This document shows positions 1 through 52,557 of a stretch of 52,557 bases of DNA, one piece after another (position 1 is the first letter of the stretch; each line of letters opens with the position of its first letter). The translations under genes and the position numbers were made by a program. The stretch is taken from the NCBI GenBank assembly GCA_001399795.1, contig LIHK01000054.1, forward strand, positions 375 through 52,931, read 5' to 3'. Source of the stretch: Candidatus Bathyarchaeota archaeon BA2 (GTDB taxonomy: Archaea > Thermoproteota > Bathyarchaeia > Bathyarchaeales > Bathyarchaeaceae). The notes below the pieces were generated by a model that did not search any database, had not been told where the DNA came from, and saw only the letters and a program-made list of their open reading frames with translations.

Positions 1-1
1 C

Positions 2-502
2 CTATTTTTTCTCAATTTTGTCGGCAATACTGTCTATAGAAGTAAATTTGTCTGCTAGGATTCTCAAGTCTCTACCAATCGTGTGTTCAAATGCTGCAAT
101 TTCTAATAGTATTCCTCTGTCCTTGACCACCTTCACGGCTTCTGCGAAATCGTTGTCTCCACTTACCAATATAGCAACATCATATACGTTCATAAAGGCA
201 AATTTTAGCATGTCCGTAACAAGTGCGACATCAACCCCCTTTTCAACCATTCCGCCTTGTCTGACTTTAAGTGGTCGAGTTACGACAGTAAAGCCCTGAA
301 ATCGTAAGCTGTCATGAAATCTTATTTGATCAGGATCAGGGGGAACTCCAATTGCACAATAAAAATAGGGTCTAACCAATCTTCGATTGCCGACAAGTTC
401 ATCTCTCAACTTTCCATAATCGATCTTGAAATCACCTCTGAATTTCTTGCATGCCCAAAAGAGATTAGAACCGTCAATGAACATCATAACTCTCTCTGCC
501 AT
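2..502 (-). CDS. NYN domain protein (LabA/DUF88-like PIN-fold nuclease)
   Basis: MFIDGSNLFWACKKF start, VSGDNDFAEAVKVVKDRGILLEIAAF acidic motif typical of NYN/LabA proteins. Confidence 0.85.
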   Translation of the reverse strand: MAERVMMFIDGSNLFWACKKFRGDFKIDYGKLRDELVGNRRLVRPYFYCAIGVPPDPDQIRFHDSLRFQGFTVVTRPLKVRQGGMVEKGVDVALVTDMLKFAFMNVYDVAILVSGDNDFAEAVKVVKDRGILLEIAAFEHTIGRDLRILADKFTSIDSIADKIEKK

Positions 503-652
503 CTTTGGTCGATAAACTAATTAGTCGATTCACCCTTTAAGTATTTACCACTCGATAAGTTAACGGAACCTGAACAAGCTTCAAAGAGAAGCATGGAGTC
601 CGACATAACAAGGATGGCATCACAGACACCCACCCAGCGGAGTGTAGAAAAA

Positions 653-1575
653 CTACGGTAGTACTTGCTGACGACCAGTAACTGAACGCAACTTTTGCCT
701 GATCAACTGAAACTTCTCAGATATGACCTGTCTTTTAGAGAATGTGTAGAAGAAGATTGCAAGCCACGCGATGAAGAGGACATAACCTATCGCGTAGTGA
801 ACTTTTGCTCCCACCTCATATCCATAGAAGTAGTCTGCCAAGAAAATTATGGTCACTCGAACTATGTTTAGAATGAATGTGCCTATTATGCCGATGAAGG
901 CCCAAGCCAATTTTGTTTGCAGAGTAGCAGATTCCTCAAACAATGTGACAACTAGTATTATGGAAAAGATCAGCATGCTGCTGACGCTGACACACCCCCA
1001 GACGAAAAACATAGGAAGGGGGCCCTTCACCGTATGTAATGTGATGAATTGGCCATGGGTTGTCACTTTTACTCCTAAAGTTTTTAGAATGCCTGCTATG
1101 AGTGAAACGAAGTTGGGGATGTAGGGGGTGAAGTGGGGTTCCAGCCAGTCTGATATGAAGCCACTTGAGGTTGCTGCGACGATTAGGAACATGGGTGTGA
1201 ACGCCTCTCTTAGCGCTGAAATCTCAAAAAAATGAGGAATAAACCGAAAATGTATAAAGCGTAGTTTACTCCTCCGTAAAAGGCAGGAGACTTGAAGAAG
1301 GGAACTAAAGCGTAGTAAAGAAAGAAACTACTGACTACCACAAACACTCCTAAAGCTCTTTGAAAGCTATTGGCTTCACAGCGAAAGGACAGGTCACGCT
1401 TTTTTATTAGGAGAAGGATGAAACCGTAGATCGGAATAACCACCGGGAAAAGCCATCCCATGTAAGAGTACGTAACCAACAGAAGCGGAAGAAAAGCCAA
1501 AACGTAAAAGGAGTTTAGTCTGTTTCTAAGAAAAGAAGAAAAAGCTGTGTTTATTTTGTTCATAGTTTGCTTCAT
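653..1575 (-). pseudogene. Archaeosortase/exosortase-family protein, split by a 1-nt frameshift at an A7 run (ORFs 1210..1575 and 653..1192)
   Basis: The downstream ORF has Cys (GCVSVSSM), Arg (NIVRVTI) and His (KVHYAIGY) in exosortase order. The upstream ORF is the N-terminal TM part. Adding one base at 1226-1232 joins them as LYIFGLFLIFFEISALREAFTPMFLIV. Confidence 0.75.
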
Positions 1576-1578
1576 TTT

Positions 1579-2709
1579 TCAACGTCTACTCACAGCTTTT
1601 CTCAATGCTGAGACCAAAAAATTCAAGTCGTTTCTGGTGAGTTGGGGAGAATTTGATACGTAGAAGCCTTTTTGGTGGGCGTTCCTGGCTACTGGATACT
1701 TGTTTGCGTCGTATTTATTCTGATAGGGGGGTTGTGCTGGTATGAAGGAGAGGAGGGGCCTTGTTTCTATTCCTTCTCTTTCCAAATATTCAACTGTTTT
1801 TTCTTTTCCGTTGTTTACAAGAATGTGGTAAACGTAGTACACGTTAAATGCGTAGTCTTCTTCGCTTGGAAGTTTGAGGTTTAAATCATTTAGTTTCTCG
1901 TTGAGGTAGGCTACGTTTTCTCTCCTTTTCGTTATATAGCTGTCCAACTTTTTTAGCTGGACAATGCCTATTGAGGCGTGGATATCGGACATTTTGTAGT
2001 TGTATCCTAACATTGGATGATAAAACTTTTTGTGCTTGTCCATTCCCAGGTTTCTAAGGGACCGCATTTTTTCGGCCAGTTCTGAGTCGTTTGTAACCGC
2101 GATGCCTCCTTCCACTGTTGTGATAAGTTTGTCAGCGTAGAAACTGAAGCAGGAGATGTGCCCAATGGAGCCCACTTTTCTGCCTTTGTATTTTGCTCCG
2201 TGGGCTTGGGCGGCATCTTCGATCACGTATAAGCCGGATGTTTCAGCGGTTTCCATGATTGGGTCTATGTCAGCGGGGTGTCCGAATAGGTGAACTGGGA
2301 CGATGGCTTTTGTTTTTTCGGTTATCTTTTTTTTGATGAGGGAAGGATTGATGTTGAGGGTTTTTGGGTCTACGTCTACGAACACTGGTTTTGAGTTGAG
2401 GTAGCGTATGGGGTTGGCTGTTGCTATGCATGAGAGGGGTGTTGTTATAACTTCGTCGCCTCTTTTTATTCCAATTGAGGCTAACGCTACGTGAAGAGCG
2501 GCTGTTCCTGTATTGACGGCGACGCCGTACTTGACTCCACAATACTTTGCAAAAGCCTTTTCAAACTCCTCAACCCTTTCGCCTTGGGTAACCCAACCGG
2601 TTCTCATCGTTTCTTCCACTGCTTCTATTTCTTCCCTTCCAATGTCAGGTTTTCCGATGGCTATTCTCACGCTTCGTGTCCTCATTTTAATTATCAACGC
2701 CTTTTGCAT
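1579..2709 (-). CDS. DegT/DnrJ/EryC1/StrS family PLP-dependent aminotransferase
   Basis: GWVTQGERVEEFEKAFAKYCGVKYGVAVNTGTAALHVAL; EDAAQAHGAKYKGRKVGS; Lys in SFYADKLITTVEGG. Confidence 0.93.
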   Translation of the reverse strand: MQKALIIKMRTRSVRIAIGKPDIGREEIEAVEETMRTGWVTQGERVEEFEKAFAKYCGVKYGVAVNTGTAALHVALASIGIKRGDEVITTPLSCIATANPIRYLNSKPVFVDVDPKTLNINPSLIKKKITEKTKAIVPVHLFGHPADIDPIMETAETSGLYVIEDAAQAHGAKYKGRKVGSIGHISCFSFYADKLITTVEGGIAVTNDSELAEKMRSLRNLGMDKHKKFYHPMLGYNYKMSDIHASIGIVQLKKLDSYITKRRENVAYLNEKLNDLNLKLPSEEDYAFNVYYVYHILVNNGKEKTVEYLEREGIETRPLLSFIPAQPPYQNKYDANKYPVARNAHQKGFYVSNSPQLTRNDLNFLVSALRKAVSRR

Positions 2710-3056
2710 ATTTAAGAAATGTTACATTTTGGATCATATAGCGAAAAGGTATGTTGAAAACAGTATTTTCTAAGAAAAACTGTTCGCACTAAAAAAGGGA
2801 GAATTATTCTCATGTTTCTCCTTTTTGGTTTTTTCATTTGCCTGTGAGGATATCCAGATAAAAATGTATGCTCTTGTCCTCCTGGAATCAGCTTTAATAG
2901 AACCAAATATTCCGGCATTTTCGATTAACCATCCACAGCCTGTAGTTATCTCTTTCTAGCGAAAACATTGTGAAGTCGAAATCCATAGCTGAAGTCTGCA
3001 TCTAAAGGAACTCTTAAATAATATTTCCCTCGACAGCCAGTGTAGGTGAAATCGCC

Positions 3057-3833
3057 ATGTTGGCAGAAGTAGTTTTAACACCATCCGAATCCAAAAGACT
3101 CATAGGAAAAGCCGTAGCCTCCACGGAAGTCGTGAAGGAAGCCCTCAAATCAGGTCTCATTGTAATAATAAAGGGCACAACCAACAGCTACGTAGCCGAA
3201 GAAATACTAAAAGAGACAATTGAAAAAGAGAGGTACGGACGAGGCATCATTGTTCCTGGAATGCTAAGTTACTTGCCAGATGAAGAATCCATCCCAGACA
3301 TCATCATTGAAAAGGGCAAAGTAAGGAAGGACTTAAGCCTTGAAGAAGCCGTTAAAATGTTGAAAACCGGCGACGTGCTTATAAAGGGAGCAAACGCCCT
3401 AGACCCAGACGGCATAACAGGGGTCTTCTTAGCCCGCGCACCCACCACAGACGGCGGAACCATCGGACGATCCCTCGGAACAGTGGTGGGAAGAGGCGTA
3501 AAATTCATAATCCCTGTAAGCCTCGAAAAATTAATTCCCGTGCCAATCAGGGAAGTTGTCACCCAACTCAACGACAAAGAAATTAACCTGGCGATGGGAT
3601 TAACCGTAAACGTGATGCCCACCATGGGAAAGGTCGTTACAGAAATAGAAGCCTTTAAGATTCTAACTGGAGTCGAAGCCGTCAACATAGGAGCAGGGGG
3701 CGTAGGCGGAGCTGAAGGAGCCCGTGTATTCCTCCTAAAAGGAGACGAGGAAGCCGTCAAGAAAGCCTTCAACTTGGTACAGAGCATCAAAGGAGAACCA
3801 CCCTTCAAGCCAGCATCCTACTGGCACGAATAG
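3057..3833 (+). CDS. Conserved hypothetical protein
   Basis: 258-aa ORF with a coding-like composition; no family recognised with certainty. Confidence 0.7.
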   Translation: MLAEVVLTPSESKRLIGKAVASTEVVKEALKSGLIVIIKGTTNSYVAEEILKETIEKERYGRGIIVPGMLSYLPDEESIPDIIIEKGKVRKDLSLEEAVKMLKTGDVLIKGANALDPDGITGVFLARAPTTDGGTIGRSLGTVVGRGVKFIIPVSLEKLIPVPIREVVTQLNDKEINLAMGLTVNVMPTMGKVVTEIEAFKILTGVEAVNIGAGGVGGAEGARVFLLKGDEEAVKKAFNLVQSIKGEPPFKPASYWHE

Positions 3834-3978
3834 ACGAAACTCTACAATAGCTCAACCTTCCCCTCTTTCAACCTCTTGTTTCGCGCGCAGGTCTATGATT
3901 CATATGGGCACCCGACTAAACCAGAGTATGACAGAGAGTCACTGTTTTTAGCGCTTTTACCTACCCTAACCCACTCAC

Positions 3979-4145
3979 TTTTTAGTCTTCGTACACGCTG
4001 ACACTGAAAGGAAAATTAGAGAATCTGAAGAGAAGTACCGGAATTTGTTCGAGAATGCATCAGATGTAATATTCATTAGGGTTATTCAAATGAAATCCTC
4101 GGAAAGAGCATGTTTAATTTTATCCCGAAAAATATTGGCCGATGA
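3979..4145 (+). pseudogene. PAS-domain sensor remnant
   Basis: ERKIRESEEKYRNLFENASDVIFI in one frame, then NEILGKSMFNFIPKNIGR in another; the middle of the PAS domain is missing. Confidence 0.65.
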
Positions 4146-4212
4146 TTAGCAAGCAAGTTATGAGCTTGGCAGGGGGAAACCAGTTCGGAAGCAGCAACTT
4201 GTAAAATATAAA

Positions 4213-4398
4213 CTAACGTCTGCTTCGGCCCCGTCTGCCACCCAAGTTTTGTCCAGCATTCCGTTGAAGAATTATTCTTTTTTCGTAGTTTCGTCGAAAC
4301 CGTAATCTGGGGATTCGGCTTTTTTTGCGGGTGGCTTCGATTTTTGGGGTCTGTGACCTAACTTTCCCCGCTTTTGATAGGGACCCGTGGGTTGGCAT
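4213..4398 (-). CDS. rps30e: 30S ribosomal protein S30e
   Basis: MPTHGSLSKAGKVRSQTPKIEATRKKSRIPRLRFRRNYEKRI, basic 61 aa, matches the S30e/FAU pattern HGSL-AGKVR-QTPK. Confidence 0.9.
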   Translation of the reverse strand: MPTHGSLSKAGKVRSQTPKIEATRKKSRIPRLRFRRNYEKRIILQRNAGQNLGGRRGRSRR

Positions 4399-4552
4399 TT
4401 TATTTCCCCACAGTTATAGATTTAGAAAGGTCTTTTAAGTATTTTCTCTTTAATTTTGGGACTTAGGGCAATTTCACCAGTTTTAGACAAAACAAGAAAT
4501 TAAAAAGAGGGAAATTGCGAGGGGATAATAAAGCGCGTTATCGAGGTTAAGC

Positions 4553-5119
4553 TCATTCTCTTTCTTTTGCAACCATGACTTCGGTTGCCTTGATGACGGC
4601 TTCGACGTTGTCTCCAGTCTTTATGTCTAATTCTTCTACGGCTTCTTTGGATATGATTGCGGTCACAACAATAGGTTTGTCTATGCTAATCTTAACCTTC
4701 GCTGTGATAACGCCTTTCTCCACCTCTTTTACAACTCCCCTCAGCCGATTTCTTGCGCTAATTTTCAATCCAACAGCCTCCCAATATTCTTCGTCGCCCA
4801 GAATCTCACCCACGTAGCTTTCAACTCGCCTGTACTCTTTTAGCAAGTTTTCTCCAAGCTTTGTTAGATGCGCTCCTCCTCCACCCTTCCTTCCACCACG
4901 GTAGGTTCGCACCACGGGCTCCTGCATGATTTTTTCGATTTTTGCTAGGTAATTCCATACGTATCGGTAGGACATTCCAAGTTCTTTGGCAGCCTTGGAG
5001 ATAGATTTCACTTTGTTTATTGCTTCTAAGATTTCCGCTCCGCCTTTTCCTAGTAGGGGGTCTCCTTTATATTCAAGCCAGACTTTGCATAATGGTCTAT
5101 GCTTGTTGTGGGTGAGCAT
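4553..5119 (-). CDS. modE: ModE-type transcriptional regulator (winged HTH plus TOBE/molybdate-tungstate binding)
   Basis: GGAEILEAINKVKSISKAAKELGMSYRYVWNYLAKIE...GGRKGGGGAHLTKLGE; C-terminal TOBE domain; divergent from tupABC. Confidence 0.9.
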   Translation of the reverse strand: MLTHNKHRPLCKVWLEYKGDPLLGKGGAEILEAINKVKSISKAAKELGMSYRYVWNYLAKIEKIMQEPVVRTYRGGRKGGGGAHLTKLGENLLKEYRRVESYVGEILGDEEYWEAVGLKISARNRLRGVVKEVEKGVITAKVKISIDKPIVVTAIISKEAVEELDIKTGDNVEAVIKATEVMVAKERE

Positions 5120-5131
5120 GGGCTTCGCTAG

Positions 5132-5190
5132 ATGCTTATACCGTTATGCTTATAAGGATATTTCGTCGATAGGTATGACCAAACATAACG
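5132..5190. promoter_or_regulatory. Candidate operator/promoter between modE and tupA
   Basis: Inverted repeat CGTTATG (5142-5148)/CATAACG (5184-5190); direct repeat ATGCTTATA (5132-5140, 5146-5154). Confidence 0.4.
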
Positions 5191-5200
5191 ATGTGAAGGC

Positions 5201-6172
5201 ATGCGGAAAACATTACTTGTCTGGGTAGCTTTACTTGTCTTGGCTGTGATAGGTTCCGTTGCAGGAACCATGTACTATCTTGGAGCCTCTACGAAGAATA
5301 GATTGATTATCTCCACAACGACTAGCCTATACGACACTGGATTGCTGGACGCCATTGAAACTGAGTTTGAAGCAAAAAATTCCATAGACCTAAACTTCAT
5401 TTCGGTTGGAACGGGCATAGCCATTCAACACGCGCAGAGAGGCGACGCAGATTTGATACTGGTTCACTCGCCAACCGATGAGTTGACGTTTCTTACGGAC
5501 GGAACTGGAGTCAACAGAAAAATAATAGCGTACAACTTTTTCGCTATAGTCGGACCGGAAACGGATCCTGCACAAATTCGCGACACAACGCCATTCCAAG
5601 CTTTATCCAAAATTGTTGAAAGCGGCAGAGACGGAACCGCCAAATGGATTTCAAGGGGCGACAACTCTGGAACGCATGCCAAGGAAAAGAGCCTATGGAC
5701 AGCCGCTGGCTTGACGACTTTGACTAAAGAATCTTGGTACGTCAACGCTGGTTCAGGGATGGGAGAAACATTGAAGAAGGCTGATTATTTTTCAGCCTAC
5801 ACGCTCGCTGACGTTGGAACATATCTGAAATATTATAAAGACGGATTAATTTCGCTGAAAGTATTAGTGGAACAAGAGAAAGATCTGCTCAACGTATACA
5901 GCGCCATAGCTGTCAATCAAACACTGCATCCTAATGTAAACTTTGACGGAGCTATGACATTCATGAAATTTCTCATGTCAGACGAGGGACAACAGATTAT
6001 TGAGCAGTACGGCAAGGATGACTACGGACAAAGCCTCTTCTATCCGGCGGTGCGACTCCTCAAAGAAAACACAGAACCAACAATTGCACAGTGGATAAGA
6101 GAATACGCCTTCTTCAATGACACAGAATGCCCACCGGAATATCGAAAAGGCTACCCGGAACTCTACGATTAA
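5201..6172 (+). CDS. tupA: Tungstate ABC transporter substrate-binding protein
   Basis: Signal anchor, IISTTTSLYDTGLLDAIE, GTGIAIQHAQRGDADLILVHSP, SRGDNSGTHAKE: TupA hallmarks. Confidence 0.92.
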   Translation: MRKTLLVWVALLVLAVIGSVAGTMYYLGASTKNRLIISTTTSLYDTGLLDAIETEFEAKNSIDLNFISVGTGIAIQHAQRGDADLILVHSPTDELTFLTDGTGVNRKIIAYNFFAIVGPETDPAQIRDTTPFQALSKIVESGRDGTAKWISRGDNSGTHAKEKSLWTAAGLTTLTKESWYVNAGSGMGETLKKADYFSAYTLADVGTYLKYYKDGLISLKVLVEQEKDLLNVYSAIAVNQTLHPNVNFDGAMTFMKFLMSDEGQQIIEQYGKDDYGQSLFYPAVRLLKENTEPTIAQWIREYAFFNDTECPPEYRKGYPELYD

Positions 6173-6187
6173 AAAGGTGCGTAATGT

Positions 6188-6883
6188 TTGGGAAATGAAA
6201 TTATTGATGGTCTCATAAAGGCACTTCAACTGATATTCTCAGGAGACCCTACAGTCATGGAAATCAGTGGTAGGTCCATTTTGGTTTCTACCTCAGCGAC
6301 AATGCTCTCTGTTTTGTGGGGGCTTCCTGTGGCAACAATTTTGGGCTTAAAGAGATTTCGAGGCAGATTCATCCTAAAGGGATTCTTCAATGCTATGCTA
6401 GGCATACCAACTGTAGCGTTAGGGCTGTTTCTCTACCTCTTCTTCTCAAATGCAGGTCCAATAGGCTTTCTGCACTTGCTGTATTCACCACCAGCGATGA
6501 TAATAGGACAAGCAATCTTAATAACGCCGATAACCGTCAGTTTCATCACAAGCACCATCGAATCAATTGACCCAGAGATCAAGGACTTAGCCAAAACTTT
6601 GGGTGCGTCGGAAACCGAGGCATCCATAGCTGTTTTGAAGGAATCCATGAATGGTGTTGTCTTAGCGGTAACAGCGAGTTTCAATAGAGCCATAGCTGAG
6701 TTGGGCGTTGTTCTTATGGTAGGTGGAAACATAGCTGGCTTTACAAGTGTCTTGACAACTACAATAGCATTAGAAACCAACAAAGGGAATATAGAACTCA
6801 GCATTGCCTTGGCTATAATCTTGTTACTTATAGTGTCTGTTCTGAGCACCTCAATAAACCTGATTCAGAGGCGCAAAGAATGA
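6188..6883 (+). CDS. tupB: Tungstate ABC transporter permease
   Basis: TM protein between tupA and the ATPase; ABC permease EAA-like region DLAKTLGASETEASIAVLKESMNGV. Confidence 0.9.
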   Translation: MGNEIIDGLIKALQLIFSGDPTVMEISGRSILVSTSATMLSVLWGLPVATILGLKRFRGRFILKGFFNAMLGIPTVALGLFLYLFFSNAGPIGFLHLLYSPPAMIIGQAILITPITVSFITSTIESIDPEIKDLAKTLGASETEASIAVLKESMNGVVLAVTASFNRAIAELGVVLMVGGNIAGFTSVLTTTIALETNKGNIELSIALAIILLLIVSVLSTSINLIQRRKE

Positions 6884-7941
6884 AAACCATAATGGAACTT
6901 AAAAACATAGACAAAACTTACGGAAACATAACTGCCCTCAAACAGGTCAATCTAGGAATTCTAGAAGGTGAAGTACTCAGCATACTTGGTCCAAACGGTT
7001 CAGGAAAAACAACCCTACTAAGGATTATGGCGTGCATCGAAAAACCCACGAGTGGAGAGATGCGCTTCAACGGCGTGAAAGTTGACCAAGGAAACATAAA
7101 CAAAGTAAGGCTAAAGACCACCATGGTGTTTCAAAAAACCGCATTGTTTAACACCAGCGTCTACAAGAACATCGCTTATGGTCTACATCTCAGAGAATAT
7201 TCAAAAAAAGAAACGGATAAGAAGGTTAAGGAAGCTCTGAAGACGGTGCAGTTAGAAGGCTACGAAAAGAGACCAGCCAAAAAATTGTCTGGAGGCGAGC
7301 AACAGAGAGTGGCTCTGGCCAGGGCTCTGACACTAGATACAGATGTCTTGCTTTTAGATGAACCAACGGCAAATATTGATCCTAAAAACGTTTCCATCAT
7401 TGAAGAAGCGCTCACATGGCTCGGCAAGGAAAAAAAGACAACAATGGTCATAGCTACACACAACATGTTTCAGGCGGAAACCCTGACCACCAGAGTTGCT
7501 CTACTCCTTGGAGGCAAGATAGCTCAGATTGGCGCGCCTAAAGAAATCTTTAGAGGTCCACCAGAAAGCTTGGCAAGCTTTGCTAGGCTGGAAAATGTTT
7601 TCTCTGGCACTTCGAGAATTCTTCAGGAAGGAACTTCGGTCATAAACGTTGAAAACGGAGTACAGATAGAAGCCGCGCTGAGAAAGTCAGGGAAAGTCAC
7701 GGTTTTCGTTAGGCCAGAGGATATAATCTTGTCGAAGAAAACTGTGGCTTCAAGCGCCAGAAACGTGTTTAAGGGGAAGATAGTTGAAATTTCAGACTTT
7801 GGGCCGGTGGTGAAGCTGAAGGTTGATGCGGGAAAGGAAATTATTGTTCAAATTACAAAACGGTCTTTCATTGAAATGAAACTAAACGTTGGCTCCACAG
7901 TTTTCCTAACCTTCAAAGCTTCATCAGTTCACCTAATCTGA
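6880..7941 (+). CDS. tupC: Tungstate ABC transporter ATP-binding protein with C-terminal TOBE domain
   Basis: Walker A GPNGSGKTT, LSGGEQQRVALARAL, LLLDEPTANID; C-terminal TOBE-like domain. Confidence 0.92.
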   Translation: MKTIMELKNIDKTYGNITALKQVNLGILEGEVLSILGPNGSGKTTLLRIMACIEKPTSGEMRFNGVKVDQGNINKVRLKTTMVFQKTALFNTSVYKNIAYGLHLREYSKKETDKKVKEALKTVQLEGYEKRPAKKLSGGEQQRVALARALTLDTDVLLLDEPTANIDPKNVSIIEEALTWLGKEKKTTMVIATHNMFQAETLTTRVALLLGGKIAQIGAPKEIFRGPPESLASFARLENVFSGTSRILQEGTSVINVENGVQIEAALRKSGKVTVFVRPEDIILSKKTVASSARNVFKGKIVEISDFGPVVKLKVDAGKEIIVQITKRSFIEMKLNVGSTVFLTFKASSVHLI

Positions 7942-7947
7942 CGAACT

Positions 7948-8205
7948 CTAAGTTTCTGCAGCTTTTTCGCCCTTGACTCCCGTTGACTCTTCAGATTTTT
8001 GTTTCTTAAGTTCGTAAAGAATGACTAAAGCCTCCCCTAGCGGTATGCCTAGTTTTGCCGCCAAGTCTCGGGCAGTCACGTCGGGTTGTTCGTGTAGAAC
8101 TATGTCCCTCGTGTAAGCCTTGTGATGAGTATACATGACCATGGCATGAACGGTTTCTACGAGAAGAGGCCAGAGAGGATTGCCTACGTATTCCTCAAAA
8201 CCCAT
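7948..8205 (-). CDS. Small hypothetical protein, possible HTH
   Basis: VTARDLAAKLGIPLGEALVILYELKK resembles a helix-turn-helix. Confidence 0.5.
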   Translation of the reverse strand: MGFEEYVGNPLWPLLVETVHAMVMYTHHKAYTRDIVLHEQPDVTARDLAAKLGIPLGEALVILYELKKQKSEESTGVKGEKAAET

Positions 8206-8341
8206 GCGAGTCCCATCCCTAATCTAACGATTTAGACACTCAATTAATTTTCCGTTGCTTTGCTCGTAGCCGCGAAACCGTAAACCATTTTATGAAGTCG
8301 ACAGCTTAATTCAGAATCAAAGTCGGCTGGGTTGATCCACA

Positions 8342-8458
8342 TTGACGATTAAGGCAGTAATCTTCGACCTCGACGGAACCATCACACCCTTCAACATCGA
8401 CTATATGGCCGCTAGGGCTGAAATTATATATAGTGCTAAACCGAAAGGAAATAACTGA
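8342..8458 (+). pseudogene. Truncated HAD-superfamily hydrolase N-terminus
   Basis: TTG-initiated LTIKAVIFDLDGTITPFNIDYMAARAEIIYSAKPKGNN*: HAD motif I then abrupt loss. Confidence 0.7.
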
Positions 8459-8483
8459 TTTATCAGAAGGAGTTTGTTAAAAA

Positions 8484-8939
8484 TTGCCAGAGAAAAGTTC
8501 CTCCTTCGAATTTGTGACATTCAATGACATGGCATCTGCTTTAGAACTGATTTTTTCTCCTTCAGCAGCTTCCGTGATTCTGTTTACAGCGGCAGTTAGG
8601 TGTGGTACACAATGGTATAACAGAATGAAGAAAAAATTTGGGACAAATGAGGAAGCTCTCCGTATTCTTTCCGAAGAGAAAAAAGAAGAGAATTGGGGGA
8701 AACTGTCTTTTCGGGATGTTGACTTTGTAAATGGGTCAGGAAAAATTATAGTTGAAGACGCTTTTGAAACCGTGGCACGTAAGGCAGGGAAAAGCCGAAA
8801 AGCCGGTCAGCCTTGCTGCAACTTTTTAAGAGGTTTCCTGTCGGGTTTCCTTTCAGAACTTTTTGAAAAATCCATAACGGTTACCGAAGAAAAGTGTGCT
8901 GGAATGGGAAACGAACACTGTGAATTCACATTTAAGTAG
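8484..8939 (+). CDS. V4R (4-vinyl reductase-type) domain protein
   Basis: C-terminal EEKCAGMGNEHCEFTFK plus V4R-like body. Confidence 0.7.
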   Translation: MPEKSSSFEFVTFNDMASALELIFSPSAASVILFTAAVRCGTQWYNRMKKKFGTNEEALRILSEEKKEENWGKLSFRDVDFVNGSGKIIVEDAFETVARKAGKSRKAGQPCCNFLRGFLSGFLSELFEKSITVTEEKCAGMGNEHCEFTFK

Positions 8940-9047
8940 AGAATAAAGGAAGGAATGCGTTCTTATAGTTTTCAACATCCCCTGCGCATTTGCGGCACAT
9001 AAAATTCAGACAAATATTCTTAAACCGACGGTGACTAAACTAATGCT

Positions 9048-9734
9048 ATGAAGGAGAAATTTGTTAGATTTGGTGAGTATGGGTTAGCGAGTGTGCTTCA
9101 TTCTCCTAATGAGAAGGCATCAGCCTGCGTTATTACCTGTCACGGTTTGTACAGCAGCAAGGACAGCGAAAAATATGTTAGTATTGGTCGTAGGTTTTGT
9201 GAAGAAGGCCTAGCGGTTTTGAGGTTTGATTTCAGGGGTTGTGGAGAAAGTGGAGGCGTGTTTGAAGAGACTTCTCTAACTGGCAGAATAGAAGATTTAG
9301 AATTGGCTCTGGACTTTGTGGAGGAACAAGGCTACGAAAGTGTAGGGGTGATGGGAAGCAGCTTAGACGGAACAGTCTCAATATTAGTGGCTGCAAAGGA
9401 TAAAAGAATTAAAGCCTTAGTGACTTGGGCTACTCCCTGCTATCTTAATGAATTGTTTCGAGGGGAAATAATCAAAGGTTTTGAGAAGCTTAGGCAGGAT
9501 GTTAACAACTATGATGTGGTTAAGGCTGTGAAAAATATGCATTGCCCTATCCTGATTGTTCACGGCAGCTCAGACGAACAGGTGCCTCTTTCTCATGCTG
9601 ATGTACTGTACGAAAATGCAAACGAACCTAAGGACATCCAGATAATTGAGGGCGCAGACCATAGGCTTACTAATCTACTCCATAGAGAGAAAGCTACTGA
9701 ACTAACTTTGAATTGGTTTAAAAAATATCTATGA
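9048..9734 (+). CDS. Alpha/beta hydrolase
   Basis: TCHGLYSSKDS, RFDFRGCGESGG, nucleophile elbow GSSLDG, PILIVHGSSDEQVPLSHA, GADHRL. Confidence 0.9.
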   Translation: MKEKFVRFGEYGLASVLHSPNEKASACVITCHGLYSSKDSEKYVSIGRRFCEEGLAVLRFDFRGCGESGGVFEETSLTGRIEDLELALDFVEEQGYESVGVMGSSLDGTVSILVAAKDKRIKALVTWATPCYLNELFRGEIIKGFEKLRQDVNNYDVVKAVKNMHCPILIVHGSSDEQVPLSHADVLYENANEPKDIQIIEGADHRLTNLLHREKATELTLNWFKKYL

Positions 9735-9780
9735 ATGATTATGGAGAATATAACTGAAATTAGGCGTGAGTTGAGGGATC

Positions 9781-10485
9781 ATGTCTGGAACAGAAACTTT
9801 ACTACCATATATTAAGGAACATAAAAAGGAAGAACAACCCACCATCATCGTGGACAGTCGTGAAGCGAGTACAGCTCCGAAAATTATCAAGGGACTAAAG
9901 GAGCATGGCGCCGAAATTAGCATACGAGCCCTTGAGAAGGGTGATTACATCATCTCAGACTTGTGCGCCTTTGAAAGGAAAACCGTTCATGATTTCGTCT
10001 ATACGCTTACTAGGCGATATCTATTTGAGCAGTTGTTCAAACTAAAAGAAGTCTACGCTAAGCCTTTCATCCTTATAGAGGGATACTTGCCCATCATCTA
10101 CAAATTCAGCAAAATCCAGCCAGCCTCGGTTTGGGGAGCCGTGTTCGCCCTAGCCAAGCAAGGAATCTTCATGGTCCAGACAACCAGCCACAAGGAAACA
10201 ATAGACTTCCTCTACACAGCTGCAAGACAAGAGCAGATAGTTGAGAAGAGAATTCCAGTCGTTCACCCAGTGAAGAAAATCGAAACCTTGGCTGAGGCTC
10301 AGATATTTTTTATGGCCAGCCTCCCAAACATAGGCAGAGAAAAAGCCATAGCCATCCTAAAATCTTATCAGGCTCCCCTAAACGCCCTAATAAACGTAGA
10401 TCAATGGCCAAGGGATGTCCACGGTTTGGGACCAAAAATCGCCGAGAAAGTGAAGCAAGTTATACACGAGCCTTATGAGAAGTGA
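9781..10485 (+). CDS. ERCC4/XPF-type nuclease with helix-hairpin-helix
   Basis: VDSREAS, GDYIISDLCAFERKTVHDFV (ERKxxxD), C-terminal LPNIGREKAIAIL HhH. Confidence 0.9.
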   Translation: MSGTETLLPYIKEHKKEEQPTIIVDSREASTAPKIIKGLKEHGAEISIRALEKGDYIISDLCAFERKTVHDFVYTLTRRYLFEQLFKLKEVYAKPFILIEGYLPIIYKFSKIQPASVWGAVFALAKQGIFMVQTTSHKETIDFLYTAARQEQIVEKRIPVVHPVKKIETLAEAQIFFMASLPNIGREKAIAILKSYQAPLNALINVDQWPRDVHGLGPKIAEKVKQVIHEPYEK

Positions 10486-10954
10486 AGTGAAGCTAGAGTC
10501 CCAGATTCCTTTGGGTTATCCCCTTCCCATGACCGTTCCAGCTGGATTAATCTCAGTTCTATGACGTTATAAGAAGTAGAAAAGCTAAAATAAACGGTCT
10601 ATTTTGCGCCTGGAGATAATTTAAGTATTCGCTGTTCACGGTCGAGAGCTTGTTCTTTAATTCATTTACGTAGTCTACAAAGCTGTAGCTCCTCTTTGTT
10701 TTATAATCATTTACTTCAAATGAAACCTTAAACAGAATTACATCTTAAAAAATTCGCCTTCTACGGAAAGGAGTCCTTTTTACTTTTTCTGACATTTCAA
10801 CGCCTCACATTTTCCTTAATATACTCTCGACTATACTCAGCTGGGTAAACTCCTGTCGTAAACGTTCTGCTTCGTTTGGTTAATTCAGAGACGAACAGAT
10901 GTTTTTGCGCAAGAGTTTCGGTGGAAGAAGTTAAAGCGTTAAAACTGCTACCTG

Positions 10955-12088
10955 TTGATTGGTTTAAACGTTGAGGAAACCGGAATGTCGCTTACTCAAA
11001 GTTTGGAGGAGTTACTCCACTTCTTAGAGAAGTTAAAGCCAGCAAAGAAGTTCAGCGTAGTTGTTATGCCTGACTTTTTCTTAGATCGCCTAGTGACATA
11101 CGAGGGAGACGTTAAGCATTTTTCTAGAGCCGTAGCTGAGGTTGCTGGGCGTAAGGGAGGAAGCATCCACGGTATTAAGCAACTTGAGCTGAGGGGTGGA
11201 AACGCAGCCAACACCGCGGCAGCTTTAGCTGCCTTGGGTGCCCAAGTTTACCCCATTCTTGATACGAGTCCGCTAGGGCTTCATTTGCTCAAGTTTTATC
11301 TCGGCCCTTTTGGGGTTGACCTTTCCCACGTGAAAACTAGTGGCAGGATGTCGCTAACCACGGCTATAGAGCTAAACCATGAAGGTGAAAGAGTTAACGT
11401 AATGATGAGTGATCTTGGGTCCCTTTCGGAATTCGGTTTAGACAACATTACCCCAAAGGATTTCCAAGTCTTGCGGGAAGCCAACTACGTATGTATTTTC
11501 CACTGGGCTGGAACTAGGCGTTGGGGAACCAAGTTGGCTGAAGGAATTTTTAGTTACGTTAGGAAGGAGGGAAAGGGCAAAACCTACTACGACACTGCAG
11601 ATCCAAGTCCAAAGAAAGAAGGCGTCTCAGAGCTTGTCGAGAAGATTCTCTCAGGAAAACTTGTTGACATCTTCAGCGTCAACGAGAGCGAAGCCTTTTG
11701 TTACGCCTGCCAGCTTGATAAAAAGGTAGGCAGCCTTCGAAAAACAATGAAACTCGACGAATTAGCCAAGGAATGCGCCAGAATCTTAGCAAAAAATCTT
11801 TCAGCCCGGATTGACCTTCACACAACAACCTTCGCTGGGTCACTCATCAGAGACTCGGAAGTCATGGTGCCAGCCTTTAAAGTTTCTGTTTTGAGGGCTA
11901 CCGGGGCTGGAGACGCTTGGAACGCTGGGAACATTTTTGGCGACGCCCTTGGTCTTCCAACCTCTTGCAGGCTGACTTTGGCAAACGCTGTGGCTGCGTG
12001 TTATATTTCGAGTCCGGTTGGTGAGCACCCCACATTACCCAAGTTAGTTGATTTTTGCTCCAAACAATTGCAGAAGATCAAAGGTTAG
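10955..12088 (+). CDS. PfkB-family carbohydrate kinase
   Basis: GGNAANTAAALAALGAQV; ATGAGDAWNAGNI anion-hole motif. Confidence 0.9.
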   Translation: MIGLNVEETGMSLTQSLEELLHFLEKLKPAKKFSVVVMPDFFLDRLVTYEGDVKHFSRAVAEVAGRKGGSIHGIKQLELRGGNAANTAAALAALGAQVYPILDTSPLGLHLLKFYLGPFGVDLSHVKTSGRMSLTTAIELNHEGERVNVMMSDLGSLSEFGLDNITPKDFQVLREANYVCIFHWAGTRRWGTKLAEGIFSYVRKEGKGKTYYDTADPSPKKEGVSELVEKILSGKLVDIFSVNESEAFCYACQLDKKVGSLRKTMKLDELAKECARILAKNLSARIDLHTTTFAGSLIRDSEVMVPAFKVSVLRATGAGDAWNAGNIFGDALGLPTSCRLTLANAVAACYISSPVGEHPTLPKLVDFCSKQLQKIKG

Positions 12089-13251
12089 ACTTTGTACACA
12101 ACTTTTCCTTTCACTATGGTTACGTAAACGTTAACCTCACCGTCAATTATCACGATATCAGCATCTTTACCCGGCTCTAAACTTCCCTTTTTCTTGTCAA
12201 CGCTGATAGCCACCGCGGGGTTTATGGTCGCCATTTTTATCGCCGTTCTTAACGGTGTCCCAACAGATTTCATTGTGTTCCTCACGGCTTCATCCATGGT
12301 TAGGGTGCTTCCAGCAAGTTCACCTGATTCCAGTCTGCAAACACCCTTTTCCACGGTAACGTTCTGTTTACCAAGCTTGTATTTGCCGTTAGGCATGCCA
12401 GCGGCTTGGATAGCATCTGTTACTAGAACAACTTTATTCGTCCCTTTCGTTTTCACCAACAGTTTCATCGCAACTGGATGCATATGGATGTTGTCGGGAA
12501 TTAGCTCCGTCGTTAATTCGTCGTGGACAAGAACTGCGCCCAATATACCGGGCTCTCTATGGTGAAAACTTCTCATTTCGTTGAAGGTGTGGGCAGCATG
12601 TGTAACGCCAAGTTCGATTGCGTTCATGGCTTCTTGGTAAGTGGCGTTGGAGTGCCCTATCGAGGCCACTATACCAAGTTTTGCAAGTTGTTTTATCAAC
12701 TCTTCTGATCCATTAACTTCAGGAGCCAATGTTACAATCTTTATTGTACGATTCGCCACCTCCAACAATTCATCAACCTCGTCTAATGAAGGAGGTCTAA
12801 CATACTCTGCGTCGTGAGCCCCGCGTTTCTCAAGGTTAATGTATGGACCTTCCAAGTGGACTCCCAAAACCTCTGCGCCCTCGGTTCCCCTTTCCATTAC
12901 CGTCTTAACAGCCCTAACAGCCCTTAACAGATCACCACGCGATGCGGAAACCGTTGTGGGAAGAAACGCCGTGGTTCCGTGACTTGCCACAAATTTCGCT
13001 AGTTCGTTAATGGCCTCATAGGAGACCTCCATGACGTCTCTTCCTCTGCCGCCGTGAATGTGAATGTCGATAAAGCCTGGTGCCACAGTTTTGTCTGAAG
13101 CGTCTATCGCCTTTGCCTCTTTCGGCATTTTTACGTCGCTTTCTTTACCAACCGCAGTGATTTTTTTATCCTCAAAAATGACTACACCATTTTTTATTGT
13201 TTTAAACGGTGTTATTATCGTGCCATTTTTAATTACGGTAATCTTTCTCAT
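12085..13251 (-). CDS. nagA: N-acetylglucosamine-6-phosphate deacetylase
   Basis: PGFIDIHIHGGRGRDVME, GVHLEGPYIN, ASIGHSNATYQEA, THAAHTFNEMRSFHHREPG, VTDAIQAAGMP. Confidence 0.93.
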   Translation of the reverse strand: MRKITVIKNGTIITPFKTIKNGVVIFEDKKITAVGKESDVKMPKEAKAIDASDKTVAPGFIDIHIHGGRGRDVMEVSYEAINELAKFVASHGTTAFLPTTVSASRGDLLRAVRAVKTVMERGTEGAEVLGVHLEGPYINLEKRGAHDAEYVRPPSLDEVDELLEVANRTIKIVTLAPEVNGSEELIKQLAKLGIVASIGHSNATYQEAMNAIELGVTHAAHTFNEMRSFHHREPGILGAVLVHDELTTELIPDNIHMHPVAMKLLVKTKGTNKVVLVTDAIQAAGMPNGKYKLGKQNVTVEKGVCRLESGELAGSTLTMDEAVRNTMKSVGTPLRTAIKMATINPAVAISVDKKKGSLEPGKDADIVIIDGEVNVYVTIVKGKVVYKV

Positions 13252-13395
13252 TTGGCCTCATCCCTACTTAGACTCAAAGGCGCAGTTTATACTAATCATT
13301 TACCCCCAAAAAATTGGAGATAGAAACAATGAAAGAATTGCTTACGCCAACACAAAGCATTATTTAAGTAATTCCTCAAGAATAAATCTGGGAAG

Positions 13396-14766
13396 TTGTG
13401 TGGCGGAATGGTGAACTTTAACAAAATTTTTAGGGCTTACGACATAAGAGGCGTCTTCGGTGAAAACCTCACCGACAAAGTTGCAACTAAACTTGGAGCG
13501 GCTTTCGCAGCTTTTTTAGGAGAAAACAAAGAAGTGTTGGTTGCCAGAGACGTCAGATTAAGCGGAGAAACCCTTAGAAAAGCTCTGGTTTCTGGTCTAG
13601 TTTCTGGCTGCAACGTTACTGATATCGGCGTCGTCCCAACACCTCTACTCTATTTTTCAATAAACCGTCTTCAAAAGGATGCTGGGATCATCGTTACGGC
13701 ATCCCATAACCCACCGGAATGGAATGGCTTCAAGTTATTCTGGCAGAGGGGATGCATTTATGGAAATGACATGGAAAGAATCAAACAGATAGCTAAAAAA
13801 ATTGACCTTAAAAAGCTAGGCAGAAAAAGGGGCAAATTAACCAGGTACGAGGGGATAATCCAAGAATACATGAATTTTGTTCAAAATAAAATAAAAATTG
13901 AAAAAGAACTTAAGGTAGTGACTGACACGGCAAACGGCACGTGTGGATTGCTGGTTCCGTCCCTTTTTAAGCGGCTAGGATGTAAGGTTTTGACTTTGAA
14001 CGAAAATCCGGATGGCACATTTCCAGCCCACCTGCCAGAACCAAAGGAAGAGACCTTAGTTGAATTAAAGGAGGAAGTAGTAAAGAATGAGGCAGACTTT
14101 GGGGTAGGATACGATGGAGATGGAGATAGAGCAGTTTTCGTCGATGAAAAGGGAAACATAATCCCCGGCGATTTGGTTTTGCTGGTCTTTGCCAAGGATG
14201 TTCTTCAAAAAAGCAAAGGCGGAAAGATAGTTTACGAACTGAGTTGTTCCATGGCTGTTGAAGAATACGTGAAACGACACGGCGGAATTCCAATAGTTGA
14301 AAGGGTTGGCCACACGTTTATCATGGACAAGATGATTGAAGAAAATGCCCTGTTGGGAGGTGAAAAAAGCAGCCACTTCTATTTTTCTGAATGCTATGGA
14401 GTGGATGACGCAATTTTTGCAAGCCTAAGGATGGCTGAAATACTCTCCAAGAGCGAACTGAAACTCTCAGAGATCGTTGACTCCCTGCCTAAGTACCCTT
14501 CAATCTATGAGAAAAACTTTGACTGCCCGGATGACCTAAAATTCCTTGTCATCGAAAAGTTAAGATCCAAGTTTAAGGATTACGGCCTAAAGTTTCTGGA
14601 CATGGATGGAGTAAAGCTGTTAGATGAAGATGGTTGGGTTCTCTTGAGACCCTCCAACACCGAACCAATTATAAGAGTTACCGCTGAAGCGAGAACCGAA
14701 GAAAAACTTAAGGAACTCTACGAACTCGCGGAGAAAGAATTAAAGCAAGCCATGAAGGGTGGTTAA
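13396..14766 (+). CDS. Phosphohexomutase (phosphomannomutase/phosphoglucosamine mutase family)
   Basis: FRAYDIRGVFGENL, TASHNPPEWNGFK, GVGYDGDGDRAVFVDEKG, LRPSNTEPIIRVTAEA. Confidence 0.95.
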   Translation: MCGGMVNFNKIFRAYDIRGVFGENLTDKVATKLGAAFAAFLGENKEVLVARDVRLSGETLRKALVSGLVSGCNVTDIGVVPTPLLYFSINRLQKDAGIIVTASHNPPEWNGFKLFWQRGCIYGNDMERIKQIAKKIDLKKLGRKRGKLTRYEGIIQEYMNFVQNKIKIEKELKVVTDTANGTCGLLVPSLFKRLGCKVLTLNENPDGTFPAHLPEPKEETLVELKEEVVKNEADFGVGYDGDGDRAVFVDEKGNIIPGDLVLLVFAKDVLQKSKGGKIVYELSCSMAVEEYVKRHGGIPIVERVGHTFIMDKMIEENALLGGEKSSHFYFSECYGVDDAIFASLRMAEILSKSELKLSEIVDSLPKYPSIYEKNFDCPDDLKFLVIEKLRSKFKDYGLKFLDMDGVKLLDEDGWVLLRPSNTEPIIRVTAEARTEEKLKELYELAEKELKQAMKGG

Positions 14767-16065
14767 TTGCAAACGGTTATACTTGCTGGCGGAACAGGAA
14801 AAAGGGTTTTTCCCTTAGCAGTGAACAAACCAAAACCCATGTTCAAAATTTTGGGAAAACCCCTAATTCAACACGTTATCGAAACCGTGAAAGAAGCTGG
14901 TTTAAAAGATTTTATAATCGTGATAGGCCACAACGGAGAGCAGATTAAAGACTACTTAGCAGATGGCAGCCAACTTGGGGTTAGCATAGAGTATACGGTT
15001 CAAAAAGAAGCCTTAGGAATGGCAAACGCCCTTGAAACCACAAAGGATTTAGTGAAAGACAATTTCTTCGTTGTTAACGCCGACGACATTTTTGAAAGTT
15101 CGCTGATAAAGGGAATGACCAAGCAATTCAAGAAAAGCGGCGCAGAAATAATTCTGTCCTGTAAACCTGTTGAAGAAACATGGAAGTTCGGTATAATTCA
15201 AATAGAGAATGACAAAGTAACAAAGTTTGTTGAAAAGCCGCCGAAAGGGCAGGAGCCAAGTAACATGGCTGTTGTCGGAGTGTACGTACTGACCAAGAAA
15301 ATCTTTGACTACTATAAAAAAATTCCAGTATCAGACCACCAATACGAAGACGCAATCCAAAGATTCATCGAAGACAAAAACATGGTTAGAGCCGTCAGCT
15401 ATGATGGGTTTTTCGCGGGCTACAAATACCCTTGGGACCTTTTCTCCATAAATGAGTATCTAATGGATACCCACGTAAAGAAACAGACTATTGAAGGTGG
15501 TGTGGATGTTTCGGAAAGGGCGCAGGTTGAAGGGAACGTTTGGATTCAACGGGGAACTAGAATTCTTGAGGGTGCCTGTATAAGAGGACCATGCTACATC
15601 GGTTCAAACAGCCTCATCGGAAACAACTCTCTGGTTCGAGATTATTCTTCCGTAGGCAACAATTGTGTCGTAGGTTTTTCAACAGAAATCAAACACTCCT
15701 TAATCGGCGACAACTGCTGGTTCCACACAAACTATATAGGCGATTCAGTAATCTCTGACAACTGCCTCTTCGGCGCCGGAACCATAACCGCAAACTTCAG
15801 GTTTGACGAGAAGAATGTCAAGTTGAGAATAGAAGGCAAGGAGGTAGATTCCGGCACAGACAAACTAGGCGCCATAGTAGGGGACAACTGCAAAACTGGT
15901 ATCAACGCTTGTCTTTCACCAGGCACAAGAATTGGCCCCCATAGTATTGTTGGGCCTGGGGTGAACTTGCAAGGCGATCTTGAACCAGGTAAAATAATTT
16001 TCATAGATAGGAAAAGTTACGTTGTGACGGAGAATAGGATAACAATTTCTTCCGAGAAGAAATGA
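14767..16065 (+). CDS. Bifunctional sugar-1-phosphate nucleotidylyltransferase/acetyltransferase (GlmU-like), TTG start
   Basis: AGGTGKRVFPLAVNKPKPMFKILGKPLIQH; C-terminal left-handed beta-helix hexapeptide repeats. Confidence 0.92.
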   Translation: MQTVILAGGTGKRVFPLAVNKPKPMFKILGKPLIQHVIETVKEAGLKDFIIVIGHNGEQIKDYLADGSQLGVSIEYTVQKEALGMANALETTKDLVKDNFFVVNADDIFESSLIKGMTKQFKKSGAEIILSCKPVEETWKFGIIQIENDKVTKFVEKPPKGQEPSNMAVVGVYVLTKKIFDYYKKIPVSDHQYEDAIQRFIEDKNMVRAVSYDGFFAGYKYPWDLFSINEYLMDTHVKKQTIEGGVDVSERAQVEGNVWIQRGTRILEGACIRGPCYIGSNSLIGNNSLVRDYSSVGNNCVVGFSTEIKHSLIGDNCWFHTNYIGDSVISDNCLFGAGTITANFRFDEKNVKLRIEGKEVDSGTDKLGAIVGDNCKTGINACLSPGTRIGPHSIVGPGVNLQGDLEPGKIIFIDRKSYVVTENRITISSEKK

Positions 16066-16341
16066 GAATTGGTGAAAAAGTTGATGAAATATAAATGAAA
16101 TGGTACGAGTAGTGTCGGCACTGTCTTTTAGTATGCCCCTTCTTCAGTTTGTCCAAATACTCCTTAACATACAGGAAAATCTTATTTCGTGTTTTTTCAT
16201 GTGCTGGGCTTGTTCTGTTTGATAAGTTACTCAAAGGGCTCTATGTCAACTTCTAGCCGAAAACAACAAAACGCAAATTATAACTATCCTTATCTCATAT
16301 TCTCTCTTTAACCGTTAATCGTAATTGTTGGAGGAGCAAGA

Positions 16342-18198
16342 TTGAGTTACGCCAAACGAATACTACATCTAGACCTATCAACTGGAAAGACAGAAATCGA
16401 ACCTTTGAAGGACGAGATGACTAAAAAATACATTGGAGGCATAGGACTTGGAATACGCCTACTTCTCGACCATTCCAAGCCGGGCATGGACCCCTTCAGC
16501 CCAGAAATTCCCCTCATATTTGCGACGGGACCCCTCAGCGGCACCATGGCTCCCACCGCGGGAAACAGCTACGCGGTTGTTTCAAAGTCACCTGCGTCTG
16601 GGGGAGTAGGTGAAGCCAAATCTCATGGCTTTTTCGGCGCTGAGATCAAACGCGCTGGATACGACGTATTTATTTTTAAGGGTAAGGCGGAGAAGCCAGT
16701 TTACGTATGGGTTGATGACGATTCTGTTCAACTGATGGATGCAAAGCATCTTCTGGGCAAGTCACCAGCAGAAACGGAGGAGACCATCAGAGAGGAGCTG
16801 GGAGATCTCTATATTCGTGTAGCAGCCATCGGTCCAGCTGGAGAGAAACTGGTCAAAATCGCCTGCATATTGAATGATACCACCAGAGCTGCTGGAAGGA
16901 CAGGCATGGGTGCGGTGATGGGTTCAAAGAATTTGAAGGCCGTTGCTGTTCGTGGAACCAAGGATGTCACCGTTGCCAAGCCCGACGAATTCAGAGAGTT
17001 CGTGAAGATGCTTCACGAACGGATGAAGGGACCAGCTACAACAAAATACAGAACGCTGGGGACCCCGGAAAATGTTTTAGTTCTTAACTCCTTAGGAGCA
17101 TTGCCCACCAGAAACTTCACGAACGCTACTTTTGAAGGAGCCGAAAAAGTTAGCGGAGAATACCTAAACAAACGCTTTGTCGCAAAAATCATCGGCTGCT
17201 CCTCATGCGCCATGCGTTGCGAACACATAGCGGTGGTACCTGAAGGACCTTACAAAGGAACCACCAGTCGAATGGAGTATGAACCCCTTTGGGCCCTTGG
17301 AATAAACTGCGGAATCGACCGCCTAGATGCGATCATTAAGGCCATGAGCGTCTGCAACTACTACGGAATGGACGGTATTGGTGCTGGTGTGATCGTTGGC
17401 TTTGCCATGGATTGCTATGAGCACGAAATCCTTACCAAGAAAGATACTGACGGCTTAGATCTCCGATTCGGCAACTATGAGGCTCTGCTGGAAATGCTGA
17501 AGAAGATGGGCACCCGAGAGGGTCTGGGAGACATATTGGCGGAAGGTGTAAAGAGAGCCGCGGAAAAAATCGGAAAGGGTGCAGAAAAATACGCCAACCA
17601 CATTAAAGGACTGGAAATGACGGGCTATGACATTAGAGGCCTAAAAACAGCAGCCTTGGGATACGCCGTTTCCTTCCGCGGAGCCGACCACAACAGACAC
17701 GGAGCCTACGCCCCCGACGTGAAAGGGTCGGTCGATCGCTTCAAGGCTGAAAAAGGAAGAGGAAAACTCGTCAGAGAAATTGAAGACTTATACACGATAA
17801 TTGACTCCCTTATTCTGTGTAAATTTTCTAGGGGGGTATACTACGAAACGTTCAAAGATTTGGCGCAATATTACACGCTGGCGACAGGCATCGAGGTAAC
17901 TCCAGAAGAGCTTCAGGTAACTGGCGAAAGAATAAACAACCTGGCAAGAGTCTTCAATGTTCGAGAAGGCTTCTCGAGGAAAGACGACCACTTGCCAGCG
18001 AAAGTAATGAGCACGCCCATACCTGACGAAGTAGTTTCGAAGGGAAGCTACGTCAGCCAAAAGGAGCTGAACCTACTCCTAGATGATTACTATGAAGTTC
18101 GCGGATGGACGAAGGATGGTATCCCAACAATAGAAAAACTCAACGAAATTGGACTCAACGATCTCGCGTACATAGTGAAACCGAAAAAAGAAAAATGA
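16342..18198 (+). CDS. Tungsten-dependent aldehyde:ferredoxin oxidoreductase family
   Basis: YIGGIGLGIRLLLDH, ATGPLSGTMAPTAGNSYAVVSKSP, CSSCAMRCEH cluster motif, DSLILCKFS C-terminal Cys; TTG start. Confidence 0.94.
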   Translation: MSYAKRILHLDLSTGKTEIEPLKDEMTKKYIGGIGLGIRLLLDHSKPGMDPFSPEIPLIFATGPLSGTMAPTAGNSYAVVSKSPASGGVGEAKSHGFFGAEIKRAGYDVFIFKGKAEKPVYVWVDDDSVQLMDAKHLLGKSPAETEETIREELGDLYIRVAAIGPAGEKLVKIACILNDTTRAAGRTGMGAVMGSKNLKAVAVRGTKDVTVAKPDEFREFVKMLHERMKGPATTKYRTLGTPENVLVLNSLGALPTRNFTNATFEGAEKVSGEYLNKRFVAKIIGCSSCAMRCEHIAVVPEGPYKGTTSRMEYEPLWALGINCGIDRLDAIIKAMSVCNYYGMDGIGAGVIVGFAMDCYEHEILTKKDTDGLDLRFGNYEALLEMLKKMGTREGLGDILAEGVKRAAEKIGKGAEKYANHIKGLEMTGYDIRGLKTAALGYAVSFRGADHNRHGAYAPDVKGSVDRFKAEKGRGKLVREIEDLYTIIDSLILCKFSRGVYYETFKDLAQYYTLATGIEVTPEELQVTGERINNLARVFNVREGFSRKDDHLPAKVMSTPIPDEVVSKGSYVSQKELNLLLDDYYEVRGWTKDGIPTIEKLNEIGLNDLAYIVKPKKEK

Positions 18199-18199
18199 A

Positions 18200-18712
18200 A
18201 TGGAGGAACAAAAAATGGCTGTAAGACCTGCAAGAAAGTTTGTTTCCGCTGATCCCGAAAAATGCGTCGGTTGCGCTGTTTGTGAGTACGTATGCTCATT
18301 GGAAAAAGAGAAGGTCTTTAACCCTACTAAGTCTCGGATACGCGTCGTACGTTTGCATCCACTCATCAACTTGTCGGTGACCTGTAGGCTTTGCGAAGAC
18401 GCTCCATGCGTGGCCTCGTGTCCAAGAGACGCTTTAGAACAGTCTGAGGAAACAGGCGTCATCCTGATTGACGAGGAGAAGTGCAACGGTTGCGGCTGGT
18501 GCATCGAAGCATGCGACTACGGCGCCATCATGCTGCATCCTGAAACGAGAGTAGTGTTTACTTGTGATCTCTGCGATGGCGAGCCCAAGTGCGTGGAATG
18601 GTGTCCGGAAGAAGCACTGGACTTCGTGACAAGAGACATTCTCGCTCAAAAGGCGAGGATAACCGTCGTAAAGAAGCTGTTCCAAGAAGCCATGAAAACT
18701 GTACCAGGTTAA
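18200..18712 (+). CDS. 4Fe-4S dicluster ferredoxin, AOR-associated electron carrier
   Basis: CVGCAVCEYVC, CRLCEDAPCVASC, CNGCGWCIEAC, CDLCDGEPKCVEWC. Confidence 0.92.
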   Translation: MEEQKMAVRPARKFVSADPEKCVGCAVCEYVCSLEKEKVFNPTKSRIRVVRLHPLINLSVTCRLCEDAPCVASCPRDALEQSEETGVILIDEEKCNGCGWCIEACDYGAIMLHPETRVVFTCDLCDGEPKCVEWCPEEALDFVTRDILAQKARITVVKKLFQEAMKTVPG

Positions 18713-18830
18713 AGCAGATTCAAAGTTTCATTCCCCCTTTTCCTTTGTTTCAATGCTAGTTCTTAAGGTTAAGTAGTTCAAATCCCGACTAATTCCAATA
18801 TGGAACTGATGTAAAGTAAAATCTAGGATT

Positions 18831-19334
18831 CTATGGAAGAATCTTTGACAGAAGATTGGTCAATTTTACTGCAGTTTTCCTTAGTTCTGCCGTGAGGCCT
18901 TCTCCAAAGTCGGTGTCTTTTGGCTGTATTAGGAGTAAGGCAATCTTGGCGCTTGTTGTTTTTGCAAGGTATTCGCAGAATATTTGGAGAGGTAGGGCAT
19001 GAGTTGATATGGCGGTTTGCTTCATCATCTGGCCGGGCTCAATGAGTTTTGAGGAACCGAGGTCTATGGTTAACAGAGCGGCATCGATGATTAGTATGTG
19101 GGTGGGTTTGAATTCGGTTATTGATTCTATGAAGCTTTCTGGAACGGTTTCACATTCTATTAAATAGACGGATGGGGAGACTTTATTCCGTAATTTTCTT
19201 ACGATTTCAACTCCCACAGAATCGTCTTTTCGAAGCGGGTTTCCTATGCCTGCAATTACTACTTTTTGAGCGTTTGAAAGCCAGTTCTTCAACTTATCTT
19301 CGATGTCGTTCGTCTTGATTTTGGAACTAACCAT
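18831..19334 (-). CDS. Hydrogenase maturation protease (HycI/HyaD family)
   Basis: VIAGIGNPLRKDDSVGVEIVRKL; HILIIDAALLT; ISTHALPLQIF. Confidence 0.9.
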   Translation of the reverse strand: MVSSKIKTNDIEDKLKNWLSNAQKVVIAGIGNPLRKDDSVGVEIVRKLRNKVSPSVYLIECETVPESFIESITEFKPTHILIIDAALLTIDLGSSKLIEPGQMMKQTAISTHALPLQIFCEYLAKTTSAKIALLLIQPKDTDFGEGLTAELRKTAVKLTNLLSKILP

Positions 19335-19464
19335 ACGCGTCTCAACTTTAGATTATAGGCAATTTAAACCCATTTCTAATAGATTCAGATAAATAGTTTT
19401 ATAAACCACTCCATCCGCATTTCTTTTTCTAATCGTTTAAAATTATAGGAAGACTTGGATAGGA

Positions 19465-20481
19465 GTGGAAATTGTGAAATATGTAAAATTGCCTAAAGAA
19501 AACCTTGACGCTTTCGTGGAAAACTTGAAAACCCATGGAAAGGTTTATGGTCCAGTCAAAATCGGTGAATACTACTCTTTTCAGGAAATCAATAATTCAA
19601 AAGAAATGAGTCTCGAATACTCGAGAACGATGATTCCCCCTAAGAAATTCTTCTTGAAGCTTAAGGAAAGGCTATTCACCTTTAATGAAGAAAAGGGCGA
19701 ATACAAGGAAACGCTTGAAGAAGAAAAAATTGTTGTGTTTGGGATTCATCCATGCGACATCAATGCGCTGAAACTTATGGACAAAATCTACATAGATGAA
19801 ACTCCGGACAAATACTACAAAATGAGAAGAGAAAACGCGGTAATAGTAGGATACGGTTGCCACCCAGATGAATACTGCTTCTGCCATTCCTTGGGAACCA
19901 ATTATGCTGCGGACGGGTTCGACCTATTTCTCCACGAACTTAAAGACGGATTCTTTGTAAGGGTCGGAAGTGACAAGGGAAACGCCATTGTAAGCGAGAT
20001 TTCAGAGCTGATAAAGGATGTAGAAGGCAGTGACATAGAAGAGTTTAGGGCGGCTGAGAGAAAGAGGGAAAAAGAGTATACCCTTGAATTAAACATTCGT
20101 GGAATCACGGACATGCTGGCGCTAGCCTATGAAAGTGAAGTTTGGAAAGAATATGCTGACAAATGCTTCGGTTGCGGCAGTTGTAACCTAGTTTGCCCCA
20201 CTTGCAGATGTTATGATGTTGTTGACAATGTTAATTTAAATCTAAAAAGCGGCGAAAGGCTGAGAAGACTGGATTCTTGTATGCTTAGAAAACACGGTTT
20301 GGTCGCAGGGGGTTTAAACTTTAGACCCACAAGAATTGAGAGGCTTAGAAACAGATTTAACTGTAAGGGAAGTCTGAGAGAAGATACATTGAACTGCGTT
20401 GGTTGTGGGAGATGTACCGTCTATTGCCCCTCCCAAATAGATTATGTGGAAGTTCTCAAGAAGGTAAGAGGTGAGCTATGA
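19465..20481 (+). CDS. hydB: Sulfhydrogenase beta-like iron-sulfur subunit (group 3b hydrogenase)
   Basis: GIHPCDINALKLMDKIY; CFGCGSCNLVCPTCRCYDV; CVGCGRCTVYCP; first gene of hydBGDA order. Confidence 0.88.
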   Translation: MEIVKYVKLPKENLDAFVENLKTHGKVYGPVKIGEYYSFQEINNSKEMSLEYSRTMIPPKKFFLKLKERLFTFNEEKGEYKETLEEEKIVVFGIHPCDINALKLMDKIYIDETPDKYYKMRRENAVIVGYGCHPDEYCFCHSLGTNYAADGFDLFLHELKDGFFVRVGSDKGNAIVSEISELIKDVEGSDIEEFRAAERKREKEYTLELNIRGITDMLALAYESEVWKEYADKCFGCGSCNLVCPTCRCYDVVDNVNLNLKSGERLRRLDSCMLRKHGLVAGGLNFRPTRIERLRNRFNCKGSLREDTLNCVGCGRCTVYCPSQIDYVEVLKKVRGEL

Positions 20482-21359
20482 TGGAGAATGTTCTTCTTCC
20501 AAAATTGGCGAAGATTGTGAAAAGTGAAAAGATGACGGCGATAGAAAGATTTCTCCAAGTGGAAGTACTGGATAAAAAGTTCGCAGAAGTGTTTGATTAC
20601 CAGCCGGGACAGTTCATAGAAGTCAGCATTATGGGTGTGGGAGAAGCCCCAATTTCTACATGCTCCATACGAACCAAAAAGGGCGTCATAGATTTATGCG
20701 TCAGAAACGTGGGGCGAGTCACCAACGCAATTCACCACCTGAACATAGGATCATTAATTGGAATAAGAGGACCCTACGGAAACGGATTTCCAATGGAGGA
20801 AATGGAGGGAAGCAATCTACTGCTGGTAGCTGGAGGCTTAGGAGTCGCGCCCCTCCGATCTGTTCTTCAATACGCTCTAAAAAACAGAGCGAAATACAAG
20901 GACATAACCGTCTTCTACGGTATCAGAACTTATGACACCATGTTGTTCAGAGACGAATTCTATAATCTTCTCGCGGAAGGCGACAAGTTAGGTTGCAAAT
21001 TTTACCTATCTTATGAAGACTCGAAAGATAAACAATGTATTTCATTAGAAGCAGAGCATAGTGAAAGATGCATGTGCGGGGTCGTAACCAAGTTGTTTGA
21101 AAGAATAAAATTGTCTCCCGAAGATACGTATGCCATAATCTGCGGTCCCCCCATAATGTACCGATTTGTCGTGCAAGAACTTACAAAGAAGCAAGTTCCC
21201 CCAGAGAAAATATACATGACCCTTGAAAGAAGAATGAAGTGCGGAATAGGAAAATGCGGCCACTGCATAATCGGCGACGGAACATCCATAAAGTACGTCT
21301 GCAAAGACGGACCAGTGTTTACCTACTGGGACGCCCTTCATACGAAAGGCATGATCTAG
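20478..21359 (+). CDS. hydG: Sulfhydrogenase gamma-like FAD/NAD(P)-binding subunit
   Basis: PGQFIEVSIMGVGEAPISTCS; LVAGGLGVAPLRSVLQ; CGIGKCGHCIIG 2Fe-2S motif. Confidence 0.9.
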   Translation: MMENVLLPKLAKIVKSEKMTAIERFLQVEVLDKKFAEVFDYQPGQFIEVSIMGVGEAPISTCSIRTKKGVIDLCVRNVGRVTNAIHHLNIGSLIGIRGPYGNGFPMEEMEGSNLLLVAGGLGVAPLRSVLQYALKNRAKYKDITVFYGIRTYDTMLFRDEFYNLLAEGDKLGCKFYLSYEDSKDKQCISLEAEHSERCMCGVVTKLFERIKLSPEDTYAIICGPPIMYRFVVQELTKKQVPPEKIYMTLERRMKCGIGKCGHCIIGDGTSIKYVCKDGPVFTYWDALHTKGMI

Positions 21360-21371
21360 GAGGCACATAAC

Positions 21372-22172
21372 ATAGCAAAACCAAAAATCGGTATTTACGG
21401 TCTAACTGGCTGCGCTGGCGACCAGTTGATGATTTTGAACCTTGAAGATGAATTGCTGGATCTACTGAGTAATTTGGACGTAAAATCTTTCATCATGGCA
21501 AGTAGTGCTCATGAGGAAACCGACTTGGATGTAGCATTTGTTGAGGGTTCTGTCAGTACCGAAGAAGGTTTGGAACGTCTGAAGGACATAAGAAAGAGAA
21601 GCAAGATACTAATCGCCATAGGAGACTGCGCGGTATGGGGATGCGTTCAAGCCATGAGAAACCAAGAGATGAGTATGAAAGAAAGGATGAGGAAAGTATA
21701 CGATAAAGAAGAAAACTTTTATGATGTGCTTGAGCCAAAAGGCCTTTCAGCCTATGTAGATGTCGATCTGGAGATACCAGGTTGCCCCATTGACAAAATT
21801 GAGTTTCTTAATGCTGTTCTTTCGCTACTGCACGGTGACTTACCAGAAGTAAAAGATTATCCAGTGTGCGTTGAATGTAAGCTCAACGAGTACCAATGTC
21901 TACTTGTAGAAAAGGGGATGCCCTGTCTAGGACCAATAATAGTTGCAGGTTGCAACGCATTATGCCCAGGATTAGGAGTAGACTGTATTGGGTGTAGAGG
22001 GCCTATCAGGGATGAAACAAATGCCGCAGAGGAGTTAAATGTTCTAAAAGAGAAGGGCTACGACGAAAAATACATTAAGAACAGACTGAAGTTTTTCGGA
22101 GCAAACTTTGGTGAAATAGCCAAATTATCCAAAATGCTAGAGAAAAAACAACCGGGAAAAGGAGGTAAGTGA
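21372..22172 (+). CDS. hydD: Sulfhydrogenase delta-like [NiFe] hydrogenase small subunit; probable ATA start upstream of the called ATG at 21426
   Basis: (M)AKPKIGIYGLTGCAGDQLMILNLEDELL includes the N-terminal cluster Cys and is preceded by AGGAGG at 21358-21363; IGDCAVWGC, CPGLGVDCIGCRGP. Confidence 0.85.
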   Translation: MAKPKIGIYGLTGCAGDQLMILNLEDELLDLLSNLDVKSFIMASSAHEETDLDVAFVEGSVSTEEGLERLKDIRKRSKILIAIGDCAVWGCVQAMRNQEMSMKERMRKVYDKEENFYDVLEPKGLSAYVDVDLEIPGCPIDKIEFLNAVLSLLHGDLPEVKDYPVCVECKLNEYQCLLVEKGMPCLGPIIVAGCNALCPGLGVDCIGCRGPIRDETNAAEELNVLKEKGYDEKYIKNRLKFFGANFGEIAKLSKMLEKKQPGKGGK

Positions 22173-22175
22173 AAA

Positions 22176-23465
22176 ATGAGTAGAGAAATAGTAGTAGAAC
22201 ATCTGGCCAGAGTTGAAGGCCACGGAAGAATAGAGGTCACGGTTGAAGGTGAAAAAGTAAAAGATGTCAAGATGGGAATTCTTGAAGGCCCAAGATTCTT
22301 TGAGGCATTCATTGAAGGCGTAAAGTACGACAAGGTTCCAGATGTAATGAGAAGAATCTGCGCAATATGCACCGCCGCCCATAGCCTTGCTTCCATTCGC
22401 GCTATTGAGAAGGCTTTCAAAGTCGAAGTTACCCCCCAGACAAAGTTGCTGAGGGACCTCCTCATACATGGAGAGATGATTGAAAGCCACGCATTACATG
22501 TGTTCATGCTCGCGCTTCCAGATTACTTAGGATATCCAGATGCAATAAGCATGGTTGACAAGTATGCCAAGGAAGTGAAGGCGGCGCTCCAACTAAAAAA
22601 AGCGGGAAACATGGTCCACATCCTTTTAAGTGGAAGAGAAGTCCACGGCATGAATGAACGCGTAGGAGGAATTTCAACCATACCCGAAGAGCAAGACCTG
22701 CTCGCAATCAGGAAAGCCATGGAAGGCTCCAAAGCAACAGCTGAACTTGCGGTAAAACTGTTCACAACCATAGATGTCCCTGATTTTGCACAATCCGAAA
22801 ATGCTCTCATGGCGTTGGATCCGGGAAAGAAATTTGGATATATCGGCGATTACGTGCTGATTTCCAATGGAGAAAGGAGAAGAGTTGAAGAGTACAGAGA
22901 ACTGACAAATGAAAAAGTGGTGAAGCACGCCCACGCAAAGCACTCTTCCTACAAGGATTCTCCCTTCATGGTTGGAGCCCTTCCCAGAATTTGTCTTTGC
23001 AAAGACAAACTCTACGGAACAGCTAAGGAGCTGTTTAAAGAGTATGAAGACAAACTGGATCACAGAAATTCTCTAAACAATAACCTAGCCCAAGCAATAG
23101 AGCTCGTCCACAGCGTAGACAGATGCATCGAAGACATAGACGAGCTTTTGAGCAACGGCCTCGAAAAAGAGGGGCTGGTGGAAATTGAGCCAAGAGAAAG
23201 CTCCGCAGTCGGCGCCGTAGAGGCTCCGAGGGGAATTCTCTACCACAACTATTCCTTCGATGAGAACGGTTGCATAACTAAAGCCAACGTGATAACGCCC
23301 ACAGCTATGAACTGCGCCAACATAGAGAAGGACTGTAGAGTTGCTGTTGAAAGGCTGGTCGCTGAGGGAAAGAAGAATTTAGAAGAGCCCTTGGAGCTAA
23401 TTGCAAGGGCCTACGATCCTTGCATATCCTGCTCGGTGCACCTAGTTAAAGTAAAGTTTCTTTAG
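22176..23465 (+). CDS. hydA: [NiFe] hydrogenase large subunit, group 3b-like
   Basis: RICAICTAAHS (RxCxxC) and DPCISCSVH-LVKVKFL (DPCxxC plus short cleaved tail). Confidence 0.93.
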   Translation: MSREIVVEHLARVEGHGRIEVTVEGEKVKDVKMGILEGPRFFEAFIEGVKYDKVPDVMRRICAICTAAHSLASIRAIEKAFKVEVTPQTKLLRDLLIHGEMIESHALHVFMLALPDYLGYPDAISMVDKYAKEVKAALQLKKAGNMVHILLSGREVHGMNERVGGISTIPEEQDLLAIRKAMEGSKATAELAVKLFTTIDVPDFAQSENALMALDPGKKFGYIGDYVLISNGERRRVEEYRELTNEKVVKHAHAKHSSYKDSPFMVGALPRICLCKDKLYGTAKELFKEYEDKLDHRNSLNNNLAQAIELVHSVDRCIEDIDELLSNGLEKEGLVEIEPRESSAVGAVEAPRGILYHNYSFDENGCITKANVITPTAMNCANIEKDCRVAVERLVAEGKKNLEEPLELIARAYDPCISCSVHLVKVKFL

Positions 23466-23673
23466 AAGGGCTTCAGACAGACCGTAAACACGAGGTTAGC
23501 GGTAGTCTACATTGCCTTCATAATTTATGATTAGCGAAGCACATCCATGGTTATGCAGAAAGGAAACAATCTGTTATGTGTTAGCCAAAACGTATGTTAG
23601 GTAGCCTTCTTTCTCTCCAACGACTTTAACCTTACGAAACAACCTGAGGCTTTCAAGGCATATCGCGCGTGTG

Positions 23674-25128
23674 TCACCTTTTCAAGGTTTTCAGCAACTT
23701 TTTGTTGTGGCTGTATATTTTCACTTCGAGGGGCATTTGACCTATTGCGAAGTGGGTTGCGCAGGCCCAGCATGGGTCATAGGCTCTGAAGGCCATCTCC
23801 ACCATGTTCAATATTCCCTGGCTCACTTCTCCGCCGTGTATAAGGCCTTTGGCTGCGTCTCTTATGGACATGCATATGGCGGAAGAGTTGTTTGTTGTAG
23901 CCACTATTAGATTGACCTTTTTTATTAGGGCGTCTTCGTCAAGTTGATAGTGATGTATCAGGGTGCCCCTGGCCGCTTCGATTATTCCGACTCCTTCTCT
24001 GGGGTTGCCTACCTCATTCCGAAGGTCTTTACTTGTTATCTCCTCGTCTCTGCTTAGTTCTAAGCATCTTTCTGCCGCGTATAGTAGTTCTATGAGTCTG
24101 GCCCAATGAAATGCAAGAGTTGAGTGTACCGGCTTTCCGCCCAGTGTTTCATACATTCTCTCATATTCTTGCTGTGCTAGAGGAGTTGCCATACCCTCTG
24201 AAGCGTTTAACCTACCGAGCGGTCCAACCCTGTAAACGCCACTTGCTGGACCGTCAACTAAGCCTTTCCATCCAACCTTTTTGAGGTACGTCAATTTCGT
24301 GTATGTCCAGTCTTCCACGCGTTCCTCGATGACATCCAAGTATTCGGAGGGGCCAAATTTCACAAACTCTTTGCCTTGAGGGTCAACCACCCTTACTTTA
24401 CCATCATAGAAGTTGACTTTGTTGTTTTGGTCAACCGTGCCCATGTAATACGTTTTGAGAGTGTACGGGGCACTCAGGATTATGTCTACGTACTTCTTGT
24501 TCTTCAACACAACATCATCAAATATTTTTAAGCTGAACTTTGCGAATTCAACGCTAGACTCCGCCATCTCTTCAATTTCCTGCCTCTCCTCCTCTGTGAG
24601 TCCTTTGGATATGCCCCCAGGTAGTCCACAGTTGGGGTGAGTTGCTTTTCCGCCAAACATGGCGGTGATTTTTTGTCCGTAGGCTCTGTGCTTTATTACC
24701 TCTTTCGCTATGTCTAAACCAACTTTTCGGATTACTCCAAGAATGTTTCTTTCCGCTGGTGGGGCATCTGGTCCAACAACAAAGTCTGGTGCCCCTAGAA
24801 AGTAGAAGTGAAGAGTGTGATCATAGACATAATAGCCACTATACATGAGTTCCCTAAGCTTTTTAGCTGCCGGAGGAGGTTCAACGTTAAATGCGGCGTC
24901 TAACGCTTTTGTTGAGGCAAAATGGTGCGCAACTGGGCAAACACCGCAGATTCTGGGCGTAATTATCGGTAAATCCTCGGCCCTTCTACCCTCGCAGAAC
25001 CTCTCAAACCCTCTCAGCTCTGGAACTTGGAAGTAAGCGTTCTCTACGTTTCCATCCTCATTTAGGAATATGGATATTTTTCCATGGCCCTCTAGTCTAG
25101 TGATGGGGTCTATGGTTATTGTTTTCAT
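23674..25128 (-). CDS. mvhA: F420-non-reducing [NiFe] hydrogenase large subunit (group 3c)
   Basis: RICGVCPVAHHFAS; FRAYDPCWACATHF; operon with mvhG and hdr genes. Confidence 0.93.
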   Translation of the reverse strand: MKTITIDPITRLEGHGKISIFLNEDGNVENAYFQVPELRGFERFCEGRRAEDLPIITPRICGVCPVAHHFASTKALDAAFNVEPPPAAKKLRELMYSGYYVYDHTLHFYFLGAPDFVVGPDAPPAERNILGVIRKVGLDIAKEVIKHRAYGQKITAMFGGKATHPNCGLPGGISKGLTEEERQEIEEMAESSVEFAKFSLKIFDDVVLKNKKYVDIILSAPYTLKTYYMGTVDQNNKVNFYDGKVRVVDPQGKEFVKFGPSEYLDVIEERVEDWTYTKLTYLKKVGWKGLVDGPASGVYRVGPLGRLNASEGMATPLAQQEYERMYETLGGKPVHSTLAFHWARLIELLYAAERCLELSRDEEITSKDLRNEVGNPREGVGIIEAARGTLIHHYQLDEDALIKKVNLIVATTNNSSAICMSIRDAAKGLIHGGEVSQGILNMVEMAFRAYDPCWACATHFAIGQMPLEVKIYSHNKKLLKTLKR

Positions 25129-26111
25129 TCTTTTATGACCCTCCGTTTAAGAAGAGAAGCTGGCAACGAATACTTGTAAAAGGTTCCTAGGGGGTCTTTA
25201 ATCTGGGCAACCAGTTTTTCCGCGTCATACTCCGGCCCCCTTTCTCCACCAACTCCCAAAATTGATGAGAGGGCACTCATCATTGCTGCCCCCTGTTCCA
25301 CCTCATTTGGACATGGTCCTCCACATCCTGTGCATGGCATATTTGCGCTGACACACTGGGTCTCGCAGCCGCCACGAGTCGCAGGTCCCATACAGATTAT
25401 TCCTTGTTCCAGAAGGCATCTTTCTGGTTCTGGAGTAATCTCGTAGACTCTGTATATCTTGGAAATTTTCTTGTCTTCTTTTTTCCTAGGACATTCATCG
25501 CAGACAGACTTCACGGGAGCAAGCACAGAACCTTTCGGAGGCAACTCATTTTTAGCAATTGCCTCCACTGCCTTAGCTACTTGGGCGGATGGTGGAGGGC
25601 ATCCGGGCAGGTAGTAGTCTACATCCACGGTTTGATCGAGAGTTTTCACTGTGTCAAAGAATTCTGGCAGCTTCAACTCCCCTTCCGGAACCTTGAAAGA
25701 AGTCTTGGGGGTTCCGGAATTGGGGTTATTTGTAGAGGGGGACTGAAGGTATGCCCTTTCAAAGACCTCTTTTCTATTTGCAACGTTTGCGAGACCTGGA
25801 ACGCCGCCTAATTGGGCACATGAACCGAAGGCTAGTAGAACCTTAGATTTCTTTCTCAAGAGTTTGGCCATATATTCCTGTTCTTCGGTTCTAATGGCAC
25901 CGTTGAAGAAGCAGACATCTATGTATTTGTCGGGCATTGCCTCTACATCTTTATATTTGATGTCCATCGCCACTGGCCAAAAGACAATGTCAGCTATGGC
26001 AACGACATCGAGAATTTTCTCGTCTATATCCAAAACTGCGATTTCACAGCCTCCGCAGCTAGCAGCCCAGTAGAAGGCAAACTTCAGCTTTTCCTTTTCC
26101 ATAGAAATCAC
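25125..26111 (-). CDS. mvhG: F420-non-reducing hydrogenase small subunit
   Basis: YWAASCGGCEIAVLDI; FGSCAQLGGVPG; CMGPATRGGCETQCVSANMPCTGCGGP. Confidence 0.92.
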   Translation of the reverse strand: MISMEKEKLKFAFYWAASCGGCEIAVLDIDEKILDVVAIADIVFWPVAMDIKYKDVEAMPDKYIDVCFFNGAIRTEEQEYMAKLLRKKSKVLLAFGSCAQLGGVPGLANVANRKEVFERAYLQSPSTNNPNSGTPKTSFKVPEGELKLPEFFDTVKTLDQTVDVDYYLPGCPPPSAQVAKAVEAIAKNELPPKGSVLAPVKSVCDECPRKKEDKKISKIYRVYEITPEPERCLLEQGIICMGPATRGGCETQCVSANMPCTGCGGPCPNEVEQGAAMMSALSSILGVGGERGPEYDAEKLVAQIKDPLGTFYKYSLPASLLKRRVIKE

Positions 26112-26983
26112 AGGAGACTCACAAGTTCAGAGGCGTCGACCCTAAGGTCTTTAAAGGCTAATTCATCGGGGCTCATGCCCATAGCTAGCCCCAATAGCTG
26201 TGAATAGTGAAGCACGGGGATGCGGAATTTTTCATTGAAGGTTCTTTCTATTCTGGATTGGTTAAGGTCATACATCATGTGGCAGAACGGACACACGGTG
26301 ATCATCGCCTGTGCCCCTACCGCCCTAATGTGATCAAGTTTTTCTCTAGCCAACTGAAGTGGAATTTCAGCGTTTACACCGATTATTGGGGCGCCGCAGC
26401 ACTCCGTTTCATCCATGTAGTCCAAGCATTTTGCGCCAGTTACTTTGATTAGGGTTTTGAGAGCTGTGGGGTTTTCCGGGTCATCAAAGCCTACGACCTT
26501 TCCGGGACGAATGACGTGGCATCCGGTATGCTGCGCTACGCGGAGCTGAGTGAGCGGCTTTTGAACGTTATCCTTTATCTTTTCAAAGCCAACGTCTTTC
26601 GCGAGCACGTAGATAAGATGTTTAACAGTTATTGTCCCCTTGAATTCCATGCCTATTTCCTTTAAGTATCCATTAACCCTCTCCCTGAGTTTCCTATCTT
26701 CCTTGAGTTCTTTGTTTACGTGGTTTAGGGTACCGAAACATCCGTTGCATAATGCCACGATATTTAGGTTTTGTTGCTCTGCCAAACAGAGGTTTCGCGC
26801 CGCTAGGGTGAGCATCATGTCGTGGTTTACTGGATCCAGTGGTAATCCACAGCAATTAAACTCCGGCATTTCCACTACTTCTACTCCAAGTTTGTCGAGG
26901 ACTTTTCTTGTGGAAATCTCGTAACTGGAGATTCTGTACGGGATAACGCATCCCATAAAGAGTAAGTACTTTAGCTCCGGCAT
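26108..26983 (-). CDS. hdrB: Heterodisulfide reductase subunit B
   Basis: Two CCG motifs (NCCGLPLD...CNGC; ECCGAPI...CPFC). Confidence 0.93.
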   Translation of the reverse strand: MPELKYLLFMGCVIPYRISSYEISTRKVLDKLGVEVVEMPEFNCCGLPLDPVNHDMMLTLAARNLCLAEQQNLNIVALCNGCFGTLNHVNKELKEDRKLRERVNGYLKEIGMEFKGTITVKHLIYVLAKDVGFEKIKDNVQKPLTQLRVAQHTGCHVIRPGKVVGFDDPENPTALKTLIKVTGAKCLDYMDETECCGAPIIGVNAEIPLQLAREKLDHIRAVGAQAMITVCPFCHMMYDLNQSRIERTFNEKFRIPVLHYSQLLGLAMGMSPDELAFKDLRVDASELVSLL

Positions 26984-27535
26984 TTAGGTTCCCACCTTTT
27001 CAAGTATCTTGGAAAGACCTGTGATGTCGAAAAGTTTTGCAACGTTTTCCAGGTTAGCTTTTGGGAGGAGGGGCAGCCCTTCCTCTGCCCTCTTTTTGAG
27101 GCGCAGTTCCGGAATCATGTATGCGTAGCCTGTTTTTAGAATGTTAGAAGCCAACTCTTTAAAGACGACAGGCATATCCCTTTCTCTCACAGATAGGTTT
27201 CGAAGAGCCCGTATAATGTCGGCGATTCCCACGTCTTGCGGACAATGGTCGATGCATGTAAAGCAGGTAGAACAGAGCCAGATGACGTCGCTTGAAAGAA
27301 GTCTGTCTTTCAGACCTAGTTGCGTCATTCGGATGAGTTTTCTGGGTCTGTAGAAGTCGCTGAATCGCGCGATGGGGCAGTCAGCTGTGCAGGTGCCGCA
27401 TTGGAAGCACAGCATGACCTTTTCTGCGCCGGGAATTTTGCTGATCTCGTATTTGAATCTGGGATCTACATCGGTGATTTTGAGCACCATTCTTTGTTCA
27501 GTTTCCTTAGCTTCTCCTTTTTCAGTCTCAGCCAT
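26984..27535 (-). CDS. hdrC: Heterodisulfide reductase subunit C
   Basis: CFQCGTCTADCP and CSTCFTCIDHCP 4Fe-4S motifs, adjacent to hdrB. Confidence 0.92.
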   Translation of the reverse strand: MAETEKGEAKETEQRMVLKITDVDPRFKYEISKIPGAEKVMLCFQCGTCTADCPIARFSDFYRPRKLIRMTQLGLKDRLLSSDVIWLCSTCFTCIDHCPQDVGIADIIRALRNLSVRERDMPVVFKELASNILKTGYAYMIPELRLKKRAEEGLPLLPKANLENVAKLFDITGLSKILEKVGT

Positions 27536-27965
27536 AGATTAAACCCTCCACTTGCACCTTCAATGGGCTTGGTCCAAGTTTCTTTATTTCCTCCGTCATA
27601 TCCTTAATAACTGTTGCGAATTTATCTCCTTCCGACGCAGAGACCCATTCTATCCTAAGCCTTTCGGGCTCGATACCAAACTGGAGTAAAAGCTTCTTCA
27701 ACATCATGATCCTTCGATGTGCTTTGAAATTGCCTGAGATGTAGTGGCAGTCGGATGGGAGGTGGCATCCAGCGACCAGAACCCCGTCTGCTCCGCTTCT
27801 AAATGCTTCGAGGATGAAAACTGGGTCCACCCTTCCACTGCACATCACCCGCACGATCCTGATGTTTGGAGGATACTGAATCCGGCTTACGCCAGCTAGG
27901 TCCGCCCCTGCATACGCGCACCAGTTGCACAGGAAACCAACGATTTTTGGCTCAAACTCAGTCAT
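27528..27965 (-). CDS. mvhD: MvhD-type hydrogenase iron-sulfur (2Fe-2S) subunit
   Basis: FLCNWCAYAGADLAGVSR, MCSGRVDP, GCHLPSDCHY. Confidence 0.93.
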   Translation of the reverse strand: MTEFEPKIVGFLCNWCAYAGADLAGVSRIQYPPNIRIVRVMCSGRVDPVFILEAFRSGADGVLVAGCHLPSDCHYISGNFKAHRRIMMLKKLLLQFGIEPERLRIEWVSASEGDKFATVIKDMTEEIKKLGPSPLKVQVEGLIYG

Positions 27966-30900
27966 GTTTCTTCTCCCTCAACGCTGCTCTGACTTGAGCA
28001 AGTATTTCATCATCTGTGAAATGAAGCATGCTTATAGCTCCTGTGGGACAGGAGGAACCGCAAACACCGCAACCTTTGCACAGAGCCTCAAGAACAGTTG
28101 ACACCAACTTTCCGTCTTTCCCTTCCATTTTGATGGCGCCGTACTCGCAAAGGGCTTCGCAGATTCTGCACCCGCTGCACAAGTCTTCGTTGACGCTCGC
28201 GATAGCCCCCTCCACTTCTAAAGCCTTTTTGGAGAGAATTGTGATTGCGCGAGCCGCGGCTCCACACGCTTGCGAAATACTTTCTTCAATTAGCTTCGGT
28301 GAATGCGCCAACCCGCATAGAAACACGCCTTCAGTCGCGAAATCAATAGGGCGAAGCTTCATGTGAGCCTCCAAGAAAAATCCGTCCTTGGTGAGGGGAA
28401 CCTTCAACATTTCTGATATTCTTTGGTTGTCAGGATTTGGAATTGTAGCTGCGCTCAGCACCAAGAGATCTGGCTCGATTGGGAGCCATGTTTTTAAAAC
28501 GGGCTCCATTGCCAAAACTTTGAGGGGCCCATTTTCTCTTGAAACCCTAGGTTTGTTTTCATCGTCATATCGTATGAACAAAATCCCTCTACTCGCAGCC
28601 TCACGGTAATAGTCCTCATTTAACCCGTATGTTCTTACATCCTTATAAAAAACGTAAACATCTGTTTCCGAGCTTAATTCCTTAATTTTCAATGCGTTTT
28701 TAACAGCTTGTACGCAGCATATTCGTGAACAGTTGGGACGTTCCTCATTTCTTGATCCGACGCATTGTATCATCGCCACCGTCTTCGCGTTGAACTCGCC
28801 CTTAGCCAGTCTTTCCTCCAGTTCACGCTGCGTCAACACTCTTTCATCTTCCTTATACAGATATTCAGTTGGCTTATATTCAATGGCTCCAGTTGCCACT
28901 ATTACGATACCGTGGTCGATCTCCTTTTTTTCACCGTTGTGGTTCAGTGTAGTTTTGAAGTTTCCGACGTATCCCTCTATGTTGGCAATTTCCGCGCCTA
29001 GATAAACATGAATCTTCTCGTTTTCAGAAACTTCTTTAACAATCGAGCTTAGCCGCTCCTGTGGGTCTTCACTTCCCAGCACATAATGGATGTGGCGCAG
29101 GTTCCCTCCAAGCTCCTTCTCCTTTTCCACCAAGTGAACATCAAAGCCTTGTTTCGCCAGTTCCAACGCAGCAGTCATGCCGGATAAGCCACCGCCTATG
29201 ACTAAGCCCACGGGAACAACATTAATCATGGGCTTTTTCAGGGGTTTCAACAAGCGAGCCTTGGCCACAATCGACCTTACCAAGTCTTTAGCCTTCTCTG
29301 TTGCTTTCTCGTGCTCGTGCATGTGCACCCACGAGCATTGGTCCCGGATGTTGGACATCTCGAAGAGGTAGATGTTGAGCCCGGCCTCTCGTATGGTCTC
29401 TCTGAAGAGGGGCTCGTGGGTTCTCGGGGTGCACGAAGCCACGACTACACGGTTTAGGTTGTGCTCCTTGATCTTCTCCCGTATCCTCTTCTGCGTGTCT
29501 TGCGAGCACGTGTAGAGGTTTTCCTCTGCGTACACGACGTTTGGCAGAGTCTTAACGTACTCCACGATCTCTGGCACGTTCACTACTCCGCCGATGTTGA
29601 TGCCGCAGTGACAGATGAACGCTCCGATGCGGGGTTCTTCACCGGACACGTCTATCTCTGACGGAAGCTCCTTTATGACCGTGAGTTTACCCCTCTCCGT
29701 GGCGATGATGCTAGCAGCCTTCGCCGCGGCTCCGCTCGCTTGAGCCACGCTTTCCGGTATGTCCTTGGGGGCGGCAAATGTGCCGCAGACGTAGATTCCT
29801 GGTCTGGAGGTTTCTAGGGGTGAGAAAGTTTCGGTAGAGCAGAAGTTATACTTGTTGAGTTTGATGCCGAATGCTTTGGCGAGTCCCTCGACCCCCTTGG
29901 GCGGTCTCATACCCACCGACAGAACTACGAGGTCGAATTCTTCGTCTTTCGGCTCCTCCTCCACCACATGTCTCACGATAAGATTTTGTGACTCCGGAAC
30001 CTCCTCCACGCGAGAAACCCTGGATCGGACAAACCTTACCCCGTACTCTTCCTCAGCCCGACTGTAATAAGCGTCAAACTCTTTCCCGAAGGCGCGCATG
30101 TCCATGAAGAAAATGGTGCATTGGAGGTCTGGATTGTGCTCCTTGGCTATGATTGACTCCTTGATGGCGTACATGCAGCAAGCGAAGGAGCAGTAGTTGT
30201 TTCCGAGCTTGGCGTCTCGTGAACCAACGCATTGGATAAAGGCTACTCTTCGTGGGACTTCGCCGTCAGAAGGTCTTAAAACCATTCCGCCGTAGGGTCC
30301 TGAGGCGCTTAGAATGCGCTCAAACTCGATGCTGGAGATCACGTTTGGATATCGGCCGTAACCGTACTCGCTCTTGAGGCTGGGGTCAAACTCCTCGAAA
30401 CCCGGCGCTAGGACGATTGATCCAACGTTTAGTACGATTTCTTTCTCCTCTTCATCGTATTCGATTGCGCCTGCCTTACAAACCTCTTGGCATGTTCCGC
30501 ACCCAATACATTTGTCTCTGTCGATAGCGAAGACCAAGGGAACCGCTTGTGGATACTTGACGTAAATTGCGCATCTTTCACTTAGACCCTGATTGAATTC
30601 GTCTATTGCCTCAACAGGGCACTTCTGAGCGCATACGCCACAACCAGTGCACTTCTCTTCATTGACACGCCTAGGCCTCCTTATCAGTTTAACTTTGAAG
30701 TTTCCCTCTTCACCCTCGACGCTCCTTATCTCCCCACCCATCACCAGCTCAATGTTAGGATGCCTTCCAGCGGTAACAAGTTTGGGCGCGAGAATACACA
30801 TTGCACAGTCGTTGGTTGGGAATGTTTTGTCCAGTTGGGTCATAGTGCCCCCTATGGTTGGCGATTCGTCCAGTAAGTAGACTTTAAATCCTGAGTCTGC

Positions 30901-30972
30901 TAGATCGAGGGACGCTTGTATTCCTGCTATTCCGCCGCCGACGACTAGTACGGCTCCTACCTTGTCTTTCAT
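27958..30972 (-). CDS. hdrA: Fused double HdrA (HdrA flavin module plus complete HdrA), 1004 aa
   Basis: Two FAD modules (VLVVGGGIAGIQASLDLA; GLVIGGGLSGMTAALELA), HdrA N-domain IGAFICHCGINIGGVVNV mid-protein, C-terminal 2x[4Fe-4S]. Confidence 0.93.
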   Translation of the reverse strand: MKDKVGAVLVVGGGIAGIQASLDLADSGFKVYLLDESPTIGGTMTQLDKTFPTNDCAMCILAPKLVTAGRHPNIELVMGGEIRSVEGEEGNFKVKLIRRPRRVNEEKCTGCGVCAQKCPVEAIDEFNQGLSERCAIYVKYPQAVPLVFAIDRDKCIGCGTCQEVCKAGAIEYDEEEKEIVLNVGSIVLAPGFEEFDPSLKSEYGYGRYPNVISSIEFERILSASGPYGGMVLRPSDGEVPRRVAFIQCVGSRDAKLGNNYCSFACCMYAIKESIIAKEHNPDLQCTIFFMDMRAFGKEFDAYYSRAEEEYGVRFVRSRVSRVEEVPESQNLIVRHVVEEEPKDEEFDLVVLSVGMRPPKGVEGLAKAFGIKLNKYNFCSTETFSPLETSRPGIYVCGTFAAPKDIPESVAQASGAAAKAASIIATERGKLTVIKELPSEIDVSGEEPRIGAFICHCGINIGGVVNVPEIVEYVKTLPNVVYAEENLYTCSQDTQKRIREKIKEHNLNRVVVASCTPRTHEPLFRETIREAGLNIYLFEMSNIRDQCSWVHMHEHEKATEKAKDLVRSIVAKARLLKPLKKPMINVVPVGLVIGGGLSGMTAALELAKQGFDVHLVEKEKELGGNLRHIHYVLGSEDPQERLSSIVKEVSENEKIHVYLGAEIANIEGYVGNFKTTLNHNGEKKEIDHGIVIVATGAIEYKPTEYLYKEDERVLTQRELEERLAKGEFNAKTVAMIQCVGSRNEERPNCSRICCVQAVKNALKIKELSSETDVYVFYKDVRTYGLNEDYYREAASRGILFIRYDDENKPRVSRENGPLKVLAMEPVLKTWLPIEPDLLVLSAATIPNPDNQRISEMLKVPLTKDGFFLEAHMKLRPIDFATEGVFLCGLAHSPKLIEESISQACGAAARAITILSKKALEVEGAIASVNEDLCSGCRICEALCEYGAIKMEGKDGKLVSTVLEALCKGCGVCGSSCPTGAISMLHFTDDEILAQVRAALREKKHD

Positions 30973-31745
30973 CTTCCCACCTCCAGCGCAGTGTATAATG
31001 GAGATGTCCCCTCGACTCTGTCAACCGTGATCAAGCCTCTTCGTCTCATAACCACTACGTGACGTAGCACCGTCTTGGAATCTAAGTCCAGACGCTCGGA
31101 CAACTCCTTGACGGACAAGGGTTTCTCCTTAACCAAAAGATAAATTCTGTTGCGCACAAATTCAGTGTCGATAACTTCGTTCAGGATTTTATCAAGCTCT
31201 TCCTCTGAGACTTTTTCTCCATACACGTTTCCATCATCAATCATCGTTTTCTCTCTGCCCACCAATAGTCGCAGTCTAAAGTCTTCTGCCGCTGCCTTGG
31301 CTGCTAATACACCTGCCAGTATGTTCTTGTCTGGTTTGTCTCCAGCCAACGGAGATGGACCCAGAGCTTTTATTTGTTCTACAAAATCCTTGACAAGTTC
31401 CGCAAATCGCCCACCCTCCGAGGCGGAGACCCATTCAAGACGTAGACGTCCCACCTCCAAACTAGTTCGCGCCAGAAGTTTTTTCAACACATTTATCTTA
31501 CGCTCAGCATAAAGGTTGCCAGATATATAGTGGCAGTCGCCAATATGGCAACCCATCACCAGGACGCCGTCGGCGCCTTGGGCCAGCGTTTCCAGAACGA
31601 TGACTGGCTCAACCCTCCCGCTGCACATCAACCTTATTATCCTTATGTTTGTCGGGTAGGATATTCTGCTAACTCCCGCTAAGTCAGCGCCAGCATAAGA
31701 ACACCAATTGCAGAGGAATCCAACTATTCTTGGTTCAAACGTCAT
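30969..31745 (-). CDS. MvhD iron-sulfur domain fused to a C-terminal winged-helix/HTH domain
   Basis: FLCNWCSYAGADLAGVSR, MCSGRVEP, GCHIGDCHY; C-terminus KPLSVKELSERLDLDSKTVLRHVVVMRRRGLIT. Confidence 0.88.
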   Translation of the reverse strand: MTFEPRIVGFLCNWCSYAGADLAGVSRISYPTNIRIIRLMCSGRVEPVIVLETLAQGADGVLVMGCHIGDCHYISGNLYAERKINVLKKLLARTSLEVGRLRLEWVSASEGGRFAELVKDFVEQIKALGPSPLAGDKPDKNILAGVLAAKAAAEDFRLRLLVGREKTMIDDGNVYGEKVSEEELDKILNEVIDTEFVRNRIYLLVKEKPLSVKELSERLDLDSKTVLRHVVVMRRRGLITVDRVEGTSPLYTALEVGR

Positions 31746-33475
31746 GCGGATGTCCTCCCTAAAGCAGCGAGAGCCTGGGCCATCACCTGTTCGCTGGTAA
31801 AGTGACGCATTTCAATAGCCCTTTCAGGGCAAGTTGCCGCGCAGACTCCGCATCCCTTACAAACAACTTCCGTCACCCTAGCAACGCCCTTCTCATCCTT
31901 CTCTATGGCGCCGTACGGGCAAAGTTTCACGCAAGTTCCACAGCCGCTACACAAATTCTCGTGCACTACAGCCGTTATCGCCTCGGTTCGTAAACGTTTA
32001 AGAGCCATGGGAATAGCCGCCCTGGAAGCAACCCCAAAAGCTTGCGATACGCTTTCCGGCGTGTCTTTGGGGCTGTGAGCCGTGCCACAAACATAAATTC
32101 CGTCGGTCGCGAAGTCTATGGGCCTTAACTTGACATGAACCTCAAAAAAGAAACCATCTGGACCAAGTGGCACCTTAAGTATTTGAGACAGCTCCCTCGC
32201 GTCTTCATGCTGGATAAGGGGCGTCGACAATACTACTAGGTCGCTTCCGATTTTAAGTTCCTCATTGAGGAGTGCATGATAAACGTTGACGGTTAGTTCT
32301 CCGTTTTTTCCAGAAACAACTCTTGGAGATTTTTCTTGGAGGTATTTAACGAACTTAACTCCTTTGTCTTGGGCCGTTCGATAATGTTCTTCATAATGTT
32401 TTCCATAGGTTTGGAGCTCTCGGAAAAGGATGTAGACATCGGTGTCTGGATGCAAATCCTTTATGAGCAGGGCATTTTTGATGGCGGTCATGCAACATAT
32501 TCTAGAACAGTAAGTCCGGCCTTCTTTCTCCCTAGCCCCAACGCATTGAATCATGACTACACTTTCCGGCTTCTTCAACTGACCGTCCTTAAGAAGCTGC
32601 TCAAGCCTAAGCTGAGTTATTACGTTGTCGTATTCACCGTATCCATACATGCCAACGGGCTCAAAAATGGGGGCTCCTGTGGCCACGATTATGGTGCCTG
32701 CCTCAAAGTTTGCAGTTTCGTCGTTTGCCTTTTGAACCGTGACCTCAAAGTTTCCTATGAACCCTTTAACCTGCTTGACAACTGTTGACGTTAACACCTC
32801 TATACTTTTGTTCGACTTCACGGAGTTGACGACATGGTTTAGGCTTTCGGAAGCATCTTGCATGGTTGGATACAACTTGTACAGATGTCCAAGCATCCCG
32901 CCGAGTTCCGGTTCTTTCTCGACTATGTGAACCTTAAAACCTTGGTTGGAGAGGCAAAGTGCGGCGGTCATGCCTGAAATGCCGCCGCCGATGACTAGGG
33001 CTGAGGGCGTTACGTCTATTTCTGGTTCTTCCAGAGGCTTGAGTAAACGAGACTTGGCAACAGCCATGCGAACAAGGTCTTTTGCCTTTTCTGTAGCCCC
33101 TTCAGGTTCATGCATGTGCGCCCATGAACATTGATCTCGGATATTCGCCATCTCAAAAAGGTACTTGTTTACTCCAGCTTCTTCACAAGCGCCTCTGAAA
33201 AGTGGCTCATGGGTTCTAGGCGTGCAAGAAGCCACGATAACCCTGTTAAGATTGTACTTTGCTATACCTTCCTTTATCTTGCTTATACCCTCTGAGGAAC
33301 ATGTGTAGAGATTTTCCTCTGCGTAGACGACACACGGCAACTTTTTGGCGTATTCCACCACTTCAGGTACGTTAACAACGCCGCCTATGTTGATGCCGCA
33401 GTGGCAGACGAAAACACCAATTCTAGGAGTTTCCTCTTCCATACTTTCCATTTCAATTCTCCTCACTAGCCACAA
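31742..33475 (-). CDS. hdrA: HdrA (complete module, 577 aa)
   Basis: IGVFVCHCGINIGG, ALVIGGGISGMTAALCL, CSGCGTCVKLCP, CKGCGVCAATCP; colinear with the C-half of 27958..30972. Confidence 0.92.
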   Translation of the reverse strand: MWLVRRIEMESMEEETPRIGVFVCHCGINIGGVVNVPEVVEYAKKLPCVVYAEENLYTCSSEGISKIKEGIAKYNLNRVIVASCTPRTHEPLFRGACEEAGVNKYLFEMANIRDQCSWAHMHEPEGATEKAKDLVRMAVAKSRLLKPLEEPEIDVTPSALVIGGGISGMTAALCLSNQGFKVHIVEKEPELGGMLGHLYKLYPTMQDASESLNHVVNSVKSNKSIEVLTSTVVKQVKGFIGNFEVTVQKANDETANFEAGTIIVATGAPIFEPVGMYGYGEYDNVITQLRLEQLLKDGQLKKPESVVMIQCVGAREKEGRTYCSRICCMTAIKNALLIKDLHPDTDVYILFRELQTYGKHYEEHYRTAQDKGVKFVKYLQEKSPRVVSGKNGELTVNVYHALLNEELKIGSDLVVLSTPLIQHEDARELSQILKVPLGPDGFFFEVHVKLRPIDFATDGIYVCGTAHSPKDTPESVSQAFGVASRAAIPMALKRLRTEAITAVVHENLCSGCGTCVKLCPYGAIEKDEKGVARVTEVVCKGCGVCAATCPERAIEMRHFTSEQVMAQALAALGRTSA

Positions 33476-34784
33476 GTGCTATTACTTCGGCGGCTCTAGC
33501 AGCCGCTCCACTGGACTGCGCGACTGATTCTGGGATGTCTTTGGGGCCTTGAGAGTATCCGCATATAAAAATGCCGGGAACATTTGTGTCGACTGGTGCG
33601 AATAGCGGGTCTTTAGATTTGAAGAAACCGTGTTCATCAAGCTCTGCTCCAAGGATTTTCTCCAACTTGGTATTACTGTCGTTAGGAATCAAAGCTGGAC
33701 AGAGCACAACTAAGCCCACTTTTAACTCCTTTACTTTTCTGTCCAGTGTATCTTCATATCGGACTATGAGATCCCTTGTTTTCGGGTCTTCTATAATTTC
33801 GTCTGGTCGCCCCCTGATGTACTCTACGTCCCACTCTTCTCTCGCCCTCGTAACGAATTCTTGGAAGCCCTTTCCAAAGACCCTAAGCTCTATGTAAAAT
33901 ATGTAAACTTCAACTTCAGGCTTATGCTCTTTTAAGATGATGCTCTCCTTTGTAGCGTACATGCAGCATACGCTAGAGCAGTAGGGGAAACACTTCTTTC
34001 TCTGGCTCCTTGAGCCGACGCATTGTATGAAAGCTATTTCATTCGGCTCTTTGCCGTCTGATGGCCTTAAAAGCTTGCCACCGGTGGGGCCGGATGCGTT
34101 AACTAGACGCTCAAGCTCTAGAGACGTTATAACGTTCTTGTATTGTTTGTAGCCGTATTCTCCAATTATGGACGGATTGAAAAGGTTGAAACCTGTGGCG
34201 ATGATTATAGCTGAGACGTTAATTGTGAGTTCTTCTGGTTTCTTGTCAAAGTCTACGGCGTTGGCTTGACAGAACTTTTCGCATATTTTGCACACGCCTT
34301 TCTGGAAGTATAGGCAGTTATCTTTGTCAATTGTTGCAACCCTAGGTACGGCTTGTGGGAAAGGCAGATAAATGGCCCTTCTCATTCCTAGCCCCATCTC
34401 AAATTCGTTAGGCACCTTTATTGGGCATTTTTGCATACATGTACCGCAGCCTGTGCATTTACTCTCGTCAACGAACCTCGGATTCCTCAAAACTTTCACA
34501 GTGAAATTTCCGGCTGAGCCGCTGACCTCTTCTACTTCAGAGTAGGTGAGCAACTTAATGTTCGGATGGCGGAAGCATTCGATCATCTTGGGCGCGAGGA
34601 TGCAGATTGAACAGTCCATTGTTGGAAAGGTTTTGTCCAGTTGAGCCATCCTTCCGCCAATGCTCGGAGTTTTCTCCACTAGGTAGACCTCTAGTCCTCT
34701 GTCGGCAAGGTCTAGGGATGCCTGTATCCCCGCGATGCCACCGCCAATGACCAAGACAGAACTTTTCTCTCTCAATAGATCCAC
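33453..34784 (-). CDS. HdrA-like flavin/iron-sulfur protein lacking the HdrA N-domain (443 aa)
   Basis: VLVIGGGIAGIQASLDLA, CTGCGTCMQKCP, CLYFQKGVCKICEKFC; colinear with the N-half of 27958..30972; 23-nt overlap with the next gene. Confidence 0.9.
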   Translation of the reverse strand: MDLLREKSSVLVIGGGIAGIQASLDLADRGLEVYLVEKTPSIGGRMAQLDKTFPTMDCSICILAPKMIECFRHPNIKLLTYSEVEEVSGSAGNFTVKVLRNPRFVDESKCTGCGTCMQKCPIKVPNEFEMGLGMRRAIYLPFPQAVPRVATIDKDNCLYFQKGVCKICEKFCQANAVDFDKKPEELTINVSAIIIATGFNLFNPSIIGEYGYKQYKNVITSLELERLVNASGPTGGKLLRPSDGKEPNEIAFIQCVGSRSQRKKCFPYCSSVCCMYATKESIILKEHKPEVEVYIFYIELRVFGKGFQEFVTRAREEWDVEYIRGRPDEIIEDPKTRDLIVRYEDTLDRKVKELKVGLVVLCPALIPNDSNTKLEKILGAELDEHGFFKSKDPLFAPVDTNVPGIFICGYSQGPKDIPESVAQSSGAAARAAEVIALVASEEN

Positions 34785-34787
34785 CGC

Positions 34788-36260
34788 TTATACGATTTCA
34801 TTAACTGGCTTTCCACCTTTCAGATACTGACTAATCGAATCAGCAACCATTTTCCCGGCAGCGATGGCCTCAATAACGGTCGCTGGCCCCGATATCACGT
34901 CTCCCCCGGCAAACACACCCGGCAAACTCGTTTCTAAAGTAACCGGGTCTACCAAAACGGTATTTCTGCGAGTAACCGCAACATCTTTGGGAAGAAACGA
35001 GAGGTCCGGTGTTTCACCAATAGCTGGTATCACCGTATCAACAGTCATAGCATATTCAGAGCCTTTGATTGGTATTGGCCTCCTTCTCCCAGTCTCATCA
35101 GGCTCTCCCAACATCATCCGGATGCACTCTATAGCGGCGACGTGTCCGTCTTCGCCTAAGATTCTACTCGGAGACACCAAAAACTGAATGTTCACTCCCT
35201 CTTCCTCCGCCTCTTTCACTTCCCAAGGATTCGCCGGCATCTCCTCCCTTGACCTTCTATACAAAACACATACCTCTTTTGGTCCAAGTCGAAGAGCTGT
35301 TCTCGCTGCATCCATGGCGACGTTGCCGCCCCCAATTACTGCAACCTTAGCTCCAAGTCTAACTTTTCTCCCCCTGTTTGTTTCACTGAGCAGGTCAAGA
35401 GCGTGAATAACACCTTTCAGCTCTTCACCTTCAATGCCGAGTTTTCCACTTTTGTGGGCTCCAACGGCGATAAGAATTGCTGCATGCTCACTTTTTAAAA
35501 GATCGTCAAATGTGAGGTCTTTGCCAATAGCCGTATTTGTTCTGATCTCTATTCCCAAGTTCTTTATGTATCGTATTTCAGCGTCTAGCACCTCTTTGGG
35601 AAGCCGATACTGGGGTATTCCCACCCTCAACATTCCACCGGGCTCGGGCAACGACTCAAAAACTGTAACAGGAAATCCCATCCTAGTTAAGTCGTAAGCA
35701 GCTGTAAGTCCCGCTGGGCCAGAACCAATTATAGCTATTTTTTCCTTACGTGTTTTAGGTATAGGCGCTGTTTTTTCCTTCTCATAATCGCCAACAAAAC
35801 TTTGAATAGTATCAAAAACCAGTTTGTCAACCTTGCTGCGCTTAAGTTCCTCTTCGCAAGGACGAAGGCAGAGCCAACTATAAGTTGCAGCGAAAGGAAA
35901 TTCCTGTCTGAGTAGATTTAACGCTTCCCTCAGTTTACGGGGTGCATCTAGCAAATAATCTTTTTCAACAGCCAATTCTCTTACTAACACGAAAATCTCT
36001 GGTAGCTTCAACTCCTGGGGGCATCTATCGTAACATCGGTAACACCTTGCGCATAACCAAAGTCCAACTTCTCCCAGGACATCCTCCAGATCAAGAAAGA
36101 ACTTTTGAAAAAAAACTCTTGGGTTATAATGTCTTGGAAAAACTCTTACAACTGGACAGGTTGAAGTGCAGGTTCCGCATTCATAACAGTATCTTAACTT
36201 ACTAGCGTCTAATGATCTCTTTGAAAGTTCTTTTGATATTTTTGTCGTTTGAAAGCTCAT
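34788..36260 (-). CDS. HdrC-like 4Fe-4S domain fused to GltD/NfnB-like FAD-NAD(P) oxidoreductase
   Basis: CYECGTCTSTCP and CARCYRCYDRCP, then [28 protein letters not shown] and [21 protein letters not shown]. Confidence 0.9.
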   Translation of the reverse strand: MSFQTTKISKELSKRSLDASKLRYCYECGTCTSTCPVVRVFPRHYNPRVFFQKFFLDLEDVLGEVGLWLCARCYRCYDRCPQELKLPEIFVLVRELAVEKDYLLDAPRKLREALNLLRQEFPFAATYSWLCLRPCEEELKRSKVDKLVFDTIQSFVGDYEKEKTAPIPKTRKEKIAIIGSGPAGLTAAYDLTRMGFPVTVFESLPEPGGMLRVGIPQYRLPKEVLDAEIRYIKNLGIEIRTNTAIGKDLTFDDLLKSEHAAILIAVGAHKSGKLGIEGEELKGVIHALDLLSETNRGRKVRLGAKVAVIGGGNVAMDAARTALRLGPKEVCVLYRRSREEMPANPWEVKEAEEEGVNIQFLVSPSRILGEDGHVAAIECIRMMLGEPDETGRRRPIPIKGSEYAMTVDTVIPAIGETPDLSFLPKDVAVTRRNTVLVDPVTLETSLPGVFAGGDVISGPATVIEAIAAGKMVADSISQYLKGGKPVNEIV

Positions 36261-36710
36261 CGCCTCGACAAACCCCTTTCAGACGGTTTCGTCTATTTTT
36301 AACTTTTTAGAGTTTTTACGTAAGTAAACTGCCTTATTAACATAATGCCAGCCCACAGATGGTTTTCCTTCATGGCAGAAACCTTATCACCGCTACGCCA
36401 GATCAGGTTGTTCAAGGCTGATCTCTCCTTTAGAAACTACGTGTAGCATATTTTTCCAGTATAAATCTTTCTTTAACTGGAGCTAAGCCAGTATCTCAAA
36501 CCTAATTACTGATGCTGCGTGGCGCAAAGTTGAAGGAATAACGAAGCCTTTTGGGAGCGCTCATATAGACAGGGCGGCGGGACCATGCAAACGATGCCTA
36601 ATATCCACGCTGTTAGCAAAATACACTCGTTTTAACCGAACGACATTAAAAATGTAGAGAGATTAAAGAAATTGAACGAATTCGCAGAGCCATTTAGTGA
36701 TTTTAGGGGT

Positions 36711-36848
36711 TTAAACGAAACTTCTCCACTTTTCTGGTTCTATGCAACAACAAGCGCAGTTGAGGCAACGGCAAGGATCGGAGTCAACCCACTTTTTGCC
36801 GATACGAACTTGATAAAAAATTCCACATTTGTTACATAGCGCGGTCAT
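36711..36848 (-). CDS. 45-aa cysteine-rich putative zinc-binding protein
   Basis: MTALCNKCGIFYQVRIGKKWVDSDPCRCLNCACCCIEPEKWRSFV*, 8 Cys; ATG overlaps the end of the upstream ORF. Confidence 0.5.
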   Translation of the reverse strand: MTALCNKCGIFYQVRIGKKWVDSDPCRCLNCACCCIEPEKWRSFV

Positions 36849-37220
36849 ATACCTTCGCTCTCATTAACAAATTGTCATAGTCCCTGCGATCAGAAACATT
36901 GATCGTCTTCATCACCTTTTCTTTTTTTATGTTTATTGTTTTGTCGCAGATTTCGCACAATCTTTCGGTTATCAACGTAACTTCAAAATCCTTGTTTTCC
37001 ATTTCCCGAACTTCACAGTCTGCAACGCCTTTTTCAACGCTTTTAAACTTTGTAGACTTTTTTCTATGAGAATTTTTCCATCTTTCATCGGGATCCACCT
37101 TAAGGAATCGCCATCTTTGAGCTTCAACAATTTGAATATCTTGGCTGGGACAGTCGTTCTGTGCTTATACTTTCTGACCGTGACCTTCGTTTCTTCTATG
37201 TAGAGGGCATCTTCTAACAT
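36832..37220 (-). pseudogene. AbrB-domain protein with CxxC tail, apparently split by a 1-nt frameshift at a T6 run (plus strand)
   Basis: VTVRKYKHRTTVPAKIFKLLKLKDGDSLRWIPMKDGKILIE in one frame, KKSTKFKSVEKGVADCEV...LCEICDKTINIKK in another; run at 37058-37063. Confidence 0.55.
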
Positions 37221-37430
37221 TTTAACCCCTGAATTAATTATTGAACCGTCATAATTATTTTGGGTATGCTAGAACATTAAATATTTACTACTAAATTAGA
37301 GTAACTTTGAATATTGGAAGATAATGATGTTTTGGTATACTACCAAAACTAATCAAGTGGACGTAGAAGGTGAAAAAAATGATGTGGGAAGATTTCATAG
37401 CCCTTGTGGTTGCAGGATTGGGCTTGAGAG

Positions 37431-37604
37431 GTGGTTAACGTAAACGGAAAAGTTGTAACCATCGCTGTGGTAATTATCATAGTAGCTATTGTCGTATACG
37501 GCTATTTTGGTAGTCCAGGCGAAACGATAAAAGTGTCAGGTGCATGGGCCCTCTACCCGATGATGGTCAAGTGGGCCGAAGAATACCATAAGATCCGTCC
37601 ATAA
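37431..37604 (+). pseudogene. Truncated phosphate-binding (PstS-like) protein N-terminus
   Basis: GTG-start VVNVNGKVVTIAVVIIIVAIVVYGYFGSPGETIKVSGAWALYPMMVKWAEEYHKIRP*; PstS-like SGAxALYP motif then stop. Confidence 0.65.
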
Positions 37605-37625
37605 GGTTTTGAGGAGTTTACTAAA

Positions 37626-38393
37626 ATGAATTTAGGATTAGAACTACTCATATTTTTATTTGTAATGGCGTTTATTTGCGAGCTAATAGATACTTCGATA
37701 GGAGGAGGATATGGAACTATTTTGACTCCAGTAGCTATATCCATAGAGATACCTCTAGTAGTAATAATTCCGGCGATACTATTCTCTGAGATATGCACAG
37801 GGTTTGGAGGAGGATTATGTCATCATAAGTTTAAAAATGTAGATTTCAAAGTGGTTGGGTTAGACTTTCTTCTAGGATTTGTCGGAATTACATCAGGCAT
37901 TTTAACCGGCATAAGTATTCCTCCATTCTGGTGGAGATTCTGGATAGCTACGATAGTTCTAGGATGTGGAATCCTAATGTTATTTACTTTGAAAGAACGT
38001 TACATAGTGAAAGGAGAATTTAGACTAAGAAATGATATACCGCTCACCATTGTATGCTCTTTTAATAAAGGAATTTCGGGGGGAGGATATGGACCAGTAA
38101 GTACTGCTGGTTTAATCGCCATCAAAGCAAACCCTAAGAAAGCTGTTGGCTCCACGATATTATCTGAAGGATTAGTTTGTTTCATAGGTTTTGCAATATT
38201 TGTATTACTTGGTAAGGCGTCATGGCAATTAAATCCATTAACATTTTGCATCACTATTGGAGCTCTATTGGCTACATATCCAGCAGCATGGATTACTGCT
38301 AAGCTGGGCGCATATAAACTAAAGGCTTTAGTAGCCGTTCTAATCATATTTCTAGGCATCTGGTCATTCATTAAGTTGTTTAAGTTGGTTTAG
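37626..38393 (+). CDS. TauE/SafE family membrane protein (sulfite exporter-like)
   Basis: DTSIGGGYGTILTPVAI and GISGGGYGPVSTAGLIAIKANPKKAVGSTILSE duplicated TauE motifs. Confidence 0.88.
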   Translation: MNLGLELLIFLFVMAFICELIDTSIGGGYGTILTPVAISIEIPLVVIIPAILFSEICTGFGGGLCHHKFKNVDFKVVGLDFLLGFVGITSGILTGISIPPFWWRFWIATIVLGCGILMLFTLKERYIVKGEFRLRNDIPLTIVCSFNKGISGGGYGPVSTAGLIAIKANPKKAVGSTILSEGLVCFIGFAIFVLLGKASWQLNPLTFCITIGALLATYPAAWITAKLGAYKLKALVAVLIIFLGIWSFIKLFKLV

Positions 38394-38477
38394 GAGATAG
38401 AAAAGATTACTTGAATACAGAAAGAAAATTTAATTTTTAATGTAGGAATTCACTGGCACTAGGAGATTTTAGTCATC

Positions 38478-38841
38478 GTGATCAGAAGAGAAAAGTTATT
38501 CGAGGAAAAACTTGCTGTACTTGGATTCTTCAGGTGGTGGATGGGGTCCAATACTCATGCCAGCTTTCGTAGCAACGGGTTCGAATCCCAGAAAGGCTGT
38601 GGGAACAGTGGAGTTTACTGAGCCAATAATCTCTGTAGCTACGTTTGTAACCTTCGGCCTCATTATAGGGTTTGAGAGTTTTCTGTGGAGCATAGTCCTT
38701 CCCATGGTGATAGGGGGAATTATCCTATCTCCAGTAGCCGCTTACGTATGTTCAAAGATACCTCGAAGACTGTTAGGAATACTCGTTGGATTGTGAATTG
38801 CGGCTCTGAATACTCGAACGTTGATAATGGTGCTACTATGA
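38478..38841 (+). pseudogene. Degenerate TauE/SafE gene
   Basis: KLFEEKLAVLGFF then a frame break into SSGGGWGPILMPAFVATGSNPRKAVGTVEFTE; TGA replaces a codon before IAALNTRTLIMVLL. Confidence 0.7.
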
Positions 38842-38858
38842 AAGTGGAGGAACGTTGA

Positions 38859-39122
38859 ATGCGAAAGCCTTATATGCGTGCGCAAGTGCAGGAGGATAAA
38901 ATAGCTCAAAAACGTTCTCATCAATTAATACTGGAATCTCTTGGAATGATTGTCAGCATGCATTCGGCCACTTCCTCGAAATTAGCAGTTGTTGCTGGGA
39001 TCGTAGTCATGGCCATAGCCGATGGCTTATCTGATTCTATAAGCTTACGTACTGCTGAGGAGGCGGAAGTTGAGAAAGGGGGAGGCAAACTATCAGACTC
39101 CCTAATCGCACCACAGCAGTAG
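38859..39122 (+). pseudogene. Probable VIT1/CCC1-like transporter fragment
   Basis: SSKLAVVAGIVVMAIADGLSDSISLRTAEEAEVE resembles one segment of VIT/CCC1 proteins; too short for a full family member. Confidence 0.45.
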
Positions 39123-39349
39123 ACCACACTAACTGGATTTTTCCTGTCTCCCTTGCTTTTCTTACCGCCTTTAAATAAACCTCTTCCTTTAGCCTAAAGC
39201 CATGTTTTTACCAACCCGCTTAAAACATCCAAAACTCGCAGATTAATTTCGTTCGATCGATAGTTTTCATGGATTCATCCATCCTATCCAAGAAATAATC
39301 AGCTAAATATTTATAACGCTTGACAACATCCTTCTCCTAGTGAACATAT

Positions 39350-39745
39350 TTGGGGCATACCTACGTAAAGGCTACATTCTATAATACTGTTGACTACGTC
39401 CAATACTTAGAAGGGAAGCGCAAATTGGGCGAGGTTAAGAAGGCTGAGGTAAAAGCCCTTGTCGACACTGGGGCAACTTTTCCAGCCCTACCCAAAGAAA
39501 TAATCAGTGAACTTGCATTGCCAAACTTAGGTGAACACCCAGCTGAAACAGCTGAGGGAACTGGAAAAGTGGAGCTTTCAGCCAACGCCATAATAAAAAT
39601 AGAGGATAGAATAGCTCAATCCCCCATCATCATAAGACCCAAAGGCACAACACCACTCATAGGCGTGGTAGCCCTAGAACAAATGGGCTACAAAGTGGAC
39701 CCAACAACAGGAAAACTGATCAAAGGACTACCGTTGATGCTCTAA
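39350..39745 (+). CDS. Clan AA (retropepsin-like) aspartyl protease family protein, TTG start
   Basis: VKALVDTGATFPALPKEI and TTPLIGVVALEQMGYKVDPTTGKL. Confidence 0.8.
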   Translation: MGHTYVKATFYNTVDYVQYLEGKRKLGEVKKAEVKALVDTGATFPALPKEIISELALPNLGEHPAETAEGTGKVELSANAIIKIEDRIAQSPIIIRPKGTTPLIGVVALEQMGYKVDPTTGKLIKGLPLML

Positions 39746-39859
39746 ACATTTCTGCTGTTTTTTGCCATTGCCTTGGGGATGCTACTTCTCGTTCTTCTTA
39801 ATTTTTACATTGCCAAGATCAAGAAGGAAAATCCAATAAAACTTATCTCTGGGCATGTC

Positions 39860-42125
<2,266 letters not shown>

Positions 42126-42250
42126 AGACCGTTACCCTTTTTCTCGTTCCCGTGTAGATAACAGACCACTGTGTTCTTCTCTGAAGGAGAGTAGTTCACT
42201 TTTTAATTTGAAACTTAAATCTTTCTCTCAACTCCTATAAACGTAGGGAA

Positions 42251-43204
42251 TCATGCTTTGTAGTAGTAGGGTCTTTTAATATAGCCGAACGCTTCGCTGG
42301 CCGCGATTATGGCTTGTCCAACAGCAGTTCCAATCTGTTTTACAGTGCCATTAGTCACGTCGCCAGCAGCGTAAACTCCGCTAATGTTTGTTCTCTGACG
42401 ACTATCCACAACGATATAGCCAGCCTTATCCACTTCTATTCCAGCCTCTTCGGCGATCTGGCTGTTTGGCGCCTCGCCGACTTGAACGAATACGCCGTCT
42501 ACGCTTATTTCTTTGGTTTCGCCTGTTCTGTTGTTTACTAAGACAACCCCTTTTACTCTGGTGTCTCCCTTTACTTCTTTGAGCTCTGTGTTCCACATAA
42601 TTTCCACCCCTTGCGCGATCAAGTCCTCTACAAGGGCTTGTTCTGCCCTTAGTTGATCTCTTCGGTGAGCCAGCTTGACACTGGACGCTACATTTGCGAG
42701 GTATCTGGCAGAAACTACGGCTGAATTTCCACCGCCCACCACAAGCACGTTTCTCCCCTTAAAGAGGGTTCCGTCGCACAATGTGCAGTAACTAACTCCC
42801 CTCCCTCGAAATTCGGCCTCACCAGGCACTCCGAGGGTTCTATGGTGGCTTCCAGAGGCGATGATCACTGCCGAGGCTGTGTAAACCGCTCTAGTCGTCT
42901 TAACACTTTTCTTTTCACCCTTAAGGTCGAGTTCAACGACTCTTTCCAACTCATTGATATTTGCCCCAGCTTTCTTGCAGTGTTCAGCCATTTTGTCAGC
43001 TAATTCGCTGCCACTAATGGCTCCGAAACCTGGGTAGTTTTCAACCAACGGAGCGTCAGCGACCGCTCCACCGGGCATTTTCTCGTCCAGAACTAGAGTT
43101 TTAAGTCCGCTGCGGGCACCGTAGAGACCAGCCGTTAGACCTGCCGGCCCAGCGCCTACAATAATTAAGTCCCAACGCTCCATAGTCATCACCATACGTG
43201 ACAA
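42251..43204 (-). CDS. trxB: Thioredoxin reductase family FAD oxidoreductase
   Basis: IIVGAGPAGLTAGLYGARSG; CTLCDG redox motif; VYAAGDVTNG. Confidence 0.92.
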   Translation of the reverse strand: MSRMVMTMERWDLIIVGAGPAGLTAGLYGARSGLKTLVLDEKMPGGAVADAPLVENYPGFGAISGSELADKMAEHCKKAGANINELERVVELDLKGEKKSVKTTRAVYTASAVIIASGSHHRTLGVPGEAEFRGRGVSYCTLCDGTLFKGRNVLVVGGGNSAVVSARYLANVASSVKLAHRRDQLRAEQALVEDLIAQGVEIMWNTELKEVKGDTRVKGVVLVNNRTGETKEISVDGVFVQVGEAPNSQIAEEAGIEVDKAGYIVVDSRQRTNISGVYAAGDVTNGTVKQIGTAVGQAIIAASEAFGYIKRPYYYKA

Positions 43205-43328
43205 TTCGCATTAGCTCTTATGAATGTTATTTGCTGAAACCAAGGTAAGAAAGTAGCTGTTTTGGGTTAAGAAAAATAGTGTTAGCCATTTCGTTAATAT
43301 GTTTAGGTGCTTTTAATATTACGAAGCG

Positions 43329-44240
43329 TTGTTGCGATGTACCGCAGCTAAGCTGGCAACATATAATTTAACTAGTCGCTTTCACAAAAGTGTTGTAGAG
43401 ATGTTTGTGATGCAACCTATCGAGGATCTAGCAGCTAAGTTAAAAAAAGTAGTCAGGGCCGACAAAGAGGTTTTACTTGCCTATCTATTCGGCTCACGTG
43501 GTGAAGGGAGAGTAGCCAAGCACAGCGATGTTGATATCGCGATTTTACATTGCGGCGACGAGTTGATGAAGGCTGGCGAAGTCAAAGAGAAGGCTGCTAG
43601 GGAGCTAAAGCTTGATGAGGATAGGATTGATGTTGTCGATATCTCTAAGGCTCCACTCACGCTCAAGCTTAGCATAGTTAAAGGGTTAAAGCTTATTGAC
43701 AGAGGTAATTATGAGAAAGCGCTCATTGATGAGTTAAACAAAAAGTTTCCCGAAACACGTATAATAATAAATTCGTCGGTGCGGGAAGCTATAGAATGCA
43801 ACGCTTTTAGCTTAAGGCGCGACGTTCTATATTCAAGGCTTCAAAAAGTTAGAGAGGAGGCAACATACCTAAAAGAAGAGATATTAGTGAGAGGGGTTGA
43901 AGCTGTCGTCCTAGACGGAACCACACGTAGGGCTATGGCTAGGTCTATCCATGAGCTAATTGAGGCCATGCTTGATATATGTCGTCATCTGGTCTCCGTA
44001 AAGGCCCTTGGCCCGACTGAAACATACACCGACTTCCCACGCCTGTTAAGTGAGCACAACCTAATACCTCCTTCCCTAGCTGAAGCACTTGAAGAAGTCG
44101 CAAGGCTAAGGAATGTACTTGTTCATAGATACATTGAGGTTGACTACGGTAGATTACTCAGTAAGGCTCGCGAAATTATAGATCGTGTTGTACCAAAATT
44201 TGAAGAATGGGTTCTGGGACTTCTAAGGGAGAGCAAGTAG
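43329..44240 (+). CDS. MNT nucleotidyltransferase fused to HEPN (DUF86/HepT-like) domain
   Basis: GSRGEGRVAKHSDVDIAI (GSx9DxD) and RNVLVHRY (RX4HXY) in one ORF. Confidence 0.85.
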   Translation: MLRCTAAKLATYNLTSRFHKSVVEMFVMQPIEDLAAKLKKVVRADKEVLLAYLFGSRGEGRVAKHSDVDIAILHCGDELMKAGEVKEKAARELKLDEDRIDVVDISKAPLTLKLSIVKGLKLIDRGNYEKALIDELNKKFPETRIIINSSVREAIECNAFSLRRDVLYSRLQKVREEATYLKEEILVRGVEAVVLDGTTRRAMARSIHELIEAMLDICRHLVSVKALGPTETYTDFPRLLSEHNLIPPSLAEALEEVARLRNVLVHRYIEVDYGRLLSKAREIIDRVVPKFEEWVLGLLRESK

Positions 44241-44281
44241 AGTGTGGCCAATCAAAGAAATATGACGATTTTATAACCCTT

Positions 44282-46657
44282 TTACGACCTTGCAAGTTTT
44301 TCTTTGACGTCCTCCCGAGTTTTCCCTGGAAGCGGCCCCATCTTTGAAATTCTGGAGTTAAATGTTTCGAATGTTTCGGTTACCTTTCCGTATTCCGGAA
44401 GCGTTGTAGAAAACGACATTAGGCGGAGGGGTTCGATGCCATAAGCCCTTAACTCCTTTTTCATTTGGATGACGTGTTCCCTTAGGGCTTCCTCAGTGAA
44501 CACGCCGCCGTGGTCCTCAAGCAATATGACGCCGTCAGCTCCGGAAGCGAATGCTTGTAGCACGTGTTTCAAGCCAACGCGTCCTGTGCTGGGAACGCCA
44601 ATTATCCTAACGTTTGGAGGGAAAGAAACTCTGCTTTGCCCAGCCAAGTCTGCAGAGCCGTAAGCTATTTCCTTTTCAAGGAAGGCAATGATCTTCGGGG
44701 GTTTGCCGCCTTCACTTACCCCGCGGATTTGAGCCATCAACTGGGCTTCGGTGGAGTTTTTAAGGTCAATGGCTTCCCTTGGGCATCTTGGCACGCAAAT
44801 TCCACACCCGACACAAGAGATCGGGTTGATTGTTATGGCCTCCGGAGACTTTTCCACCGCTGCCACGGGACACACCTTGATGCATATTTCACACATGTCG
44901 CATTTCTCTTGAATGATGTAGACCACTTCTGGCGAAACAGAAATCTCGCCTTTCCCTACAAAGGTTGCTACCCTTGAGGCAGTAGCCATTGCTTCTAGAG
45001 TTGTTTCCCTGACATCCTTCGGACTTAGGGCGCATCCGGCAACAAACAATCCCTCGCGTTGGCTGTCAACCGGTCTAAGCTTGTAGTGCCTCTCCAAGAG
45101 GAAGCCATCAGAGCCAACCTGAATGCCTAATTTTTTTGCTAATTCCTCGGTGCCAAAATTAGGAACGATCCCCAGAGCGAGCACCACTAGGTCAAACTTT
45201 CCTTCAACTTGTGCTCCAATAAGGGTGTCCTCTGCCTTCACAAGTATTCCATCGTTATTTGATGGAACAATTTCCGCTACTCGTCCCCTGACAAATCGCA
45301 CCTTATGATCTTGAGCCGTGGCGTAAAATTCTTCATATCCCTTTCCATCAGCTCTTATATCCGTGTAAAAAATCCAAGGTTCAGCATCAGGCACAACCTT
45401 CTGAAGTAACATAGCCTGCTTAATAGACGCCATGCAACCTATCTTGCAACAGTGTTCAACCCCCTCTTCCTTGTTCATCGTTCGACTGCCCACGCAAAGT
45501 ATGAAGGCCACTTTTTTCGCCACCTTCCCATTGGACGGCCTGCGTAATCCTTGCCCGATGAGTCGCTCGAACTGCAGGTTAGTTACGATATCTGGATGTA
45601 AACCGAAGGCATACTCCTCTGGGATTTTCGGGTCTAATTGCTGGAATCCGGTGCAAGCAACGATTACACCCACATCTAGCTCAATGGTTTCTTCTTTCTG
45701 TTCGAAATCGACGGCTTTGCCCTTGCAGATTTTTTCGCAAAGCCTACAAACCCCTTTATTAAAGAATAAGCAGTGATCTTTGTCTATAACGTATGTCTTG
45801 GGAACCGCCTGCTTAAAAGGAGTGTAAATAGCCTTTCGCGGAAGCGTGGCGGCTTCAAATTCGCTTGGGACTTTGACAGGGCAGACTTTTTCGCATTCCC
45901 CGCAAGCTGTACATTTGGCTGCGTCCACGAATCTAGGTCTCTTCTTGATTAAGACTCTGTAGTTGCCGGGTGACCCTTCGGCGGCCTCTGGTTCTGCCAT
46001 GCTGATGATCTTTATATGTGGATGTTGCGAGGTAGACACCATTTTTGGTGTCAGAATGCACTGGGAGCAGTCTAGGGTGGGAAAAGTTTTGCTAAGCTGA
46101 GCCATGTGCCCGCCTATGCTCGGGCTTCTCTCAACTAGGTATACTTGATAGCCTTTATCAGCCAATTCTAGAGAGGTGATAATACCCGCGATTCCTCCCC
46201 CGATAACCAGAACATCCTGATTCACAGGCGTGGTCTTAACCTCTAAGGGTTCAAGGTAACGAGTTCGCTCCACTGCCCCGCGGATAAGGTCGATTGCCTT
46301 AGATGTTGCGGCCTCTATGTCGTCGTGAACCCAGCTACACTGTTCCCTAACGTTAGCCATTTCAAGGAAGTAGGGGTTCAAACCAGCCGATTCTAAGGTT
46401 CGCCTAAAAGTGTCAAGGTGCATCCGCGGTGAACACGAAGCCACTACAATTCTGTTAAGCCCGTGCTCTTTTATGCCCTCCTGTATCATCTCTTGCCCAG
46501 GGTCGCTACACACATATTCATAAGTTTTTGCAACCTTCACTCCTTCCATTTTGGAAGCAGCTTCTCTAACCTTTTCCACATCTACTGTATCGCTTATGTT
46601 TCCTCCACAATGACAAATGTAAACTCCGATCTTAGGTTCTTCTTTCGCCAATTTCAA
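44282..46657 (-). CDS. hdrA: HdrA fused to a C-terminal MvhD-like domain lacking cysteines (791 aa)
   Basis: IGVYICHCGGNISDTVDV, VLVIGGGIAGIITSLELA, CDMCEICIKVCP, CVGCGICVPRCP, then FLEKEIAYGSADLAGQSRVSFPPNVRIIGVPSTGRVG. Confidence 0.9.
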   Translation of the reverse strand: MKLAKEEPKIGVYICHCGGNISDTVDVEKVREAASKMEGVKVAKTYEYVCSDPGQEMIQEGIKEHGLNRIVVASCSPRMHLDTFRRTLESAGLNPYFLEMANVREQCSWVHDDIEAATSKAIDLIRGAVERTRYLEPLEVKTTPVNQDVLVIGGGIAGIITSLELADKGYQVYLVERSPSIGGHMAQLSKTFPTLDCSQCILTPKMVSTSQHPHIKIISMAEPEAAEGSPGNYRVLIKKRPRFVDAAKCTACGECEKVCPVKVPSEFEAATLPRKAIYTPFKQAVPKTYVIDKDHCLFFNKGVCRLCEKICKGKAVDFEQKEETIELDVGVIVACTGFQQLDPKIPEEYAFGLHPDIVTNLQFERLIGQGLRRPSNGKVAKKVAFILCVGSRTMNKEEGVEHCCKIGCMASIKQAMLLQKVVPDAEPWIFYTDIRADGKGYEEFYATAQDHKVRFVRGRVAEIVPSNNDGILVKAEDTLIGAQVEGKFDLVVLALGIVPNFGTEELAKKLGIQVGSDGFLLERHYKLRPVDSQREGLFVAGCALSPKDVRETTLEAMATASRVATFVGKGEISVSPEVVYIIQEKCDMCEICIKVCPVAAVEKSPEAITINPISCVGCGICVPRCPREAIDLKNSTEAQLMAQIRGVSEGGKPPKIIAFLEKEIAYGSADLAGQSRVSFPPNVRIIGVPSTGRVGLKHVLQAFASGADGVILLEDHGGVFTEEALREHVIQMKKELRAYGIEPLRLMSFSTTLPEYGKVTETFETFNSRISKMGPLPGKTREDVKEKLARS

Positions 46658-46825
46658 CCATCTCCATCGGCATGTAATCGTTCAGAGCCCAATTTTAGAG
46701 TGGTATTAGTGTAACTTTACACTTTTAAATATCTCGATAAAAGACGTTTAGAACAATCCCAGAAAGTGCTCATTTATTAGTTACGATTAGAAGAATTTAA
46801 TTTCCGTTAGGAGTTCGACTAACCT

Positions 46826-49087
46826 TTGCATGCAGAAATCAAAGTCAGCGGCATCGTTCAAGGCGTGGGTTTCCGACCTTTTGTCTACCGAGTTGCCGTA
46901 GAAAATGGACTAGTTGGCTATGTGCGAAACCGAGGAGACGCAGTCGTGGAAATCGTCGTTGAGGGAAAGAAAAAAGACGTTAAACGGTTCCTCAAAAATT
47001 TGAAAGAGAAAAAGCCTCCTCTCGCTCGAATCTACGATATGACAACCAATTACACCGAAGATAAGAACAAATTTAAACAATTTACGATTCTGAAGAGTTC
47101 CGAGAATGTTGAACTCTCCGGGTCTGTTATCCCACAAGACGTTTCGATCTGCGACGAATGTTTAAGCGAACTTCGAGACCCGAAAAATAAACGTTACAAC
47201 TATTTTTTCATCACGTGTACAAACTGCGGTCCTAGGTACACGATTATTGAGAAACTTCCCTACGATAGGCTGAACACCACCATGCAAGACTTCTTTATGT
47301 GTGACTTCTGTTTCAAAGAATACAACGATCCGTCAAACAGAAGGTTTCACGCTCAAACAGTTGCTTGCCCTAAATGTGGCCCAAAAGTCTACCTCACCAC
47401 AAATAACGACGAATCCATAAAGCATGAAGATCCCATAAGAGAAGCAGGCAAACTCTTGGAGGAAGGCTACATTGTTGCCATCAAGGGAAATGGAGGCTTC
47501 CACATCGCAACATCCACCACCAAGTCTGAACCCATTGCCAGATTGAGAAAGGTCAAGTATAGAGCCCAGAAACCTTTTGCAATAATGGCACGCGACATAG
47601 ATACCACAAAATCCTTCGCGGAGGTGAATATGAAAGAGGCCGAGCTGTTAACTTGCTATATTAAGCCCATAGTTTTGTTAAAGAAAAGGGATGACTACTA
47701 CCTTTCAGAACTCATCTCTCCCGGTTTACACAACATTGGTGTGATGCTTCCGTACACGGGCTTGCATGCAATGCTTTTTGACAAGGTACGGGAACCCGCC
47801 TTTGTTATGACTAGCGCAAACCCTCCCAACGAACCAATAGTCACGGAAAATGTTGAAGCCATGAAAAAGCTTGGTTCCGTGGTGGACTTCTTTCTTTTCC
47901 ACAACAGAACAATCGCCCATAGATGCGACGACTCTGTTGTTCGTCTCCACGGTGAAGATCAGAGTATAATTCGTAGATCAAGGGGGTACGCTCCTGAGCC
48001 TGTTCATCTGAAACGTTTGGCGGACAGTTATGTCTTAGGAGTTGGTGCAGAGTTCAACGTAACTTCATGTGTGCTTCTGCGGAACAAGGCTTTCATTTCA
48101 CAGCATGCCGGAGATGTTGATAACTTAGAGACGCTTGGCTTCTTGAAAAGTGCCATAAATCATTTGATAAAATTGACGAACAGCAAGGTTGAAGTTATAG
48201 CCTGTGACCTGCATCCAAAATTCACCACGACAAGGCTGGCTCAAAACCTAGGAGAAAAACTTGAATGTTCAGTGGTTCCAGTTCAACATCACCACGCTCA
48301 CATCGCCTCTCTCATGGGTGAACACGATGTTGACGAAATGATAGGCATAGCCTGCGATGGCTTCGGTTACGGTTCAGACGGCAACGCTTGGGGCGGAGAG
48401 ATACTCTACTGCAACCATGACGGTTTTCAGCGTTTGGGGCACCTTCAAGAGCAACCTATGGTGGGAGGCGACCTAGCCACGCTTTACCCATTAAGAGTGG
48501 CTGCCGGAATACTTTATGGCGAGGCTGATATTGAAGAATGGCTGCTGTTAAACAGCGACCGCTTCCCACACGGCAGAAGGGAAGTTGAAGTAATCGTTAA
48601 ACAGTTGGGAAAAGGATCAACACCCAAAACCACGAGTTGCGGGAGAGTACTAGACGCCGTGTCAGCAATACTAGGCATATGTTACGAGCGAACCTACGAG
48701 GGCGAGCCAGCGATGAAGTTAGAGTCTGCTGCCCTGAAGGGAAAAGACGTTTTAAAATTGACGCCAGAATTCAGGGGAAACGCCATCGACACCACACTTC
48801 TTGTTCATGAAATCTTCAATCAGAGAGGGAAACATTCGGTCGCTGACTTGGCTTGCTCAGCCCAGTCCTACCTTGCAAGGAGTTTAGCTGAGTTGGCTGT
48901 AGAGGAGGCGGAGCAACTTAACGTTGACTTTATCGGTTTTTCTGGGGGAGTTGCCTATAACGAGTACATCACAGTAACGATTAGAAAAATTGTTGAGGAA
49001 AACGGTTTCAAGTTCCTTGTTCATAATCAAGTTCCGCCTGGAGACGGAGGAATTTCATTTGGACAAGTCGTCGCTGCAGCCTTCTAA
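46826..49087 (+). CDS. hypF: Carbamoyltransferase HypF
   Basis: Acylphosphatase N-domain VQGVGFRPFVYR; two zinc fingers (CDECL...CTNCG; CDFCFKEY...CPKCG); YrdC and Kae1-like domains. Confidence 0.95.
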   Translation: MHAEIKVSGIVQGVGFRPFVYRVAVENGLVGYVRNRGDAVVEIVVEGKKKDVKRFLKNLKEKKPPLARIYDMTTNYTEDKNKFKQFTILKSSENVELSGSVIPQDVSICDECLSELRDPKNKRYNYFFITCTNCGPRYTIIEKLPYDRLNTTMQDFFMCDFCFKEYNDPSNRRFHAQTVACPKCGPKVYLTTNNDESIKHEDPIREAGKLLEEGYIVAIKGNGGFHIATSTTKSEPIARLRKVKYRAQKPFAIMARDIDTTKSFAEVNMKEAELLTCYIKPIVLLKKRDDYYLSELISPGLHNIGVMLPYTGLHAMLFDKVREPAFVMTSANPPNEPIVTENVEAMKKLGSVVDFFLFHNRTIAHRCDDSVVRLHGEDQSIIRRSRGYAPEPVHLKRLADSYVLGVGAEFNVTSCVLLRNKAFISQHAGDVDNLETLGFLKSAINHLIKLTNSKVEVIACDLHPKFTTTRLAQNLGEKLECSVVPVQHHHAHIASLMGEHDVDEMIGIACDGFGYGSDGNAWGGEILYCNHDGFQRLGHLQEQPMVGGDLATLYPLRVAAGILYGEADIEEWLLLNSDRFPHGRREVEVIVKQLGKGSTPKTTSCGRVLDAVSAILGICYERTYEGEPAMKLESAALKGKDVLKLTPEFRGNAIDTTLLVHEIFNQRGKHSVADLACSAQSYLARSLAELAVEEAEQLNVDFIGFSGGVAYNEYITVTIRKIVEENGFKFLVHNQVPPGDGGISFGQVVAAAF

Positions 49088-49142
49088 ATGCCGTAAACCA
49101 GAACCGATTTATTTTAGGCACTCATCTTATAGGTGATATGAA

Positions 49143-49361
49143 ATGTGTCTCGCAATCCCGGCTAAGGTCCTAAAAGTTCAAGGAGACGTTGCAAAAGTCG
49201 ATTTTGGGCAAGGGGTTGCCCGAGACGTAAATGTCATGCTTGTAGAAGCCCGTGTGGGCGAATATGTTTTGGTTCACGCGGGATACGCCATTCAAGTTAT
49301 CGACCGAGAGGCGGCTGAGGAAACCCTCCGATTATGGGAAGAAATCCTCAAATATGAATGA
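49143..49361 (+). CDS. hypC: Hydrogenase assembly chaperone HypC
   Basis: MCLAIPAKVLKVQGDVAKVDFGQGVARDVNVMLVEARVGEYVLVHAGYAIQ. Confidence 0.95.
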   Translation: MCLAIPAKVLKVQGDVAKVDFGQGVARDVNVMLVEARVGEYVLVHAGYAIQVIDREAAEETLRLWEEILKYE

Positions 49362-50062
49362 AAGTTGGGAGGCATTACGCTTTGACTCGTTTGAAGGAAG
49401 CTGTCAAGGCTGAGGAAGGAGAAATCTACGACATAGAGCTTGATGCGGATCTTCTGAAAGTCAACGAAGAACTAGCAGCAAAAAATAGGGAGCTTTTACG
49501 GAAACATAATGTAACAGCAATTGATGTCATGGGAGCCATCGGATCGGGAAAAACCACCCTCATTGAAAAACTTGTTCAAGCGTTAAAGGGAAAGTATAGG
49601 ATCGCGGCTTTCAAGGGCGATTTGACAACAACAATAGACGCGGGGCTTATTGGAAAACACGGCGTAGAGGTTGTTCCCATTAACACTGGAAAAGAATGTC
49701 ATCTGGACGCAAACTTGGTGAGAAAGGCGTTCAAAAGAATTAACTTAGCGGAAATCGATCTCCTCTTTATTGAAAACGTTGGAAACCTCATTTGCCCCGC
49801 AGACTTTCCACTAGGCTCTGAGAAACGCATCGTTGTAGTAAGCGTCACCGAAGGACCCTACATGGTTGTTAAGCACCCGTTCATCTTTATGAGAGCAGAC
49901 GTAGCGGTTATAAACAAGAAGGATTTGGCCCAAGCGATGGGAGTTGATGTTAAGAAACTGGAGACGGATGTTAAGGAGATAAATCCAAACGCAAAAGTTG
50001 TGGCGACGAACTGCAGAAGCGGAGAGGGCGTCATAGAAGTGGTCTGTGCGTTGGGACTCTAA
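49358..50062 (+). CDS. hypB: Hydrogenase nickel incorporation GTPase HypB
   Basis: VMGAIGSGKTTLIEKL, FIENVGNLICPADF. Confidence 0.95.
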   Translation: MKVGRHYALTRLKEAVKAEEGEIYDIELDADLLKVNEELAAKNRELLRKHNVTAIDVMGAIGSGKTTLIEKLVQALKGKYRIAAFKGDLTTTIDAGLIGKHGVEVVPINTGKECHLDANLVRKAFKRINLAEIDLLFIENVGNLICPADFPLGSEKRIVVVSVTEGPYMVVKHPFIFMRADVAVINKKDLAQAMGVDVKKLETDVKEINPNAKVVATNCRSGEGVIEVVCALGL

Positions 50063-50088
50063 TCTAAACCTAGTGGAGCTACGGAAAA

Positions 50089-50460
50089 GTGCATGAATTT
50101 TCCATGATAACGCAAATCGTGGAAAACGTTCTTAAAGAGGCTGAAAAACATAGGGCAAAGAAGGTCACGGAAGTTAATCTTGTTATAGGAAAGCTGACGT
50201 TTCTAGGTCTCGAACAGGTTCGCTTCTCCTACGACGTACTGGTGAAGGGCACCATAATGGAGGGTTCAAAGCTTTACATAGAAGAGAAGAACGGTGTTGT
50301 CAAGTGTTCCAGTTGCGGCTACGAAGGAGACTTCATGTATGAAGACGATCCGATGTTTCACGTTCCAACCCCTACGCTTCACTGTCCTAAGTGTGAAGGC
50401 GTAGTCGACATCGTTAGAGGAAGAGAGTGCACGATAAAAAGCGTAAAACTCATAGTATAG
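50089..50460 (+). CDS. hypA: Hydrogenase nickel metallochaperone HypA, GTG start
   Basis: (M)HEFSMITQIVENVL; CSSCG...CPKCEG zinc site. Confidence 0.95.
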   Translation: MHEFSMITQIVENVLKEAEKHRAKKVTEVNLVIGKLTFLGLEQVRFSYDVLVKGTIMEGSKLYIEEKNGVVKCSSCGYEGDFMYEDDPMFHVPTPTLHCPKCEGVVDIVRGRECTIKSVKLIV

Positions 50461-50522
50461 AAAGCCCAAGAATGTCGGCACTTATACCCAAATGAAACTT
50501 TATAAGGGAATATTATTTAATT

Positions 50523-50777
50523 GTGGGCAATAAATCGATTTGGTGGGAATATATGACGGTTGTGACGTTGAGTTCGAAGGGTAGATTAACGCTTCCAGCC
50601 GAGGTAGGGACTAAAATTAAAGCAGCAAGGTTTTTGGTTGTTTTGGAAGGCAATTCCATTAGGTTGATTCCGCTTTCAGACCCATTAAAATTAAAGGGGT
50701 CGGTTAAGATCCCTTGGAGCATCGAGGAGCTTGAAGAGGCTGGCGAGGAATTTGTATCCAAAAGAGTTGAAGGGTAG
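50523..50777 (+). CDS. AbrB-family antitoxin-like DNA-binding protein (VapB)
   Basis: VVTLSSKGRLTLPAEVGTKIKAARFLVVLEGNSIRLIPL. Confidence 0.8.
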   Translation: MGNKSIWWEYMTVVTLSSKGRLTLPAEVGTKIKAARFLVVLEGNSIRLIPLSDPLKLKGSVKIPWSIEELEEAGEEFVSKRVEG

Positions 50778-51199
50778 ATTCCTCTTAGACTCTGATGTTT
50801 TATATCGTATATTAGAGGGAATATAAGCTTGCAGACCATGCGGAGGTTGTTGTAAAATCAATAGTTGAAGGCATGGCAGAAGTGTTTGTATCATCTATGT
50901 TATATGATGATGTGATTTCTGGACTACGCTCAAAGGGCATGGAGCTCGCAGATGTGATGCAGGTTCTCACAGCTATAGCGTCAATACCTCATACACCTCT
51001 TCCCGTAACTCCAGCAATCGCTATAAGCGCTTTAACACTTTACATGCAGCATGGCGGTCCAAGAAAAATCCATTATTTCGATACGTTTCATGTGGCAACG
51101 GCTAGACTTCATGAATTGCCGATGATAACAAGCGACATTTACATAAACGAACATCAAAGGAACCTAGGTATAACAGCGGTTGACCTGAAAAAGTTATGA
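50767..51199 (+). pseudogene. PIN-domain toxin (VapC-like), frameshifted near 50816-50823
   Basis: LKGRFLLDSDVLYRILEG in frame 1 (TTG 50767, stop 50824), continuing in frame 2 as EYKLADHAEVVVKSIVEGMAEVFVSSMLYDDVI...YFDTFHVATA...LPMITSDI. Confidence 0.75.
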
Positions 51200-51222
51200 A
51201 GCCCATTTATTTCACAGCTCTA

Positions 51223-52356
51223 ATGGTAAATGTAGTGGGGGTGAGGCTGGCGTCAATTTCTAGGTTTAGAGATCCAAACCTAGTTCGGAAAACAGCAGAA
51301 CACATCAAAAAACTAGCAGAAAGAAGTAAATTCACGTTCATGCATGTGTGTGGAACGTATTTAGCAACCTAGCTAGATACGCACAAGACACATGAATGGA
51401 CGATAGCCCGCTACGGTCTTCGAGCTCTTCTTTCCGACACTGTGGATGTTATTGCTGGGCCGGGCTGTCCCGTCTGCATCCTCCCCGCAGCTGAAATCGA
51501 CGAGGCGATATCGTTAGCCCTAAACGAAGTAACTGTTGTAACCTTCGGCGACGTTATTCGGGTTCCTGGCTCTGAATCGTCGCTTCAGGAGGCAAAGGCT
51601 TCTGGTGGGGACGTTAGGATTGTGTATGGCGTTGGGGATGCTGTGAGAATGGCGGAGAAAGAGCCAGACAAGGATTTTGTTTTCTTTGCTATTGGGTTTG
51701 AAACCACGGCGCCGTCTACTGCCATTGAAATCCTTAACAAGCCGCCCCAAAACCTTAGCTTTCTCGTCTCCCATAGGTTGATTCCGCCAGCCATGGAACT
51801 GCTCCTCGGTGTAGGAAACCTTCACATAGACGGCTTCATCGCACCTGGCCACGTTTCCACCATCATCGGAATGAAGCCCTATGAAATATTTCCCAATGCC
51901 TATCGAATGCCTACTGTGATAGCCGGATTCGAGCCTCTGGATGTTCTTTTCGCCATCTCCATGCTGCTCCAGCAGTTAAAGGACGGGGAAGCCAGACTTG
52001 AGAATGAGTATAAGCGTTCTGTCACGTGGGAGGGCAACGTCAAAGCGCAGCGGCTCATGGAGCAAGTGTTCAGTGTGGTGGATGGATGCTGGAGGGGACT
52101 TGGAAAACTTCCCCTATCAGCGCTGGCATTAAAGGAAGAATTCCTAGAGTACGATGCGAGGAAAAAATACGACTTACAGATTGAACGTCCCAGAGACCTG
52201 ATGCCTGGTTGCCTTTGCCACCTAGTCATGATTGGAAAGATAAAGCCTCCAGAATGCCCTCTCTACATGAAGGCTTGCACGCCTCAGACTCCTAAGGGAG
52301 CGTGCATGGTTTCAATTGAAGGCACTTGCAGAATATGGGCCAAACATAAGCTATGA
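51223..52356 (+). CDS. hypD: Hydrogenase maturation protein HypD, predicted join(51223..51354,51388..52356) after removal of a 33-nt BHB intron
   Basis: Spliced N-terminus MVNVVGVRLASISRFRDPNLVRKTAEHIKKLAERSKFTFMHVCG^THEWTIARYGLRALLSDTVDVIAGPGCPVCILP; GTG 51241 is an alternative start; rest is canonical HypD. Confidence 0.93.
51355..51387 (+). other. Predicted 33-nt archaeal bulge-helix-bulge intron in hypD mRNA
   Basis: Outer helix CATGTG/CACATG (51343-51348/51389-51394), 4-bp central helix TGTG/CACA (51349-51352/51382-51385), 3-nt bulges GAA (51353-51355) and AGA (51386-51388), 10-bp inner hairpin 51356-51365/51372-51381; in-frame TAG 51370-51372. Confidence 0.9.
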
Positions 52357-52557
52357 CTTATACAGAACTTTGCCTTTTTCGACGACTTCTACAATGAACG
52401 GGTTCTTTTTTCGCTTCATGTCTTGAAACTCTTCTGGTGTGTAGCCTACGGGTTCGATGGGTATTTTAAAGGTGTTTATATCCATCAGGGTTCTTATTCT
52501 GTTTAGAAAGTCTTCTTTGAAATCGGCGACAACCAAGATGTCGATGTCTGAGCCTTC
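52351..52557 (-). CDS. MNT-type nucleotidyltransferase domain protein, N-terminus cut by the window edge
   Basis: Reading off the window end: EGSDIDILVVADFKEDFLNRIRTLMDINTFKIPIEPVGYTPEEFQDM. Confidence 0.8.
   Translation of the reverse strand, partial: EGSDIDILVVADFKEDFLNRIRTLMDINTFKIPIEPVGYTPEEFQDMKRKKNPFIVEVVEKGKVLYKS

Follow-up and report, generated by a model that had tools for sequence, protein, structure and literature searches.

The window, by which we mean the whole 52,557-nt stretch of DNA analysed here, comes from a draft genome of Bathyarchaeia (1.46 Mb in 57 contigs, 92.5% complete, 3.5% contamination). On its forward strand it carries a hyp cluster, which starts upstream of hypD with hypF (46826–49087; TIGR00143, 879 bits) and continues with hypC (49143–49361; TIGR00074), hypB (49358–50062; TIGR00073) and hypA (50089–50460; TIGR00100). 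An AbrB/VapB-like open reading frame and a broken PIN-like frame are inserted between hypA and hypD (50523–51199), the broken frame lying directly upstream of hypD exon 1; in the related locus L004, hypD follows its upstream gene almost directly. The hypD gene, on the same strand, is in two parts. Exon 1 (51223–51354, MVNVV...FMHVCG) carries the HypD cysteine that corresponds to Cys38 in the T. kodakarensis protein and to C41 in that of E. coli, and exon 2 (51388–52356, THEWTIARYG... to the stop) matches the NCBIfam model TIGR00075 for HypD. Between them lie 33 nt, ACGTATTTAGCAACCTAGCTAGATACGCACAAG (51355–51387), with an in-frame TAG at 51370–51372. A preliminary description of this DNA had reported hypD as split in just this way, and all of its coordinates and letters were verified.

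The two junctions form a strict bulge-helix-bulge (BHB) motif, with an outer helix of 6 bp, a central helix of 4 bp, two 3-nt bulges on opposite strands and an inner helix of 10 bp, all encoded on the forward strand. The outer helix pairs CATGTG of the His-Val codons (51343–51348) with CACATG of the Thr-His-Glu codons (51389–51394), and the central helix pairs TGTG (51349–51352) with CACA (51382–51385). The 5' bulge is GAA (51353–51355), with a cut predicted after 51354, and the 3' bulge is AGA (51386–51388), with a cut predicted after 51387. The inner stem, with the 5' strand CGTATTTAGC (51356–51365), pairs with 51372–51381, includes one U-G pair and is closed by the loop AACCTA (51366–51371). 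Every helix, bulge, stem and loop of what had been called a textbook motif checked right. The outer helix had also been said to continue beyond a G/A mismatch as CAT/ATG; this extension exists, but it is longer than described, and 7 bp were found (51335–51341/51396–51402). The insertion point in hypD lies between GGA and ACA. Because the flanking letters repeat, several cut placements give an intact HypD; the full BHB geometry is present in only one of them, with cuts between nucleotides two and three of each bulge, and these cuts match the exon borders obtained from the protein alignment. The canonical cleavage proposed earlier, giving GGA-ACA and CGTHEW, is this sole placement.

The folding of the region was then compared with shuffled sequences. 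The results showed that it folds at -32.8 kcal/mol (z = -6.7), and none of 200 shuffles was as good. The canonical BHB conformation reaches -31.4 kcal/mol, 1.4 kcal/mol short of the ViennaRNA minimum-energy fold, and the register of the central helix is the sole difference between the two. In a strict BHB scan of the window (outer helix of at least 4 bp, central helix of 4 bp, two 3-nt bulges, inner helix of at least 5 bp), the hypD site ranked first, with a score of 15.5 against 13.0 for the next; the hypD loci fetched from other genomes were inspected at the motif. Of 140 whole-window dinucleotide shuffles, one reached a score of 15.5 at any position, a figure that leaves out the coincidence with the codon border of a conserved motif. 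No Rfam model, whether for group I or group II introns or for other families, reached its gathering score in the window. Allowing up to three mismatches, the 33-nt intron had a single occurrence in its own genome and was absent from the 259 other genomes of the class, and a mobile repeat was therefore rejected. Comparison with tRNA introns revealed no convincing similarity, leaving an origin from a tRNA intron unsupported.

Removal of the 33 nt restores CGTHEW. Against TIGR00075, the spliced product scores 467.7 bits, compared with 437.2 bits for exon 2 alone, and it aligns through the motif with T. kodakarensis HypD (2Z1D), the motif cysteine being residue 38 by count. In E. coli HypD, C41 has been described as essential and iron-coordinating (PMC12130793). 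The closest HypD relatives, L003 and L004 (about 87% and 86% identity in exon 2, range 85–87%), have an uninterrupted C-G-T-H-E, as do ten further loci from Bathyarchaeia or Lokiarchaeota, and exactly these 33 nt are missing there, which bears out the alignment to intronless genes of close relatives that had been proposed as a check. Exon 2 compared with L003 gave dN 0.065 and dS 0.77 (dN/dS about 0.08), indicating purifying selection.

Exon 1 (51223–51354) has diverged much further, with a protein identity of 44% to L003 and L004, as against 86–87% for exon 2. Its synonymous sites are saturated, and the break in divergence is located at the intron. Among gene pairs with a similar exon 2 identity, the median exon 1 identity is 69% (5th percentile 51%). 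Either fast evolution or a replacement through recombination close to the intron may account for the divergence of exon 1. At its edge, another contig of the same assembly, C15, opens with 82 nt of the 3' end of another hypD, and hypE lies on it at 3335, about 3.2 kb beyond this partial hypD. The end of the window contig is a 54-nt exact match to C15:1426–1479, a typical assembly fork. The hypD end on C15 represents either a second hypD, a strain variant, an assembly fork or a tandem duplication. The region C15:1–1620 (L002, L048) comprises the hypD 3' end, an NYN-like gene, a 26-nt remnant of a hypD end and a nucleotidyltransferase gene, the last being 93% identical over 228 nt to the gene at the end of the window.

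Other hypD genes were surveyed for comparable interruptions. The survey covered all 260 genomes of the class (201 with HypD) and 400 genomes drawn from the phylum (HypD was present in 255, 66 of these being class members), to which the order and class of one intron carrier were added; the total was about 390 hypD-bearing genomes, including 24 weak matches not viewed singly and several fragments at contig edges. Nine more interrupted hypD genes were found, with inserts of 20–37 nt that mostly break the frame. Two carriers belong to Bathyarchaeia (G029, 33 nt; G225, 37 nt) and one to family f62 (G442, 26 nt), and in family f54 the intron is present in all six hypD-bearing genomes (20, 21, 22, 22, 23 and 25 nt), while hypD of its sister family f49 is intronless. 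In all nine, the predicted cut splits the Thr codon of C-G-T between its second and third letters, 2 nt downstream of the window intron; we refer to the window position as site A and to this one as site B. All nine site-B introns have a 4-bp central helix of CGGC or CGGU with GCCG and 3-nt bulges ACA and ANN, and canonical cutting gives C-G-T-H-E exactly in each. The inner helix is short in G029/L103, with 2 bp followed by a mismatch, and some of the inserts contain TAA or TGA. The motif was intact in 103 fetched loci, and 80 weaker HypD matches of the phylum yielded no clear additional intron. Loci with long spans or split matches (L115–L117, L134–L140 and L152–L157) were rejected as intron carriers, as the motif was intact in them. 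One of these, L115 (G238:C1:345000–349500), has an intact hypD; about 2 kb upstream of it lies a further, partial HypD match that contains an in-frame TAG.

Covariation was assessed on an alignment of the nine site-B introns, with the window intron excluded. The results showed that 97.4% of cells were paired, as against 31–40% when the partner was slid by 1–3 columns. Compensatory double changes occurred in all six counted inner-helix pairs, the sixth being present in only two sequences, and the covariation score was reached by none of 500 shuffles. Unguided RNAalifold recovered the same central and inner helices, with the outer helix in another register. Helix covariation among carriers, which had been named earlier as a further check, was thus found for site B; since the window intron occurs in one genome only, it comes from separately gained introns.

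To place these introns on the gene's history, we used a tree built by quick search from 95 rows of HypD exon 2. It placed all site-B carriers and one intronless sequence (L018) in a single clade (SH-aLRT 95). A constraint uniting only the nine carriers was not rejected (p 0.59), and forcing the window gene into one clade with the site-B HypDs was rejected on exon 2 (p-AU 1.8e-51), AU values that are rough, given the quick tree, with a large separation. The window intron also differs from the site-B intron in its site, 2 nt upstream, in its central helix (UGUG/CACA versus CGGY/GCCG) and in its separate HypD clade. The rejection of a joint clade of the window gene and the site-B carriers means that hypD has gained introns at least twice at one motif. 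One gain, at site A, belongs to the lineage of the window gene, which has intronless genes as its nearest relatives. The other, at site B, with perhaps one loss, is spread over two classes via descent or transfer. The intronless L018 (genome G214) lies inside the site-B clade of the quick tree and is a candidate for precise loss, and it may lie just outside that clade.

The splicing machinery was examined in the source genome, which was the sole genome tested for it. Two EndA paralogues were found. The 185-aa protein (alpha) has retained the catalytic Tyr, His and Lys, and its alignment with A. pernix EndA takes in the stretch of the Crenarchaea-specific loop; the 193-aa protein (beta-like) has Leu and Thr in place of the catalytic Tyr and His. 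The pair thus appears to be of the crenarchaeal (alpha-beta)2 type, judging the subunit assembly from sequence; Haloferax EndA is of another type. Work on cbf5 has linked (alpha-beta)2 EndA to mRNA introns and relaxed motifs (PMC2738675). The source genome also has an RtcB gene and many tRNA genes with introns. The tRNA genes L056 and L077–L080 have introns of 15–71 nt, some apparently off the canonical position 37/38, within the rough borders drawn by ARAGORN.

With a probability of roughly 0.93, we infer that an archaeal BHB intron of 33 nt interrupts the hypD pre-mRNA, which would be cut by EndA and joined by RtcB. In the folded hypD transcript, the His-Val-Cys-Gly and Thr-His-Glu codons would supply the outer helix together with one half of the central helix. 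Cuts after 51354 and after 51387 would be made by the heterotetrameric (alpha-beta)2 tRNA-splicing endonuclease, and RtcB would ligate the exons, bringing back the C-G-T-H-E-W motif. Translation of an unspliced hypD mRNA would end at the TAG, six codons past Cys-Gly. Maturation of [NiFe]-hydrogenase would then depend on the tRNA-splicing machinery, a claim that the hypD allele on C15 weakens as far as dependence on the window copy is concerned; the anatomy of the intron is unaffected.

That allele is also what speaks for a dead window gene, in which the insert or its TAG would have killed hypD and an intact second copy would serve the cell: C15 begins in another hypD, with hypE following later, and the window contig ends at its C15 match. 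We regard this as unlikely, since exon 2 is under strong purifying selection. The exact BHB geometry at the frame-restoring position is not what a random inactivating insert would produce, and nine other genomes have such introns, mostly in the only hypD matched.

Much less probable still is stop read-through, by which the TAG would be decoded as pyrrolysine or suppressed, leaving an 11-residue insert in HypD. In its favour, the insert length is divisible by three and only one TAG lies in frame, and ARAGORN run without the intron option did call a tRNA-Pyl; however, this "tRNA-Pyl" is an intron-bearing tRNA with a sequence like tRNA-Arg(UCU). No PylS exceeded the cut-off in the 92.5% complete source genome, in which the positive control was found, and with the tRNA-Pyl call spurious, pyrrolysine read-through was ruled out for this genome. 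The 11 extra residues would moreover split the iron-binding motif, and most site-B inserts have lengths not divisible by three, with TAA or TGA present in some of the nine. The spurious ARAGORN call (L066, C5:35127–35219) is a trap for pyrrolysine annotation in archaea. Translational bypassing, as in T4 gene 60, deserves no more credence: a ribosome could be imagined to hop the stable hairpin right after the GGA codon, but the take-off and landing codons are unmatched (GGA versus AAG), the site-B inserts interrupt a Thr codon, and the BHB bulges and central helix are left unexplained. Least credible of all is an assembly or binning artefact, for although the assembly is a draft of 57 contigs with 3.5% contamination, an artefact would not set a perfect BHB at a codon border, and comparable inserts occur in independent genomes, including 6/6 hypD-bearing genomes of one family.

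The BHB intron reading raises the matter of why this motif is affected. His-Val-Cys-Gly-Thr-His-Glu can be encoded by CAY GTN TGY GGN ACN CAY GAR. Three of the four site-B outer pairs (U-G, U-A and G-C) involve letters that the Val-Cys and His-Glu codons leave invariant; the remaining pair joins two third-codon letters. At least three of these four pairs are possible in 82 of 91 distinct intact contexts, and all six site-A outer pairs are possible in 1/91. Because the window has all six, and seven more beyond the mismatch, its sequence suggests that the codons have been tuned to the intron. We tentatively propose, at somewhat less than even odds, that the partly self-complementary codons of this motif preform the exon half of a BHB and make hypD an intron target, with introns gained at least twice and kept; the window exon 1 may have arrived with its intron by recombination, as a case of exon shuffling. 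The cbf5 intron also lies within the codon of a catalytic residue (PMC2738675).

No paper joining hypD with a BHB intron was found in the literature searched, a search that left most subscription journals and preprints outside its coverage; the earlier remark that none was known in hypD agrees with this. According to a 2020 paper, cbf5 is the only earlier reported mRNA BHB intron besides that paper's own 5'-UTR intron (PMC7714728), and unproven predictions in other genes are cited by PMC2738675. The cbf5 pre-mRNA intron of Desulfurococcales and Sulfolobales (Watanabe 2002; Yokobori 2009, PMC2738675) resembles the hypD introns in being of BHB type within the coding sequence, in a cut expected between the second and third bulge nucleotides at the codon block of a catalytic residue, in its hetero-oligomeric EndA, and in its lineage-specific presence and loss. 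In contrast, cbf5 functions in RNA modification and hypD in metal-cofactor assembly; the hypD introns occur in Bathyarchaeia and another class of the phylum, lineages other than those of cbf5; hypD has had at least two gains 2 nt apart; and most cbf5 motifs are unconventional BHBs, whereas those of hypD are 3-4-3.

The HVO_1309 intron of Haloferax volcanii (PMC7714728) is likewise in an mRNA processed by EndA at a BHB, but it lies in the 5' UTR and leaves the protein uninterrupted. Archaeal tRNA and rRNA BHB introns share the RNA motif and presumably the enzymes, and also sit at the most conserved functional sites; the hypD host differs in being a protein-coding mRNA in which the exon halves of the motif are codon-dictated. 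Elements of the rudivirus SIRV1 (Peng 2004) have, as cited in PMC2738675, also been proposed as short archaeal introns in protein genes, but in that account they are 12-bp viral elements with putative splicing.

Hardly any introns are known within archaeal protein genes, and hypD is the second archaeal protein gene after cbf5 with recurrent BHB introns, independent of cbf5. A second gene, with at least two gains at one motif, indicates that the machinery for tRNA splicing has come to act on mRNAs more than once, and hypD offers a test case for the origin of such mRNA introns. In intron-bearing genomes, HypD will be cut short or missed by gene callers, and a hydrogenase pathway that is in fact intact may be taken for an incomplete one. 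For the archaea concerned, which are uncultured, the hypD introns would tie hydrogen metabolism to the enzymes of tRNA splicing.
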